From Sulfurovum sp. (lineage in GTDB: Bacteria; Campylobacterota; Campylobacteria; Campylobacterales; Sulfurovaceae), in assembly GCA_020525365.1 (NCBI GenBank), contig JAIZOF010000001.1:588381-652380 (forward strand): DNA of 64,000 bases, read 5' to 3'. Shown here one piece after another: positions 1 to 64,000 of this stretch. Every line of letters starts with the position of its first letter. The stretch's first letter is position 1. The notes beneath the pieces were generated by a model that was not told the origin of the DNA, searched no databases, and saw nothing but the letters and a program-made list of their open reading frames with translations. A program made the position numbers and the translations under genes.

Positions 1-2
1 GC

Positions 3-149
3 AGTTATAAAAATATTGTAATGTTTCTAAATGATATGGAACAAAATGTACTTGTAACCGATGTGTATGGTACTGATATTAGGATGGATATCAATTCATC
101 TTTGGTGATTGCTGATATCAATATTTCAGTATGGGGGATTAATCATTAA
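3..149 (+). CDS. C-terminal fragment of a MshJ/PilO-like inner-membrane protein
   Basis: Only the last 48 codons of a reading frame entering from the left edge are present. Its stop codon shares a base with the ATG of the next gene (TAATG), so the two are probably translationally coupled. The tail has alternating hydrophobic residues and ends in VWGIN, which resembles the end of the ferredoxin-like fold of PilO/MshJ alignment-complex proteins. In MSHA loci mshJ lies two genes upstream of the secretin, so position agrees. The fragment is too short for a firm identification. Confidence 0.5.
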   Translation, partial: SYKNIVMFLNDMEQNVLVTDVYGTDIRMDINSSLVIADINISVWGINH

Positions 150-565
150 TGAAAAAACTAATTATGACTATACTTGGGAGTGTAGGTTTGCTTCATGCTG
201 AATTGAGTATTAAGCAAATAGAGCAGATGGTCGAACAAATACATTTAAAACGTAAAGGTCGTGAAGGTATTGATATTGAGACCTTGAAGCACACAAAAGA
301 ACCGTTTATGTTTGGTAAAAATAGGCAAGACTCAATGACTATCAATTCATCTAAAAAAGAAGAATCCAGAATAGTACTGCATGCAATTATGTCTAACAGG
401 GCATACATTAATGATGGGTGGAAAAAGGTTGATGATAAAGTACTTGAATATACAGTAAAGTATATTGGAAAACATGGTGCTGTACTAAGAAATGGTGACT
501 CAATCAAGAAGTTATTTTTTCGCAAACCGAAAGATAATTTTATCACGATAAAAGAGAGAAAATAG
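149..565 (+). CDS. Small secreted protein at the MshK position of the MSHA-like operon
   Basis: A 138-residue protein with a short signal peptide (MKKL, a hydrophobic stretch, then a likely cleavage after LLHA at about residue 17). The rest is hydrophilic and Lys-rich. No catalytic motif is visible. It sits between a PilO/MshJ-like fragment and the secretin, where MSHA operons carry mshK, a small periplasmic protein that is poorly conserved in sequence and is thought to assist the secretin. The role is inferred from position only. It overlaps the upstream stop by one base and ends one base before the probable mshL start at 567. Confidence 0.6.
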   Translation: MKKLIMTILGSVGLLHAELSIKQIEQMVEQIHLKRKGREGIDIETLKHTKEPFMFGKNRQDSMTINSSKKEESRIVLHAIMSNRAYINDGWKKVDDKVLEYTVKYIGKHGAVLRNGDSIKKLFFRKPKDNFITIKERK

Positions 566-630
566 AATGAAAAATATAAAATTTAAAGAAATAAGATTTG
601 CCATAATATAATATTTTTATATTAGGTTTT

Positions 631-1776
631 ATGAATGTGGCATCAGCTAGCAGTTGCTCCAATAAACTTTTTTCAGTCACTATTGATAGTCAACTAACAA
701 TAGAAGATGTGATTGAAAATTTGGCAGATACTTGTGCATTAACGGTTATCATCAAAGATGAAGCAACACAACAACGTATGAAAAAAAATTTTTATTACGT
801 CAAACTAAAAAATAGTACATTAAAAGGATTTCTCAATACAGTTTTAGAGGACAATGATCTTCACTATACACTAATTGGAAACAAGCTGAAAATCTCATAC
901 TTAATTACAAGAACATTTAAGATGCACTATATTTCTGGTCAGAGGATAGGAAAGAGTACGGCAAATGTAACAATTGCTAATTCTCAAAATTCTAGTTCAT
1001 CACAGGGAGGTTCTGGTGGAAAAGGTGGTGGCAGCAAAGATGGTGAGAATCTTTCTAAAACAGGAATTACTATTGAGAGCAATGACAAGTTTCAATTTTG
1101 GAAAACGGTTGAGAAGGAGGTGCAGAGAGTCTTGGTGGGGGCAGCTGATGAAAGCATGCACTATACCCGCAGCGGGGATGAATGGAAAGGTTCGGATGGT
1201 AAGGTATGGGAGTACAATCCACTTGCACCTATTGTTAATCCTGAAGCAGGTATGATCACTGTTACAGGTACGCAGAGACAAATTGATAGGGTTGCAAAAT
1301 ATATTCATACACTCAGTAAACAGATTAAGCAACAGGTTCTTATTGATGTTAGGATTCTTTCTGTAATACTTGATGATAGTCGTAAAACCGGTATTGACTG
1401 GTCACAATTGCACTCATTGCAGAATTTTACAGCAAACTCTCTGGGTATGGTACAAAACAATATTGCATCCTATGCATTTGATGCAGTTCAAGGAATTACT
1501 GATACCGAATTTGTGGCAAATACTGGGACAAATATTAATCCATTTGGGGAAAGTATCACTCCACCTAATGCAGGTGTTATAAGTATTACCGGACATGCTC
1601 AAGTACAAGAAGTAATAAAGTTTCTTGGTACACAAGGAGATGTAAAATCTATCTCTAGCCCAAGAGTCATGACCTTAAACAATCAGCCAGCAATGATAAG
1701 TGTGGGACGAGAATTATTTTACAAGATTCAATCTTCTAGTACTTGGTACACAAGGAGATGTAAAATCTATCTCTAG
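631..1776 (+). CDS. mshL: MSHA-type secretin MshL, N-terminal part (gene broken by a duplication)
   Basis: First reading-frame segment of a type II/IV pilus secretin, the outer-membrane ring through which pilin or substrates leave the periplasm. It holds a secretin-and-TonB N-terminal domain (about residues 15-95), a Gly/Ser-rich linker (about 120-140), an N1-like region with the IVNPEAGMITVTG signature and the start of the secretin core. It is cut off by a 118-bp direct duplication that shifts the frame; removing one copy joins it exactly to the next segment. The 5' end is also odd: an ATG at 567 opens a charged, hydrophobic signal-like peptide but hits a stop at 609, while the frame used here starts within what should be the end of that signal (FMNVASA). 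A second one-base shift near 600-615 is therefore likely. Operon context: mshM, mshN, mshE and mshG follow. Confidence 0.85.
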   Translation: MNVASASSCSNKLFSVTIDSQLTIEDVIENLADTCALTVIIKDEATQQRMKKNFYYVKLKNSTLKGFLNTVLEDNDLHYTLIGNKLKISYLITRTFKMHYISGQRIGKSTANVTIANSQNSSSSQGGSGGKGGGSKDGENLSKTGITIESNDKFQFWKTVEKEVQRVLVGAADESMHYTRSGDEWKGSDGKVWEYNPLAPIVNPEAGMITVTGTQRQIDRVAKYIHTLSKQIKQQVLIDVRILSVILDDSRKTGIDWSQLHSLQNFTANSLGMVQNNIASYAFDAVQGITDTEFVANTGTNINPFGESITPPNAGVISITGHAQVQEVIKFLGTQGDVKSISSPRVMTLNNQPAMISVGRELFYKIQSSSTWYTRRCKIYL

Positions 1777-1859
1777 CCCAAGAGTCATGACCTTAAACAA
1801 TCAGCCAGCAATGATAAGTGTGGGACGAGAATTATTTTACAAGATTCAATCTTCTAGTA
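1624..1859 (+). repeat. 118-bp perfect tandem duplication inside mshL
   Basis: Positions 1624-1741 and 1742-1859 are identical over 118 bases, with one further matching base (1860). The unit length is 39 codons plus one base, so the second copy throws the secretin out of frame. Deleting either copy restores one continuous frame through FLGTQGDVKSISSPR to QSSSTASGSGG. Perfect identity implies a recent event, a reversible slippage or recombination state, or an assembly error. Confidence 0.97.
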
Positions 1860-2317
1860 CGGCATCAGGAAGTGGTGGTGCAGTTTCAGCACAAGGCGAG
1901 CTTGTAGATTCTGTTTTTGCAGGTATCCTGCTTGATATTACTCCAGAAATTGATACAGATGGGATGATTACTTTAAAAATTAACCCCTCCATATCTGAAA
2001 CAGTTCAGGTTACCAGTGGAAGTAATTCTTTAAGAAATATTCCCCCAGATTTGATTAGAAGACAGATTGCTTCGGTTGTAAAAGTAGAGGATGGGGATCA
2101 TGCAATTTTAGGGGGATTGATTACAACAAAATCTGGTCTTAAGTCCAATAAAGTTCCTTTACTCGGGGATCTTCCGCTTTTTGGTTATCTATTTAAGCAA
2201 GAAGAGAAGATTGAAACTGTTGAAGAGCTAGTGTTAATTATTACACCGCATATTATCAAAAATGGAAAATCTATTTCCTTAAAAGACTTGGGGTATAGCA
2301 ACGTTAATGAAAAGTAG
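1700..2317 (+). CDS. mshL: MSHA-type secretin MshL, C-terminal part
   Basis: Second reading-frame segment of the interrupted secretin. After the duplicated stretch it carries the C-terminal part of the secretin core: ILLDITPEID, the segment NIPPDLIRRQIAS, and the family signature VPLLGDLPLFGYLFK with the closing ELVLIITPHII. These are the beta-barrel and S-domain-proximal elements that form the outer-membrane pore. The apparent ATG at 1700 is not a likely natural start because it lies inside the first duplicate copy in the shifted frame. As drawn, neither half could form a full secretin, so the pilus/secretion system would be inactive unless the duplication is lost or is an artefact. The stop overlaps the start of mshM. 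Confidence 0.85.
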   Translation: MWDENYFTRFNLLVLGTQGDVKSISSPRVMTLNNQPAMISVGRELFYKIQSSSTASGSGGAVSAQGELVDSVFAGILLDITPEIDTDGMITLKINPSISETVQVTSGSNSLRNIPPDLIRRQIASVVKVEDGDHAILGGLITTKSGLKSNKVPLLGDLPLFGYLFKQEEKIETVEELVLIITPHIIKNGKSISLKDLGYSNVNEK

Positions 2318-3119
2318 ATACGAGGCTGCTAAAAATATTTTTGTAGATTCAATTGATACGAATGACTATATTGAATTAGAAACTTCTCCTTCGCCATACC
2401 AGCAACTAGAAGCCAGTATTGAAAAACCATTAAAAATAATTCTTCTTTTTGGGCGCCCAGGAACTGGAAAAAGCATGTTGTTAAACCGCCTCTATAATAA
2501 ACTGAAACATAAGCGAGAGATACACTATTTTGATACACCAGCTATTGATGATAAAGAATTCTTTTGTGAAATATTTAAAGTTTTAACAAATAAATCATTG
2601 CCTCAAAATACCAAGGTAAACTTTTCTGCATTGGTGAACTATTGTAAAAAACTTCGTGGAAAGCGTGAGATTATTATTTTGTTAGATGAAGCACAAATGT
2701 ACAGCCCAGAAATAATGGAAAAGATACGTCTACTTTCAGATAGTCGTACTGTAAAATTTATTATATCTTTGCATAAAACAGATGATGAGGACCTTATTGC
2801 CAAGGAACACTTTCAATCAAGGATTTGGGAAGTTGTTGAATTGCATAATGTAACATTGAAGGAACAGGAAACTTATATTCATAAAAAACTTTTGAAGAAA
2901 AATTTATTTGAGATTGCAAATAGCATTAAAGAGAAAAATATGAAGATAATACATAAATTCACAAAAGGGAACTATAGAGAGTGCAACAAGATGATGTTCA
3001 CAATTTTTGAAATTTGTGAACATTATGATAAACATGAACCTAATAAGATTAACTACAATCAGATACCTAAGCGTATTATAGAGATGGCTGCATTAAAACT
3101 AAGGTATATTCATGCATAA
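2307..3119 (+). CDS. mshM: MshM/ExeA-like AAA+ ATPase
   Basis: A 270-residue AAA+ ATPase of the ExeA/MshM group, which in other systems uses ATP to help place or assemble the secretin across the peptidoglycan. The Walker A motif GRPGTGKS lies near residue 49 and the Walker B motif IIILLDEAQ near residue 125; a sensor-like SLHKTDD follows. No C-terminal peptidoglycan-binding domain is seen, as in MshM rather than ExeA. The gene overlaps the end of mshL by 11 bases and the start of the mshN-like gene by 8, indicating one transcript. The family assignment is firm; the exact partner is inferred from neighbours. Confidence 0.85.
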   Translation: MKSRYEAAKNIFVDSIDTNDYIELETSPSPYQQLEASIEKPLKIILLFGRPGTGKSMLLNRLYNKLKHKREIHYFDTPAIDDKEFFCEIFKVLTNKSLPQNTKVNFSALVNYCKKLRGKREIIILLDEAQMYSPEIMEKIRLLSDSRTVKFIISLHKTDDEDLIAKEHFQSRIWEVVELHNVTLKEQETYIHKKLLKKNLFEIANSIKEKNMKIIHKFTKGNYRECNKMMFTIFEICEHYDKHEPNKINYNQIPKRIIEMAALKLRYIHA

Positions 3120-3858
3120 CGTAAAAGTACTAGAAGAAAAATGGGGAAAATATTACTATAAAAAAAAGAGACCACTATACCTACTGGTTCTATTTTTCTT
3201 TGTTTTAATTATTACAGGAATGGTTTTGATGGATACCAATGTAATGAATCAAAATAAAAATATATTAGAAATGCTAACAGCTAATCAAAATTTGGCAATA
3301 CCAAAGAAGGTACATGAAGTAACTAAGAGTTTGCCAAAGAAAATGCATGAAATAACTAAGAGTTTGCCAAAGAAAATGTATGAAGTAGCTAAGAGTTTGC
3401 CAAAGTTGGAAGTCAATAACACACAAAAAATAGTTGATATCCCAATAGACTTGGAGACGGTGACTGAAGATATAAATACAGAGATATCCCCACAAAGTAA
3501 GATCAAACAGCCCCCCATAAAGAAAAAATTTCTTATTGATATGATTGAGGCTAAAAAAAATCAAAATTTACTAAAAGAGATTGCAAAGCGTTTTCAGCTT
3601 GGACATAATACGGATGACTCTCTTTTTCTTGCTAAAGTATATTATGAGAAAGGTGAGTATGAAAAAGCAGAATACTGGGCATTTCAAACAAATAATGTGG
3701 ATCCAACCATTGAAGAGAGTTGGCTGTTATTTGCTAAAGTTAAAATAAAATATGGACATAAAAAGGAAGCAATACATATTTTGAATGTATTTTTTAAAAA
3801 AACCCATTCTCCAAAGGCTGCACAACTGTTACGTAAAATACAAAATAGAGGATTCTAA
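3112..3858 (+). CDS. mshN: MshN-like TPR protein with 11-residue repeats
   Basis: A 248-residue bitopic protein with one N-terminal membrane segment (about residues 22-42), a periplasmic linker and a C-terminal tetratricopeptide region (about 160-245, with the AKVYYEKGEYEKAEYWA pattern). This is the layout of MshN/PulC-like proteins that connect inner-membrane parts of the pilus machine. The linker contains three imperfect copies of an 11-residue unit (KK-hydrophobic-H/Y-E-x-x-KSLP), encoded by a 33-bp tandem repeat. It overlaps the mshM stop by 8 bases. No enzymatic motif is seen; function is by position and fold. Confidence 0.75.
   Translation: MHNVKVLEEKWGKYYYKKKRPLYLLVLFFFVLIITGMVLMDTNVMNQNKNILEMLTANQNLAIPKKVHEVTKSLPKKMHEITKSLPKKMYEVAKSLPKLEVNNTQKIVDIPIDLETVTEDINTEISPQSKIKQPPIKKKFLIDMIEAKKNQNLLKEIAKRFQLGHNTDDSLFLAKVYYEKGEYEKAEYWAFQTNNVDPTIEESWLLFAKVKIKYGHKKEAIHILNVFFKKTHSPKAAQLLRKIQNRGF
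3304..3402 (+). repeat. Three tandem 33-bp coding repeats in mshN
   Basis: Three in-frame copies (3304-3336, 3337-3369, 3370-3402) of an 11-codon unit ending in KSLP. The copies differ at a few bases, so they are older than the mshL duplication. Repeat number could vary between strains without breaking the frame. Confidence 0.9.
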
Positions 3859-3904
3859 TCATGAATAGATACCACATTATCTACATTAAATTATGAGGTG
3901 AAAT

Positions 3905-5653
3905 ATGGAAAATTTTATAAAAATAATGCTTGATGAAAAAATTATTACCAAAGATGATGTCTTAAAGCTAGTAAAGTCTAGACCACCCAAAAAGATTTCT
4001 CTTGCTAGTTTACTTAGTGAAAATATCGTCTCTGCTTCAAAGGTTAATATGTTTTTAGCAGAGAAAATACGACAAGGTATTATTAGAATTGAAGAGATTG
4101 AAGAGATTGAAGAGACTGAAGACTTTGATGCAACGACCCTATATCAATATATTGCAAAAGAGCTTGGCATGGAATATATTGATCTTAATGAAAGAGATAT
4201 TGATATAAAACTTGTTTCAAAAATTCCCTACAAACAACTACTTCAATATAAAGCTATTCCAGTAGAGGAGACAGATCTTAATATTATATTTGTATTTGAG
4301 GATCCTTTTAATATAGATGCACAAGATATGATTCAAAGATTGTTTCCAAAAAAACCAATTAAGATTGCTTTTGCTACTCCAAGCTATATACGGCAACAAC
4401 TTCAAAATATTGAAATCAGTGAAAGTGTCAAGGGACTTGTGGGAGAGATTAGGAAAGATTTAAGTCAAGATGGTGCCATGAATATTGACGATGAAGATTC
4501 ATCTGCAGTACTAAAGCTAATCGATGTTATTTTAAAATCTGCAATTTATGCTGGAGCATCAGATATTCACGTAGAGGCAACAGAAAAAAAGTGTGTTGTG
4601 CGTGAAAGGGTTGAGGGCATGTTGCGCCAAAGTTTTATTTTTGATAAAGATATTTTTTACCCCCTATCTTCAAGAATGAAATTATTAGCCAATTTGGATA
4701 TTGCCGAAAAGAGAAAGCCACAAGATGGTAGATTCTCTGCAACTGTTGGAAGTCAAGATTTTGATTTTAGGGTTTCTACTCTGCCAACAATACATGGTGA
4801 ATCGATTGTTTTTAGGATTCTTGATAAAACCAAAGCCATGATACGACTTAAAGATTCTGGCATGAGCAAGCTCTGCTATGAGCGGTTTTTGCAGGCCATT
4901 AAAGTACCCTATGGTATTGTGCTTGTCACTGGACCTACTGGTTCTGGTAAAACAACAACATTATATGGTGCACTAAATACCATTAAAGATGTTAAAGATA
5001 AAACGATTACAGTAGAAGATCCTGTTGAGTATCAGATGGCTGGTTTGCAACAAGTTCAGGTACGTCCCAATGTTGGCTTAAGTTTTGCTGCAGCACTCAA
5101 ATCCATATTGAGACAGGACCCTGACAAAATTATGATTGGGGAAATACGAGATACAGAAACATTGCGTATAGCAATACAAGCTGCACTGACTGGACACCTC
5201 GTACTTTCAACGCTCCATACAAATGATGCAGTTTCAGCAGTAATAAGAATATTGGATATGGGCATTGAAGAGTATTTGGTAAGTGGTGCACTTGTTGCAA
5301 TACAAGCACAAAGACTTGTACGAAAAATATGTGCACATTGTAAAAAAGAGATCGAGATAGAAGAAGAAGCTTTACGTACAATCAGGTCATATTTGAAAGA
5401 CAAACCCATTTTCTATAAAGGAGAAGGGTGTGTAAAGTGCGACATGAGTGGCTACAAGGGAAGAGAGATGATTTCTGAAGTTTTAACTATTAGTGAGGAT
5501 TTATCTCGTATGATTGCAAGGAGTGCATCTAAGGAAGAGCTAGAGAAACAAGCTGTTGAGGAGGGATTTGTTAGTATGTTTGAAGATGGTATTCAAAAGG
5601 CACTTGATGGAAAGACAACAATTGAAGAAGTCTATAGGGTAGCAAGGTTGTAA
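3905..5653 (+). CDS. mshE: MshE/GspE-type secretion ATPase
   Basis: A 582-residue assembly ATPase that drives pilus polymerisation or type II secretion from the cytoplasmic face. The N-terminal MshEN/GspE_N domain (about 1-170) is followed by the RecA-like motor with Walker A GPTGSGKTT (about 342-350), an Asp box TVEDPVEYQ, Walker B IMIGEIRDTET and the His box LVLSTLHTNDA. A tetracysteine zinc site (CAHC then CVKC near residues 475-515) marks the GspE/PilB/MshE class and argues against a retraction ATPase. An Asp/Glu run encoded by three 9-bp repeats (4091-4117) lies near residue 63. It starts 46 bp after mshN and is two bases from mshG. Confidence 0.93.
   Translation: MENFIKIMLDEKIITKDDVLKLVKSRPPKKISLASLLSENIVSASKVNMFLAEKIRQGIIRIEEIEEIEETEDFDATTLYQYIAKELGMEYIDLNERDIDIKLVSKIPYKQLLQYKAIPVEETDLNIIFVFEDPFNIDAQDMIQRLFPKKPIKIAFATPSYIRQQLQNIEISESVKGLVGEIRKDLSQDGAMNIDDEDSSAVLKLIDVILKSAIYAGASDIHVEATEKKCVVRERVEGMLRQSFIFDKDIFYPLSSRMKLLANLDIAEKRKPQDGRFSATVGSQDFDFRVSTLPTIHGESIVFRILDKTKAMIRLKDSGMSKLCYERFLQAIKVPYGIVLVTGPTGSGKTTTLYGALNTIKDVKDKTITVEDPVEYQMAGLQQVQVRPNVGLSFAAALKSILRQDPDKIMIGEIRDTETLRIAIQAALTGHLVLSTLHTNDAVSAVIRILDMGIEEYLVSGALVAIQAQRLVRKICAHCKKEIEIEEEALRTIRSYLKDKPIFYKGEGCVKCDMSGYKGREMISEVLTISEDLSRMIARSASKEELEKQAVEEGFVSMFEDGIQKALDGKTTIEEVYRVARL
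4091..4117 (+). repeat. Three 9-bp in-frame repeats in mshE
   Basis: Two identical GAAGAGATT units and a third with one changed base encode an acidic E-E-I/T run in the linker of the N-terminal domain. In-frame slippage here would only change linker length. Confidence 0.85.
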
Positions 5654-5654
5654 T

Positions 5655-6905
5655 ATGAAATATTATAGCGTGAGTGTTAGGGAGCGTGGTGTAAAGCGTA
5701 AAGAGATTGTAAAAACCAATTCAAAAATGCTTGCTATAAGTATTGTTAAAAGTAGGGTTTCTCCACATGCTATTGTTACCAAGGCTGTTGAGACAACTGT
5801 GCCCATCGATATGCTTGTATCTGATTTTTTTACTAAGTTTCAAAAATCTATAGCATCCAAAATCCCCATAAATGATAAAATTTCAACCATACGTCAAATT
5901 GCAGTTATGACTGATGCTGGAATTGCAATTACTGATACATTTGAAGATGTAGCTGGCAATATATCAAACAAGAGACTCAAAGAGATTTATACTAAAATTA
6001 ATACAGATATCAATGCGGGGAATAGTTTATCTGATGCCATGAAGCCATATACAGAAGATTTTGGGCATATTGCTTTAGCTATGACAAAATTGGGAGAAAA
6101 AACAGGTAATATTTCTGGCTCATATCACAAGCTTGCAGATATTTTAGAGAATATACGTGACAATATAGCTAAATTTAAAAAAGCAATCAGAACACCACTG
6201 ATTACTTTTGTTGCTATGATGATTGCTTTTACGATTCTTATTATGGTTGTAGTTCCTAAATTCAAAGATATTTTTGCTAAATTTAAAACAGAATTACCAT
6301 TACCTACGCAGATACTGCTTAAAATTGAGTGGGCATTTAATAACTACGGTTTGTATATCCTCTTGTCTCTTATTGTAGGAATTTTTCTACTTAAATATAT
6401 ATATAAGACTAACCCCAATTTTCAATATAAGGTTGATAAGGTACTAATTCATCCTAAGTTCTATTTAATCAATAAGGCAATACATCTTTCGACAATGCAT
6501 AAATATAATTTAGTATTTGGGGAGTTGGTTCGTTCAGGTAGTCCTGTATCGGAAGCACTTGAGACCGCAGTAGGCATGGTTGATAACTTGGTGATGAAGG
6601 AACAGTTGTTAACAGTCAATGCAAACATTGGAAAAGGAATGGGTCTTGCGGAGTCTTTTGAGATTACTGGCTTGTATGAGAATATGCTACTTCAGATGAT
6701 AAGAGCTGGAGAGACTGGTGGACAGCTAGATATCATGCTTGAGAAAGTAACCTTGTATTATGATATGCAGTTTCAGAGTCTAATTGATAATCTATCAGCA
6801 TATATTGAGCCAATTATGCTTTTTTTTATTGCTGCACTTGTACTTTTGATGGCACTAGGTATCTTTATGCCAATGTGGGATATTGGAAAAGCTGTTAATG
6901 GCTAA
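5655..6905 (+). CDS. mshG: MshG/GspF-type inner-membrane platform protein
   Basis: A 416-residue polytopic protein of the GspF/PilC family, the inner-membrane platform that couples the ATPase to pilin assembly. Two cytoplasmic T2SSF domains are visible (about 75-200 and 280-400), each starting with the typical RQIAVMTDAGI / FGELVRSGSPVSEAL helix pair. Three membrane segments follow the usual order (about 177-200, 228-248, 382-405). The GEKTGNISGS and AGETGGQLD loops are family hallmarks. It begins one base after the mshE stop. No pilin genes follow in this window; a convergent kdsB does, so pilin-like genes must lie elsewhere or upstream. Confidence 0.92.
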   Translation: MKYYSVSVRERGVKRKEIVKTNSKMLAISIVKSRVSPHAIVTKAVETTVPIDMLVSDFFTKFQKSIASKIPINDKISTIRQIAVMTDAGIAITDTFEDVAGNISNKRLKEIYTKINTDINAGNSLSDAMKPYTEDFGHIALAMTKLGEKTGNISGSYHKLADILENIRDNIAKFKKAIRTPLITFVAMMIAFTILIMVVVPKFKDIFAKFKTELPLPTQILLKIEWAFNNYGLYILLSLIVGIFLLKYIYKTNPNFQYKVDKVLIHPKFYLINKAIHLSTMHKYNLVFGELVRSGSPVSEALETAVGMVDNLVMKEQLLTVNANIGKGMGLAESFEITGLYENMLLQMIRAGETGGQLDIMLEKVTLYYDMQFQSLIDNLSAYIEPIMLFFIAALVLLMALGIFMPMWDIGKAVNG

Positions 6906-6920
6906 GGAAAAGGTTGATCA

Positions 6921-7643
6921 TTATGAAAGCCCATGGTATGTCATTGCTTTTTCTAAATCTTCAGGAGTGTCAATGCCAAAACTCTCTGTTGTTACTTCTG
7001 TCATAGCTACACCATAGCTGTGATACAGTACACGAAGTTGTTCAAGTTTTTCTATCTCTTCAAGTGGTGAGTGTTTAAGTGAACAGAAGGTACGTAGAGA
7101 TTTAACTGTAAAACCATAGATGCCAATGTGTCCCTTATAGTGGTCAAAGTGGTAGTCTCTAGGATAGGGGATCTTGGCACGCGAGAAATACAGTGCGATA
7201 TCTTTTGTATCGACAACAACCTTGACAATATTGGGATTATCTGCTTCTGGGTTGGTGATCTGCTTATAGCAAGAGTTCATGAGTATTTTATTGTTACTGC
7301 TATTATGTTTGGTTAAATCATAGACTTTTTGCACTACTTCACTCTCAATAAAGGGCTCATCTCCTTGTACATTGATAATAATTTCATTCTCATCCAATTC
7401 TAGCTTTTGTACCACTTCATAAATACGATCTGTACCACTTTGATGACTTTTGGAGGTCATGACTGCCTTGATACCATGTGTTGCTGTGATATTGATTACT
7501 TCTTCAGAGTCTGTAGCAATGACAACAGTGTCAATACCCTGTACAGCCATAGCGGTACGAATGATCATTGGTATACCACCTATATCAGCAAGAACCTTAT
7601 TTGGAAAACGACTAGAGCCAATACGTGCGGGTATAATAATCAT
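6921..7643 (-). CDS. kdsB: 3-deoxy-manno-octulosonate cytidylyltransferase
   Basis: A 240-residue CMP-Kdo synthetase, which activates Kdo with CTP for lipopolysaccharide inner-core synthesis in the cytoplasm. The nucleotide-binding N-terminus IIPARIGSSRFPNK, the NVQGDEPFI motif near residue 90 and the SRAKIPYPRD segment near 155 are the family's substrate-binding elements; length is normal. A good ribosome site (AAGGA) precedes the ATG. It converges with mshG, 15 bases apart, and is transcribed away from hemH. Confidence 0.96.
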   Translation of the reverse strand: MIIIPARIGSSRFPNKVLADIGGIPMIIRTAMAVQGIDTVVIATDSEEVINITATHGIKAVMTSKSHQSGTDRIYEVVQKLELDENEIIINVQGDEPFIESEVVQKVYDLTKHNSSNNKILMNSCYKQITNPEADNPNIVKVVVDTKDIALYFSRAKIPYPRDYHFDHYKGHIGIYGFTVKSLRTFCSLKHSPLEEIEKLEQLRVLYHSYGVAMTEVTTESFGIDTPEDLEKAMTYHGLS

Positions 7644-7786
7644 TTTATACTTCCTTTGATATGAATCTTGCTACGATTTTACACTCTCTATGCTAAAATA
7701 CAGGACTTTGCCTAAATCTAAAATTAGACTCTTTAATCTTTGATTGTTGGTTTCTATTTAATATTTAGGCCTTAAAAGGATAATAA

Positions 7787-8728
7787 ATGAAACAGGCGCT
7801 TCTACTTCTCAATATGGGAGGACCCAATAATATTGAAGAGGTAGAACTTTTTTTAAGAAATATGTTTTCAGATAAGAATATTTTGCCCATGAATCCCTAT
7901 TTACGTAGCTTTGTGGGTAGCATTATTATCTCAAAACGCCTAGAAGAGGTAAAAAAAAATTATCAGCTTCTTGGTGGGAAATCACCACTTCTAGCATTAA
8001 CCAAAAGGCTAATACAAAAGATTAAAAAAAAGATAGATATACCAATATTTGCTACAATGAGGTATGTGCCACCATTTGCAGACAGTGCATTATATACGTG
8101 TAAAGAAAAAGGAATATGTGAATTACTGCTCTTTCCAATGTATCCTCAGTACTCTACTACGACTACACTGTCATCTGTTGAAGATATTGAGAAATGTTGC
8201 AAAGCAATAGGATATGCTCCTAAGATTACGGTGATAGACCCTTATTATGATGATTATGATTATATCGAAGCTTCTGTATCGAAGATTATAGAGGCAATGG
8301 AAGGAAAAATGACAGAAGAGTATGATCTGTTACTTTCTGCACATGGGTTGCCTATGGGTATCATCAAGGCAGGTGATCCCTATCAGAACCATATAGAGAG
8401 GAGTGTCTCTGCCATAAAAACCTATCTTGCTTGTAAGGGTATAAAGTTTCATGATATTAAATTGGCCTATCAGTCCAAAGTAGGCTCATCAGCATGGCTA
8501 GAACCTAATCTTGTTGATGTATTGCGTAATCCAACACATAGGAAGGTTATTGTCTATCCGTTAGCGTTTACTATTGATAATTCTGAAACAGTTTTTGAGC
8601 TTGATATTGAGCATCGACAAATTGCTAAGAAGCTTAAATATGAGGATTATATTATTTCCAAATGTATGAATGATGATGAGAAATTTGTTGATCTCATTGT
8701 AAGGAGAGTAAATACCCATACCCTATAG
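7787..8728 (+). CDS. hemH: Ferrochelatase
   Basis: A 313-residue ferrochelatase, which inserts Fe(II) into protoporphyrin IX in the last step of haem synthesis. Diagnostic segments are LLNMGGPNN at the start, RYVPPF near residue 85, LLLSAHGLPM near 180 (catalytic His) and the late NSETVFELDIE metal-site glutamates. It has an AAAAGGA ribosome site and a strong hairpin at its 3' end. Another haem gene (hemE) lies 33 kb away, so haem genes are scattered here. Confidence 0.96.
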   Translation: MKQALLLLNMGGPNNIEEVELFLRNMFSDKNILPMNPYLRSFVGSIIISKRLEEVKKNYQLLGGKSPLLALTKRLIQKIKKKIDIPIFATMRYVPPFADSALYTCKEKGICELLLFPMYPQYSTTTTLSSVEDIEKCCKAIGYAPKITVIDPYYDDYDYIEASVSKIIEAMEGKMTEEYDLLLSAHGLPMGIIKAGDPYQNHIERSVSAIKTYLACKGIKFHDIKLAYQSKVGSSAWLEPNLVDVLRNPTHRKVIVYPLAFTIDNSETVFELDIEHRQIAKKLKYEDYIISKCMNDDEKFVDLIVRRVNTHTL

Positions 8729-8754
8729 CATAGAACCACTATAGGGTATCTTTT
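8718..8754 (+). terminator. Rho-independent terminator of hemH, possibly bidirectional
   Basis: An 11-bp perfect stem (8718-8728 with 8739-8749) with a 10-base loop is followed by CTTTT. The left arm includes the hemH stop codon. It lies between convergent hemH and glnK, so it may also stop transcription from the right, although the A-tract on that side is poor. Confidence 0.8.
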
Positions 8755-8774
8755 GTAGTGTTTACTTTTTAGCC

Positions 8775-9134
<360 letters not shown>

Positions 9135-10304
9135 TTAGATACTACGCTTAAATTCTGGATAGGCCTCAAGTCCACACTCTTCAATATCAAGACCTTGTAC
9201 CTGCTCTTCATCATTTGCCCTAAATGGTATAAATTTATTAATAAGATAGAGTACAACAAAAGAGCTTGTAAATGCAAACAAACCTACTACTATCACTCCC
9301 TTTATCTGTGCCCACATAGAAGTCTCAGTAAAAATAGCTACGGCAATAGTTCCCCAAATACCATTAAGCAAATGAACAGAGAGTGCACCAACGGGATCAT
9401 CAAGTTTGAGTTTATCAAAAAATGAGACACCGTAAACAACAATAATGCCACCAATGGCACCAACATAAATAGGAGAGTAGATATCAAACATATCCGCACC
9501 TGCTGTTACAGATACCAGACCCCCAAGTGCACCATTTAAAATCATAGTGATATCAAATTTTTTGTACTGAATGTACATGATGAGTCCAACCATGATTGCA
9601 CCAGCAAGTCCTGCAGTATTGGTATTCATAATAGTAAGTGCAACAAGATCGGCATTTTCTTTAGTAGAAATAGATCCAACTGAACCACCATTAAAACCAA
9701 ACCAACCTATCCATAGAAGCAGAGCACCAAGTACAACCAAAGGGATATTGGAAGCAGGAATGACTCTGACTTGCCCCCCTTCTCCATAGCGTCCTTTTCT
9801 TGGTCCAATGATAAGAATTGCAGCCAACAGTGCCCATGCGCCAGTAGAGTGAATGACTGTACATCCTGCTAAATCATGCATAGTAGAGATATCGAAGATA
9901 GTCCCTTCTAGCATATTGGCTCCCCATGTAACATTGACTACCAGTGGATAGATGAAAGCTGCCATAACGATGGTGAACCAAATTAGAGGCACAATGCGTA
10001 TGCGTTCACTTACCCCACCACTCATAATATTAACCGTTTTCCCCACAAATGCCATCTGAAAAAGAAAGGCAGCCCATTTGCTCATACTTTCATTCTCCCA
10101 ACTACCAAAAGCAAGTGTATATCCAATCAGTAAAAAAGCCATAGAGGCTATAGCATAAATCATGGTATTAACTGTCAAAACAGCAGTCACATTTTTGGTA
10201 CGTACAAGTCCTGCTTCGAGCATGGCAAATCCTGGTACCATAAATATAATAAGGGTCATTGCAAAAAGTGCAAAGAAGGTATCAATAACATAATTTATTT
10301 CCAT
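9135..10304 (-). CDS. amt: Ammonium transporter (copy 1, short form)
   Basis: An Amt-family channel of 389 residues when started at the ATG at 10304, which has GGAG seven bases upstream; a longer in-frame start lies at 10349. It has the eleven-helix pattern, the pore twin histidines in DLAGCTVIHSTGA and LSVHLLNGIWG, and the FGFNGGS segment. Unlike copy 2 it has no signal peptide. It conducts ammonium into the cytoplasm and is expected to be blocked by the PII encoded next to it. The promoter region holds one of the nitrogen-linked palindromes. Sequence divergence from copy 2 is high, so this is not a recent duplication. Confidence 0.93.
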   Translation of the reverse strand: MEINYVIDTFFALFAMTLIIFMVPGFAMLEAGLVRTKNVTAVLTVNTMIYAIASMAFLLIGYTLAFGSWENESMSKWAAFLFQMAFVGKTVNIMSGGVSERIRIVPLIWFTIVMAAFIYPLVVNVTWGANMLEGTIFDISTMHDLAGCTVIHSTGAWALLAAILIIGPRKGRYGEGGQVRVIPASNIPLVVLGALLLWIGWFGFNGGSVGSISTKENADLVALTIMNTNTAGLAGAIMVGLIMYIQYKKFDITMILNGALGGLVSVTAGADMFDIYSPIYVGAIGGIIVVYGVSFFDKLKLDDPVGALSVHLLNGIWGTIAVAIFTETSMWAQIKGVIVVGLFAFTSSFVVLYLINKFIPFRANDEEQVQGLDIEECGLEAYPEFKRSI

Positions 10305-10377
10305 TTTTTCTCCAATACTACATAGATTTTTAATGATTAAGTATAGCAAGACAAAAGAGTAAATAGAAAGAGAGATA

Positions 10378-10394
10378 TGATTATTTTTTAGTCA
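10378..10394 (-). promoter_or_regulatory. Candidate nitrogen operator upstream of amt copy 1
   Basis: A 6-5-6 palindrome, TGATTA-N5-TAGTCA on the plus strand, one base off the consensus TGATTA-N5-TAATCA. On the transcribed strand an extended -10 (TGC then TATACT, 10345-10340) has its centre 43.5 bp from the palindrome centre, placing the site near -53. The same arrangement recurs at three other nitrogen promoters in the window. Confidence 0.7.
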
Positions 10395-10455
10395 AAAAAC
10401 TGATAAATTTTAAAAATAGAAGGTTTTTATGGTTAATTTTTATACAATTAATATA

Positions 10456-10490
10456 GAAAAATAAGAAACCACTGGGTATTCAGTAGTTTC
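10456..10490 (-). terminator. Rho-independent terminator after glnK copy 2
   Basis: On the minus strand GAAACTACTG pairs with CAGTGGTTTC (one G-T pair) around a six-base loop and is followed by a T-rich run. It separates the second amtB-glnK unit from the first. Confidence 0.75.
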
Positions 10491-10497
10491 ATGCTTT

Positions 10498-10842
<345 letters not shown>

Positions 10843-10865
10843 CTATCCTTTGTTTCTATGTTCAT

Positions 10866-10896
10866 AAGTATGAATCTATATTATAGATTCATACTT
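10866..10896 (-). repeat. 31-bp perfect palindrome between amtB and glnK
   Basis: Two 15-bp arms (10866-10880 and 10882-10896) around one central base. The right arm covers the last codons and stop of amtB copy 2. There is no U-tract, so it is not a standard terminator; an RNA-processing or stability hairpin setting the amtB:glnK ratio is one explanation. Confidence 0.8.
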
Positions 10897-12188
10897 CTTT
10901 CTCCATGTACTGCTTCATCAAGACCCATTTCTTCGGTCTCAGCATCCACTCTTGTGCCACCAGTAAGAGTACTTGCAATGTAATAAACAACGATTGTTCC
11001 AATAAGTGTCCAAAGACCAACGACAATAACAGACTCAATTTGTACTATAAGTTGTCCTACTCTATCCCCACTCTCTTTCATTGGTCCATCCCAGAGAAGA
11101 TCTTTGTCATTGAGTGCAAGAATGCCTGTCATTAGTGCACCCCAGAGTCCTGCAAGGAAGTGGATACCAAATGCATCAAGGGAGTCATCATAGCCAAATA
11201 TCTTTTTAAGTTTGACAACACCAAAAAACCCAACAAGAGAGCCACCAACACCTACAATAAATGCACCACCTACAGAGACAAAACCAGCTGCTGGCGTAAT
11301 GGCAACAAGACCTGCAACAATGCCAGAAGCAATACCAAGTAGTGTCGGCTTCTTATAGACAACCCATTCGATAAGCATCCATGTTAAGCCTGCCACAGAT
11401 GCAGCAACAGTTGTTGTTAGAAGTGCGACACCAGCAATGGCATTTGCACCAAATGCAGAACCGGCATTAAATCCATACCAACCAAACCAGAGGATAGCAG
11501 CACCTGCAGCAGTGAAGATGATACTAAAAGGTTTCATAGGCAGTTTTGGATACCCCGATCTTTTACCAACAAGAATTGCAAGCACTAGACCAGCCAAGCC
11601 ACCATTCATATGAACAACCGTACCACCAGCAAAATCAAGTGCACCTGCATCAAAGAGCAATGCACCATCTCCGCCCCAAACCATGTGAGTAATTGGTGCA
11701 TAGACGACAAGTCCCCAAAGTGCTACGATGATCATCCACGTAGAGAATTTCATGCGCCCAATAATGGAACCTGAAGCAATCGCAACAGTGATTGCTGCAA
11801 ATGTTCCCTGAAATGCAATAAATACGAATGTTGGATAGGTACCACTCAAGTCAGTCCATTTTGTATTTGAGAGGAAAAGATTTCCAAGACCACCAATAAA
11901 TTTTTGGATATCTGCAGATTCAGCAGTCCCAAATGCGAGAGAATATCCTGCAATAATCCATACAGTAAATGCCAGTACAAAAGCACCCATAACCATGGCA
12001 TAGGTATTTAGTGCATTTTTTGTCCTTGACATACCTGCATAAAAGAGTGCAAGACCTGCAGGGGTCATTAGCAGAACGAGTGCAGTGGAAATCATCATCC
12101 ATGCCGTATCGCCCGAATCAAGTTTATCTTCAGCCATAGCGACTATCGGTAGTAATGTTGCAAGTAGAGCAAAAATTTTTAATTTCAT
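10881..12188 (-). CDS. amtB: Ammonium transporter (copy 2, AmtB with signal peptide)
   Basis: A 435-residue Amt channel with a cleavable signal peptide (about residues 1-19, ending VAMA) as in enterobacterial AmtB. The Phe-gate region, twin histidines (FAGGTVVHMNGG and FGIHFLAGLWG) and GFNAGSAF are all present. It forms a unit with glnK copy 2 and has its own promoter with a 17-bp palindrome. An extended -10 (TGC then TATTAT) lies at 12231-12226. Relative to copy 1 this is the classical type. Confidence 0.95.
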   Translation of the reverse strand: MKLKIFALLATLLPIVAMAEDKLDSGDTAWMMISTALVLLMTPAGLALFYAGMSRTKNALNTYAMVMGAFVLAFTVWIIAGYSLAFGTAESADIQKFIGGLGNLFLSNTKWTDLSGTYPTFVFIAFQGTFAAITVAIASGSIIGRMKFSTWMIIVALWGLVVYAPITHMVWGGDGALLFDAGALDFAGGTVVHMNGGLAGLVLAILVGKRSGYPKLPMKPFSIIFTAAGAAILWFGWYGFNAGSAFGANAIAGVALLTTTVAASVAGLTWMLIEWVVYKKPTLLGIASGIVAGLVAITPAAGFVSVGGAFIVGVGGSLVGFFGVVKLKKIFGYDDSLDAFGIHFLAGLWGALMTGILALNDKDLLWDGPMKESGDRVGQLIVQIESVIVVGLWTLIGTIVVYYIASTLTGGTRVDAETEEMGLDEAVHGERSMNL

Positions 12189-12262
12189 ACTATAGTCCTT
12201 TATATGATTTTACCTTACAAAGGAGATAATAGCACGAGAAAGAGAGATTTTTATTATATTTT

Positions 12263-12279
12263 TGATTAATTTTTAATCA
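12263..12279 (-). promoter_or_regulatory. Candidate nitrogen operator upstream of amtB copy 2
   Basis: Perfect arms TGATTA and TAATCA separated by five A/T bases. The palindrome centre (12271) lies 42.5 bp from the centre of the extended -10 TATTAT at 12226-12231. It sits in the gap between amtB and the end of the NtrB-like gene. Confidence 0.75.
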
Positions 12280-12282
12280 TTA

Positions 12283-12981
12283 TTACATAAGAGGGATATC
12301 AAGTTTAATTCCATATTCTGAAAAAGAAGTGGTAATATGACACTTCTTGGAGATAGAGCGAATCTCTTCATCGGTATCAACATAGCGACCATTTGCTTCA
12401 ATGGAGAGTTGGACAATAGGAATCTTTTGTTTATCTATCACAATATATTCTCCAACAAGAAGCTTAAGTGTAATACAGATAGAGTTAGAAGTTCTATAAG
12501 ATTCAAGAATTTTTCGTAGTAACTTTGAAAAATGGTTTTGATCTATTTTGAGCTTAGGTATATCTGGGTCAGTCAGTAGTTGAAGATTATTTTTATTCTT
12601 TGTTCTAAAGAGTGCAATATTGGCTTCTAAAAGTAAATTAATATCAGTTATGGAAAGCTTCTCTCTTTCGAATGGTGTTGCCGCTTTGATGCGTGGTGTG
12701 TTGTAGAAACGAATAGATATCTGCTCTTTATTCTCATAACCTACGGTAATTGCATAGAAGTTAAATGCATTGTAGTTAAGTGTCAGTGTAGTGGTTTTGT
12801 AGCCAAAGTTTTGTGGTGCATAGGAGAGTGCAAGATCATAGAGTTCTTTTTTGGAGACATAACCAAAAAGTATCTCTGCACTGTTGTTCAAATAAAGTAT
12901 TTTCCCTTCATAGCTAAAGAGGACAAAGGGACTATTGTCCCAATCTACAAAAGACTGAAAATCAATCGATATGGTGTTCAT
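12283..12981 (-). CDS. NtrB-like PAS protein with degenerate kinase region
   Basis: A 232-residue protein with an N-terminal PAS-like domain (about 8-95, VLFSYEGKILYLNNSAEILFG) and a C-terminal half that resembles a worn-down GHKL ATPase domain (KIDQNHFSKLLRKILESY in place of the N-box). No phosphoacceptor His box and no clear ATP-lid glycines are visible, so it is unlikely to phosphorylate anything. It follows, and overlaps by 20 bp, the NtrC-like gene, and lies just upstream of amtB. I infer a signal-sensing partner of that regulator, analogous to NtrB in position but not in chemistry. Confidence 0.55.
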   Translation of the reverse strand: MNTISIDFQSFVDWDNSPFVLFSYEGKILYLNNSAEILFGYVSKKELYDLALSYAPQNFGYKTTTLTLNYNAFNFYAITVGYENKEQISIRFYNTPRIKAATPFEREKLSITDINLLLEANIALFRTKNKNNLQLLTDPDIPKLKIDQNHFSKLLRKILESYRTSNSICITLKLLVGEYIVIDKQKIPIVQLSIEANGRYVDTDEEIRSISKKCHITTSFSEYGIKLDIPLM

Positions 12982-13696
12982 GAATCTTTTTTCTTAGTGT
13001 ATTTCGGTTAATACCAAGTATCTGTGAAAGTTTAAGCTGAGAATAGAACTTTTTCAGACCAGCCTTAATTAGTGGCACCTCATAGAGATCGATATATTCC
13101 CTGTATCCATTGTTACCATCAAGATTTTCTAGAATATAGTGGTAGACAGCCTGCTGTATTTGCCTTTTGTTCATATTTCTACTCATGAGGTATTGATAGA
13201 CAGATTTTTTAAGTGTACGGCTATTTTGACTTAAATTAATTGGAATAGTATGAAGAGGGATATTACTATTTTCAATCATAAGATCATAACATGCTTGGTC
13301 AATAAATTTTTGTTTGATATAGGCAACATCCTCTAGACGCTCTTTAAGAGAAGGTAAATGATAGATGAAGGCAAAAAGAGAATCAATAGTTTGCTGATTT
13401 GCAACATAATTGGCAGTAGCAATGATTCGTTTGTTATCAAAGTTGAGTACTTCATGGTTGTGTAATTTTTCAATATCAGTGATGATGAGTTCATCGCTTT
13501 CTTGAAGTAGGGTCTCAACTGCTTCTTGGTCTGCTCCTGAAACTATTGGGGTATTTGGAAAAATGTATTGCACGAGCATCTTTTTACCAATATGTGGCTC
13601 TCCTATTACTACAGAGGAGACAAAAAGTGTCTTGGTTAAATTTAAACCTTTGATAATTTGCTGCACTTCTTCTGATTGTGTATAAAATAATTCCAT
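12962..13696 (-). CDS. Reduced NtrC-like regulator (degenerate AAA+ with Fis-type HTH)
   Basis: A 244-residue protein from the ATG at 13696 (a TTG lies one codon upstream). The first two thirds retain a shortened sigma-54-activator AAA+ core: GEPHIGKK near 35-42 in place of Walker A, LIITDIE as Walker B, and YHLPSLKERLEDV, the sensor-proximal segment of NtrC proteins. There is no receiver domain and no GAFTGA loop, so sigma-54 activation is not expected. The C-terminus is a Fis/NtrC helix-turn-helix (KLSQILGINRNTLRKKI). A TGATTA-N5-TAATCA palindrome lies just upstream. It is the best candidate to bind the five such sites in the window. Confidence 0.65.
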   Translation of the reverse strand: MELFYTQSEEVQQIIKGLNLTKTLFVSSVVIGEPHIGKKMLVQYIFPNTPIVSGADQEAVETLLQESDELIITDIEKLHNHEVLNFDNKRIIATANYVANQQTIDSLFAFIYHLPSLKERLEDVAYIKQKFIDQACYDLMIENSNIPLHTIPINLSQNSRTLKKSVYQYLMSRNMNKRQIQQAVYHYILENLDGNNGYREYIDLYEVPLIKAGLKKFYSQLKLSQILGINRNTLRKKIHEHHID

Positions 13697-13720
13697 CAAG
13701 GATCTTTTGTATAAAATATA

Positions 13721-13737
13721 TGATTAAAAAATAATCA
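13721..13737. promoter_or_regulatory. Candidate nitrogen operator between the NtrC-like gene and a DUF234-type gene
   Basis: A perfect TGATTA-AAAAA-TAATCA palindrome in the 92-bp gap between two divergent starts. It is only 25 bp from the regulator's start codon, closer than at the other sites, so autoregulation by promoter overlap is likely rather than activation from -53. A control role on the plus-strand gene cannot be excluded. Confidence 0.7.
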
Positions 13738-13788
13738 TTTTTTGAGTTAAAAGTATTATATCAAACTTGTGTTAAACTACTAGAAAAT

Positions 13789-14718
13789 ATGATTTTTCTA
13801 ATAAATAAAGAGAAGGAAAAGGCAATAAAAGAAGTATTTAATAGATTTTGTCACCATTACCCATTTCTCCCGCTAGAGAGTGCCATTGAATATTTTTCTA
13901 TACTTGGTGGCATGGAAGAGATGGTTACATTAGACTACTTTGAAGATATTGCGTCGATGGTTACCGTTAACTTTGTAGAGAACTTTACTCTTTTTAAACA
14001 ACAGATGCAACCATCCTATCTGCTTGAGCCCCCCTACTGTAAACTTTTAAGTGCTGTTGCTAGAGGGGATGGTAGAATGCATTCAGCACTACGTAAAGCA
14101 CATCTGAGCGAAGAGGTGGGGGAGTATATTATTAAAGAGTTGGTTGCACTTGGTATTCTACGTATAGAACCAAGTAGGGAAAAGCCCCTTAAGACCCATC
14201 CCAAGCACAAGCTCAAAAAATCACTTCGACATTACCGTATACAGGATAAACTTCGCTTTATTTCACCTTTTATGCGCTTTTGGTTTGGATTTATTTTTCA
14301 GTATCAAAATGACTTAATAAGAGGAGAGGGTAGGGTTTTTTTACAAAATTTTCATAATCATCATGAACGTCTATATACACTTGTTTATGAGCAGCTTTGT
14401 GATGTATTTTTGGTAAACTATTTTACCCAAATATCACCACTTGTGACCCATGGAAGTTATTGGAATCAGCATAGTGAGTTTGATATATTGGGAATGACAA
14501 GCGATAGCAGACTAGTATTGGGAGAGTGTAAATACAAAGATAGAAAAGTATGTAAAAATGAACTCAATAAACTTAGAGCAAAAGCAGAGAAATCCAGAAT
14601 AAAGGTAGATATTTATGTACTCTTTTCTAAGGATGGTTTTTCTAATGAATTATTGGGGATGAAAGATGAAAGATTATTACTATTTGACTTGAATGATATT
14701 CAAGGACTGTGTCATTAA
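13789..14718 (+). CDS. Stand-alone DUF234-type protein with PD-(D/E)XK-like C-terminus
   Basis: A 309-residue protein matching the C-terminal half of archaeal/bacterial 'DEXX-box ATPase' proteins (DUF234) but without the ATPase. A winged-helix-like middle (about 85-130) is followed by the ISPFMRFWFGFI segment and a nuclease-like core: EFDILG near 228, then VLGECKYKD near 243, giving the Asp...Glu-x-Lys order of PD-(D/E)XK enzymes. Its substrate is unknown. It is divergent from the NtrC-like gene and shares a short control region; whether it has anything to do with nitrogen is not shown. The 5' leader would be very short if a TAAACT -10 at 13773-13778 is used. Confidence 0.6.
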   Translation: MIFLINKEKEKAIKEVFNRFCHHYPFLPLESAIEYFSILGGMEEMVTLDYFEDIASMVTVNFVENFTLFKQQMQPSYLLEPPYCKLLSAVARGDGRMHSALRKAHLSEEVGEYIIKELVALGILRIEPSREKPLKTHPKHKLKKSLRHYRIQDKLRFISPFMRFWFGFIFQYQNDLIRGEGRVFLQNFHNHHERLYTLVYEQLCDVFLVNYFTQISPLVTHGSYWNQHSEFDILGMTSDSRLVLGECKYKDRKVCKNELNKLRAKAEKSRIKVDIYVLFSKDGFSNELLGMKDERLLLFDLNDIQGLCH

Positions 14719-14763
14719 TAAAGAGATGATTATTGATAACCCTACCCATACCAAAATAATCAA

Positions 14764-16224
14764 TTATGGCCTATATACCCTTATATTTTCTACGCCTTCC
14801 ATATCTCTTAAATATTGTGCGTGTAACTGACTCATAACTCCTTTGTCACAGTAAAAAAGATACTCTTTGTCTTTGGGAAGTTTTTTAAACTCAGTTTTGA
14901 GTTGATAAAAAGGTATTTTTATGGTCTTGCATTCTGTTTCTATACATTTCCCTTCAGTACGAATATCAATGATGATATGCTTGTTTATATCGAGAACTGT
15001 AACAATTTCAACTGGAGCCTGACTTGTAATATCATCGATGATATCATCGACATAAATTTTTTGTGCAGAGGCTACTGCTTTTTCAAGTATTTTATCGTTA
15101 AATCGCTGTGCTTCTTTTCTTATCCGCTTGAAAGAGCCATGAGTGATAGGGTTTTTTGAGATAACACCACAATATTCAGGCATATTTTCTGCAAATTGAC
15201 GAGTACCTATTTTGTTGGCAATATGGATAATATCAGGTTTATTCATTGTAGCAAGTGGACGAAGTATTAATTTATTTGTTACTTCATCAATAAGTGCAAG
15301 GTTTCGTAGGGTTTGACTAGAAACTTGTGCAACACTCTCACCTGTAAGTAGGGCATCTATCCCCATTTCATCTGCAATCTTCTCAGCCGCTATAAGCATG
15401 AGACGTTTAAGTATCACACCCATATAAGTTTCTGCGGTAGAGCGGAAAATTTCGGTAACAACATCCTCAAAAGGAATGGAAACAAACTTAACACGATGTG
15501 ATGTGCCAAACTTATTCCAAAGATACCATGCCACTTGTTTTACCCCAATTTCATGTGTAATACCGCCAAGATTGAAGAAGATAAAGTGGGTTTTTATTCC
15601 ACGTTTCATTGTTAGATAGCTGGCAACAGTGGAGTCAAATCCACCTGACATTAATGAGAGTATATCCCCTTGTGTACCAATAGGAAAGCCAGAAAGCCCC
15701 TGATGCTTTGCGGTGATAATGTTGAGTTGCTGGTTGATCAGTTCAATTCGTACAGTTATTTCTGGCATATGAAGATCAACTTTTTTGGCATCGGTATGTG
15801 CCAAGACAAAGCCGCCAACAACACGTTCTATTTCTGATGAGTTAAAAGAGTGGCTACCGGTACGTTTGGCACGAACAACAAAGCTTTTGCCAACAATCTC
15901 TTTTTTGACCACTTCGGCCACTTTTACTTTAATAACATCGAGTGTCTCCATTTTGTCAAACTGTAATGCCTCTAGAACTTGCTCAATACCTGGTGTTTGA
16001 AGAAGAATGGTACGGACTGTATCAATTTTTTCAACAGGGGTAACTACTTCAATTTTATCAGAGAATTTTTTAGTTGCTATAGCTTCATCAACTGGCTTGA
16101 GTAAATTATTAATGTTGCTGAAGAGTTGGGCAATCATTTGTTTCTTAGCAGAAGTGCCCTTGACCATTATTTCGGGAAAAAGTTTAACGATAAACTTTTG
16201 TGTGGTAACTTTGGATGAATGCAC
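14764..16224 (-). CDS. thiI: tRNA 4-thiouridine synthase with rhodanese domain
   Basis: A 486-residue ThiI, which adenylates U8 of tRNA and transfers sulfur to form 4-thiouridine; in long forms the rhodanese domain carries the persulfide and also serves thiamine thiazole synthesis. THUMP domain about 60-165, PP-loop SGGFDSTVASY near 194, and a C-terminal rhodanese domain with the active Cys in YLFYCDKGVMSQ (about 455). The start is GTG, with AAGGT at a suitable distance. It converges with the DUF234-type gene. Confidence 0.92.
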   Translation of the reverse strand: MHSSKVTTQKFIVKLFPEIMVKGTSAKKQMIAQLFSNINNLLKPVDEAIATKKFSDKIEVVTPVEKIDTVRTILLQTPGIEQVLEALQFDKMETLDVIKVKVAEVVKKEIVGKSFVVRAKRTGSHSFNSSEIERVVGGFVLAHTDAKKVDLHMPEITVRIELINQQLNIITAKHQGLSGFPIGTQGDILSLMSGGFDSTVASYLTMKRGIKTHFIFFNLGGITHEIGVKQVAWYLWNKFGTSHRVKFVSIPFEDVVTEIFRSTAETYMGVILKRLMLIAAEKIADEMGIDALLTGESVAQVSSQTLRNLALIDEVTNKLILRPLATMNKPDIIHIANKIGTRQFAENMPEYCGVISKNPITHGSFKRIRKEAQRFNDKILEKAVASAQKIYVDDIIDDITSQAPVEIVTVLDINKHIIIDIRTEGKCIETECKTIKIPFYQLKTEFKKLPKDKEYLFYCDKGVMSQLHAQYLRDMEGVENIRVYRP

Positions 16225-16319
16225 AATAGATACCTTGTAAATAAATTGAAGTGGATTATATCATAACCCATTGTAATGATATGTCAGACCACATAAAAAT
16301 ATTACTGTGACTACTAAAC

Positions 16320-18650
16320 CTATGATTCCTTTACAGTTTTGCTGCTACTAACTATTTGTTTACTGATCGCCTTCTCTTCTTCGTAAACCTTTACTCTTTC
16401 AAGATACCCACTAATTTCTACCTCTTCATAGGAGATCCCTTCTGGTACTGCTTTAGAGTGCAATTGTACGGCACATTGTTTATAATTAGGTTCAAATGAT
16501 TTAGGGTCAAATTCAGGGATAGTTACAGTGTTGATGAGTTGCTCATTGAAGTGAAACGGTATGAAAATATTTCCTTCACGGACAGTTTCACTGACTTTGA
16601 CAATGATATCCTCCACCTTTCCACGTGTACCCGATATAGCAATACGGTCACCACTTTTAACTTTGAGTTTAGTGGCATCTTTGGGATTGATATCGACCCA
16701 TGCTTCGGGTGCAAGATTATTTAGAATACTGATAGTGCCTGTCTTGGTACGGGTATGGAATTGCTCGACTGTACGACCAGTATTAAGCATAAGTGGTAAC
16801 CCTTTGCATTGTACTTCACTAAGCGGCCTCCAATCTACCGGCAGTAGTTGTGCCTTGCCACTTGGAGTTTGACAAGGCATCTCTTTGGTGTAGAGCCGCT
16901 TGGTTCCTTGAGGTGATTTTTTATTGCAAGGCCACTGAATGCCTCCTAATTCTTCAATAAGTTCATAATTCATGCCACTATAGTCACAGAGACGACCTTT
17001 GCTCACACGTCTAATCTCCTCAAAAGCATCTTGTGGTTTGTTTAGGTTTCCAAAGAGTAGTTCATGTATACCATCAAAATATTTAGAGAATTCCTTAATG
17101 ATAAAAAAGTCTGCTTTAGATTCTCCCATTGGATCAATAGCTTTTTTAGCATAGTTGCATCGCCGTTCACTATTAGTATAACATCCCTCTTTCTCACTCC
17201 AAGTTGCTGCAGCAAAAACCACATCAGCAACTTGTGCAGTATCAGACATAAATGAATCCTGTACTACCAATAGATCAAGTTTTTTAAGTGCTTCTCTTAG
17301 GGTATTTTGGTCAGGGTAGCTTACCAGTGGATTGGTGGCAACCACCCAAAGTGCTTTGATCTTACCACAATTGATTGCATCAATAATCTGTGGGTAGGCA
17401 TAGCCACGTTTGGTTGGTATGCGTTCTACAGGTACATTAATAATAGAGGCAAACTCCTCTCTTTCAGTATTATTCGTATAGCTTCGGTAGCCAGGAATAG
17501 ATGAAGTAAACCCAAATTCTCTTGTTCCCATAGCATTGCACTGCCCAGTAATGGACATGGGACCACTGCCTTCTTTGCCGAGATTTCCTGTAATGAGCGC
17601 AAGATTGCAGATTGCAGAGACAGTATCTGTGCCAAGGGTACTTTGGTTAACTCCCATTGTCCATGCACTCATGGCAGCATTGGCACTAGCATAGACACGA
17701 GCAAGAGTATAAAGCTCCTTGGTCTCAATACCTGTAATATGTGCAACCTCTTGTGGTGGATAGTTTTTCATAATATGCTTTCTAAATTCTTTGTATCCTT
17801 CGGTACGCTCTTTAATAAAGTTTTCGTTTTCCCAACCTTGTTCCATAATGATATAGCATAGTCCATTGATGAGTGCTAAATCTGAACGTGGTTTAAGTGG
17901 TACGAAAATATCTGCCATTTGTGAAGTCTTAGACTTTCGCGGGTCTATAACAATAATGGTTGGCTTCTTGCCAGTTTCTTTCTTATTTTTGGCAATATGG
18001 AGCTTTAAAATAGGGTGGTTATCAGCAATATTTGCACCAATTAGCATGATGACATCGGCTTTGGAGAAGTCCTCATAGCACCCCACTGGTCCATCGCTGC
18101 CAAAAGTTTGCTTATAACCCATGACAGCACTTGCCATACAAAGTGTAGTATTGCCATCGTAGTTGTTAGTCTGAAGTCCAAGCTGAACAAACTTACCTAG
18201 CATATAGAACTCTTCTGTCAGAAGCTGTCCAGTAGAAATTACTGCTACTGCACCATTGCCATACTTATGTTGAATACGCTTAAACTCTTCTGCTGTTTTG
18301 CTAAAAGCTTCATCCCAGCTAACAGGCGTTAGTTCTCCATTCTTTTGTAGCAGAGGGTGTACTACACGACTATTGGTATGCACCATTTCATGCTCACTTA
18401 AGCCCTTAGGGCAGAGCGTACCCATATTAACAGGGTGTTTTGGGTCACCTTTAGAGCAGACAGCCTTATTGTTTTTGATCCCAATATACATACCACACCC
18501 TACACCACAATAACCACAAGTGGTACGCACCCACTTATCTGGTATTTTGGTCTTGGCAATTTTACCAAAGAGAGGATCATCAACAAGGGCATACTTTTCT
18601 TCTCTAATATCAAATCCGAGAAATTTTTTTACTTTTTTGACTAAACCCAT
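16320..18650 (-). CDS. nasA: Assimilatory nitrate reductase, molybdopterin catalytic subunit
   Basis: A 776-residue molybdopterin oxidoreductase (from the ATG at 18650, which has AAGGA upstream; a longer start at 18698 lacks a site). The N-terminal [4Fe-4S] motif CGYCGVGC...CPKG is present, then the long bis-MGD domains and a C-terminal dinucleotide-binding beta barrel (DATKLKVKSGDRIAISG). There is no twin-arginine signal, so it works in the cytoplasm, reducing nitrate to nitrite. It is the last gene of the nirA - Fe-S/membrane subunit - nasA operon, with 68 bp before it. Substrate assignment rests on its operon with nitrite reductase and a nitrate transporter. Confidence 0.88.
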   Translation of the reverse strand: MGLVKKVKKFLGFDIREEKYALVDDPLFGKIAKTKIPDKWVRTTCGYCGVGCGMYIGIKNNKAVCSKGDPKHPVNMGTLCPKGLSEHEMVHTNSRVVHPLLQKNGELTPVSWDEAFSKTAEEFKRIQHKYGNGAVAVISTGQLLTEEFYMLGKFVQLGLQTNNYDGNTTLCMASAVMGYKQTFGSDGPVGCYEDFSKADVIMLIGANIADNHPILKLHIAKNKKETGKKPTIIVIDPRKSKTSQMADIFVPLKPRSDLALINGLCYIIMEQGWENENFIKERTEGYKEFRKHIMKNYPPQEVAHITGIETKELYTLARVYASANAAMSAWTMGVNQSTLGTDTVSAICNLALITGNLGKEGSGPMSITGQCNAMGTREFGFTSSIPGYRSYTNNTEREEFASIINVPVERIPTKRGYAYPQIIDAINCGKIKALWVVATNPLVSYPDQNTLREALKKLDLLVVQDSFMSDTAQVADVVFAAATWSEKEGCYTNSERRCNYAKKAIDPMGESKADFFIIKEFSKYFDGIHELLFGNLNKPQDAFEEIRRVSKGRLCDYSGMNYELIEELGGIQWPCNKKSPQGTKRLYTKEMPCQTPSGKAQLLPVDWRPLSEVQCKGLPLMLNTGRTVEQFHTRTKTGTISILNNLAPEAWVDINPKDATKLKVKSGDRIAISGTRGKVEDIIVKVSETVREGNIFIPFHFNEQLINTVTIPEFDPKSFEPNYKQCAVQLHSKAVPEGISYEEVEISGYLERVKVYEEEKAISKQIVSSSKTVKES

Positions 18651-18718
18651 TTTATTTTCCTTGAAATTGATACTTTTTAAATATGGTACTCTTGCCACTA
18701 CAGCTTTTGTACGTACAG

Positions 18719-20326
18719 TTAGTGCCGCTGATTTCCTGCAAAGAAATTTCCTGCCAGCCCAAGTGGTACAACTGTTCGATAAAAGAGGTAGCGTCCTACC
18801 AACTCACTGATAAATGCACCTAACATTGCAATTGCTAGTGTTATAACTGCTAAGTTTACTAGTCCACTAGAAATAAATAAAATAGCAAATAATGGCAGCG
18901 CTAGTGCAAAGGCTACGAGTGAATAAATCCTAAACTTTTTTACTCTACCAAAATGTTCCTGAAGTAGAATACGAGTACGGTTAAGTTGATAATAGAGAGG
19001 ATCTTTTTTATCAAGGTAGTGATAAAACATTACCTCTTCGAGGATTATTAATACCTGCCCCATACCTGCGAGTAGTGCAACTGAGAGCAATACCGTTGTG
19101 CTTTGTGCACTATTTGTGGAAAGTAGTACCGTGGAAATAAGCAAAAACCCCACATATCCTGACCCAAAAAAGCGCTTGGTTGTACTTTTGCGGTTCCAGC
19201 TTGGGCGTGCTTTGATACGGTAGATCATTGATTGAGCATAAATGCCATAAATACCTAGTATAAGGGTGATTATCTCAGTAAAAAGTAGTGTAAAGCCACC
19301 AATACCAATAAAATACATTCCTGCTACTATTGTAGCAAGTCCCGTATAGGTACCTAGTGCAATTGCTTCACGACTAAGCCATGAGGTGCGCCAGTTTTTC
19401 ATTGCCATCATTGCCTTGATGGGGCGTCCAAGATGGAGTGCTGAAAGTGGTAGACCGATGGCAGCAGGCAAGAAGGCTAAAATTGCTATGATTGGTGTTG
19501 GCTTAGGTAAGTTAAAACCAATTGAAAAAAGTATTTGCCCCAAACAAAGAGCAAGAAATGCACCTACGCTTATCTGTGTTAATACTGTCATAAACACTAG
19601 AGGGAGTTCGGAATGGGCAGGTTTAAGTAGGTGTTCATTGGCAACACGCATCTCTTCATCTTCGGGAATATTAGGTAAAGTATAGCGTGTAGTTGGTTTG
19701 GTGATATCTATATTGGGTAGATGTGGGGCAACCCCCTCTTTTGCCATCCCACTTTCGAGCCACTCATCCACTTTTACTGCTTCGATCTCAATGGCGCCAC
19801 CTGGGCATGCTTGTACGCATGCAGGAGTTTGATTTAGTTCAAGCTTGTCTGCACACATATGACACTTGGTAACAATGCCACGATCTGGATTGAAAACTGG
19901 CACCTCATAAGGACAGTTCCATGTACAGTATTGACAGCCAATACAGCTTGGATCATCATGAAAAACGATACCATTTTCTAGTTTGATATAGCTCTCAGTT
20001 GGACAGCCTCGAAGGCATTCAGGGTCAATACAGTGGTTGCAGCTCATAGAATTAAAAAGCTGAAGTGTATTGGGAAATATCCCCATCTCTATTTCACCCA
20101 CACGACGCCATTTAATATCAGGACTGTTGTTGTTCTGTTCGTTGCAGGCAACCTCACAGCAGTGGCAACCTACACAAGCAGTGGCATCGAAGTGGAAACG
20201 ATATTGCTCACCAGGATTTAGTTTGGGAATATCTATAGTATAGTTTCCGCACTGCATACCAGTGTTATTTTTATGGTTAATAAAGCTTTCTAGTGGTGTA
20301 TTTTTTGATAATGATTCATCAACCAT
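18719..20326 (-). CDS. Fused DmsB-like ferredoxin and DmsC-like membrane subunit for nitrate reduction
   Basis: A 535-residue fusion. Residues about 40-215 form a DmsB/NrfC-like polyferredoxin with four Cys clusters (CVGCHCCEVAC, CNHC...CLRGC, CIGCQYCTWNC, CHMC...CVQAC). From about 245 on there are eight hydrophobic helices of the DmsC type. Such subunits usually pass electrons from the quinol pool. Here it sits between nirA and nasA, so it probably feeds the cytoplasm-facing assimilatory nitrate reductase from menaquinol instead of from NADH or soluble ferredoxin (inference). The start codon lies 28 bp after the nirA stop. Confidence 0.85.
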   Translation of the reverse strand: MVDESLSKNTPLESFINHKNNTGMQCGNYTIDIPKLNPGEQYRFHFDATACVGCHCCEVACNEQNNNSPDIKWRRVGEIEMGIFPNTLQLFNSMSCNHCIDPECLRGCPTESYIKLENGIVFHDDPSCIGCQYCTWNCPYEVPVFNPDRGIVTKCHMCADKLELNQTPACVQACPGGAIEIEAVKVDEWLESGMAKEGVAPHLPNIDITKPTTRYTLPNIPEDEEMRVANEHLLKPAHSELPLVFMTVLTQISVGAFLALCLGQILFSIGFNLPKPTPIIAILAFLPAAIGLPLSALHLGRPIKAMMAMKNWRTSWLSREAIALGTYTGLATIVAGMYFIGIGGFTLLFTEIITLILGIYGIYAQSMIYRIKARPSWNRKSTTKRFFGSGYVGFLLISTVLLSTNSAQSTTVLLSVALLAGMGQVLIILEEVMFYHYLDKKDPLYYQLNRTRILLQEHFGRVKKFRIYSLVAFALALPLFAILFISSGLVNLAVITLAIAMLGAFISELVGRYLFYRTVVPLGLAGNFFAGNQRH

Positions 20327-20353
20327 AAAATTTTTCCCTTTATAAAGTGGTAA

Positions 20354-22273
20354 TTAGAGCTCTTTTAGCGCAACAATTAATTCAGAAAATACCTGCGCAC
20401 GTTCACTTTTATTTTCATGAGTCATATTATAGATAATTTCAGAGAGTTTAGGTGGTACAGCAATGTTGAGTCTACTTACTTCATCGCGTCTAATTTTGCG
20501 TGGACGGGCAAATGTGGGAGTGAGTCCATCAATGGCTTTAAAACGTTTTTCTCCTGTGAGAAGCTTAAAGAGTTTTAGTCCGAATGTAAAAAGCTCATAC
20601 TCCTCTCTGCGCCCACTTTTAGGTTCTCTGTCTAGCTCAAAGAAAATATCTATTCCTAATTTGTCATTTAGAATATAGTTTATTTTGGTGTAAAATGCCA
20701 ATGCTTGATAGCTATAGTTTCGACTTAAAAAGTGTGTTTCAAAGTTCTCAAAAGTTTCACCACGTTTTTTAAGTGTGGCATAGGCTTTGAGTAGGTACTT
20801 GATATGGTATTTGGCTTCAGTAACAGGAAGTGACTTATGTAGTGTATGCCCCTCTTTAGCATGATAGGTAATTTTGCCACCAAGGAATAGATGGACACCA
20901 TCTACGCGATTACCATCAGCATCTTTAGCTTTACATCCCTCAAAACCAATGTCAGCAATACCATGTATCCCGCATCCCTTAGGACAGGCTGACCAGTTCA
21001 TACGTACTGCAGCATTCTCAATAGCAATTTCAGAGTTAAGAAAGTGTGCCATTTCGATAGCATCAGATTTATTAGGGATAACCCCATAGCTACAAGTAGC
21101 TGTCCCTGCACAGGCAATCATGTCAGTAAAATAGAGATTATTGTACTTGGCATATCTCTGTATAATATCGGTTTGCTCAAATAGGGTAGTTTTTTCTGCA
21201 TTGATGTGGATAATATAGAGATTTTGGTCGTACGTGAGACAGATGCCCCCACTGCCATATTTGGTTGCAACTTTGGCTACTTCTATCATATCTGTACCAC
21301 TAAAGATACCAGAGGGGACAATAAGCTTATAGGCAAAATTACTATCTTTAAGTAGTACACGATTTGTACCCAGTGCAATATTTTGTGACTGCACCATGGT
21401 GATACCTGCGGTTGTAAAGTCTATGCCTGCCTCTTTCTTGACTGCCTTAATAAGCGTATTGATGCCAATATCATTAAGCAAGAAAACTAGACGGTTTTTA
21501 TTTCGATTATCACGGTAGCCATAGTTTTTAAATACTGTTAGTAGTGCAGTAAAAAATGTTGGAACCTCCTCTTTGGTGACAAAGAGATTAGCATCTTTTG
21601 CTTGCATACCAACACGTGCTCCAAGGTAGATATTGAATCCAAAAATACCATTTTTTTGTGCCAATACAAAGTTACAGTCATGCCCAAAAATATTACAAGA
21701 GTTAGAGAGAGAGCCAAGAATACCGGTATTGAATTTTCGCGGTAATACTGAAATCCATTCAGGGTTTTCGCCAATGATATCTTGTAGCTTATCTATAATA
21801 GGCTTGGTTTCAATAATGTTGTCATAAGAGATACCATCAAGTGGGTCAGTAACGATATTTCTTGGGTTATCGACACCGGTTTGAAAAGTACTAATACCTA
21901 CTTCTTTGAGTTCACGTAAGACTTTAGCAATATCGCCTATGGATAGGTAACGAAGTTCTACTTGCATACGAGTGGTGATATCGATATAGTTATTGCCATA
22001 CTTTTGTGCCACTTCACCAATACGGATTGCCTGTATATTGGTTAGTTTTCCCCCAGGAATACGTACACGTAACATAAAGTTCTCACCTTTATCGAAGAGT
22101 CCAAAACACTTTAGAAAATAGGTGCTATCTTCTTTGGAAAGATTCTCATACCCACCAGAAGCAATCTTATCAAGTTTTTTGTAGACCTCCATTGGGTCTT
22201 TTAGGGTTTTGGTTGTTTCTATTTTGTTAACTTTTTTACTTCGAGCTTCCAAGGCTTTTGCTAATACTTCCAT
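20354..22273 (-). CDS. nirA: Siroheme nitrite reductase (ferredoxin type)
   Basis: A 639-residue member of the nitrite/sulfite reductase family that reduces nitrite to ammonium with six electrons. Two ferredoxin-like half domains are present; the siroheme/[4Fe-4S] cysteines occur as CAGTATC (near 385) and CPKGC (near 430). The protein is longer than usual NirA because of a C-terminal extension of roughly 110 residues rich in charged and aromatic residues, of unknown role. Sulfite reductase is the alternative, but the operon with nasA and the divergent narK favour nitrite. First gene of the operon; operator and extended -10 lie upstream. Confidence 0.88.
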   Translation of the reverse strand: MEVLAKALEARSKKVNKIETTKTLKDPMEVYKKLDKIASGGYENLSKEDSTYFLKCFGLFDKGENFMLRVRIPGGKLTNIQAIRIGEVAQKYGNNYIDITTRMQVELRYLSIGDIAKVLRELKEVGISTFQTGVDNPRNIVTDPLDGISYDNIIETKPIIDKLQDIIGENPEWISVLPRKFNTGILGSLSNSCNIFGHDCNFVLAQKNGIFGFNIYLGARVGMQAKDANLFVTKEEVPTFFTALLTVFKNYGYRDNRNKNRLVFLLNDIGINTLIKAVKKEAGIDFTTAGITMVQSQNIALGTNRVLLKDSNFAYKLIVPSGIFSGTDMIEVAKVATKYGSGGICLTYDQNLYIIHINAEKTTLFEQTDIIQRYAKYNNLYFTDMIACAGTATCSYGVIPNKSDAIEMAHFLNSEIAIENAAVRMNWSACPKGCGIHGIADIGFEGCKAKDADGNRVDGVHLFLGGKITYHAKEGHTLHKSLPVTEAKYHIKYLLKAYATLKKRGETFENFETHFLSRNYSYQALAFYTKINYILNDKLGIDIFFELDREPKSGRREEYELFTFGLKLFKLLTGEKRFKAIDGLTPTFARPRKIRRDEVSRLNIAVPPKLSEIIYNMTHENKSERAQVFSELIVALKEL

Positions 22274-22347
22274 AGTAGTAAAATACACTCCTGAGATGAA
22301 ATTGAGGCTATTATACCAAAGAGCAATAGAAATTTATAGTCATAAAT

Positions 22348-22364
22348 TGATTAAAAAATAATCA
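22348..22364 (-). promoter_or_regulatory. Candidate nitrogen operator facing nirA
   Basis: Perfect TGATTA-AAAAA-TAATCA. Its centre (22356) is 43.5 bp from the centre of an extended -10 (TGG then TATAAT) at 22315-22310 on the minus strand. It is one of two copies in the nirA/narK divergent region. Confidence 0.8.
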
Positions 22365-22426
22365 TTTTGATATTAAATATATTTTTATATATGTAGGCTC
22401 TATCCCTAAAATAGATACTATATAAT

Positions 22427-22443
22427 TGATTAAAAAATAATCA
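22427..22443 (+). promoter_or_regulatory. Candidate nitrogen operator facing narK
   Basis: A second perfect copy, 79 bp from the first. Its centre (22435) is 43.5 bp from the centre of a TATACT -10 at 22476-22481 on the plus strand, matching the spacing at the nirA and amt promoters. Confidence 0.8.
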
Positions 22444-22511
22444 TTTTATTTTAATAAATACAGTTAAGACTGATGTATACTTCTACTATTCATAATTTTA
22501 AGGAGAATAAA

Positions 22512-23792
22512 ATGGCTGGCTTTAAAGCACTCAAAGGACAAGGAGACACAAAGACCCTTTTTGCAGCATTTCTCTACTTTGATTTTAGTTTTATGGTATG
22601 GACAATGCTTGGACCTTTGGCAACTGAGATTAGTGAGTCGATGGCGATGAATGGAGGGGGACTGACTGCAGGACAGACTGCAACACTACTTTCTATTCCT
22701 ATTCTCTCAGGAGCATTGCTACGTATTGTACTTGGTTTTTTTGTTGACAAGGTTGGTCCCAAAAAGACAGCAATTTCAGCACAGCTTATTGTTATTTTGG
22801 CACTTTTCTATGCCTATAGTCGAGGAATAACCATTACCTATGATGAACTTCTTTTCGTAGCACTAGGACTTGGTTTTGCAGGAGCATCATTTGCAGTGGC
22901 ATTGCCTCAAGCAGGACAATGGTATCCACCAAAGCTTCAAGGAGTTGTTCTTGGAATTGCTGGTGCAGGGAATATTGGGGTAGTTGTTGATTTTCTATTT
23001 GCACCAAAGATTGCAGAGAAGTGGGGTTGGGAAGCAGTTTTTCTAGTTGGTGGATTGCTCTCTTTTGCCGTACTGTTTGCCTATATTCTTATGGCAAAAG
23101 ATGCACCTGAATCTATCTATAGACCAAGAGTTAAGAAAATGAGAGACTACTGGAAGCTATTAAAAGATCGTGATAGTTGGTGGTTTATGCTCTTTTATGC
23201 AGTAAGTTTTGGAGGATTTGTTGGATTTGCCAACTATATGAAGGTTTATCTTATGAATACCTATCAGGTGGACATGAAGGCATTTGGGTTGGACATATTT
23301 AATGAGCCAAATGTTAAAGTTATTGCTGGATATTTTGGAGCACTGACAATCTTTGCTGGAGCAATTCTTAGACCAGTCGGTGGAAGTATTGCTGACAAGA
23401 TGGGTGGGATCAAGGCACTATATATCTTTTTTGGTATGGTAACAGTGCTAGTAGCACTGAATGGGTTTATAACATTACCATTTTGGATAGCTATTATAGT
23501 ACTTTTTTTCATTATGGCAAGTCTTGGTATGGCAAATGGTGCAGTATTCCAACTTGTACCACAGCGTTTTGGTAAAGATATTGGTATTATGACAGGACTT
23601 ATTGGTGCAGCAGGTGGAATTGGCGGTACCTTTCTTGTCAAAACACTTGGTTGGGCAAAAGGAACTTTTGATAGTTACAGTATTGGCTTTTTTATATTTG
23701 CTGGATTGGTACTGATTGCTATTGGTGCAATATCTCTAGTTAAAACAAAATGGAGAACTACATGGGGCGCCAATGCTGGTGGAATGATCTAA
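22512..23792 (+). CDS. narK: Nitrate/nitrite transporter of the NarK/NasA MFS family
   Basis: A 426-residue twelve-helix MFS transporter. The start at 22512 is chosen for its AAGGAG; an upstream in-frame ATG at 22473 overlaps the likely -10 box. Nitrate-signature glycine-rich stretches occur in helix 5 (GLGFAGASFAVALPQAGQWYP) and helix 11 (GIMTGLIGAAGGIGGTF). It should import nitrate for the divergent nas operon. It is followed 44 bp later by a PP2C-kinase gene, a pairing also known for nasA in Pseudomonas. Confidence 0.92.
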   Translation: MAGFKALKGQGDTKTLFAAFLYFDFSFMVWTMLGPLATEISESMAMNGGGLTAGQTATLLSIPILSGALLRIVLGFFVDKVGPKKTAISAQLIVILALFYAYSRGITITYDELLFVALGLGFAGASFAVALPQAGQWYPPKLQGVVLGIAGAGNIGVVVDFLFAPKIAEKWGWEAVFLVGGLLSFAVLFAYILMAKDAPESIYRPRVKKMRDYWKLLKDRDSWWFMLFYAVSFGGFVGFANYMKVYLMNTYQVDMKAFGLDIFNEPNVKVIAGYFGALTIFAGAILRPVGGSIADKMGGIKALYIFFGMVTVLVALNGFITLPFWIAIIVLFFIMASLGMANGAVFQLVPQRFGKDIGIMTGLIGAAGGIGGTFLVKTLGWAKGTFDSYSIGFFIFAGLVLIAIGAISLVKTKWRTTWGANAGGMI

Positions 23793-23836
23793 AATTTAAA
23801 GACTTTTAGGAATAATCAAGAGTGAAAAGGAAATTT

Positions 23837-25471
23837 ATGTCTAAACAGAATATTGAAACTTCCGTCTTTTCTCTTGCCAAAGGTACCCAATTAACCGGCG
23901 ATGACTATGCTGAGGTAAAGGTACTGGAAAATATCACCATTGCAGTTGTTTGTGATGGTGTAGGGTCTGCAATTTTAGGTGCTGAAGCAGCAAAGCGGAC
24001 TACACAGTTTTTAGTACAATCGCTGAAGAATAGACCACGTAGTTGGGGTATGGAGAAATCCATTAAGCACTTCATTGAGAAGATAAACCATGTGCTTTAT
24101 ATGGAGTCAGTGGAACAGTATGAGCGTCAAGAGTTAGTAACAACCCTCACACTAGTAGTGATTGAAGGGGATAGGCTTTATGGAGCAAATGTTGGAGATA
24201 GTCGTATCTATCTAGAGCGTAATGGGCAGTTTTCTCAGTTATCTAGTGATCACAGCATGAATGAAAAGGGAATGGAGAATGTACTTACCTCTGCCATTGG
24301 ACTTGAGGAGTATGTAGAGCCATACTATTTTGAGAATAATCTACAGCCCAAAGATCGTATACTACTTTGCAGTGATGGGCTCTATAATGAACTAACCCAC
24401 AAAGAATTGGTTTCTGGAATATATATTGGAGCCTCTTTTCTTGTAAAAAGGGTAAGTAAGAAATATGAGGACAATCTACCCGATGATGCAACAGCAGTAG
24501 TTGTAGAGATTAATCATCTTGATCCACGCTTGAAACTTAAACAGACAGAATTGATTATACAGGAGTATTACAGAAAAGATGAAATTATTGATGGCTACAG
24601 ACTGCTTAAGCCACTAATACAGAATGAACGTACTTGGCTATGTGAAAACAAAGGGGTACAGTATGTTATTAAGTTTTCTCCCCATGAGGCACTGGATAAT
24701 GAGGTTATACTTGATCATTTTGTCAAAGAGGTTTGGATGGCACAACGCCTTAAGGCAGGTTTTTTTCCTAAAGCAGTTATTCCCAAGAAACGTACTCATC
24801 GATACTATATTATGAGTTATGTAAAAGGTGTACCACTTAAAAACTTGATTGCCAAGAAGCCACTTTCTGTTGATCTTGGAATTGATTTAGTACATTTTTT
24901 ATTGAAGATGGCACAGTATTTAATTAGGCAAAATCTAGTACATGGAGACATTAAGCCTGAGAATATTATTGTTACCAAGAGGAGGGAAAAAACAGTTTTT
25001 AAAATGGTTGACTTTGGTTCCATTACCGAAGCCTATTCGGATGTAACACGTGCCGGTACACCGAGTTATTTAGCACCTGAACGATTTTTACAAGCACCAA
25101 TTACAGAGCAAACAGAAGTATATGCTATTGGAGCAACACTTTATGAAGCATTAACGCAAAAATTTCCATTTGGAGAAATAGAGCCATTTCAGACACCAAA
25201 ATTTGAGAAAATACCTAAATATCCAACTAAATTGAATCCAAAGATTCCTGAGTGGCTAGAAAGTGTGATGTTGCGTGCAATAGAGACCAGCACAGATAAA
25301 CGTTACCACAACTACTCTGAGATAATTTTTGAGATAGACAACCCTGAAAAAGTACAACCCTATTTTGATAAAAGTATTTCATTTATTGAGCGGCATGAGA
25401 AGATGGTTTATAAAATCGGTTTTATTCTAATGTTCATGCTTAATATTATACAATTTCTTTTTATATACTAG
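23837..25471 (+). CDS. PP2C phosphatase fused to Ser/Thr protein kinase with C-terminal membrane anchor
   Basis: A 544-residue bifunctional protein. Residues about 1-235 are a PP2C phosphatase (CDGVGSA, GANVGDSRIY, LLCSDGLYN, DDATAVVVE). Residues about 250-495 are a eukaryotic-type kinase: the catalytic loop HGDIKPENI, DFGS in place of DFG plus extra, and an APE-like LAPERF. A single membrane helix ends the protein. The start is set at 23837, with AAAAGGA upstream. It follows narK, and homologues near nasA in pseudomonads share this fusion, so a link to nitrate uptake or assimilation is likely. The substrate is unknown. Its 3' end overlaps that of mltG by 45 bp. Confidence 0.88.
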   Translation: MSKQNIETSVFSLAKGTQLTGDDYAEVKVLENITIAVVCDGVGSAILGAEAAKRTTQFLVQSLKNRPRSWGMEKSIKHFIEKINHVLYMESVEQYERQELVTTLTLVVIEGDRLYGANVGDSRIYLERNGQFSQLSSDHSMNEKGMENVLTSAIGLEEYVEPYYFENNLQPKDRILLCSDGLYNELTHKELVSGIYIGASFLVKRVSKKYEDNLPDDATAVVVEINHLDPRLKLKQTELIIQEYYRKDEIIDGYRLLKPLIQNERTWLCENKGVQYVIKFSPHEALDNEVILDHFVKEVWMAQRLKAGFFPKAVIPKKRTHRYYIMSYVKGVPLKNLIAKKPLSVDLGIDLVHFLLKMAQYLIRQNLVHGDIKPENIIVTKRREKTVFKMVDFGSITEAYSDVTRAGTPSYLAPERFLQAPITEQTEVYAIGATLYEALTQKFPFGEIEPFQTPKFEKIPKYPTKLNPKIPEWLESVMLRAIETSTDKRYHNYSEIIFEIDNPEKVQPYFDKSISFIERHEKMVYKIGFILMFMLNIIQFLFIY

Positions 25472-26416
25472 ACTTTTGACTCTTTGAATATTTTTTCGAT
25501 GTGACCTGAATGTTTTACTAAAATTGTGCCGATTCTCTTTATTTTTCATAAAATAGAGGTAATCTGTTTTGACAGGATTGATAGCTGCTTTGATGGCAGC
25601 AAGGGAGACTGACCCAATAGGAGAGGGAGGGAGCCCTTTAAATTTGTAAGTATTAAAGGTGCTATTGTCATCTTTGATACGTTTTGATGTAACTTTGACA
25701 TGAGAATACTTGCCATAGTTGAGTGTCCCATCCATCTGAAGGCGCATTCCTTTTTTAAGACGGTTATAGATAACAGAGGAGACTAGAGCCATCTCTTTAT
25801 CATTTGCTGCCTCCTTTTGAATAATTGAGGCAATGATAAGGATCTCTTGCCACTGTTTGATGTCATAATTGCCATAGATTTTTTGAGAGAGATTTTGATA
25901 ATATTTTTCAGATTCCCGTACTAGAAAATGAATGAGGTGCTCCTCTTTCATATTTATAGGAACATAGTAGGTATCAGCATAGATACCTGCTTCAGGATAA
26001 TGAGAATATTCTTGATAGTACTGTTTTAGTTTATTTTTATCAAGTTTAAACTTTTTGGCAAGATTTTCAAAGAAAATATCAAGTGTCTCTCCAGGAATTA
26101 AAATTACTTTATGTATCATTGCTTTGGATGAGGTAAGCTTATGTAGGAAATCGATACGGTTAAGTCTATTGTTTCCTATAAATATCCACCCTTGTTGAGG
26201 TTGCCCCATAAGTCTTACAAGATAGCTATCAACCTTCGAAAGCTCATACCCACTTTTGGTCAGATATGATATAATACCATCAATTGTACCCTGTGGGATG
26301 TAGACTGTTTGCGTTGATTTCACTGGTAGAGAAATATAATAGGCAAGCGAAATGATCAAAACCACAGCAATACTCTCTGCTCGCAACATCCATATTGCTA
26401 TCCGCGATTTTTTCAT
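25427..26416 (-). CDS. mltG: Endolytic murein transglycosylase MltG
   Basis: A 329-residue YceG/MltG protein, which cuts nascent peptidoglycan in the periplasm to end glycan strands. One N-terminal membrane helix (about 10-33) precedes the LysM-like part and the catalytic region; IIASIIQKEAAND contains the key Glu, and LQMDGTLNYG and GLPPSPIGSVSL are family signatures. The ATG at 26416 has AAGGAC about ten bases upstream; longer in-frame starts have no site and would extend far into the divergent neighbour. Its 5' end overlaps the divergent AsmA-like gene by about 65 bp. Confidence 0.92.
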   Translation of the reverse strand: MKKSRIAIWMLRAESIAVVLIISLAYYISLPVKSTQTVYIPQGTIDGIISYLTKSGYELSKVDSYLVRLMGQPQQGWIFIGNNRLNRIDFLHKLTSSKAMIHKVILIPGETLDIFFENLAKKFKLDKNKLKQYYQEYSHYPEAGIYADTYYVPINMKEEHLIHFLVRESEKYYQNLSQKIYGNYDIKQWQEILIIASIIQKEAANDKEMALVSSVIYNRLKKGMRLQMDGTLNYGKYSHVKVTSKRIKDDNSTFNTYKFKGLPPSPIGSVSLAAIKAAINPVKTDYLYFMKNKENRHNFSKTFRSHRKNIQRVKSLVYKKKLYNIKHEH

Positions 26417-28982
26417 TACACTCATTGTCCTTATTGCATTACTCTTTTTCTGGCTTTTCCATGGCATTAATATCGATAAGCTAGATATTGGGAAGTACAG
26501 AATTGAAAAATTATACATCAAACTCAATAAAAAGTTAACATTAAAGATTGCAGAGATTTCCTTCCCTAAAAAAAAGTCTACTCTTCTACTTGATAATGCA
26601 GATAAAACATTTGATCGGATCAAAAATCTTCTTACTTTTTTTGATACAGTAGCACTAGAAAAGGTTCATTTTAAGAATAATTCTCTAGCACTATTTTATG
26701 CTGATAATATACTCTATATTACCAGCAATGACTACGAGATTGTGAGCAATATTAGCAGAGAAAAGAAAGAGCTTGTTGCAGATATTTCACTGCTTTACTT
26801 AAAAAAAGATCATGTGACAATTTCGGGGAAACTCCGTTATGATTTGAAAAAAAATAAGTTGAAAGTTGAAGGAGTATTTGATGCCTACGGTATTAAAGGA
26901 AATTTTAGAGCAATTCAGCAAGATAAAGAGATTGTTTATGCCCTAAATACAGATGAGTTTGATACGCTTAGCCCACTTATTAAACGGTTTAAAATGGATC
27001 CAGCAATAGAGTCATGGGTGATTGACAAAGTACAAGCAAAACATTATAAGATTGAGTACCTTAAAGGAAAAATATCTATCGATAAAGGTACAATCAAATT
27101 TAATCCTGTTGGACTGAATGGAAAAGTGCTTTTTAATGATGTATCCATTCGTTATCATGATGCACTTTCCCCAGCATATGCCAAAAACTTGAGATTAACA
27201 TATAGAAAAGGAAACCTCTATTTTGATCTAGAAGACCCAATGTATCAGGGGCGGGATCTCAATGGTACTACGGTAGTGATTAAACATATTGTAGGCTCAC
27301 AGTCACCATCGTTAACACTTGATCTCCATATTGTTTCACCAATGGATAATAAAGTAGAGGAGATACTGCGTGCCTATAGCCTAAAGATTCCAGTACAACA
27401 TACAGGAGAAAAAAACCAAATTATAGTCAATCTTAAAATTCCTTTAGGGCGCTCATCAGCTACAAAAAAAATTAAAGCAATAGTGGATGTCAATATAGAT
27501 AAAGGACTACTGAAGATCACAGACCTTCCGCTTTATGTGGAAGGAGGTAAGGCTCACTATGAATCAGGTATGCTTCTTTTTGAAGAGATAGGAATCAATG
27601 AGACATGGTGTAAGGGAAAGATCGGTGGAAAGGTTAATATTGATAAGCAATATGCAGACCTTTCTTTAAAAGTAGATGACTTTATTTTGGGAGAAGAAAA
27701 AAACCCTTTTATTGAGATAAAAGAGAAAAAGTTACCGTTACACCTTTCATACAACAAGACTCTCTATGTTAATCTACCTACACTAAAAACAGAAATACAA
27801 AAGAGTGAAAATACCTTACACATTTCACTATCTGATATTGGCCTATTGGTACCATTTCTGCAACAAAATATATTGGGATTAAATGGAGGTAAACTTCAAA
27901 TTATCAGTAAAGATTTTAAACAATATGAGTTCAATGGCACTATTCAAGATAAGATATGCCTTTTTTATGATAGCTCTAATACTTGCTATACTCATATACC
28001 AGTTAATGGAATATTTAATACCAAAACAGAACAGATGACATTTGATGCCCTCAATCAATATTTTTATACAAATGCAACCAAAACATGGGTACAACTTAAA
28101 GATATTAATATTGACCTGAAGCTTTTTCTTGCTGAGCATAAAAAATTCCAAAAAAGAAACAAGAAGGAGCCTTTATCGCATAAAAAATTTATTATTATTG
28201 GGAAAAATAGCCAACTTCGCTATGGATCATATTCTCTTGTCACAGATACTTATGATATAGAGATACTTCCAAATGGAGATATTGAGGCAACAGGAAGTAT
28301 TGATGGAGATGTGGTAAGGTTTACTAAGGAAAAAGAGCATTTTACCATAAATGCATTTCGTGTTAAAGACAGAATGCTGCACCCACTTATCAATTTTACT
28401 GGATTAAAAAATGGACGGTACTCTCTTAAGAAAGAGGGAAACCCAGATACGAAGATGAAGGGTCGCATTATTATTGAAGGGGGTGTTTTGAGTGATTTTA
28501 AAGTTTACAATAATATATTGGCTTTAATTAATACACTACCTGCACTTACTATGTTTAACAATCCTGGTTTTTCTGTTAAGGGCTTTAAGATTGAAGAGGG
28601 AGTGGTTGAATATACGATGACACCTAAAAAAATTATACTAGATTCAATATATTTAAAAGGAAGTTCAGCTGTAGTGCTTGGCAAAGGTGAAATAGACACT
28701 GTTACAAAAAAGATTAATGTAAAACTAGCAATACTGACAATTAGAGATTTTGGTAAGATTGTTTCCACCGTACCGCTTCTAGGATATATTTTGATGGGAG
28801 ATAATGATAGTATGACAGTAGGAATGACAATTTCTGGGACACTTGATCATCCAAAAGTCTCTACATCAGTAGCAAAAGATATACTTACCTTGCCGGTTGA
28901 AATATTGAAACGTATGATGATGACACCAGTAAAACTTAGAAATCAAAAGCAGAATCTATATAAAATTTTGAAGATAAAGTAA
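26352..28982 (+). CDS. Large AsmA/YhdP-like inner-membrane anchored protein
   Basis: An 876-residue protein with one N-terminal membrane helix (about residues 17-38) and a long periplasmic body of repeating beta-strand segments, ending with an AsmA-like C-terminal domain (ALINTLPALTMF... followed by GEIDTVTKKINVKLAI). This is the architecture of AsmA/YhdP/TamB-type proteins, now seen as bridges carrying phospholipids between membranes. Similarity to a specific member is loose. It is divergent from mltG with overlapping 5' ends and converges with the lolC/E-like gene. Confidence 0.78.
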   Translation: MIKTTAILSARNIHIAIRDFFITLIVLIALLFFWLFHGINIDKLDIGKYRIEKLYIKLNKKLTLKIAEISFPKKKSTLLLDNADKTFDRIKNLLTFFDTVALEKVHFKNNSLALFYADNILYITSNDYEIVSNISREKKELVADISLLYLKKDHVTISGKLRYDLKKNKLKVEGVFDAYGIKGNFRAIQQDKEIVYALNTDEFDTLSPLIKRFKMDPAIESWVIDKVQAKHYKIEYLKGKISIDKGTIKFNPVGLNGKVLFNDVSIRYHDALSPAYAKNLRLTYRKGNLYFDLEDPMYQGRDLNGTTVVIKHIVGSQSPSLTLDLHIVSPMDNKVEEILRAYSLKIPVQHTGEKNQIIVNLKIPLGRSSATKKIKAIVDVNIDKGLLKITDLPLYVEGGKAHYESGMLLFEEIGINETWCKGKIGGKVNIDKQYADLSLKVDDFILGEEKNPFIEIKEKKLPLHLSYNKTLYVNLPTLKTEIQKSENTLHISLSDIGLLVPFLQQNILGLNGGKLQIISKDFKQYEFNGTIQDKICLFYDSSNTCYTHIPVNGIFNTKTEQMTFDALNQYFYTNATKTWVQLKDINIDLKLFLAEHKKFQKRNKKEPLSHKKFIIIGKNSQLRYGSYSLVTDTYDIEILPNGDIEATGSIDGDVVRFTKEKEHFTINAFRVKDRMLHPLINFTGLKNGRYSLKKEGNPDTKMKGRIIIEGGVLSDFKVYNNILALINTLPALTMFNNPGFSVKGFKIEEGVVEYTMTPKKIILDSIYLKGSSAVVLGKGEIDTVTKKINVKLAILTIRDFGKIVSTVPLLGYILMGDNDSMTVGMTISGTLDHPKVSTSVAKDILTLPVEILKRMMMTPVKLRNQKQNLYKILKIK

Positions 28983-29004
28983 ATAGAGATTTCTTCTCTA
29001 TTTA
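28980..29004. terminator. Hairpin between convergent genes
   Basis: A 10-bp perfect stem (28980-28989 with 28995-29004) with a five-base loop begins at the stop codon of the AsmA-like gene. T-runs are short on both sides, so termination may be weak or depend on other factors. Confidence 0.5.
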
Positions 29005-29026
29005 AATTAGATCATACTAAAAGGGA

Positions 29027-30250
29027 TTATTCATTCCGAAGTACTGTCAGGGGATCTGTTTGAGAGGCCTTTTTGGCAGGGTAGTGTGATGAGAGTATAA
29101 TGATAATCGATGTACCAATGATAATAAAGAGAAAGTCATGTGTTGCTAGATTGACAGGTAGTCTACTGGTACCATAAACATCTGCAGGCATTGAGATAAT
29201 ATCAAAAGTTTTTAATATCCAGATACCAAGTGTGCCTAATAGTGTACCTGTAAGCATACCAGTACTGCCTATGATGAGCCCAAGCTGGAAAAAGATTGCT
29301 CTAATCTCTTTTTGGGTAGCTCCAAGTGTACGCATGAGGGCAATCTCGTTACGTCGGCTCATTACTGTCATAAGCAGAGAGGAGATAATATTCAATGAAG
29401 CAACAAGAATGATAAGAAGTAGCACAAGAAAAAGTGCTTGCTTTTCCATTTCCATAGCAGAGAAGAAATTTCCATTTTGCTGCCACCACCCCTCTATAAT
29501 CACATTATCAGGAAGTATTTTCTTAATTTCCTTAATATCATTCATGGGATCTTCTGTGTAGATATGAAGCCCATCATAAACTCCTTTTTTGCGTTTGAGA
29601 AGTTTTTCAAAGGCTTGAAGTGTAGTATACATAATTGCCTTGTCGTAAGACTTAAGCCCAGAATCAAATATACCATCGACTATAAAACGTTTCTGCAATG
29701 GCATAGTCCCAAAACCAATTGCCTCCTGTTCAGAGAAATAGATGGTTACTTTGCTACCTTTTGGTGCATCCATTTCATAAGAGAGAGAATCACCTATAAT
29801 AATTCTAAATTTTTCTACTCCACTCCCTTGTTGCCCCTTCCTAAAGACAGAATTGATAGCACTTTCTTGATTAAAGTTGATACCATAAAGTAGGGATCCC
29901 TGTACTACTCCAGCATTTTTGGTGATAACTTGAGTGGTATAATAGGGACTAAGTTTTAAATGAGGAAAGGTTTGGATAAGCGTTTGGGTGAGATTATTAT
30001 CAATTACACCTTCTGTTAGCGGAAGTATAGTGAGTGGATAGTTCATAATAAAAAGGCGCTTCTTCCACTCTTTTTCAGTACCATTCATAATTCCCATAGC
30101 AATCATGAGTACCATGACACCCATTGCAATTCCAAGAAAAGCAAGAATACCTGCAATAAAAATAAATGGATTTTCTTTGTCGTATTTGAGGTAGTGCCTG
30201 ACAATTCGTCTGACAAAATTCTTATCAGGTGAAGAGAGAGACTTTGGCAT
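29027..30250 (-). CDS. lolC: LolC/LolE-like ABC transporter permease
   Basis: A 407-residue FtsX/LolCE-type permease: one N-terminal helix (about 28-55), a periplasmic domain of some 200 residues and three C-terminal helices (about 275-405) with the RRNEIALMRTLGAT signature. It would extract lipoproteins from the inner membrane for LolA. Only one such permease and no LolD ATPase is seen here, as in Campylobacterota that use a single LolCE-type gene. Its ATG overlaps the secA stop (TAATG), implying coupled translation; lolA is read in the opposite direction on the other side of secA. Confidence 0.82.
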   Translation of the reverse strand: MPKSLSSPDKNFVRRIVRHYLKYDKENPFIFIAGILAFLGIAMGVMVLMIAMGIMNGTEKEWKKRLFIMNYPLTILPLTEGVIDNNLTQTLIQTFPHLKLSPYYTTQVITKNAGVVQGSLLYGINFNQESAINSVFRKGQQGSGVEKFRIIIGDSLSYEMDAPKGSKVTIYFSEQEAIGFGTMPLQKRFIVDGIFDSGLKSYDKAIMYTTLQAFEKLLKRKKGVYDGLHIYTEDPMNDIKEIKKILPDNVIIEGWWQQNGNFFSAMEMEKQALFLVLLLIILVASLNIISSLLMTVMSRRNEIALMRTLGATQKEIRAIFFQLGLIIGSTGMLTGTLLGTLGIWILKTFDIISMPADVYGTSRLPVNLATHDFLFIIIGTSIIIILSSHYPAKKASQTDPLTVLRNE

Positions 30251-32874
30251 TATGCCAACAGACCTTTTTTGGGTCCACTCTTTCCACAACAGTTCTTGTA
30301 TTTTTGACCAGAACCACAAGGGCATGGATTATTTCTTTTTGGTTTTTTTGTACCAATGGCTGGCTTGGATTTATTGTTCTCTTCATTAAAGGGGTGACTC
30401 AATGTAGTATCTACCACTTCACTTTCAAGCTCTTCTTTTATTTGTTCAATGGCTGCCTCTTCTTCTTCAGGGGACTTAAAATCAAATTGTACTAAGTGTA
30501 GGGTTTTGACAGCCTCATATTTGATACGTTGTACGAGATCGGTAAAGAGCCTGTAGCTATCTTGTTTGTATTCTGTTAATGGATCTTTTTGATTGTATCC
30601 ACGTAGTCCAATACCAGTCTTGAGTACATCCATTTCATAGAGATGATCTCTCCACTGTGGGTCAAGTACTTGAAGATAGAGAATGCATTCAATCTCTTTG
30701 CGCTGTCTAGGTTCAATTTGGCTCATCTTCTCTTCATAGAGTTCTACCATCATTATATCAATCATTTCAGCAATCTCATCAGCCTCTTTATCCTTAAAGT
30801 GTTCTGCTTCTACCTCTATGAGTAACTCTTCACGAATGAGTGCAATTAGTTTGTCAAGATTATAATCTTCTCTTGGCATCCCCTCAATAATATTGGACAT
30901 ATCAAGTAAATATTCTATATATTCTCGACGATTTTCTTTGATTTTTGCACCAATGTTAAATTCTGGGTCAAGTAATTGGTTACGGAAGGCGTAAATTGCC
31001 TTACGTTGATGGTTGGCAACATCATCATACTCAAGGATATGCTTGCGTGACTCATAGTGTTGGTTCTCTACCTTTTTTTGTGCTTTTTCAACTGAACGTG
31101 TAACAATCTTGGAGTCAATATATTCTCCCTCTTTAACGCCAAGACGGTTCATAATATTGCGTATTTTTTCTCCACCAAAGATACGTAGAAGATTATCATC
31201 AAGGCTAAGGAAAAACTGGCTTTCTCCTGGGTCACCTTGACGACCCGAACGTCCTCGTAATTGATTATCGATACGGCGTGATTCGTGACGCTCTGTACCA
31301 ATAATGGCAAGTCCATCTAATTCTCTAACTTCATTGTCAATCTTGATATCAACTCCACGTCCAGCCATATTGGTTGCAACAGTTACTGCACCTTTCTGTC
31401 CTGCATTCTTAATAATTTCTGCCTCTTGAAAATGATTCTTGGCATTGAGAATATTATGTGGAATCTCCTCTTTTTTAAGACGCTCATGAATCATCTCAGA
31501 CTTCTCAATAGAAGCAGTACCAATAAGTACAGGTTGCCCTCTGTCATGATATTCTTTAATTTTTTGTACTACGGCATTGAGTTTTTCACGTTCAGAGTTG
31601 TAGATAAGATCATTTTTATCTATGCGTCGTACTGGAACATTGGTTGGGATAGAGATAACTTCCAGTTCATAAATTTGACTAAATTCGGTTGCTTCAGTTT
31701 GTGCTGTACCGGTCATGCCGGCAAGCTTGTCATAAAGACGGAAATAATTTTGATAGGTAATCTCTGCAAGTGTTTGTGACTCCTCTTGTATCTGGACGCC
31801 CTCTTTTGCCTCAAGTGCCTGATGCAGTCCTTCAGAGTAGCGACGTCCCTCAGAGAGACGTCCTGTAAATTCATCAACAATGATAATCTCACCATCTTGC
31901 ATAACATAGTCAACATCTTTCTCAAAAAGATAGTGAGCCTTGAGTGCTTGATCGAGGTGATGGGAGAGGGCAGCATTTTCAAGAGAATAGAGATTGTCTA
32001 CTTCAAAGAGATCTTGTGCCTTCTGAAGACCTTGTTCGGTCATAATGATAGTACGGTTTTTCTCATCAACAACAAAATCACCAGTCATGATCTTATCTTC
32101 GCCTGGTTTAGCAGGAAGTTCTTCACCTCTTTCCATCTGTTTGGCAATTTCATTTGCCTTAGCATAATGATTGTGATCACGCTGTGTTGGGCCAGAAATA
32201 ATGAGTGGTGTTCTTGCTTCATCAATGAGGATAGAATCAACTTCATCTACAATGGCATAGTTGTGCTTGCGTTGTACTTTCTCTTCAGCACGTACCTTCA
32301 TGTTATCACGCAGGTAGTCAAAGCCATACTCATTATTGGTACCATAGGTAATATCGGCATCGTATTGTGCCTTACGTTCTGTCTCATCATAAATATCGGA
32401 GACAACACACCCAACTGTATATCCAAGAAACTTATAGAGGACACCCATCTCTTCGGAGTCACGTTTAGCAAGGTAGTCATTTACGGTGACCACATGTACC
32501 CCTTTACCTGTCATGGCATTAAGAATGACTGCAAGGGTTGCAACAAGAGTCTTTCCTTCACCGGTTTTCATCTCAGCAATATTGCCATCATGCAGAACCA
32601 TGCCTCCAACCATCTGGACATCATAATGTCTTAGTCCAAGAGTTCGTTTACTTGCTTCACGTGTAATTGCAAAGGAGTCGTAGAGTACTTCATCTGGTGT
32701 TTTTTCTCCACTATTTACAGATTCTCTAATGGTATCAAAAGCTATCTTGAGCTCTTCATCACTCATTGGGCTATAGGTACCTTCAAGGTCATTGATATGT
32801 TTGACTTTTTTGAGGTAGTTTTTGACAATTCTATCATTTTGTGTGCCAAACACTTTAAGTAGATTTTTGATCAT
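30250..32874 (-). CDS. secA: Preprotein translocase ATPase SecA
   Basis: An 874-residue SecA, the motor that pushes unfolded preproteins through SecYEG. Walker A is MKTGEGKTL near 105, the DEAD-like motif VDEVDS near 210, the helicase motif [12 protein letters not shown] near 510 and [10 protein letters not shown] near 545. The C-terminal zinc-binding tail [14 protein letters not shown], which contacts SecB and lipid, is intact. Length is standard. It shares its last base with the start of the lolC/E-like gene. Confidence 0.98.
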
Positions 32875-33053
32875 TGTGGCATTGCCTATCTTGTAATTTT
32901 ATGTAAAAGTGCGATAATTTTATCTAAAAAGTGATTAATGCTCCGTTAAGAGGATGAACGCATTGCTCCCCTACTTTTCCGTAATATTTGCAAGCTTAAG
33001 GCTAAACACCTTGCAAGTATTTTTAAGATATATTCTCCAAATAAAGGAAAAAA

Positions 33054-33578
33054 ATGAAATTACTGTGGATAACACTTATGGGTGTAGTAGTGATGTGGGC
33101 AAACACAATCATGTTACCTGAACATTTTAAGGCAGCATTTGTTCAGACAATTACGAATCCAAAACAGAAAGTTATTCACTACAAGGGAAGTGTAGTCTAC
33201 AGTGAGAATAATTTATTTAAGTGGTCTTATGTGGAGCCTACAAAAAAAGAGGTGTGCACCAATGGGAAAGAGATACTTGTGGTTGATCATGATCTTGAAC
33301 AAATCTCTGTTTACCAGATTGATAAGGGTTTTGACTTGATGCAGATACTCAAAAGTGCCAGACTCTATAAAAAGCATATTTATGTGACACAGTATGAAGG
33401 AAAAAATTATACGATTAAGCTTAACAACAAAGGACAGTTGCAGAGTGTGCTCTATTATGATGACTTAGACAACAAGGTTCAGATACTCTTTACTAAAATG
33501 AAATATGGCAAAGGAAAGTTACCAGCTTTAGTCATAAGATGTAGCTATTCGGCAGACTATGATATTATTAAAGGATAG
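33054..33578 (+). CDS. lolA: Outer-membrane lipoprotein carrier LolA
   Basis: A 174-residue periplasmic chaperone with a signal peptide (about 1-17, ending MWAN region). The half-barrel pattern is present: FKAAFVQTIT, the strand pair KGSVVYSENNLFKWSYVEP, and KEVCTNGKEILVVDHDLEQI typical of LolA. It ferries lipoproteins released by LolCDE to the outer membrane. It is divergent from secA-lolC/E and separated by 179 bp. The ribosome site AAAGGAA is good. No LolB is visible, as expected for this phylum. Confidence 0.88.
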   Translation: MKLLWITLMGVVVMWANTIMLPEHFKAAFVQTITNPKQKVIHYKGSVVYSENNLFKWSYVEPTKKEVCTNGKEILVVDHDLEQISVYQIDKGFDLMQILKSARLYKKHIYVTQYEGKNYTIKLNNKGQLQSVLYYDDLDNKVQILFTKMKYGKGKLPALVIRCSYSADYDIIKG

Positions 33579-33676
33579 CAATACCTTTTGAGGTACCTGC
33601 GCAAGACACCATAGCTATAATCTTAATTTTAATATAGACAGGATAGGCTTCCAAAAAAGATAAAAAAGGATTATCT

Positions 33677-34030
33677 ATGAACAAAATCACTATTTGGCAC
33701 AATCCTCGATGCAGCAAGTCAAGAAATGCGGTTAACCTTCTTGAAGAGAAAGGCATAGAAGCGGAAGTAATTCAATATCTTGATACACCACCAAGTAAAG
33801 AGGAGATTAAAAAGGTATTAAAAATACTAAATATCTCTGCACAAGAACTTATGCGAAATAAAGAGACAATCTATAAAGAGCTAGGTTTAAAAGATATAAA
33901 AGATGAGGAGAGACTCATTGAAATGATGGCAAAGTACCCCAAGTTAATAGAGCGTCCCATCGTCATTAAGGGTGGCAAAGCAGCAATTGGACGACCAATA
34001 GAAAAGATTATTGAGCTACTTGATTCGTAA
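33677..34030 (+). CDS. arsC: ArsC-family reductase (arsenate reductase-like)
   Basis: A 117-residue thioredoxin-fold protein of the glutaredoxin-dependent ArsC family. The active site NPRCSKSR (Cys at residue 12) and the anion-binding RPIVIKGGKAAIGRP near the end with the conserved Arg are intact. No other ars genes are nearby, so arsenic resistance is not assured; Spx/YffB-like relatives exist, but the RPI/GRP pair favours ArsC. Confidence 0.88.
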   Translation: MNKITIWHNPRCSKSRNAVNLLEEKGIEAEVIQYLDTPPSKEEIKKVLKILNISAQELMRNKETIYKELGLKDIKDEERLIEMMAKYPKLIERPIVIKGGKAAIGRPIEKIIELLDS

Positions 34031-34144
34031 TGGTGACAATAGGTATGGTTAGAGTGTACTATCATTCCTCAATTATTGTCTTTAATCACTTTTAATACAT
34101 TATGATAGAATGCCACAAAATTATATGATACAAAGGAGACTGTG

Positions 34145-35743
34145 ATGCTCAGTACAGTCAATCTAACACAACGCTACGGAAAACGTGTACTTTTTGATAA
34201 GATAAATCTTACTCTTGATGTGGGTAAGCGTTATGGACTTATTGGTGCCAATGGTGCAGGAAAATCTACTTTTATGAAGATTCTTGCTGGAGAGATTGAA
34301 CCAAGTGAAGGTGAGGTGCAATTACAGCCTGGGCTCAAGCTAGGGATGCTTAGCCAAAATCAGTATGCATTTGAGGATTTTACACTTAAAGATGCGGTAC
34401 TATATGGTAACAAAAAGCTCTATGATGCCCAAAAAGAGAAAGAGAAACTCTATATGGAGGGTGATTTCGAATCAGACAAGGTCAATAATCGCTTAGCAGA
34501 GCTGGAGATGATTTGTGCTGATGAGGACCCTACCTATGAGAGTGATGTGAAGATAGAGAAGCTCTTAGCTATGCTCGGTTTCTCAGCCAAACAGCACAAT
34601 GATTTGATGAGCTCTCTTACTGGTGGCGATAAGTTCAAGATTTTATTGGCACAGGTACTTTTCCTTAAGCCTGATGTACTCCTGTTAGATGAGCCAACTA
34701 ATAACCTCGATATGGAAACGATTGCATGGCTTGAAGAGGAGCTTAAGCGACATGAGGGGACATTGGTAGTTATTTCGCATGATAGACACTTTCTTAATGG
34801 TGTGGTTACACATATTCTTGACCTTGACTTCCAGACCATTCGTGGATTTACTGGAAACTATGATGAGTGGTATATTGCTGCTAACCTTATAGCCAAACAG
34901 GCTGAAGTAGACAGAAATAAAGCACTCAAAGAGAAAGAGGAGCTTGAAAAATTTATTGCCCGATTTTCTGCCAATGCCTCTAAAGCAAAACAGGCAACTT
35001 CTCGACAGAAGCAACTCGATAAGCTTGATGTAGAGGAGATAAAGCTCTCTTCTAGGCGTGATCCCTCTGTGATGTTTCGTCCACATCGTGATATTGGGAA
35101 TGAGGTGCTAGAAACGATCAAGCTTTCAAAAAGCTATGAAGATATCAAGGTATTTGAAAATATTAGTTTTAAAGTCAATAAAGGTGACAAGATTGCGTTA
35201 ATTGGTGCTAATGGAGCAGGAAAGACTACACTACTTGAGATACTTATGAACAACCTAGAGTCCGATAGTGGGAGTTATAGCTGGGGACAGACTATCACAA
35301 CAAGTTACTTTCCACAGAATACAACTGATGTGGTTGTTGGTGATATGGAGTTGCCACAGTGGATACAGGGCTTTAATCCTAAGTGGCACATTGACGATAT
35401 TCGTAAGACGTTAGGACGTATGCTTTTTAGTGGCGAAGAGCAGAAGAAGAAGATTGATGCCTGTTCAGGAGGAGAGAAGCATCGTGTTATGATGAGTAAA
35501 ATGATGATGGATTCTGCCAATTTCCTTGTGATGGATGAGCCTAATAACCATCTTGATCTTGAAGCAATTGTAGCACTTGGTGAAGCATTGCATAGTTATC
35601 AGGGTGGTGCCATTGTTGTTTCACATGACCGTGAGCTTATCGATGCTTTTGCTAATCGTATTATTAAGCTTAATGAGGATGGTACAGTGATAGACTTTGA
35701 AGGGGATTATGAAGAGTTTGTAAAGAAGCATGGAAATGATTAA
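34145..35743 (+). CDS. ybiT: ABC-F ATPase, YbiT type
   Basis: A 532-residue soluble protein with two ABC cassettes and an ABC-F linker. Walker A motifs: GANGAGKST and GANGAGKTT; the first signature is degenerate (LTGGDKFK), the second is CSGGEKHR; Walker B motifs are LLLDEPTNNLD and LVMDEPNNHLD. FVSRFSANASK-like linker residues and the MLSTVNLTQ start match YbiT more than EttA or Uup. ABC-F proteins act on ribosomes. Start chosen at ATG 34145 (GTG one codon before) because of AAAGGAG spacing. A 28-bp palindrome covers its stop. Confidence 0.9.
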   Translation: MLSTVNLTQRYGKRVLFDKINLTLDVGKRYGLIGANGAGKSTFMKILAGEIEPSEGEVQLQPGLKLGMLSQNQYAFEDFTLKDAVLYGNKKLYDAQKEKEKLYMEGDFESDKVNNRLAELEMICADEDPTYESDVKIEKLLAMLGFSAKQHNDLMSSLTGGDKFKILLAQVLFLKPDVLLLDEPTNNLDMETIAWLEEELKRHEGTLVVISHDRHFLNGVVTHILDLDFQTIRGFTGNYDEWYIAANLIAKQAEVDRNKALKEKEELEKFIARFSANASKAKQATSRQKQLDKLDVEEIKLSSRRDPSVMFRPHRDIGNEVLETIKLSKSYEDIKVFENISFKVNKGDKIALIGANGAGKTTLLEILMNNLESDSGSYSWGQTITTSYFPQNTTDVVVGDMELPQWIQGFNPKWHIDDIRKTLGRMLFSGEEQKKKIDACSGGEKHRVMMSKMMMDSANFLVMDEPNNHLDLEAIVALGEALHSYQGGAIVVSHDRELIDAFANRIIKLNEDGTVIDFEGDYEEFVKKHGND

Positions 35744-35755
35744 TCATTTCCATGC
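35728..35755. repeat. 28-bp perfect palindrome at the ybiT stop
   Basis: GCATGGAAATGATT at 35728-35741 is followed directly by its reverse complement to 35755. It lies between convergent ybiT and yebC. It can fold into a strong hairpin without a T-tract and may end both transcripts or protect their 3' ends. Confidence 0.75.
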
Positions 35756-35767
35756 ATAGATGATGTA

Positions 35768-36508
35768 TTAGCTTATATTGGTATACACTGTTTGCACATC
35801 ATCATCCTCTTCAAGCTTCTCGATGAGTGCCTCTATCTCCTCAAGTTGCTCATCATTAAGGTCAATAGGCGTATTGGCAATATACTCTAGTGCCGACTTC
35901 TTTGGTTCGATATTTCTCTCTTCAAATGCTTTGCCCATTTCACCAAATGAGGTAAACTCGGCATAAATACGTAAAATAGGTTTATCATCCCCATTCTCTT
36001 GTGGTTCAACATCTTCTTCTATCTCCTCTAAACCGTAATCTATGAGTTCAAGTTCAAGTTCTTCGATATCCATGCCCTCTATTTTATCTATAACAAAGAC
36101 TGATTTTCTAGTAAACATATAGTTGAGTGATCCGGATGTAAGCACTTCAGCACTATTTTTACGGAGAATGGCTTTGACGTTAGCAATGGTACGGGTGCTA
36201 TTGTCAGTAGCACACTCAATGATCATTTGTACACCATACGAGGCCTTGACATCATAGGTAATTTCTTTGATATCTGCAATATCTTTATTGAAAGCACGTT
36301 TTATTGCAGCTTCAATATTATCCTTTGGCATATTCTGTGCTTTAGCATTGAGGATGGCAGTACGTAGCTTGGAGTTCATCTCAGGATCAGGACTCCCTCC
36401 CTCTTTGGCTGCCATGGTGATGACCTTTCCCAGTTTGGGAAATAGGCGGGACATGGTGCCCCATCGTTTCATTTTTGCTGCTTTACGGTATTCGAACGCT
36501 CGTCCCAT
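35768..36508 (-). CDS. yebC: YebC/PmpR-family protein
   Basis: A 246-residue member of the YebC family, described both as DNA-binding regulators and, more recently, as ribosome-associated factors for difficult proline stretches. The [16 protein letters not shown] start, the GGSPDPEMN loop and the acidic C-terminus are typical of Campylobacterota members. ATG 36508 with GAGGAG is chosen; an in-frame upstream ATG at 36586 would add an unrelated leader. It converges with ybiT. Confidence 0.93.
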
Positions 36509-36775
36509 TACATCTCCTCTCCAATAAAATAGATTATTGAGTGTATTGTACCCTTTTGATGATGAGAAATGAGTGATAGGGAACAAATAGCAGACCTATC
36601 TAATCAATTGATACAATATAGTTTTAAGCAATTAGATTATTATGGAAGTTCTATGAAATAGAACAAAAAATATAATACTTTTGTTATACTCCACGAAAAA
36701 AGATACAGGTAACGTGTATGGACATAAAAGATAAAAAGTATTGGATATACAGATATAGATTTAAAGAGATCAAAA

Positions 36776-37096
36776 ATGATACTTAGAGAACTACAAAATA
36801 TAATACAAGAAGAGTGTGGCGTACTTCTCTATTTTTCTGGCAAGAACTGTAGTGTTTGTCATGCACTTAGACCAAAATTCAAGGAACTATTTGACAAAGA
36901 GTTTCCACTAGTCAGGCAGATATATCTTGATGCCCACGATAACCCTAAAATCTCTGTACACTTTCAGGTCTTCAGTGTACCAACGATAATTGTCTTTCTA
37001 GATAGCCATGAGTTTGTTCGTGAGGGAAGAGCAGTGAGCTTGTACGGAATGGCTAAGCAGCTGAAACGACCGTATGACATGATGACAGAAGTATAG
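36776..37096 (+). CDS. Thioredoxin-family protein with CSVC active site
   Basis: A 106-residue single-domain thioredoxin-fold protein without a signal peptide. The redox motif is CSVC (residues 22-25) in YFSGKNCSVCHALRP, and the cis-Pro loop FSVPTIIVF is conserved. It differs from canonical thioredoxin (WCGPC), so its partner is unclear. It lies 170 bp upstream of gyrA. Two copies of ACCCAAAATAAGC occur in that gap (near 37102 and 37187) without clear meaning. Confidence 0.85.
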   Translation: MILRELQNIIQEECGVLLYFSGKNCSVCHALRPKFKELFDKEFPLVRQIYLDAHDNPKISVHFQVFSVPTIIVFLDSHEFVREGRAVSLYGMAKQLKRPYDMMTEV

Positions 37097-37263
37097 CAAA
37101 GACCCAAAATAAGCTATTTTATATAAAATATTATGTTAATCAATAATTCCTGTTTTGTAAAAAAATCTCTATAAACCGCCCTAAAACCCAAAATAAGCCC
37201 TTTTGCCTTTTTCTTAATATACATTTAGATAAAATCATGAGACTTTTTAAAAAGGAAAATAAA

Positions 37264-39756
37264 ATGGCTAATTTGTTTGAAAATAGTCACAATACTGAAG
37301 AGGTATTGATTGAGGAGAGTATCAGGTCAAGCTATCTTGACTATTCTATGAGCGTTATTATTGGACGCGCACTCCCTGATGCACGTGATGGGCTCAAGCC
37401 AGTCCATAGACGTATTTTATACGCGATGAATGACCTAAATCTTTCACACCGTGCCCCATACAAGAAATCAGCACGTATTGTTGGGGATGTGATCGGTAAG
37501 TATCATCCCCATGGTGATAACGCAGTCTATGATGCACTTGTGCGTATGGCACAAAACTTTTCTATGCAGTCACCACTCATTGATGGGCAAGGAAACTTTG
37601 GTTCTATTGATGGTGATAATGCTGCTGCAATGCGTTATACTGAAGCACGTATGACAAAGATAGCCGAGGAGTTACTAGGTGACATTGAGAAGGATACGGT
37701 TGATTTTGTGCCTAACTATGATGATTCTATGGTTGAACCAGATGTACTACCTTCTCGTGTACCCAATCTGTTACTGAATGGTTCGAGTGGTATTGCTGTT
37801 GGTATGGCAACCAATATTCCTCCGCACCGTCTAGATGAACTGATTGATGCCTTGGTGCTTCGTATTCAAAACCCTAAAGCAACAATCGAGGATATGATGA
37901 AGATTGTTCAAGGACCTGACTTCCCAACAGGTGGTATTATCTTTGGGCGCAAGGGAATTACTGATGCCTATACCACAGGACGTGGACGTATCAAGGTAAG
38001 AGCCAAAACGCATATTGAGCAAAAGGGGAACAAAGAGATTATTATTATCGATGAGCTTCCTTTTCAGGTCAATAAAGCAAGGCTCATTGAAAATATTGCC
38101 CAACTGGTACGCGATAAACATATCGAAGGTATCAGTGAAATTCGTGATGAGTCTGACCGTGAAGGTATCCGTGTGGTACTTGAACTTAAACGTGATGCAA
38201 TGAGTGAGATTGTTCTTAATAATCTTTTTAAAAGTACACAGATGCAAGTGACTTTTGGGATTATTATGCTTGCTATTAACAATAAAGAACCTAAAGTCTT
38301 TAATTTGATGGAGCTTTTTGACCTCTTCCTTAATCACCGCAAAACAGTTGTTATTAGACGTACTATTTTTGACCTCGAGAAAGCCAGAGCCAGAGCACAC
38401 ATACTTGAAGGCTTAAAGATTGCAGTGGACAATATTGATGAGGTAATCAAAATTATCCGTAGCTCTTCTGATGATGAGGATGCACGTAGTAATCTTATGG
38501 AGCGATTTAAACTTTCCGAGATCCAAGCAAAAGCAATCCTTGAGATGCGTTTACGTCGCCTGACTGGTCTAGAGATTGAGAAGATTGAAAATGAACTTTC
38601 TGAGCTACTCAAGAAGATTGCAAAGCTTGAGAGTATTCTCAAGAGTGAAGCAAAGATTAACACTATTATTCGTAAAGAATTGATAGAGATAGGAGAGAAA
38701 TTTACAACCCCAAGACGTACTGAAATTGTAGACGACTATGATGACATCGATATTGAAGATCTTATTCCAAATGAGCCAATGGTTGTGACTATTACCCATA
38801 GGGGGTACATTAAGCGTGTGCCAGTTAAACTCTATGAGAAGCAACACAGAGGTGGTAAAGGTAAAACGGCAGTAACAACCTATGATGATGACTTTATTGA
38901 GAGCTTCTTTACCTCTAATACGCACGATACACTTATGTTTGTTACCAATAAAGGACAACTCTATTGGTTAAAGGTTTACCGTATTCCTGAGGGCTCTAGA
39001 ACTGCCAAAGGTAAAGCAGTGGTTAACTTAATTAATCTTCAGCCTGAAGAGAAGATTATGGCAATCATTCCGACAACGGACTTTAATGAGAGCAAATCGT
39101 TAGTCTTCTTTACAAAGAATGGAATTGTTAAACGTACTAATCTTAGTGAATACTCCAATATTCGAAGTAATGGAGTGCGTGCCATTAACCTTGATGAGAA
39201 TGATGAGCTTGTGACAGCTAAAATTGTTACACCTGAAATCAAATGGCTCTTTGCAGCAACAAAGAAAGGACTCTGTATTCGGTTTAAGGTTGAAGATGCC
39301 AGAGAGATTGGACGTGTCGCACGTGGTGTTACCGCAATTAAGTTTAAGATTAGTAATGATTATGTTTGTGGTGCAACAACCATCAAGAGTGAAGAGGATG
39401 AACTTCTAATGCTCTCTGAAAAAGGACTTGGAAAGCGTACAACTGCCAGTGAATATCGTGAGCAAAATCGTGCAGGTAAGGGGGTTATCTCTATGAAGCT
39501 AACACCTAAAACTGGTGATGTGGTTGGCGTAGTTATGGTTGAAGAGGATAAAGATTTGATGTGTTTAACTTCTGTGGGTAAGATGATTCGTGTTGATATG
39601 GAGCAGATTAGAAAAGCAGGACGAAATACATCAGGTGTCAAAATTGTGACTGTTCAGAAAAAAGATATTGTTGTCTCTGTAGCAAAATGTCAAAAAGCAG
39701 AGAAGCCACAAGAGTTTTCTGAGAATGAGCATACAAACGAAGATGAAGTGTTGTAA
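37264..39756 (+). CDS. gyrA: DNA gyrase subunit A
   Basis: An 830-residue GyrA, the strand-cutting subunit of gyrase that introduces negative supercoils. The active tyrosine lies in [10 protein letters not shown], the quinolone pocket reads HGDNAVYD, and a C-terminal beta-pinwheel repeats the GYIKR/GIVKR blade motifs; the GyrA box appears as QHRGGKG. Asn in the quinolone pocket matches wild-type H. pylori and is not by itself a resistance change. Start set to ATG 37264 with AAAGGA; 27 bases upstream is another in-frame ATG without a site. Confidence 0.97.
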
Positions 39757-39798
39757 TCAAGTATCAAATTTTAAAAAAATAATATAGGACTCTTTATA

Positions 39799-40839
39799 GT
39801 GAAAGAAAAATATAATATAGCGGTTGTCGGTGCTTCAGGTGCTGTAGGTGAAGAACTTTTTAATGTACTTGGAGAGGTTAATTTCCCTATCGATAATCTT
39901 TTACCATTGGCGAGTGCTAACTCGGTTGGTATTAAAGTAGAGTGTCAGGGAAAAACCTACAAGATAGAAGAGTTAACTGAAACAGTTTTTGAAGGACGCA
40001 ATATTGATATTGCTTTTTTTAGTGCAGGAGGGAGTATTTCGGCAGACTATGCTAAGTATGCGGTTGAAGCAGGAGCTGTGGTTATAGATAACACTTCACA
40101 CTTTCGTATGGATCCCGATGTACCTTTGGTTGTTCCTGAAGTAAATCCAGAAGATATTGAACTGTGGGAAGACACTGGCATTATTGCCAACCCAAACTGC
40201 TCAACAATCCAGATGGTGCAATTACTCAAACCTCTACATGATCTTTATGGCATTAAGCGGGTCGATGTCAGTACATATCAGGCAGTTTCTGGTGCAGGAA
40301 AGGCAGGCATGGAAGAGCTGGTAAAGCAGATGCAGGACTTCTTTGCCTTTAGGCTTAATGATTCTGAAATTAAGGCATTTTCACACCAAATTGCACTCAA
40401 TGTTATCCCTCAAATAGATGTTCCGCAATTAAATGGCTATACCAAAGAGGAGATGAAGATGGTTAATGAGACTAATAAGATCATGCATACAGACTTTGCT
40501 GTTTCGGCAACCTGTGTACGTGTTCCTGTGTTGCGTTCACACTCTGAGTCAATTACCGTTACCTTCAAAGAAGGTGTAGATGTGAGTGTGGAAGAGGCCA
40601 AAGAAGTATTGGAAAACTTTGAAAATGTTAAAGTTATAGATGATCTTACAAACAGTGAATACCCTATGCCAATTATTGCAACCGATACTGACCACACCTA
40701 TGTTGGTCGTATCCGTAAAGATATTTTTGCGGAAAATATCCTCCATATGTGGGGTGTGGCAGATCAAGTACGCGTAGGTGCGGCAACTAATGCTGTGCGT
40801 ATTGCACAGAAATGGATTAAGCTTCAGGAGGATATATAG
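39799..40839 (+). CDS. asd: Aspartate-semialdehyde dehydrogenase
   Basis: A 346-residue ASADH, which reduces aspartyl phosphate with NADPH on the way to lysine, threonine, methionine and diaminopimelate. The Rossmann start VVGASGAVGEE, the active-site NPNCSTIQ (Cys near residue 134) and the FSHQIALNVIPQID substrate segment are intact. It uses a GTG start with AGGAC upstream. It begins 42 bp after gyrA and its stop is adjacent to yqhA, suggesting one operon asd-yqhA-hemE-radical SAM. Confidence 0.96.
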   Translation: MKEKYNIAVVGASGAVGEELFNVLGEVNFPIDNLLPLASANSVGIKVECQGKTYKIEELTETVFEGRNIDIAFFSAGGSISADYAKYAVEAGAVVIDNTSHFRMDPDVPLVVPEVNPEDIELWEDTGIIANPNCSTIQMVQLLKPLHDLYGIKRVDVSTYQAVSGAGKAGMEELVKQMQDFFAFRLNDSEIKAFSHQIALNVIPQIDVPQLNGYTKEEMKMVNETNKIMHTDFAVSATCVRVPVLRSHSESITVTFKEGVDVSVEEAKEVLENFENVKVIDDLTNSEYPMPIIATDTDHTYVGRIRKDIFAENILHMWGVADQVRVGAATNAVRIAQKWIKLQEDI

Positions 40840-41412
40840 ATGAAAGAGAAGACCCATGCAGACAAGAAACAGCTTCAGGAAGATTTATTGAGCCAAAGTT
40901 GGTATGAAAGCACCTTTGAAAATATACTTTGGAGTACACGTTTTTTTGTACTGCTTGCAGTTATTTTTAGTATGATTGGAGGCATATCACTTTTTATTGT
41001 AGCGAGTATTGATGTATGGCATGTGGCAGTAATGGTTTTTGAAAACTATTTTGGTCACGCTGTACATGTAAGCCATTTTCATGAAAAAATTGTAACTGAA
41101 CTTATCGGTGCAGTTGATCTCTATTTGATAGCAATCGTACTTTTTATTTTTGGCTTTGGACTCTATGAACTTTTTATCTCTCAAATTGATGTAGCAAAAA
41201 AAAGTGCTGCATCTAAAATACTAGAGATACATTCTCTTGATGAGCTTAAAGATAAACTTGCTAAAGTAATTATTATGGTACTTATTGTTGGTTTCTTTAA
41301 GCGGGCAATGAATACAACCTACACTGAACCGCTAGAGATGCTTTATCTTGCCAGTGCAATACTTGGTCTTGCGCTTTCATTTTATTTTATGCACAAAGGA
41401 GACAATCACTGA
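40840..41412 (+). CDS. yqhA: YqhA (UPF0114) family membrane protein
   Basis: A 190-residue inner-membrane protein with an N-terminal soluble stretch and four hydrophobic segments (about 28-55, 85-110, 145-160, 165-185). The [13 protein letters not shown] and [21 protein letters not shown] segments are UPF0114 hallmarks. No biochemical role is established for the family. It overlaps the hemE start (TGATG) and abuts asd, so it is co-transcribed with them. Confidence 0.85.
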
Positions 41413-42461
41413 TGTCAAAAATATTTGTAGACGCCTGTCTGGGTAAAGAGACTCCATATACGCCAGTATGGATGATGAGACAGGCAGGGCGTTACTTGCC
41501 TGAATATATGGCAGTACGTACAGAGGCAGGCAGTTTTCTTGATTTGTGCCACAACCCAAAAAAGGCAGCAGCAGTAACCATTCAGCCTCTTGATATCATT
41601 GGTGTTGATGCAGCAATTCTTTTCTCAGATATCTTGGTTGTTCCTGATGAGATGGGAATGGATCTAAGTTTTGTTAAAGGAGAAGGTCCAAAATTCTCAG
41701 ACCCTATTAGGGATCAAGAAGATCTTGACAGGCTTACCGGTGGCGAAGAGGCAGCAGACAAACTACTCTATGTGTATGAGACTATTAGGCTACTCAGAGA
41801 GCAACTCGATGGGCGTGGTGACGAGAAAGCACTCATTGGCTTTACTGGTGCACCGTGGACACTGGCAACCTATATGATTGAGGGGAAAGGGACAAAGACT
41901 TATGATGTTTGTAAAAAGATGATGTACTCCAATCCTAAATTGCTTCACAGTATCCTTGCTAAAGTGACAGAAGTGGTCAAGTATTATATGCTTAAACAGA
42001 TTGAATCAGGTATTGATGTAGTACAGATATTTGACAGTTGGGCAGCAGCAATAGAGCCAAGCAAGTATGACGAGTTTAGCTGGAAATATATGGTAGAAAT
42101 TGCCAATTTCCTTAAAGAAAAACATCCTGAAGTACCTATTATCATGTTCCCCAAAGGGATCACTGCGTTTATTGAACGTGGATTGGTTTATGGTAATTTT
42201 GATGTAATGGGTATTGATTGGGGAACCCCGATGACAATGGCAAAAGAGAAACTTGGAGACAAATATGTGCTTCAAGGAAATATGGAACCTTGTCGTCTCT
42301 ACTCAAAAGAGGCTACTACAGAATGTGTTGAAGCCATACAGGATATCATGGGAGGCAAGCGCCATATTTTTAACCTTGGACATGGCATACTCCCAGATGT
42401 TCCAGTAGAAAATGCAATACATTTTATTAAAGAATGCCAGAGGATAAGTGGTAGAAATTAG
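41412..42461 (+). CDS. hemE: Uroporphyrinogen decarboxylase
   Basis: A 349-residue UroD that removes four carboxyl groups from uroporphyrinogen III. The N-terminal [15 protein letters not shown] signature, the [12 protein letters not shown] segment with the catalytic Asp, and the [16 protein letters not shown] motif are all intact. It starts within the yqhA stop codon and is followed directly by a radical SAM gene. Confidence 0.97.
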
Positions 42462-43385
42462 ATGCCAAATATTATCTTTGGTCCCATCTCTTCCCGTCGA
42501 TTTGGAAAATCCCTTGGTGTTGACCTAAGTCCAGGAAAGAAACAATGTAATTTTGATTGTCTTTATTGTGAACTTAGTCCTGCCAAAACAATGGTACAAC
42601 AAGATGAAGTACTTTCGGTAGAAGAGATTATTGCTTCTATCAAGAAAGGACTTGAAGGGCATGAAGACATTGATGTTTTAACTGTCACTGCCAATGGAGA
42701 ACCAACGCTCTATCCAAATATTTCTGAGCTCATTGACGCAATCAATAAGATTAAAGGTAATACAAAAACGCTTATTCTTTCCAATGCTTCAACCATCAAT
42801 AGTTCTAAAGTGCAAGAGGCATTACTAAAATTTGATGAAGTAAAACTATCACTCGATTGTGCAACACAAAAGTGTCTTAAGAAGCTTGATCGCTCTCATA
42901 GCGGTATCGATGTTGAGCATATCAAGTTGGGAATGTTAACATTTAAAGACAAGTATCATGGATCGATGATTATAGAGATACTTGTAGTGAAAGATTTGAA
43001 TGATTCCAAAGCAGAGATAGAGCAATTAAATAACTATCTGATGAAATTACGCCCTGCACGCATTGATATTGGTACTGTAGATCGTCCTCCAGCATTTGAT
43101 GTTAAGTCAGTTAGCTATAAGGAACTATTGTCCATTAGTCACCTTTTTGATGCATCACTACCAATTCATATTGTTTCTCGAAAAAAAGCAGAAGTCAACC
43201 CCTCTACCTATACACAAGAGGAGATACTTCAGACCCTTTCAATGCGCCCTTTAACAGAAGAAGATATATGTGTATTATTTGACGAAGAGAGCCAGAAGAG
43301 GTTTGAGATATTAAAATCTGAAGGAAGGGTCATTTCTGTCAATATAGTCGGGGTAATTTTTTACAAAAAGGCTTTAGAGCCTTGA
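42462..43385 (+). CDS. Radical SAM protein (COG0731-like)
   Basis: A 307-residue radical SAM enzyme with the iron-sulfur motif CNFDCLYC (residues about 29-36), the SAM-binding TANGEPTLYP and an extended C-terminus. It starts FGPISSRRFGKSLGVD, which is seen in the COG0731 'wyosine-like' group found widely in bacteria. The substrate is unknown; tRNA modification is a guess from distant TYW1 similarity. It begins immediately after hemE without a gap. The tRNA promoter -35 overlaps its stop. Confidence 0.8.
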   Translation: MPNIIFGPISSRRFGKSLGVDLSPGKKQCNFDCLYCELSPAKTMVQQDEVLSVEEIIASIKKGLEGHEDIDVLTVTANGEPTLYPNISELIDAINKIKGNTKTLILSNASTINSSKVQEALLKFDEVKLSLDCATQKCLKKLDRSHSGIDVEHIKLGMLTFKDKYHGSMIIEILVVKDLNDSKAEIEQLNNYLMKLRPARIDIGTVDRPPAFDVKSVSYKELLSISHLFDASLPIHIVSRKKAEVNPSTYTQEEILQTLSMRPLTEEDICVLFDEESQKRFEILKSEGRVISVNIVGVIFYKKALEP

Positions 43386-43410
43386 CTTTAAAGGACTTTT
43401 TCTCTATAAT
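43382..43410 (+). promoter_or_regulatory. Consensus sigma-70 promoter for the tRNA pair
   Basis: TTGACT at 43382-43387 and TATAAT at 43405-43410 with a 17-base spacer. The predicted start is about 15 bases before tRNA-Asn. The -35 lies on the stop codon of the radical SAM gene. Confidence 0.85.
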
Positions 43411-43431
43411 CCCATTCACAAATTCGATTGT

Positions 43432-43506
43432 TCCGGCATAGCTCAGCGGTAGAGTAGATGACTGTTAATCATTTGGTCCCAGGTTCGAATCCTGGTGCCG
43501 GAGCCA
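43432..43506 (+). tRNA. tRNA-Asn (GTT)
   Basis: A full cloverleaf: acceptor TCCGGCA pairs with TGCCGGA, D-arm AGCTC...GAGT, anticodon loop CTGTTAA giving GTT, T-arm CCAGG-TTCGAAT-CCTGG, and an encoded GCCA end. Confidence 0.97.
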
Positions 43507-43520
43507 CTTTTTATGTAGAT

Positions 43521-43597
43521 GCACTCGTAGCTCAGCTGGATAGAGCACCCGCCTTCTAAGCGGGCGGTCTCAGGTTCGAATCCTGACGGGTGTACCA
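43521..43597 (+). tRNA. tRNA-Arg (TCT)
   Basis: A full cloverleaf with acceptor GCACTCG / CGGGTGT (two G-U pairs), anticodon stem CCCGC/GCGGG, loop CTTCTAA giving anticodon TCT (reads AGA/AGG), T-arm TCAGG-TTCGAAT-CCTGA and encoded ACCA. It is 14 bp after tRNA-Asn, so the two share a transcript. Confidence 0.97.
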
Positions 43598-44179
43598 CCT
43601 TTTATTGTTGTTAAGATAATCACCAGTTCAAAGTGTAACGGTATCTGTTACTACCAAATATGGTATCCAATAGACTTGGTAATTTTCGATATGTGCGATT
43701 TGGTATTCCTACAAGTGATCACTATATCTTGCATATTATTAGTAGCTCAATGGTAGTGCAGGTGCCCTCTGTTTATCAAATAGCACCCTCATTTAAAAAG
43801 TTATAATCTTTATCAGTTTTATTCTGGATCTCTATAATATGCAGGTTGGAGACTATTTTGAACAGGAGAGAACTTATCTACTAGTCTTAGGAAACCATGA
43901 GAATCCTGTGGATACAATATATACTGTTACTATTTACAACATTAGTCTACCATAATTCTTTTTGATAAGGTTTGTTTGCCATATCCTACTTAGAGATAAG
44001 CCATAAAAATATTTATAGATGTATTAGTTTATTCTTATCTTTATAGATAAAATAATCAATTAAAATGAATATAAAAATAGTTATTTTTAAAAATAGATAC
44101 ATTATTTCTTTGTTAGCTTTCAATATAACCTAGGTTTACTTAATATAAAATACTATAGTTGAATATATAGGAGTTTAGA
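43598..44179. other. 582-bp non-coding gap with a possible tRNA remnant
   Basis: No convincing gene is seen. At 43741-43760 the sequence AGTAGCTCAATGGTAGTGCA looks like the D-arm of a tRNA, but no anticodon stem, T-arm or CCA follows in register, so it is at most a decayed tRNA. The rest is very AT-rich, especially 44020-44160, and probably contains the galE promoter. Confidence 0.5.
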
Positions 44180-45190
44180 ATGAATATTTTAGTGACTGGA
44201 GGTGCTGGATATATTGGATCACATACCTCACTCCTTCTTTTGGAAGCTGGACATAAAGTGATTGTCCTTGATAATTTCAGTAACTCATCTAGTGAAAGTA
44301 TTAAGAGAGTAGAGGAGATTACTGGAAAACCTATTGTACTCGTAGAGGGCGACATAAGGAACCAAAATGAGCTTGAAGTACTCTTCTCTTCTTATGAGAT
44401 TGATATTGTAATTCACTTTGCTGGGCTTAAGGCAGTGGGTGAGTCCGTTGAAAAACCAATGAAGTATTATGAGACAAATGTTTATGGTACAGTACAGTTG
44501 TGCAAAGTGATGGCAGAGCATGGGTGTCGATCTATTGTATTTAGTTCATCTGCAACGGTTTATGGTGATCCTCATTCAGTTCCTATTAAAGAAGATTTTT
44601 CATTACATCCTACCAACCCCTATGGTAGAACCAAACTGATGATTGAAGAGATGCTACGCGATCTATATATTTCAGACAATCAGTGGAAGGTGATACTGCT
44701 TCGCTACTTTAATCCAGTAGGAGCACATGAGTCTGGTAAAATAGGTGAAGATCCAAATGATATCCCCAACAACTTAATGCCCCTTATTGCTCAGACTGCA
44801 GTAGGTAAACGTGAAAAAATTTCTATATTTGGAAATGACTACAATACGCATGATGGTACAGGAGTACGGGACTATATTCATGTGATGGATTTGTCAGAAG
44901 GACACCTTAAGGCACTTGAAAAGATTGGTAATATGAATGGTGTTCTCACCATTAATTTAGGAACTGGACGAGGGTATTCTGTATTTGATATGGTTAAAAC
45001 TTTTGAAAAAGTATCTGGAAAAGAGATACCTTATGTTATTGCACCAAGACGCAGTGGAGATATTGCCCAATGCTATGCTGACCCAAGTTATGCAAAAGAG
45101 GTACTTGGCTGGGAGGCAGAAAAAGGCATTGAAGAGATGTGTGAAGATACTTGGCGGTGGCAAAGTATGAATCCAAGAGGGTATCATTAA
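44180..45190 (+). CDS. galE: UDP-glucose 4-epimerase
   Basis: A 336-residue extended short-chain dehydrogenase that interconverts UDP-glucose and UDP-galactose with bound NAD. N-terminal GGAGYIGSH, the catalytic YGRTK (Tyr near 148) with SSSATVYG before it, and LRYFNPVGAHESG are all in place. It supplies galactose for surface polysaccharide; Glc/GlcNAc dual use cannot be excluded. AGGAG precedes the ATG. It stands alone after the tRNAs. Confidence 0.95.
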   Translation: MNILVTGGAGYIGSHTSLLLLEAGHKVIVLDNFSNSSSESIKRVEEITGKPIVLVEGDIRNQNELEVLFSSYEIDIVIHFAGLKAVGESVEKPMKYYETNVYGTVQLCKVMAEHGCRSIVFSSSATVYGDPHSVPIKEDFSLHPTNPYGRTKLMIEEMLRDLYISDNQWKVILLRYFNPVGAHESGKIGEDPNDIPNNLMPLIAQTAVGKREKISIFGNDYNTHDGTGVRDYIHVMDLSEGHLKALEKIGNMNGVLTINLGTGRGYSVFDMVKTFEKVSGKEIPYVIAPRRSGDIAQCYADPSYAKEVLGWEAEKGIEEMCEDTWRWQSMNPRGYH

Positions 45191-45254
45191 ATTAGATGCC
45201 TAGCCCGATTTCATAAGTCTATTGCTTACCTTTTTTGTAGCTATTTATATAAGT

Positions 45255-45578
45255 TCAGTTTTTGGTTTCCCCATCAATCCACCGCAAGTAATCTGGCTTG
45301 GCATCATCTATAATAAACATTAGTATTTCAGGAACATCATAGGTGTGGATTTTTTCTATTGTTTCTTTAATCTCTGCAAAGAGTGAAACGTTTGTTTTGA
45401 TTTCAAGGCGTATCTCTTTGCTTGTAATGATTTTGCCTTTCCATCGATAAGAACTCTCAATAGATGAGACCTGTACACAAGATACAAGTTTTTCTTGTAG
45501 TAGGGTTTGTGTAATCAGATCTGCATTCTCTTGATTGTCTGTGGTTGTTGTGACCATACAGTAGTTAGATGCACCCAT
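45255..45578 (-). CDS. cutA: CutA family divalent-ion tolerance protein
   Basis: A 107-residue CutA1-type trimeric protein with the PII-like ferredoxin fold. The MVTTTTDNQENADLITQTLL start, the ACVQ-like SCVQVSSIESSYRWKGKI core and EIRLEIKT are typical. Its cellular role is unsettled; copper tolerance was the first report. ATG 45578 is preferred to an upstream ATG because it limits the overlap with the phosphatase gene to 14 bp. Confidence 0.9.
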   Translation of the reverse strand: MGASNYCMVTTTTDNQENADLITQTLLQEKLVSCVQVSSIESSYRWKGKIITSKEIRLEIKTNVSLFAEIKETIEKIHTYDVPEILMFIIDDAKPDYLRWIDGETKN

Positions 45579-46023
45579 GTTCCACCTTTTCAATCAAGTC
45601 TTTTACGGCAGTTTCAATCATATTGTAAACCTTTTCAAAACCTTCAAATCCATTAAAAAAATAGGGATCTGGCACATCCTCCCCTCCGTGACTACCAAAA
45701 TCACCAAGTAGGTAGATATTTTGAAACCCCATTATTTCTAGATCATTTCGGTTCTGTTTATCTAGGGCAACAATATAATCAAATTTGTACTGGTCACTTT
45801 GCGTGACAGGTCTTGATCTTTGTGATGAGATATCAATATTGTGCTGTTGTGCTACTTCAATAGAGTGTTTGCAAGGTGCCTCACCTTTATGCCACTCACT
45901 GGTTCCTGCAGAGTCAATTTCAATTGTTTTTTGAGATTTCTGAATAAGATAGTGATGGGCAATTCCCTCAGCAAGTGGACTGCGACAAATATTTCCAAGA
46001 CAGACAAATAAGATACGCTTCAT
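45565..46023 (-). CDS. Low-molecular-weight protein-tyrosine phosphatase
   Basis: A 152-residue LMW-PTP. The P-loop CLGNICRS begins at residue 8 and the general-acid Asp lies in DVPDPYF near 118. Such enzymes often oppose tyrosine kinases of capsule or exopolysaccharide export, but no such kinase is near. The family includes arsenate reductase relatives; the DP motif and the C-(X)5-R-S loop support a phosphatase. It overlaps cutA. Confidence 0.92.
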   Translation of the reverse strand: MKRILFVCLGNICRSPLAEGIAHHYLIQKSQKTIEIDSAGTSEWHKGEAPCKHSIEVAQQHNIDISSQRSRPVTQSDQYKFDYIVALDKQNRNDLEIMGFQNIYLLGDFGSHGGEDVPDPYFFNGFEGFEKVYNMIETAVKDLIEKVEHGCI

Positions 46024-46197
46024 CCCGCCCCCTCTTAGTTCAATTAAGGTATTTTAGTATAATTTATCCTAAAAAAGAGAGAATACTGGAGAAACATAAA
46101 TAATGGTCTAGCCCCCTCTGTTGACTGTCCTTAAACGTTGCTCTCATTTATTACTAAAAACAGGTACAATCATAAAACTTTAAGGTAGGGATAGAGT

Positions 46198-46659
46198 ATG
46201 AAGATAAATGTTATTATTGTTGATAAAAAAGGGAAAGATGGGCTATATGCACCACTGATAGAGCACTATAAAAAGATTGCAAAACCATTTGCAAAAATTG
46301 ATGTCATAGAGTGCTTTGACAAAGAGATTGCTAAAGCACATGATATCTCTCCCAAGGCAGCACAGAAGGCATATTCTGAAGCAATGGAGCAGTACCTTCT
46401 TGGTAGTTTTAATATTGCATTAAACCCTTCATCAAAAGAGGTAGATAGTTTTGATGTTGCAAACCTGCTTAAGGATAGAAGTAGTATAAACTTTTACATT
46501 GGCGGTGCATACGGCTTTGAGAGCAATTTTTTAAGTAAATGTAATAAAGCCATATCATTTGGTAAAATAACACTTTCACATAAACTGGTTAAGATTGTAC
46601 TACTCGAACAGATATTTAGGGGTTTGGCAATTAACAATAATCATCCATATCATAAATAG
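46198..46659 (+). CDS. rlmH: 23S rRNA pseudouridine-1915 N3-methyltransferase
   Basis: A 153-residue SPOUT methyltransferase that methylates pseudouridine 1915 in helix 69. The glycine-rich FYIGGAYGF knot motif near 103 and the C-terminal LSHKLVKIVLLEQIFRGLAI...NHPYHK signature are complete. It is followed five bases later by the dksA-like gene. Confidence 0.95.
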   Translation: MKINVIIVDKKGKDGLYAPLIEHYKKIAKPFAKIDVIECFDKEIAKAHDISPKAAQKAYSEAMEQYLLGSFNIALNPSSKEVDSFDVANLLKDRSSINFYIGGAYGFESNFLSKCNKAISFGKITLSHKLVKIVLLEQIFRGLAINNNHPYHK

Positions 46660-46663
46660 GAAA

Positions 46664-47026
46664 ATGAGCATGTTGACACAAAAAGAACTGGAGATATTCA
46701 AGGGTAAATTACTTGATAGGAGAGTACAGATTGAAAAGAATCTTATAGGAACGGCACAGGAGCTTGATGGCATGAGAGAATTAGAACTCAATGATGAGGG
46801 TGATTATGCCGCAGCTTCGGCAGAAAGTATAGTAGATGGTGCAATCTTGGATAAACAACGAAAAGAATTAGCAGAAATTGATTTGGCTTTGGATAAAATA
46901 AACAACGAAACCTACGGTATTTGTGAAATGTGTGAAGAGCCAATAGGGCGTGCGCGTCTTGAGGTCAAAAATTTTGCACGTTTTTGTATTGTTTGTAGGG
47001 AGATTAGCGAAAAAGAAGAACAGTAA
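46664..47026 (+). CDS. dksA: DksA/TraR-type zinc-finger protein
   Basis: A 120-residue protein with an N-terminal coiled coil (about 5-75) and a C-terminal zinc ribbon (CEMC...CIVC, about 86-110). It is predicted to bind the RNA polymerase secondary channel and adjust transcription, often with ppGpp. The coiled-coil tip has an acidic stretch (ELELNDEGDYAAAS). ATG 46664 with AGGAA is chosen over an upstream ATG within rlmH. It lies between rlmH and a membrane protein gene. Confidence 0.88.
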   Translation: MSMLTQKELEIFKGKLLDRRVQIEKNLIGTAQELDGMRELELNDEGDYAAASAESIVDGAILDKQRKELAEIDLALDKINNETYGICEMCEEPIGRARLEVKNFARFCIVCREISEKEEQ

Positions 47027-47046
47027 ACCTGTTAAAAGGAGTAGAT

Positions 47047-48084
47047 ATGAGAATCAGGTTATATATATTCGTGGCACTGCTATTGATAGGGGTCACGGGT
47101 GTATCGACACAGATGATTAACCCAAATCATTTTTCAATAGAGGTTATGGGGCTTCATTTTGATTTTCCTATAGCAGTATGGATTGTATTGCCAATGCTTC
47201 TTCTTCTTCTTTTTACAGTAATACACATGTTTTACCATAGTCTTAAAAACTATTTTGAAGCAAAGAAGTGGTCACACGACATTCAAACACTTGAAGATGC
47301 GTTCTACTGGTCACTTATGCATGAGCCTAAAGAGCAGAAATATATGGTTGATGAGATAAAGAGGTTAGCAGTCATTCTTAGCAAATCAACGATTGATATG
47401 GTTGATAATGTGGAAGGGATGAGTGATAGGCTTGTAGGCGCTACAAGTAGCCTTAATAGAATTAAGCATGGTGAGTATGTAGACCTTAAAGAACATAAAC
47501 TTGCAAGGGTATTTAATGAGGGGAATCCTCACCTTATACAAAATTGTCTCAATCGCCTTAAAGATGATTTAAACTTTGTAGAAGAGGTGATCAATCTTCC
47601 TTCAAGTTTTTCACAGATCATACAGCAGGAGGCATTAAAGATTTTTGCTACCAAAGTAACATTTTTTAAAGCACGAAAATATGTAAAAATATTTGATGTT
47701 AAAAACTTCATGGTTATGCTTAATCGTGCAACAGAAGATAAAGATTTGGGTCTGAGTGCAGATATGTTAAATGAGTTTGTAGCAGTTTTACAGCTTTCAT
47801 GTAGTGACTATATTCATATTGCCAAAGTAACCAAAAAAATATTTTCTCCTGATGAGAACTTAGCACTTTTCCGAGACTACCAACAAGAGACTCCCAAGGC
47901 ACAAAATGCCTACCTTTATCTACTTTTTGAATATGAACTACTCGATAAAATTGAAGCATATTTTGAAGAGCATGAAGTACATGAGTTTGTAAAGTATCGC
48001 GCACTTTTTGAATTAAAAAAACAGGACAAAGGATTTAAGCTAGAAGATTTAATCGATACAGAGTCGATTTGTAAAAATATCTAA
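47047..48084 (+). CDS. Conserved membrane protein of unknown function
   Basis: A 345-residue protein I cannot assign. Two N-terminal hydrophobic segments (about 5-22 and 43-64) enclose a short loop; the remainder (about 65-345) is an all-helical, charged domain with no recognised catalytic motif. It starts 20 bp after dksA with AAAGGAG and ends seven bases before dus, so it belongs to the rlmH-dksA-X-dus transcript. That context hints at an RNA or ribosome-linked task, without evidence. Confidence 0.75.
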   Translation: MRIRLYIFVALLLIGVTGVSTQMINPNHFSIEVMGLHFDFPIAVWIVLPMLLLLLFTVIHMFYHSLKNYFEAKKWSHDIQTLEDAFYWSLMHEPKEQKYMVDEIKRLAVILSKSTIDMVDNVEGMSDRLVGATSSLNRIKHGEYVDLKEHKLARVFNEGNPHLIQNCLNRLKDDLNFVEEVINLPSSFSQIIQQEALKIFATKVTFFKARKYVKIFDVKNFMVMLNRATEDKDLGLSADMLNEFVAVLQLSCSDYIHIAKVTKKIFSPDENLALFRDYQQETPKAQNAYLYLLFEYELLDKIEAYFEEHEVHEFVKYRALFELKKQDKGFKLEDLIDTESICKNI

Positions 48085-48091
48085 AGCAGAT

Positions 48092-49048
48092 ATGCCTAAA
48101 CTTGATTTTACCAAACCTTTCTATGCTCTAGCCCCACTAGCAGGATTTACGGATCTTCCTTTCCGCTCTGTTGTTAAAAAGTTTGGGGTTGACCTGACTG
48201 TCTCAGAGATGATTAGCTCTAACGCACTGGTATACAAGAGCAAAAAAACATACCGCATGTTGGAAAAAGCACCTTCAGAAGACCCATACAGTATTCAGAT
48301 TGCAGGTAGTGATCTTGAGGTGATTCAAAAAGCAGTTGAAATTATTAATGAAAAAGAAGGGGTAAGTGTTATTGACCTTAACTGTGGCTGTCCTGCTCCC
48401 AAGGTGGTCAATAATTTACAGGGATCCTCCTTGCTAACCAATCTCTCACAGATGGGAAAGGTGATTGAAACCATCAAGAAATACTCTACCAAGGAGTACA
48501 CTTCTGTTAAAATGCGTTTGGGTTTCAATGAAAAGAATCATATTCAAATTGCCAAAGTGGCTGAGGATGCTGGGGCAGATTATATTGCTGTACATGGGCG
48601 AACCAGGGCAGGTCGATATAAGGCTGCTGTTGATTATGATGCTATCAAAGAGATCAAAGAGGCTGTTGCAATTCCAGTGATTGCCAATGGCGATATTGAC
48701 TCCCCTCAAAAGGCACAGTGGGTCTTGGAATATACTGGTGTAGATGGAATCATGATTGGTCGTGCCGCCATTAAGGCACCATGGATCTTTTCCCAGATTA
48801 AAGAGAAGATGAATGAACCTAGTTCAGAACTTATTAAAAATGTAGTACTTGAGCATTTTGACCAAATGATCTCTTATTATGACAAGTATGGTGCAATTAT
48901 TTTTAGAAAAAACCTGCACGGATATTCAAAAGCAGGCTATCAAGGTGCTTCAGAATTTAGAGATACCATTAATCGCATTGAAGACCCTAAGCAGATGCGA
49001 GAGGTCATAGAAACATTCTTCTCCCAAAAATTTTTCTATGAAGATTGA
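48092..49048 (+). CDS. dusB: tRNA-dihydrouridine synthase (DusB-like)
   Basis: A 318-residue FMN-dependent enzyme that reduces uridine in the tRNA D-loop. YALAPLAGFTDLPFR at the start, the catalytic Cys in DLNCGCPAPKV (near residue 97), HGRTRAGRY, and IANGDIDSPQKA with GVDGIMIGRAA near the FMN phosphate are all intact. DusB is preferred over DusA/C by overall pattern. Confidence 0.92.
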   Translation: MPKLDFTKPFYALAPLAGFTDLPFRSVVKKFGVDLTVSEMISSNALVYKSKKTYRMLEKAPSEDPYSIQIAGSDLEVIQKAVEIINEKEGVSVIDLNCGCPAPKVVNNLQGSSLLTNLSQMGKVIETIKKYSTKEYTSVKMRLGFNEKNHIQIAKVAEDAGADYIAVHGRTRAGRYKAAVDYDAIKEIKEAVAIPVIANGDIDSPQKAQWVLEYTGVDGIMIGRAAIKAPWIFSQIKEKMNEPSSELIKNVVLEHFDQMISYYDKYGAIIFRKNLHGYSKAGYQGASEFRDTINRIEDPKQMREVIETFFSQKFFYED

Positions 49049-49109
49049 TATATATCAAAACCCTTTATGGGGAGATTGATTATAATCCTTTTTAAAAACA
49101 AGGCTATGC

Positions 49110-49538
49110 ATGCTATTTATACTCATTAAAACCATCCACCTCTTTGCTGCATTTATCTATGGTGGTTTTCTCATTACAGACAATCTATTTTGCAATAAGA
49201 TTAAAAAAACATTTAGTGAGGATGAGCACAAACATATACGTGAATCTTTTATGAAATATGTAAGAAAAGTTGTACCACCAAGCCTTATTGTAGCAGTATT
49301 GACAGGACTTTATCTAATCTCACAAGTATATGGTCCAATAGATCCAAAGCAGGGACTTACATGGTTTCAGGGTATTTTGGCACTCAAGGCTTTTTTGGGA
49401 ATATGGCTTGGGCTGAGAGGTTTTTTGCAGGTTTATGTGGGCATACAACCTTTTGTATTTAAAAGTCATGTCCTTCCATTTGCTTTTGTAATCACAATAA
49501 TTTTTCTTTCTCAATTTATGTATCTCCCGGTTCAATAA
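49110..49538 (+). CDS. Small four-helix membrane protein (CopD/DUF2269-like)
   Basis: A 142-residue protein with four hydrophobic helices (about 3-22, 50-70, 85-105, 118-138). An N-terminal His in KTIHLFAAFIYGG and a second His near SHVLPFAF resemble haem- or copper-binding membrane families such as CopD/YphP-like or DUF2269, but the match is loose. It lies between dusB and a TauE/SafE transporter. Confidence 0.6.
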   Translation: MLFILIKTIHLFAAFIYGGFLITDNLFCNKIKKTFSEDEHKHIRESFMKYVRKVVPPSLIVAVLTGLYLISQVYGPIDPKQGLTWFQGILALKAFLGIWLGLRGFLQVYVGIQPFVFKSHVLPFAFVITIIFLSQFMYLPVQ

Positions 49539-49576
49539 AAAATTACGCTACAATCTCCTATCTTTTTTGGAGTAGT

Positions 49577-50242
49577 ATGATGTTTATTGAATTGGTACCT
49601 GTTGGCATATTCATAGGCACAATGTCTGGTTTCTTTGGTGTTGGTGGAGGGATGATCCTTGTGCCCATTCTTTTGGCCATAGGATTTGAGATTAAAGATG
49701 CCATTGGGATCTCCATAGTTCAGATGACATTCTCTTCTATTTTTGGTTCTTACCTGAACTATAAAAAAGGTTCACTCATCATAGGTGAGGGGATCTTTGT
49801 CGGGCTTGGTGGTTTTGGTGGTGGCTACATTGGTGGTTATGTCACAGAGCACATTCCAGATACTGCGTTGCAGTTTACATTTCTGGGCTTGCTTCTCTTT
49901 GCTCTTTTTAGGCTCTTTTTCTCCAAAAACCATCATGATGATACCCAAACCAAGACACTCAACAAAGGCTTACTTTTTACCATAGGTTTGGGGATTGGTA
50001 TTTTCTCTATTACACTAGGGATTGGTGGCTCCATCATCTTAACACCACTTTTAGTAGGGCTTTTGCACTACCCCATCAAAAAGGCAGTCTCAGCTGGGCT
50101 TTTCTTTGTAGTATTCTCTTCCATCGCAGGGATGATAAGCCGTTTGAGCACCGGAACCATAGACTTTGGCAATGGGTTGGTGGTGGCAATATCTCTTGTA
50201 GGTGTGGCACTGGGTATTTGGCTTAAGACCACGTTACTTTAA
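49577..50242 (+). CDS. TauE/SafE-family sulfite/anion exporter
   Basis: A 221-residue membrane protein with about seven helices and the internal repeat of TauE/SafE transporters (GTMSGFFGVGGGMILVPIL and its partner GIGIFSITLGIGGSIILTPLL). Members move sulfite, sulfoacetate or related anions; substrate here is unknown. It is slightly shorter than usual. It is the last clean gene before the degraded zone; its stop is at 50242. Confidence 0.88.
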   Translation: MMFIELVPVGIFIGTMSGFFGVGGGMILVPILLAIGFEIKDAIGISIVQMTFSSIFGSYLNYKKGSLIIGEGIFVGLGGFGGGYIGGYVTEHIPDTALQFTFLGLLLFALFRLFFSKNHHDDTQTKTLNKGLLFTIGLGIGIFSITLGIGGSIILTPLLVGLLHYPIKKAVSAGLFFVVFSSIAGMISRLSTGTIDFGNGLVVAISLVGVALGIWLKTTLL

Positions 50243-50916
50243 AAACCATAAGATGGCACTGTTGGTGTTGTATGTGTTTGCGTTAGGGATGTTAGTGAAA
50301 GATGTGGTTTTAACAGTCAGAAGTTGAAATAGTTTTCCGTTAAGAATTAAACTTTCTCTCAAGGTTTTGTTATGTGTTTAGTCATATGCCTGTTGCCGAT
50401 GTTTAAAATCAACTACCGCAATAATAGTTTTTCATTTTTTATCAAATAAAAAGTCGGTAATTGCCAACTCTATATCTATAATAGCCTTCTAGTACGCCTT
50501 TTAACTTTTATATTTGTTCCATAGTGTGGATTCTCGTAACTGAGGATACAAAATTTTCTATTTTTGTATATAATTTTTTTATCTATTGTGGTCTTTATTT
50601 TTAAAAATGTCTTAGTTTCTGCAATTTGATATTTAGATATTTTATAATCACCATTTTTAAATCATCTAAACAATTCATTAAATTTTCAACTGAAAGCTCT
50701 TTATCATTGGAAATTTCTTGTATCTCATCATTTTCGACAAACTGTGAAGATGTCAAATACTACAGTGATATGTTTTTACAATATACCTTTAAGTTTAGCA
50801 GAATTACTCGTAACTTCAAGTACAAAGTACATTTTATTTTTATTTTCTTGATCATCTAATGCATGTTTACTTAAATTGTTTACAATTATTTCAATAGTTC
50901 TTTATCTTTTATAGAT

Positions 50917-51183
50917 TCATAATTCAAAAAGGTATTGGTCTTCCTTCTTTTTGGAATATAAATACGTCCCATATAAGTATTTACATTGTAACTGAAATAT
51001 AACGCCCCCTTCTATTTTTTCTTCTGGACTTATAAGGTCTTCTTTTAAATGGGCATAAGTATCCATTGACAATGAAGAAGATATTGGCAATAATGTGTCA
51101 TTAATCATAGCACTGATTGTTGCTTTAGTTGCTGTTCCTGTTTGATATATTGGTCTATGCATTTCTTTAATAGAAAAGAACAC
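50917..51183 (-). pseudogene. Unidentified minus-strand coding remnant
   Basis: An 88-codon open stretch (ATISAMINDTLLPISSSLSMD and more) flanked by disrupted frames. Composition looks protein-like, but no family is recognised and both ends break off. Probably part of a larger gene spanning roughly 50.5-51.3 kb. Confidence 0.35.
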
Positions 51184-51847
51184 TTTTCTATTATTGAATC
51201 AAGTTGATGCTGTTTAATTTTGGTAATTTTTTATTTTTGATTCTTCATATAGTTTTCCAAGTGTTTATCATAGTCTACATGTACTAAACTTTCAGAAGTA
51301 TAATCATATGCAGAATAAATATGTCCTAAGATGTGTCTTTTGGGGCTGTACCTAAGCCATACAGTACTGTACAAAATAGGCTGCTGTCATTTTCCAACTA
51401 CCATCTTCTGATGGTAATGAATAATTTCTGCATTCTTTAAGATGGAGATTGTGTGATAACTTGATTATTTAATATTAAATGTGTGGTAAGAGCAGGGATC
51501 TTTGAAACCCAGTAAGTGCTTGTGCAATATCCTTATAAATCAATTCTATGATTGTCTGAACTATTACCTTCGAATGATATTGTAGAATTTTACTATATCT
51601 ATCAAATATATTCCTTTTTAGAATTATAGATAATGGTCAGAGTATAGAAATGGTGACCTTCCCTCGTTCCATCCATCCTCAGTGAAAGGGATACATGAAA
51701 AAATTATAACCAAATAAAGGCATTATTGTCCTACTATGCGCTCTCATGCAGAAGCAACAGGGCGAGGAGGTGGAAATGGAGAGATTTTGTAATTTAGGCT
51801 CTTGTATGCATTCCCACACCGAGGACGGATAAGAATGAAAAAACCCT

Positions 51848-52601
51848 TTAGGCTTCTTTTTGAACCCTCAACCGTACATAATCTAACACTATCCACTCTT
51901 CTTCACTATAAATCTCACTTTTTTAAAATATCTCTACACTCTATTTTAAATATCTCAAAATCCTCACGGCTTAAATGCTCCGAGTAATGCCGATGGCAAA
52001 TATATCTAACCAGTTGACGATGTCATTCATGGAATTGTGGAGTCTAGGGGATAAGTTCAGCATAGCTTGCCAGCCCTCAGACTCTAACAATGCCGTGTAC
52101 TCCTCCACACTAGAGAGGAAAGTACCAAGGGTTTCAAATACTCCCCACGTGGGATGAGTATCAAATACCTTTTGCATAGCAGAGACGACGATACATATTA
52201 CCCACACCTCTCCAAACTCGGCTGTAAACGTCCACCATTTTTAAGCGATTTTGCTATGTTTTTACAGCAGACCTGGCATCCCACTTACCCAATGCAAAGT
52301 GGCGTGGAAACCTGCATCAATTCATTTTCATAAAGGCAATGCCGTAACAGAGACAACATAAGCCTCAACTCCTTGCTTTACAAGCCTCTATCATCTCTGC
52401 ACTCATATCTACCCAATGACTTTTGCCTCTACGCTCCTATCTCAACTTGGCTAAAGTACCCTCTCACACCCCGCATCGTATAGTCTCACCCTTTGGGGTC
52501 AAGTAAATCTACCACAGGCAATGCCAACTGTGAGACAAAATCCGTATGTTTGTTTGTGAGTTTTTGGATTCCATTTGGTTTGTTTTGTTTTATATTTTCA
52601 T
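51848..52601 (-). pseudogene. SAM-dependent class I methyltransferase remnant
   Basis: Reading from an ATG at 52601 (with GGAG upstream) and changing frame several times gives QLALPVVDLLDPKG, a damaged DAGCGEGTLA (SAM loop), VDMSAEMIEACKAKGVEAYV, FSNATLHWVS and FEIFKIECRDILKK, ending WVLDYVRLRV at 51848. This is the full-length order of a methyltransferase-11-type protein of about 250 residues. At least six small deletions or insertions break it. The longest intact piece is 51971-52207. Confidence 0.75.
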
Positions 52602-52689
52602 TTTGCTCTCCTTTTCCCTTGTTTCGAGGAGGGATGGGAATGAGAGATAAATTTCCACTAGATATTTATTGACCACTCTGTTTGTTAGC

Positions 52690-52892
52690 ACATGCCCTCT
52701 TAATAGTTTTGCAATAATAACTCTCTTTTAAAAAGTTCAGGAACTACTACCTCTTAAAGGAAAAAAGTTACTAGATTGTACTTTTTCTTTTATTTGCCTA
52801 TAAACTTTTCTTGCGGCACTTAAACTATCTTTTTGATATAGTCAACAATATTTAAAAGGTCTTCTTTTGCATTTGAAGTCCATTTAACTTTA
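52690..52892 (-). pseudogene. RelE/ParE-type toxin remnant
   Basis: Frames read KVKWTSNAKEDLLNIVDYIKK then DSLSAARKVYRQIKEKVQ and VPELFKREL, in the order of a ParE/RelE toxin. The C-terminal third with the catalytic or gyrase-contact region is missing. It follows the antitoxin remnant in the usual antitoxin-toxin order. Confidence 0.7.
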
Positions 52893-53164
52893 ATTTACTA
52901 AGGGATTAGCTAAACAAGAGCTAAAAACATCTTCTGAGTCATAGAAGATGTCCACTTCTAATATCTTTTTCTGCAAATGAAAGAAAGCTTCATGATAGCA
53001 GAGCATTTTCATATCTTAACTCTTTGGATCTTGTATAACAGCTAGCTTCACCATTTTATTGTGATTATCATAGATCTATGAGTTTCATTGATATATTTTA
53101 GAACATCATTTAACTCTACTTTTAGATAGGTAACAGGTTTTATATCATCTACAACCATTTGCAT
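52890..53164 (-). pseudogene. Phd/YefM-type antitoxin remnant
   Basis: From ATG 53164 (or 53158) with GGAG upstream: MQMVVDDIKPVTYLK, NDVLKYINETHRSMIIT, then in other frames NGEA and AVIQDPKS, ending DIFYDSEDVF. This matches the Phd/YefM fold with its typical NGE-x-KAV-x-D-x-x-x-Y core. At least three frame breaks are present. Confidence 0.7.
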
Positions 53165-53312
53165 AAAATCTCCTTCCAGTCTCCTTTTATTGTAGTATTA
53201 AATTAAGACTTAATGTGCTAATGTGATGCCAATGGTCGAATGGCCAATAAATTTCTGCTAGGTAATTTTATCGGTTACTCTATTTTGTTATGTCTTTTTA
53301 GTAAGTTTGTAC

Positions 53313-54135
53313 TCAGAATTTTAACAACATCTTTGGAAGAATATCGTCAAGGTTTTCAACATCTTTATCGGTAAGTTCGATTAACTTAAAATTATATTTC
53401 TGGTAATCTCCTTTTTTTCTTTGCTTTCCTTCTTGCATACTTAGGATCATTTCAAAGCCCAAAATTCAATATATACTTTTCCTGTAGAATATAAAAATCA
53501 CAATAAATTTCTTCTTCAATAGGTAGTTTTCTTTCGTAGCATGTGTGCAAGATTTCTGCCATGTAAAGCCAATTATCTGTAACATTTCAGATTTACTCTA
53601 ACCATATGTCCATCACACAATCGCTCTATGTTTTGCTACTCGCTTTTCTCGAAAATTTGAATCTCTAGAATCATCAATTTTCTTTTGAATGCTCTTCCAC
53701 TTCTAAATTACTTTGCACATTATTGATATAAAAAGTATTATTTTTAAAGTGATTCATCATTCAACATAAAGTATTCCATTTTGATTATTTTCTTTTTGAA
53801 TACCTCCAATTTTAGTTCCAAGTAGTGTTGTGTCCAACCTTTTAAATATTTTCAATAAATCAATCTCTGATAAGATTAAGTTGATTTTCTCGCTGTGGAC
53901 CATATTTATTGCCTATTTTTTGTAGAAGAAAAAAACTCTTTTCCTTGTATTAGTTGTTTGGAATTTCTATATTCGTTCCAAGCAATATGGTCTCTCCAAA
54001 CTTTAGGTGATTTTCATAGCACCACTATTCTGTATACCTAAATCAATTCATTATAGCCTTTTTCATCTTTGATAATATATTTTCTTTGCTAATAAAAAGT
54101 TCATCAGTTGTGACGTTTGCTCATCGATAGCACAG
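53313..54135 (-). pseudogene. Remnant of a protein with PD-(D/E)XK-like C-terminus
   Basis: Frame hopping gives NKYGPQRENQLNLI, VAKHRAI, GHMVR, WLYMAEILHTCYERKLPIEEE, IYCDFYI, YIEFW and, at the end, YNFKLIELTDKDVENLDDI followed by LPKMLLKF. The Asp in YCDFY and Glu in YIEFW fit a PD-(D/E)XK nuclease core, as seen in many uncharacterised restriction-like proteins. The family name is not certain. The final stop is at 53313. Confidence 0.55.
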
Positions 54136-54189
54136 CTATGAAATGAATATTTGTTTTATTTTTATTATTCTCTCCTGATTTAAATTTAT

Positions 54190-54900
54190 TTATTTCAGCT
54201 TGATTGCCTTTTTTTGCCTTACGTAGAGACAGATCACCACCACATTTTGGACAAGACTTTTTATTCTCTTTTTCTTTAACAATATTTTTACATATTTTTT
54301 ATGTTCTTGGTTTTGTTTTAAAGAACGGAGCAAGTTGTCTTGATTCTATTGAATCAATAATTTCTGAAACTTCTTTTTGTGAAAATACTTTCTCTTTTTG
54401 ATTTAATATAATCAATATAGCTAATACCATACTTTACATTTTTAGGCATTTGGGTTTAAATGTACTATCATACGGTAAACACAATAACTGAAAATATTTT
54501 ATTGGATGATATATATTTAATGCGTCTTGAATGGTTTGATATGTTTATAATTTTGATGAAGTGGATTTTGAAATTTATTGGTGTGTTTGTAAATTTTTGA
54601 GTCAATATTTTTGCTTTTCATCACCAAATATCCATCCTTTCATATTTTTGTTTCGACTACAAAAATGTATATTCTGGCACAATGATATGGTCTATTTGTG
54701 TGGTACCACCTTCGATTGGAAGTGTTACATTTTTATGAGATAGTATTTATTTTTATCAGAGTCTCTCAATTTTGCGGCAATATTCACTAGAAGTCACCAG
54801 CTTCTCCTTTTCCTGTCGGTGTTCTAAAATACTACTACTAAAATCATTGAGCAAATACCATAATTGTAACAATGGTTCTAAAATTGTTGATATGTTTACT
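54190..54900 (-). pseudogene. NERD-domain protein remnant with topoisomerase-type zinc finger
   Basis: The pieces KNVTLPIEGGTTQIDHIIV, ETKNMKGWIFG, KFQNPLHQNYKH and KEVSEIIDSIESRQLAP are characteristic of nuclease-related domain (NERD) proteins, and CPKCGGDLSLRKAKKG is the start of the C-terminal zinc ribbon. The region after the first two cysteines is lost. Frame breaks and one in-frame stop interrupt it. Confidence 0.75.
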
Positions 54901-54984
54901 ATGGCTTATGTCCTTTTGGTCGTTTAACGTTGCAAATGCTGTTAGTAAAAGTGATGACGAAGGAGTGGTACTTTTGCTGTCGAG

Positions 54985-55479
54985 TGCATTTGCCTTGTTG
55001 TATTCTTTTTAGTTTAGACCTGACAAAATTGCATTTTCTATACGCTCGAAAGCATTTTGATACCCTTGCATCAAGTATTGGTGTGTCTTGCCGATCTGAT
55101 TGACCACCATCATATGATATTTTATTACGGGTAACAAAGTTCAAGCGTACTTTTGTAATTTTCCGATTTTTCTACAAATGCTGTTGCAGATGTTTGAGAA
55201 AGCATTTGATATTCCGAGCAAAGAACATAGAAACAACATCGCTGTTAATGCACTTTCTGCCATAATTAGTCGTATCTTTGTCTGCACTTCTGACCGTATA
55301 ACCCAAATCTTGGAGACCGATAGAACACTTGAAAAAAAACAATACCTTTCCCTGTTTATATTCACGTGTTTGCAAGCTTTGTATTTCTAATGGTGTTAAT
55401 GTAGGTGGTGCTGAATTCATACTTTAGCCTGTCAACTTACCCTGCTCCAGCCAGTGGCTATAAATTTGATAGTTTTCAT
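54985..55479 (-). pseudogene. Lipoprotein-like remnant 2
   Basis: Starting at an ATG at 55479, frames give a damaged signal, then NSAPPTLTPLEIQSLQTREY, QDLGYTVRSADKDT, ESALT, and NFVTRNKISYDGGQSDRQDT. I recognise this as a conserved hypothetical lipoprotein of Proteobacteria, without a known function. It follows lipoprotein remnant 1 in the same direction. Confidence 0.6.
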
Positions 55480-55489
55480 TTTTTCTCTA

Positions 55490-55880
55490 GAAATTAGATG
55501 TTCTGCTTCTGAAATCAGTGACAATGTCCCTGCTGTTAAATTTAATAATCAATTAACTGATCATTCTTGAGCTACTTTCGAAACCCGATGCATTGCCTGA
55601 CTGACCAGCCAAAATTATTGTCCAGTACCAGATTGACTGGATAATTGGAAGCTTGTGCCGTTCTTTGTAGAATCCATACTTCGCATTCCATCCCTTGTTG
55701 TAATATTTGGTGATCCAAAGTTTCCAATACCTCTGCTTTTGTTGTCTTCAGTCACTAAATTCATTTGAATATTACCTTGCGTAAGCTGGGAGTTACGTTC
55801 AGTTAGTGGCTTAGGTTCCGATACGCATCCAACAAGCATTATGCCAACATAAACTCAACAAAAGAAATTGATTTTCCCAT
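55490..55880 (-). pseudogene. BamE/SmpA-like lipoprotein remnant 1
   Basis: ATG 55880 has a very strong GGAGG. The signal reads MGKSISFVEFMLA, breaks by one frame, then MLVGCVSEPKPLTERNSQL supplies a lipobox (LVGC). FGSPNITTRDG and a closing YWTIILAGQSGNASGFESS match a family of small BamE-like outer-membrane lipoproteins. The WTY/QR segment in between is deleted. Confidence 0.65.
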
Positions 55881-56228
55881 AAGACATCACCTCCATTTCG
55901 ATCGTTAAAGTTATTGTTGCAATTTGACTATGAATAACTATATATTCAAGAAGGAAAGTATAGGCATTTTATCATAAAAACTATGTTTAACATAATAATT
56001 AATAAAAAATATTCTGATATATGTATACAAATATGTCAATTTAAAATCTTTTACCCTTTCCTCAGAAAAACCATAACAATCATATTACTTGCACCCCTTG
56101 ATGCATTAAGATAAATATATACAGTCAAAAGATGTATAGTGTAAATACCCATTGAATACTAGAGACCAATATTAGTTAATTATCTATAATTCCAAATTAA
56201 TTTCTCAACAAGGCAAAGAGCAAAAGTA
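55881..56228. promoter_or_regulatory. Divergent intergenic region, lipoprotein remnant and uvrA
   Basis: 348 bp, very AT-rich, holding the strong ribosome site of the minus-strand lipoprotein and, by position, promoters of both sides. I see no repeat, RNA or operator that I can support. Confidence 0.4.
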
Positions 56229-57690
56229 TGGCAACAAAACAAGATATGATCCATGTCTATGGCGCAAAGAATAACCTCAAAATATTGATATCTCTATTCA
56301 AGAATGAACTAGTAGTCATTACCGGCATCTCTGGTTCCGGGCAAATCAACATTGGCATTCTCTACCCTCTACGCGGAAGGGCAACGTCGTTATATTGAGT
56401 CACTTTCAAGCTATGCGGCAGTTTTTAGGACGTGTAGGTAAGCCTGATGTTGACAAGATAGAGGGACTCACACCTGCCATTGCCATTGACCAAAAGACCA
56501 CCTCTAAAATCACGTTCAACAGTAGGAACAATCATAAGAAATCTATATTTATTTACGCCTACTCTTTGCAAGAGTGAGGAAACAATACTGCCATCAGTGT
56601 AAAAACCTATCTCTTCCATGAGTGCGACAGATATTATTGAAGAGGTGCTACGTTTGTTTCCTGAAGGGCAAAATTGGTTATTATGGCACCATTGGTTAAA
56701 GAAAAAAGGCACCTTTGCTGATAATGCTAGAATCACTGCGTCACAAAGTATGTACGTGCAATGATCAATGGAGTGATGGTGCGTTTAGACGATGAAATCG
56801 AGCTAAGTAAAACCAAAACATACCATCAAAGTGGTTTATTGATCGTGTTGTGGTCAAAGAGGAGAGCCGAGACCGGAATTGGGCAGGATGTGAAAGGCAC
56901 TTGAGAGCTGCAGGGAGATGGGTGGAGTACTGAACCACGAAGTGTTAGGGCTTGATCGCAAGGACTATCACTACTCCGAACATTTGGCATGTGTTTTGAC
57001 TGTAAAGCTCAGTTTTGAGCCGTTGGAGCCTGTGAGCTTCTCTTTTAGCTTCACCCAGGTGCCTGTCCTGCCTGTGACGGGTTGGGGGATCCGCTATGCC
57101 ATAGACCTTAAAAGGTAATAGACCAAGAACTAAGCACTATCGACAAAGGTGCTGTAAAAATTATGTATGGCTTCAACAAGTTACTACACCCAAGAGTTTC
57201 TTAATGCATTCTGTGAGCAGAATGGCAGTGACACATCAGTTATTATGGTGAACGAGCATCAGCAAAAGGCGATACTCTATGGTACCAGCGGAGCTCTATG
57301 GTGGACTTTGCATGGAACGTCATAGCTCAAACGTGAATGGCCAGGAGATTGGTGAAGTTTGCTACGACATGTTCAAAGATGAAAGGATATGGTGGTATGT
57401 ATTTGAAAGGTATGTGATAAGTGTGATGGATATCGCTTGCATCCACGCTCTTTGGCAGTTAAGATAGAGGTACAGTATTGCTGATATTATTGATATGCCT
57501 ATTGAGGAGGGGCTATGCCTATTTTGCTGATGGAAAAAACTTTTTACACTTGAGGCGAACAGCAAAACAGATTGCTGAGTCCATGCTAAAGGAGATTAAG
57601 GGCGTCTCTACTTTCTGTATGATGTTGGTCTTGGATACATTACACTTAGCCGTGATGCACGGCTCTGCTATCTCAGGGTGGGCACAACGT
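56229..57690 (+). pseudogene. uvrA: uvrA, decayed 5' half
   Basis: UvrA recognises DNA lesions as a dimer with UvrB in nucleotide excision repair. From ATG 56229 the pieces [23 protein letters not shown] (Walker A damaged: GQIN in place of GKST), [51 protein letters not shown] and YFADGKNF appear in the right order but in alternating frames. The first ABC signature is deleted (LSG-WAQR instead of LSGGEAQR, near 57665). Roughly 15 or more indels are needed. The frame becomes clean at about 57.68 kb. Confidence 0.88.
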
Positions 57691-59031
57691 ATCCGTATTG
57701 CTTCACAGATTGGTTCGGGGCTAACAGGGGTGATGTATGTGCTTGATGAACCAAGCATTGGGCTACATGAGCGTGATACAATGAAGCTTATACGAACCCT
57801 CAACTCACTCAAAGAAAAAGGCAACTCTGTTATTGTCGTTGAGCATGACAAAGAGACCATTATGGCAGCAGATTATATTGTCGATATTGGTCCTGGGGCA
57901 GGGGCATTTGGTGGTGAAGTGGTATTTGCTGGCACTCAAAAGAAACTACTCAAAGCCAAGACACTGACTGCACAGTATCTTAATGGTAAGAAGGAGATAA
58001 GCTATGCCCATGACCGTCCTCAGGAGACGTGGATAGAGATTAAAAATGTGACACTTAACAATATTGAGTGTCTTAATGTGCGTATCCCACTCCATAACTT
58101 TGTTTGCATTACAGGGGTAAGCGGTTCAGGAAAATCATCATTGATTCTTCAGACCCTGCTACCAGTGGCACGTGAACTGCTTAACCATGCCAAGAAGGTC
58201 AATAAGGTTGATGGCGTAGAGATTAATGGATTAGAACAACTTGATAAGGTAATCTACCTCGATCAAAGCCCCATTGGACGTACTCCGCGCTCCAATCCTG
58301 CAACCTATACAGGCATTATGGATGAGATTCGTAAACTCTTTTCCCAAACCAAAGAGGCAGAGTTGCGTGGCTACAAAATAGGGCGTTTCTCCTTCAATGT
58401 CAAGGGTGGGCGTTGTGAAAAGTGTCAAGGAGATGGGCAGATTAAGATTGAGATGCACTTTTTGCCTGATGTGCTTGTAGAGTGCGATACGTGTCATGGC
58501 ACACGCTACAATGCCCAAACACTTGAAGTACGCTATAAGGGCAAGTCAATCTCTGATGTACTCTCCATGAGTGTGGCAGAAGCATTAGGGTTTTTTAAAG
58601 CCATTCCTGCCATTGCTTCCAAGCTCTCTACGTTAGCAGCAGTGGGACTTGACTATATTACACTTGGACAAAACGCAACAACGCTCTCAGGGGGTGAGGC
58701 GCAACGTATCAAACTAAGCAAGGAACTTAGTCGAAAAGATACAGGTCGTACACTCTATGTGCTTGATGAGCCAACTACAGGACTGCATTTTTCTGATGTA
58801 GATAGGCTAACAGGGGTATTGCACCACCTTGTCCATCTTGGTAATTCGGTGATGGTTATTGAGCATAACCTCGATATGGTAAAGAATGCAGATTATATTA
58901 TAGATATGGGACCTGAAGGGGGGAACAAAGGTGGATTGATTATTGCAGAAGGGTCTCCTGAAAAACTTGCAGCCGAACATAAGACAACAGGTTCATATAC
59001 GGGTGAATATCTTGCAAAAGAGTTAGCCTAG
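57478..59031 (+). CDS. uvrA: UvrA, intact 3' half
   Basis: An open frame of 517 codons of which the part from about 57676 (AQRIRIASQIGSGLTG) is true UvrA. It carries the first Walker B (VLDEPSIGLHER), the second Walker A (GVSGSGKSSL), the zinc finger CEKC...CDTC, the second signature LSGGEAQRIKLSKEL and Walker B LYVLDEPTTGLHF. Codons before 57676 are out of register with normal UvrA, so the ATG at 57478 is not a natural start. Without the first Walker A and signature the protein could not act as a normal UvrA. Confidence 0.9.
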   Translation: MLILLICLLRRGYAYFADGKNFLHLRRTAKQIAESMLKEIKGVSTFCMMLVLDTLHLAVMHGSAISGWAQRIRIASQIGSGLTGVMYVLDEPSIGLHERDTMKLIRTLNSLKEKGNSVIVVEHDKETIMAADYIVDIGPGAGAFGGEVVFAGTQKKLLKAKTLTAQYLNGKKEISYAHDRPQETWIEIKNVTLNNIECLNVRIPLHNFVCITGVSGSGKSSLILQTLLPVARELLNHAKKVNKVDGVEINGLEQLDKVIYLDQSPIGRTPRSNPATYTGIMDEIRKLFSQTKEAELRGYKIGRFSFNVKGGRCEKCQGDGQIKIEMHFLPDVLVECDTCHGTRYNAQTLEVRYKGKSISDVLSMSVAEALGFFKAIPAIASKLSTLAAVGLDYITLGQNATTLSGGEAQRIKLSKELSRKDTGRTLYVLDEPTTGLHFSDVDRLTGVLHHLVHLGNSVMVIEHNLDMVKNADYIIDMGPEGGNKGGLIIAEGSPEKLAAEHKTTGSYTGEYLAKELA

Positions 59032-59125
59032 CCTCAAAGGTCACAAGCTACTTGACGATGATGGAACGATAAAGCAAAGGTCTAACAGACTATTGGCTAA
59101 AATAGTAAAAAAGAGGGTATTTTTA

Positions 59126-59890
59126 TTGAAAACAATCACCATTATTGACACATTCGGATTCTTTTTTCGTGCCTACTATGCACTTCCTCCATTACGTAAC
59201 TCTGAAGGGTTCCCTACAGGGCTATTAACAGGTTTCATCAATCTTGTCGATTCGTTACATCGTAATCATGCAACAGACTATCTGGTCTTTGCACTTGACA
59301 GCAAGGGACCAACGTTTAGAAATGAGATTTATCCAGCATATAAAGCCAACAGGGAGTCACCGCCCCAAGAGCTGATTGAGCAGCTGCCCATAGCAATTGA
59401 ATGGATTGAGAAAATGGGATTTGCCAATCTCTCTGAAGAGGGCTTTGAAGCAGATGATATTATCACGACTGTAACAAAATTTGCTAGAGAGCAAAATATG
59501 AAGGTAACGATTGTATCACACGACAAAGACCTTTATCAGCTTATAGATGACACACAAGTGGTGATGTATAATCCCATTGACCAAAAAGAGGTTGACGAAG
59601 AGGCATGTGTAAAAAAGTTTGGGGTATCCCCTGAGGATTTCATTAACTTTCAAGCAATTGTTGGAGACAGCTCTGACAATGTGCCTGGGGTTAAAGGTAT
59701 TGGGGTTAAGGGTGCGGCAAAACTTATCAATGAGTATCATACACTTGAAGCAATCTATGCCGACATAGAAAATGCAGGCACCCCACGTATTCAGCAATTA
59801 CTACTTGAGAGCAAAGAGAGTGCTTTTCTCTCTCGCAAATTAGTGCAGATGCGCGATGATGTCTATGATTTTCTAGATCTCTCTCAATAG
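59126..59890 (+). CDS. polA: DNA polymerase I, 5' nuclease domain (split gene)
   Basis: The N-terminal 5'-3' nuclease of Pol I, which removes RNA primers and flaps. IIDTFGFFFRAYYALPP, EADDIITT, SHDKDLYQL and GDSSDNVPGVKGIGVKGAA contain the metal-binding acids and the H3TH motif. The TTG at 59126 with GAGGG is the likely start; an in-frame ATG at 59093 is less well placed. The frame ends at residue about 254 in FLDLSQ, where one extra base (near 59885) shifts it. Following sequence in the next frame continues the gene, but the start of the 3'-5' exonuclease-like domain is absent. Confidence 0.85.
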   Translation: MKTITIIDTFGFFFRAYYALPPLRNSEGFPTGLLTGFINLVDSLHRNHATDYLVFALDSKGPTFRNEIYPAYKANRESPPQELIEQLPIAIEWIEKMGFANLSEEGFEADDIITTVTKFAREQNMKVTIVSHDKDLYQLIDDTQVVMYNPIDQKEVDEEACVKKFGVSPEDFINFQAIVGDSSDNVPGVKGIGVKGAAKLINEYHTLEAIYADIENAGTPRIQQLLLESKESAFLSRKLVQMRDDVYDFLDLSQ

Positions 59891-59924
59891 TGAAGAGGAT
59901 GCTGTAGAGGCGTTAAGAAAGCTA

Positions 59925-61463
59925 ATGCAATGTCGTGTCATTGGACAGAACCTTAAGTTTGATCTTTCACTACTCTATAATCGTTATAATCAGGAGGAGA
60001 TTGTCCCGTTTGCAGATACGATGATTATGGCATGGCTTTCTGATCCTGGGCGTAAAGTAGGGCTGGATGCCTTAGCACGGAAATTCTTTAAATATGAGAT
60101 GAAACCCTTCAAGGAGATGGTCAAGAAAGGAGAGAATTTTTCTTCTGTTGCTATTGCAGAAGCAACCTTCTATGCAGCCGAAGATGCATGGATGACTTTT
60201 CTGCTCTATGGCGCCATTCAAAAGAAGATGGAGCTTGGTTCGCTGACTCACTTGCTTCAAGAGGCTAAACAGGTGGAGTATCTTTTTATCAATGTTCTTA
60301 TTCGTATGGAGCAGCTTGGCATTAAGGTTGACCAGCCACTCTTGGAGGTACTTCAGGGTGAGTTGAGTAAAGAGCTTGCATTGTTGACAGAACAGATATA
60401 CGCACTGGCAGAAACAGAGTTCAATATCCGCTCAACCCAGCAACTTGGGGTAGTACTTTTTCAGCAACTTGGGCTTCAGGGAGGCAAGAAGACCAAGACA
60501 GGTTATAGTACCAATGAAGCAGTGCTGCAATCACTCAAAAAAGAGCATCCAGTGATAGAGAAGATACTGAGCTATCGCGAATATCAGAAGATACTCTCTA
60601 CCTATGTAGAACCGCTGTTGAAGCTGGCACAAAAAGATAAAAAAAGTCGTATCTATACCTCTTTTTTACAGACGGGAACAGCAACAGGAAGGCTCAGCTC
60701 CAAAGATCCCAATCTTCAAAATATTCCAGTACGTTCAGAACTCGGTAGGCGTGTTCGTGATGCTTTTATTGCTAAAGAAGGCTATAGGTTAGTGAGTATT
60801 GACTACTCTCAGATTGAATTGCGTCTACTGGCACACTTTTCACAGGATGCAGCACTGCTTGAAGCATTTAAGATGGGTGTTGATATTCATATGGCAACGG
60901 CAATAAAGCTTTTTGGAGAAAGTGAGGCAAAAGCCAAACGTAACTTTGCTAAATCGGTCAACTTTGGACTACTCTACGGTATGGGACCCAAAAAGCTCTC
61001 TGATGAATTGGGTGTCACTCAAGCTGAAGCCAAAGAGATTATTGCTAACTATTTTAACTCTTTTCCTACAGTGAAGCAGTTTCTTGAAGGCATACAAGAA
61101 CAAGTAAAAGTTGATGGATATGTTGAAACGATACTTGGAAGGCGTAGGCTCTTTGACTACGATAGTGCCAATGGTATGCAAAAAGCTGCATTTATGCGAG
61201 AATCGGTCAATACTGTTTTTCAAGGATCGGCAGCAGATTTAATTAAGCTTTCCATGTTGGAGATAGATACATGCATTAAAGAGGAGAATCTTGATGCCTT
61301 TATGTTGCTCCAAATTCATGATGAACTTATATTTGAAATAGAAGAGCATAAGGTCGATGTGCTCTCTAAGCGTTTTGTTGACATCATGGAGTCTGTTTAC
61401 GAACTTAACGTGCCATTAGAGTGTTCTGTCAGTACAGGGAGTAGATGGGGAGAGCTTAAGTAG
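59925..61463 (+). CDS. polA: DNA polymerase I, exonuclease remnant and polymerase domains (split gene)
   Basis: The C-terminal 512 residues of Pol I. They begin inside the 3'-5' exonuclease-like domain (VIGQNLKFDLSLL; ADTMIMAW; YAAEDAWMT), then the polymerase palm and fingers: motif A VSIDYSQIELRLLAH, O-helix KRNFAKSVNFGLLYGMG and motif C QIHDELIFE. Compared with E. coli Pol I about 100-130 residues are missing between the two segments, including the DTE catalytic strand. As drawn the polymerase could only be made as a separate Klenow-like protein from an internal start, for which no good ribosome site is seen. Confidence 0.88.
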   Translation: MQCRVIGQNLKFDLSLLYNRYNQEEIVPFADTMIMAWLSDPGRKVGLDALARKFFKYEMKPFKEMVKKGENFSSVAIAEATFYAAEDAWMTFLLYGAIQKKMELGSLTHLLQEAKQVEYLFINVLIRMEQLGIKVDQPLLEVLQGELSKELALLTEQIYALAETEFNIRSTQQLGVVLFQQLGLQGGKKTKTGYSTNEAVLQSLKKEHPVIEKILSYREYQKILSTYVEPLLKLAQKDKKSRIYTSFLQTGTATGRLSSKDPNLQNIPVRSELGRRVRDAFIAKEGYRLVSIDYSQIELRLLAHFSQDAALLEAFKMGVDIHMATAIKLFGESEAKAKRNFAKSVNFGLLYGMGPKKLSDELGVTQAEAKEIIANYFNSFPTVKQFLEGIQEQVKVDGYVETILGRRRLFDYDSANGMQKAAFMRESVNTVFQGSAADLIKLSMLEIDTCIKEENLDAFMLLQIHDELIFEIEEHKVDVLSKRFVDIMESVYELNVPLECSVSTGSRWGELK

Positions 61464-61579
61464 GTTACTTTTGAAATACTGTATAAGAGTATATTTAGAT
61501 AAAATGACTCCTAATTAATATAGCGTTAATAAATATTGGTTAGAATGATTCCCTATTCGTTTTCTAAGGGGTACTAGCA

Positions 61580-64000
61580 ATGTTAAAGAAGATTTTTTCA
61601 ATGAAAATGGCAGTTTTAATGCTATTTTCATTTGGTATTATAATAGGAGTTGCAACTTTTATAGAGAATGACTATGGCACACAGACAGCATGTGCATTAG
61701 TCTATAAAGCAAAATGGTTTGAGATATTTCTTGCCTATTTTATCTCTATTTTAATCTATCAGATTGCTACATATAAAACATACAAAACCAAATTCCCTGT
61801 TTTTCTTTTTCATTTTTCCTTTATTGTTGTTGCATTGGGCGCGCTTATTACCCGATATGTAGGGTATGAAGGGATTATGCATATTAGAGAAGGGCAGATG
61901 ACAAACAAGATGGTCTCCGATATAAAAGTGATGGAGCTTTTTGTCAAGACCAAAGAGCACAATGCCTCTCTTGAGAAACCACTCTTCTTCTCTACAATGA
62001 CACACAATGATCTTTCAGAGAGCCTCAAAGTAGGCAATAAAGTCCTTAAAGTATCACTTGAAACATACCTTCCGACTGCTGATGAAGAGGTTGTATCTGA
62101 TTTAAATGGTACGACACTACTTGAGATGAAGATCTCTGCTGGAGGTAGGGGAAAAATCTATTACTTTAAGAGGGGGGATATTAAAGATTTCGATACCTTT
62201 TATGTTTCGTATGGGGCTGTAGATACTCCGACAGATAAACCTACCTTCAAGATTACAGGCAAGCCAGATCACTTACAGGTAAACTTTCCACTTGCTATCA
62301 AAACGCTCAATATGGATACTCGAACACCTGCCAAGATACAGCCAGGAGATAATCCTTTGACGCGTCGTATACTTTATCGCTTCGGAAATAGTGCAATTGT
62401 TTTGAAAGATATTCATAAAAAATCAACCATTAAGATAGTGTCACACGCACTGAAAACCAAATCAGGTAAACCTGAATATATCAAGTTAAACGTTACTGTT
62501 GGCAACAAAAGTAAAGAGGTGGTCTTTAGACCAATGAAGGGACAAGTGGGTGACCTGAAGCAGTTTACCCTGAATGGTATGGATATTCAGATGCGTATTG
62601 GTGCAAAGGTCATCACGCTACCATTTGCCATCAAGTTAGTTGACTTTGAACTGGATCGCTACCCAGGGTCTATGACGCCAGCATCATATTCGAGTAGGGT
62701 TATTCTTGTTGACCAAGAAAAGGGAATAAGGATGCCATACCATATCTATATGAACCATGTGCTTGACCATAGGAACTACCGATTTTTTCAATCTTCCTAC
62801 GATCCTGATGAAGAGGGTACGGTACTTTCGGTTAACCATGATCCAGGCACACTTCCTACCTATATTGCCTATTTTCTTTTAGGGTTAGGAATGATTTGGA
62901 GCCTTTTTATCCCCAATGGACGCTTCCAGAAACTTTTTAAGGGGGTACGAAAACTTCAACATGGTATGACTGCTACCCTTGTGGCCATTGCTTTTTTAAT
63001 GGCACCACAACATACCAAAGCAGCACCACTAGCAATCAGTACAGATGTACTGAAGCAGATGCATGCCTACAGCATTGAACATGCTAAAAATTTTGGAACC
63101 TTACCGGTACAAGACCATCGAGGGCGAATGAAGCCAATGGATACAGTTGCACATGATGTGATTGCCAAAATTACTGGTCGTACAAAATTATATGATCTTG
63201 ATCCTGATCAGATGTTTCTTGGCATGACCATACAACCGGAGATTTATCAGAATGTTCCAATGATAAAGATAGGGCATAAAAAAATTGCTCTTGCTCTTGG
63301 GCTTCCTGAAGATACCCAATATGCTAAATTTACTGACTTCTTTAAACGAGAGGGAGACAGAAGCTATAAATTGTTCGATGCGGTAACCAAGGCAAGTCGA
63401 AAAAAGCCTTTAGAGAAGTCGAAATATGATAGAGAGCTCATTAAAATTGATGAACGGGTTAATGTCTCCTATATGACTTATCAGGGTACACTGATGCGTA
63501 TTTACCCAGTACCCCATGACAAGAATAATAAGTGGGTTGCACCACTTGATGCACTCAAAACGTTTTCTAAAGTAGAAAAAAAAGAGGTACAACTGACCAT
63601 CTCTGCCTATTTTGCTTTTGTTACTTATGGTCTGCAAACTGGTGACTGGAGCAAAGCAAATCTTGGTATTGCAGCAATCAAAAAATACCAAAGACGTTAT
63701 GGTGCAGAGGTGTTGCCAAGTCCAGACCATATTAAGGCAGAAATTTGGTATAACAGATTGGGACTCTTTAGTAAACTTTTCCCTGTCTATCTCATGCTAG
63801 GACTTATACTCCTCATATTTTCCTTTATGCATGTACTTAGACCAAACTTCTCCATGAAATGGGTTATGCGTATTGCATGGATAACACTGATTGTGGCTTT
63901 TGCACTACATGTCACAGGAATGGGTATCCGTTGGTATATTGCAGGCCATGCACCTTGGTCAAATGCTTATGAGTCCATTGTATTTATTGCTGCAGCAACT
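61580..64000 (+). CDS. ccsBA: CcsBA-type cytochrome c biogenesis protein (runs off the right edge)
   Basis: Open for 807 codons to the end of the window. The N-terminal ResB/CcsB part has three early membrane helices, then a large periplasmic domain and a fourth helix (near residue 430). The second part begins with a periplasmic stretch (AHDVIAKITGR) and enters the CcsA/ResC helices; the last residues GHAPWSNAYESIVF are the approach to the WWD haem-handling domain, which lies beyond the edge. Such fusions attach haem to apocytochromes c (System II) and are typical of Campylobacterota. A ribosome-like GGGG lies upstream of ATG 61580. Confidence 0.92.
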   Translation, partial: MLKKIFSMKMAVLMLFSFGIIIGVATFIENDYGTQTACALVYKAKWFEIFLAYFISILIYQIATYKTYKTKFPVFLFHFSFIVVALGALITRYVGYEGIMHIREGQMTNKMVSDIKVMELFVKTKEHNASLEKPLFFSTMTHNDLSESLKVGNKVLKVSLETYLPTADEEVVSDLNGTTLLEMKISAGGRGKIYYFKRGDIKDFDTFYVSYGAVDTPTDKPTFKITGKPDHLQVNFPLAIKTLNMDTRTPAKIQPGDNPLTRRILYRFGNSAIVLKDIHKKSTIKIVSHALKTKSGKPEYIKLNVTVGNKSKEVVFRPMKGQVGDLKQFTLNGMDIQMRIGAKVITLPFAIKLVDFELDRYPGSMTPASYSSRVILVDQEKGIRMPYHIYMNHVLDHRNYRFFQSSYDPDEEGTVLSVNHDPGTLPTYIAYFLLGLGMIWSLFIPNGRFQKLFKGVRKLQHGMTATLVAIAFLMAPQHTKAAPLAISTDVLKQMHAYSIEHAKNFGTLPVQDHRGRMKPMDTVAHDVIAKITGRTKLYDLDPDQMFLGMTIQPEIYQNVPMIKIGHKKIALALGLPEDTQYAKFTDFFKREGDRSYKLFDAVTKASRKKPLEKSKYDRELIKIDERVNVSYMTYQGTLMRIYPVPHDKNNKWVAPLDALKTFSKVEKKEVQLTISAYFAFVTYGLQTGDWSKANLGIAAIKKYQRRYGAEVLPSPDHIKAEIWYNRLGLFSKLFPVYLMLGLILLIFSFMHVLRPNFSMKWVMRIAWITLIVAFALHVTGMGIRWYIAGHAPWSNAYESIVFIAAAT

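Follow-up and report, generated by a model that had tools for sequence, protein, structure and literature searches.

NtrC of Rhodobacter capsulatus and Caulobacter lacks the GAFTGA motif and is active at sigma-70 promoters, keeps its receiver domain, and needs aspartate phosphorylation together with an active NtrB (PMC10274813). Enhancer-binding family members of the TyrR/VpsR type also lack a working GAFTGA and are found at sigma-70 promoters. In NifL/NifA, a non-phosphorylating PAS + GHKL protein binds the activator, and GlnK acts on NifL through its GHKL domain, which does not hydrolyse ATP (PMC9866876). The regulator–partner pair encoded in a Sulfurovum sp. genome of 1.47 Mb resembles each of these systems in part. 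It shares with Rhodobacter and Caulobacter NtrC the loss of GAFTGA and predicted sites set relative to the sigma-70 -10 box, but here the whole phosphorelay is gone, with neither a receiver nor a phosphorylated aspartate, and the AAA+ core is smaller. The TyrR/VpsR type differs in having other sensory domains and ligands and no NtrB-derived partner. NifL/NifA can serve as the model for the mechanism, but NifA keeps sigma-54 activation and NifL still binds ATP/ADP, whereas the pair derives from NtrB/NtrC and its contacts are proposed by analogy. No paper on the pair was found in the largely non-subscription literature searched; neither was a nitrogen regulator of the Campylobacterota, and the genome paper of Arcobacter butzleri remarks that NtrC/NtrB homologues are apparently missing there (PMC2147049).

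Within the window, the 64,000-nt stretch of DNA that was analysed, the regulator gene (12962-13696, minus strand; 244 aa from its ATG, or 245 aa from an alternative TTG start at 13699) overlaps by 20 nt the gene of its partner (12283-12981, minus strand; 232 aa). Two amtB/PII sets follow on the same strand: the ammonium transporter gene amtB-a (10881-12188), PII-a of the GlnB/GlnK type (10498-10839), a second ammonium transporter gene, amtB-b (9135-10304, likely ATG start at 10304), and PII-b (8775-9116). Both reading frames and the adjoining amtB-glnK genes are thus as described in the initial annotation. A nitrate cluster in the same window comprises a nirA-like assimilatory nitrite reductase gene (20354-22273, minus strand, likely ATG start at 22273), downstream of it the genes for an Fe-S/NrfD-type protein (18719-20326) and a NasA-like nitrate reductase (16320-18698), and a narK-type nitrate/nitrite transporter gene (22512-23792, plus strand). 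Directly 3' of narK, this cluster also encodes a fusion protein of a PP2C-type phosphatase and a Ser/Thr kinase (23822-25471, plus strand). Divergent from the pair and having its upstream region in common with it lies a gene for a DUF234 protein (13789-14718, plus strand), a homologue of which occupies the same position in another genome of the genus (L137).

Sequence, structure prediction and comparative genomics support the regulator as an NtrC derivative consisting of a pseudo-AAA+ core and a Fis-type HTH. Pfam and NCBIfam searches gave sub-threshold matches only, to the C-terminal HTH and to NtrC, and a profile of 27 regulator homologues, 23 of which matched HTH_8, hit NtrC1 and Fis in a PDB profile search. 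Profile-profile comparison with genuine NtrC (hhalign) produced a collinear alignment (probability 99.8, E 1e-27) that covers NtrC from column 144 through its last column; since it begins only there, the receiver domain is absent. GAFTGA was found in none of 68 regulator homologues (0/68), both arginine fingers (FRxDLxxRL region) are deleted in all 68, and the segment joining the Walker A lysine and sensor I has lost about 50 residues relative to NtrC (median length 52 vs 101). The Walker A motif (GxxxxGK) retains its first and last glycines in 68/68 and its lysine in 65/68 homologues, with degenerate middle residues. No Walker B Asp-Glu pair is present in the matching strand of the aligned regulators, as judged by eye because automatic column matching of this motif was unreliable. 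The HTH residues N, R, T, L, and K, by comparison, are invariant in 68/68. The predicted structure (mean pLDDT 89.7) has its best fold matches in PspF, NtrC1, and NtrC4 (Z ~14.8, rmsd 2.4-2.9, ~172 residues). The initial annotation, which had named structure prediction and comparison with NtrC profiles as ways to check it, had described a shortened AAA+ core with a Fis-type HTH but without receiver and GAFTGA, and this description is borne out. The regulator looks like an AAA+ protein that is no longer able to act as a sigma-54 machine.

The same three lines of evidence support the partner as an NtrB derivative with a PAS domain and a dead catalytic domain. Single sequences gave only a weak PAS match below the curated Pfam cut-offs, although PAS models are matched recurrently, if weakly, among the homologues, and NtrB, NR(II), is matched by three of nine family members. 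Because regulator and partner both fall below these cut-offs, Pfam alone would miss the finding. Comparison with NtrB profiles gave an alignment over the first part of the catalytic domain, with the DP(S/D)(L/I)P motif inside it (hhalign, E 5e-7), and the predicted structure (mean pLDDT 80.6) consists of a PAS domain and a GHKL-type domain. The top fold match of the latter is the NtrB catalytic domain 1r62 (Z 15.5, rmsd 2.5, 120 residues), tied within 1 Z unit with other kinases. This degenerate C-terminal domain had been missed by the initial annotation, which correctly described a PAS domain and no phosphoacceptor His. The partner contains no HExxNP phosphoacceptor box and no DHp domain, the gap of only ~15 residues between PAS and catalytic fold leaving no room for one. 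Its DNGPG box reads ANGRY in the window and in most members of the genus, the G2 box is missing in the window and genus partners, and the N, G1, and G2 boxes are not intact. The partner looks like a dead kinase; neither a canonical H-box in it nor GAFTGA in the regulator was found on alignment.

The likeness of the pair to NtrB/NtrC lies in the sequence and fold ancestry of both proteins, their gene pairing, a 17-bp palindromic box, and a regulon of glnA, amtB, PII, and nitrate genes. By function the pair is not a member of the NtrC/NtrB families, the defining features having been looked for: it lacks the receiver, GAFTGA, the arginine fingers, the phosphoacceptor domain, and intact ATP-binding boxes, and this genome has no rpoN. 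Nor was a second, full NtrB/NtrC pair found elsewhere among the genome matches, which contained no other GAFTGA protein or NtrB. Matches to PF00158 were considered as a hidden NtrC and rejected; none has GAFTGA, and by sequence these frames look like general AAA+ proteins of the Clp, RuvB, or MoxR type. rpoN is missing in 34 of 37 genomes of the genus and present in most other families. The loss of GAFTGA as a consequence of rpoN loss was rejected, as many rpoN-bearing genomes carry the same GAFTGA-less regulator; the change is thus an old one, and the disappearance of sigma-54 did not precede it.

The palindrome TGATTA-N5-TAATCA occurs in four exact copies in the window, where shuffled sequences give 0.04 expected, and in five exact copies in the whole genome, every one upstream of nitrogen genes. 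These lie upstream of glnA, amtB-a (12263-12279), and the pair itself, and two are in the divergent nirA/narK region, facing nirA (22348-22364) and narK (22427-22443), respectively. A copy with one mismatch (TGATTATTTTTTAGTCA) lies upstream of amtB-b (10378-10394). Other one-mismatch sites, one between groES and a tRNA-like sequence (genome positions 218476-218492, beyond the window numbering) and those inside coding regions, were set aside as probably due to chance. The 37 genus genomes contain 117 sites, counted from the listed rows, compared to 3 for a reversed control pattern. Among 38 site loci of the genus chosen irrespective of promoter layout, ~30 precede nitrogen genes, and about six more precede a gene of the outer-membrane porin type. 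In six loci (L128, L132, L145, L157, L158, and L168), the palindrome is found at this porin-like gene near a second conserved gene, and in all but L168 the spacing to the -10 box is 31-32 nt; it is possible that the gene encodes a nitrogen-regulated outer-membrane channel. In other families, the palindrome is present upstream of amtB, glnA, PII, and narK; exact sites are scarce or absent in some pair-bearing families, and one family has TGCTTA-N5-TAAGCA instead of the genus motif. The 17-bp layout of the palindrome is that of the NtrC box (TGCACCAnnnTGGTGCA, 6-5-6 geometry; PMC8743547). Two site variants upstream of the regulator, TGATTA-N5-TAAGCA (L057, 2978-2994) and TGCTTA-N5-TAAGCA (L059, 3967-3983), may represent intermediates linking the NtrC box with the motif of the genus.

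The promoter layout around the site is constant. In 126 site directions picked without regard to promoters, a TATAAT-like hexamer (5/6 matching) starts 31 nt past the site in 27 and 32 nt past it in 19, compared to a mean of 2.9 (sd 2.0) directions at other offsets; related sequences are not independent, so there are fewer separate observations than these counts imply. Taken by themselves, the 32 directions belonging to other families have the same peak, with 10 at 31 nt. The aligned promoters carry an extended TGn -10 and no -35 signal. If the -10 start is taken as -12, the centre of the palindrome falls at -52 or -53. In the window, the predicted -10 boxes are TATTAT for amtB-a (12226-12231, minus strand), 31 nt after its site, and, each at 32 nt, TATACT for amtB-b (10340-10345, minus strand), TATAAT for nirA (22310-22315, minus strand), and TATACT for narK (22476-22481, plus strand). 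Sequence and comparative genomics together support the palindrome as the mark of a nitrogen-assimilation regulon with this layout. The layout points to an activator that would touch the sigma-70 polymerase, rather than to a sigma-54 enhancer, and the term activator is derived here from the position of the site. The action on sigma-70 promoters proposed in the initial annotation agrees with the absence of rpoN and with the predicted spacing.

We consider it about 70% probable that the pair derives from NtrB/NtrC and controls transcription as a switch responding to nitrogen status, with PII reading, gating by the partner, and sigma-70 activation included, and every testable point of the initial annotation, which had proposed a rebuilt switch of this kind, speaks in its favour. 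A regulator dimer would bind the palindrome centred near -52/-53 and from there help the housekeeping sigma-70-type polymerase at extended -10 promoters lacking a -35 box, activating glnA, amtB, PII, nirA, and narK. Through the copy that closely follows its own promoter, the regulator would repress itself. The partner would phosphorylate nothing and may instead gate the regulator through protein contact, reading nitrogen status from PII uridylylated by GlnD. The most specific version, a phylum-wide pseudo-two-component nitrogen switch in which a dead kinase passes the PII signal through contact with a dead AAA+ factor, now a conventional dimeric activator of housekeeping promoters working from a fixed -52 site, is put forward tentatively, at somewhat under even odds.

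The gating of the regulator by contact and the reading of PII are more weakly inferred, with NifL/NifA as the model. The genome encodes a full-length GlnD (825-aa frame), and the T-loop tyrosine is kept in both PII proteins (Tyr51 in PII-a), so the upstream nitrogen sensor is intact. Alternatively, the partner might sense a signal of its own, redox or a small ligand, via its PAS domain and be unconnected with PII, as NifL itself uses a PAS domain for redox (PMC9866876) and the contact between partner and PII is proposed by analogy. We regard this as unlikely, as GlnD and Tyr51-bearing PII are kept, the PII genes are in the same cluster, and the genome yielded no further transcription factor that reads PII.

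The exact palindrome of the pair itself (13721-13737) lies 24 nt before the regulator ATG, and the predicted -10 box of the operon (TATAAT, 13755-13760, minus strand) is 17 nt upstream of it, placing the site at ~+11 to +27 of the pair's transcript. In most genus loci the own site is found 14-31 nt before the regulator ATG. Its position downstream of the predicted promoter suggests autorepression, and 13721-13737 is likely to be the operator, in line with the autoregulation through this palindrome that had been proposed initially. The same position could be taken to mean that the regulator mainly represses the nitrogen genes and is released under nitrogen limitation. Elsewhere, however, the site precedes the promoter core, at the constant distance of 31-32 nt from a -10 box without a -35, a constancy that is needless for a repressor and needed by an activator touching the polymerase, making general repression improbable.

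Of 60 relatives, 52 carry the regulator, and exactly these 52 also have the partner, even though the genes are unlinked in many of them. Among 30 loci of the genus, 29 have the partner next to the regulator and 28 have amtB after it. Several other families keep the two genes apart, and where this was read (L061, L065, L067, L071) the regulator lies between slyD and fabD. The reading frames are unbroken in nearly all genomes carrying the pair. Among 91 near-complete genomes of the phylum, the partner is found in most families, and two large families are almost without it (three weak partial matches). Among relatives of known high completeness, both genomes without AmtB are also without the pair, and two genomes with AmtB have no pair. 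Titled relatives of the regulator come from Sulfurovum and other Campylobacterota, to which the family is likely restricted among the matches listed. A locus titled Arcobacter sp. (L196) carries the regulator, and the partner was not found within the DNA of this locus. In addition, a protein without Pfam match (L074, 4685-5512; L113, 772-1416) adjoins the pair in one family and stands behind the palindrome in another. The pair is an old family across free-living Campylobacterota, which corrects the one-genome view of the initial annotation.

From self-linkage, this co-occurrence, and the NtrC-like site geometry, we infer that the regulator binds the palindrome. That the palindrome belongs to a different regulator, e.g. 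of the CRP/FNR or LysR family, while the NtrB/NtrC remnants are decaying or otherwise employed, would fit the several families in which regulator and partner lie away from nitrogen genes, but is very improbable given that 27 of 30 loci of the genus have the site in the promoter of the pair itself, the 6-5-6 geometry unlike the N4 spacing of FNR sites, and the conservation of both proteins in 52/60 genomes with invariant HTH residues and frames unbroken in nearly all.

That the predicted site keeps one distance from ordinary promoters of ammonium, glutamine, and nitrate genes in many Campylobacterota suggests that a nitrogen switch has been rebuilt here and has so far been overlooked. If this is true, both halves of a phosphorelay have been turned together into a contact-based switch, and the steps of a move from sigma-54 to sigma-70 could be compared between living families. 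The pair would supply the missing nitrogen regulator of bacteria that are abundant at vents and in sediments, together with a ready list of target promoters.
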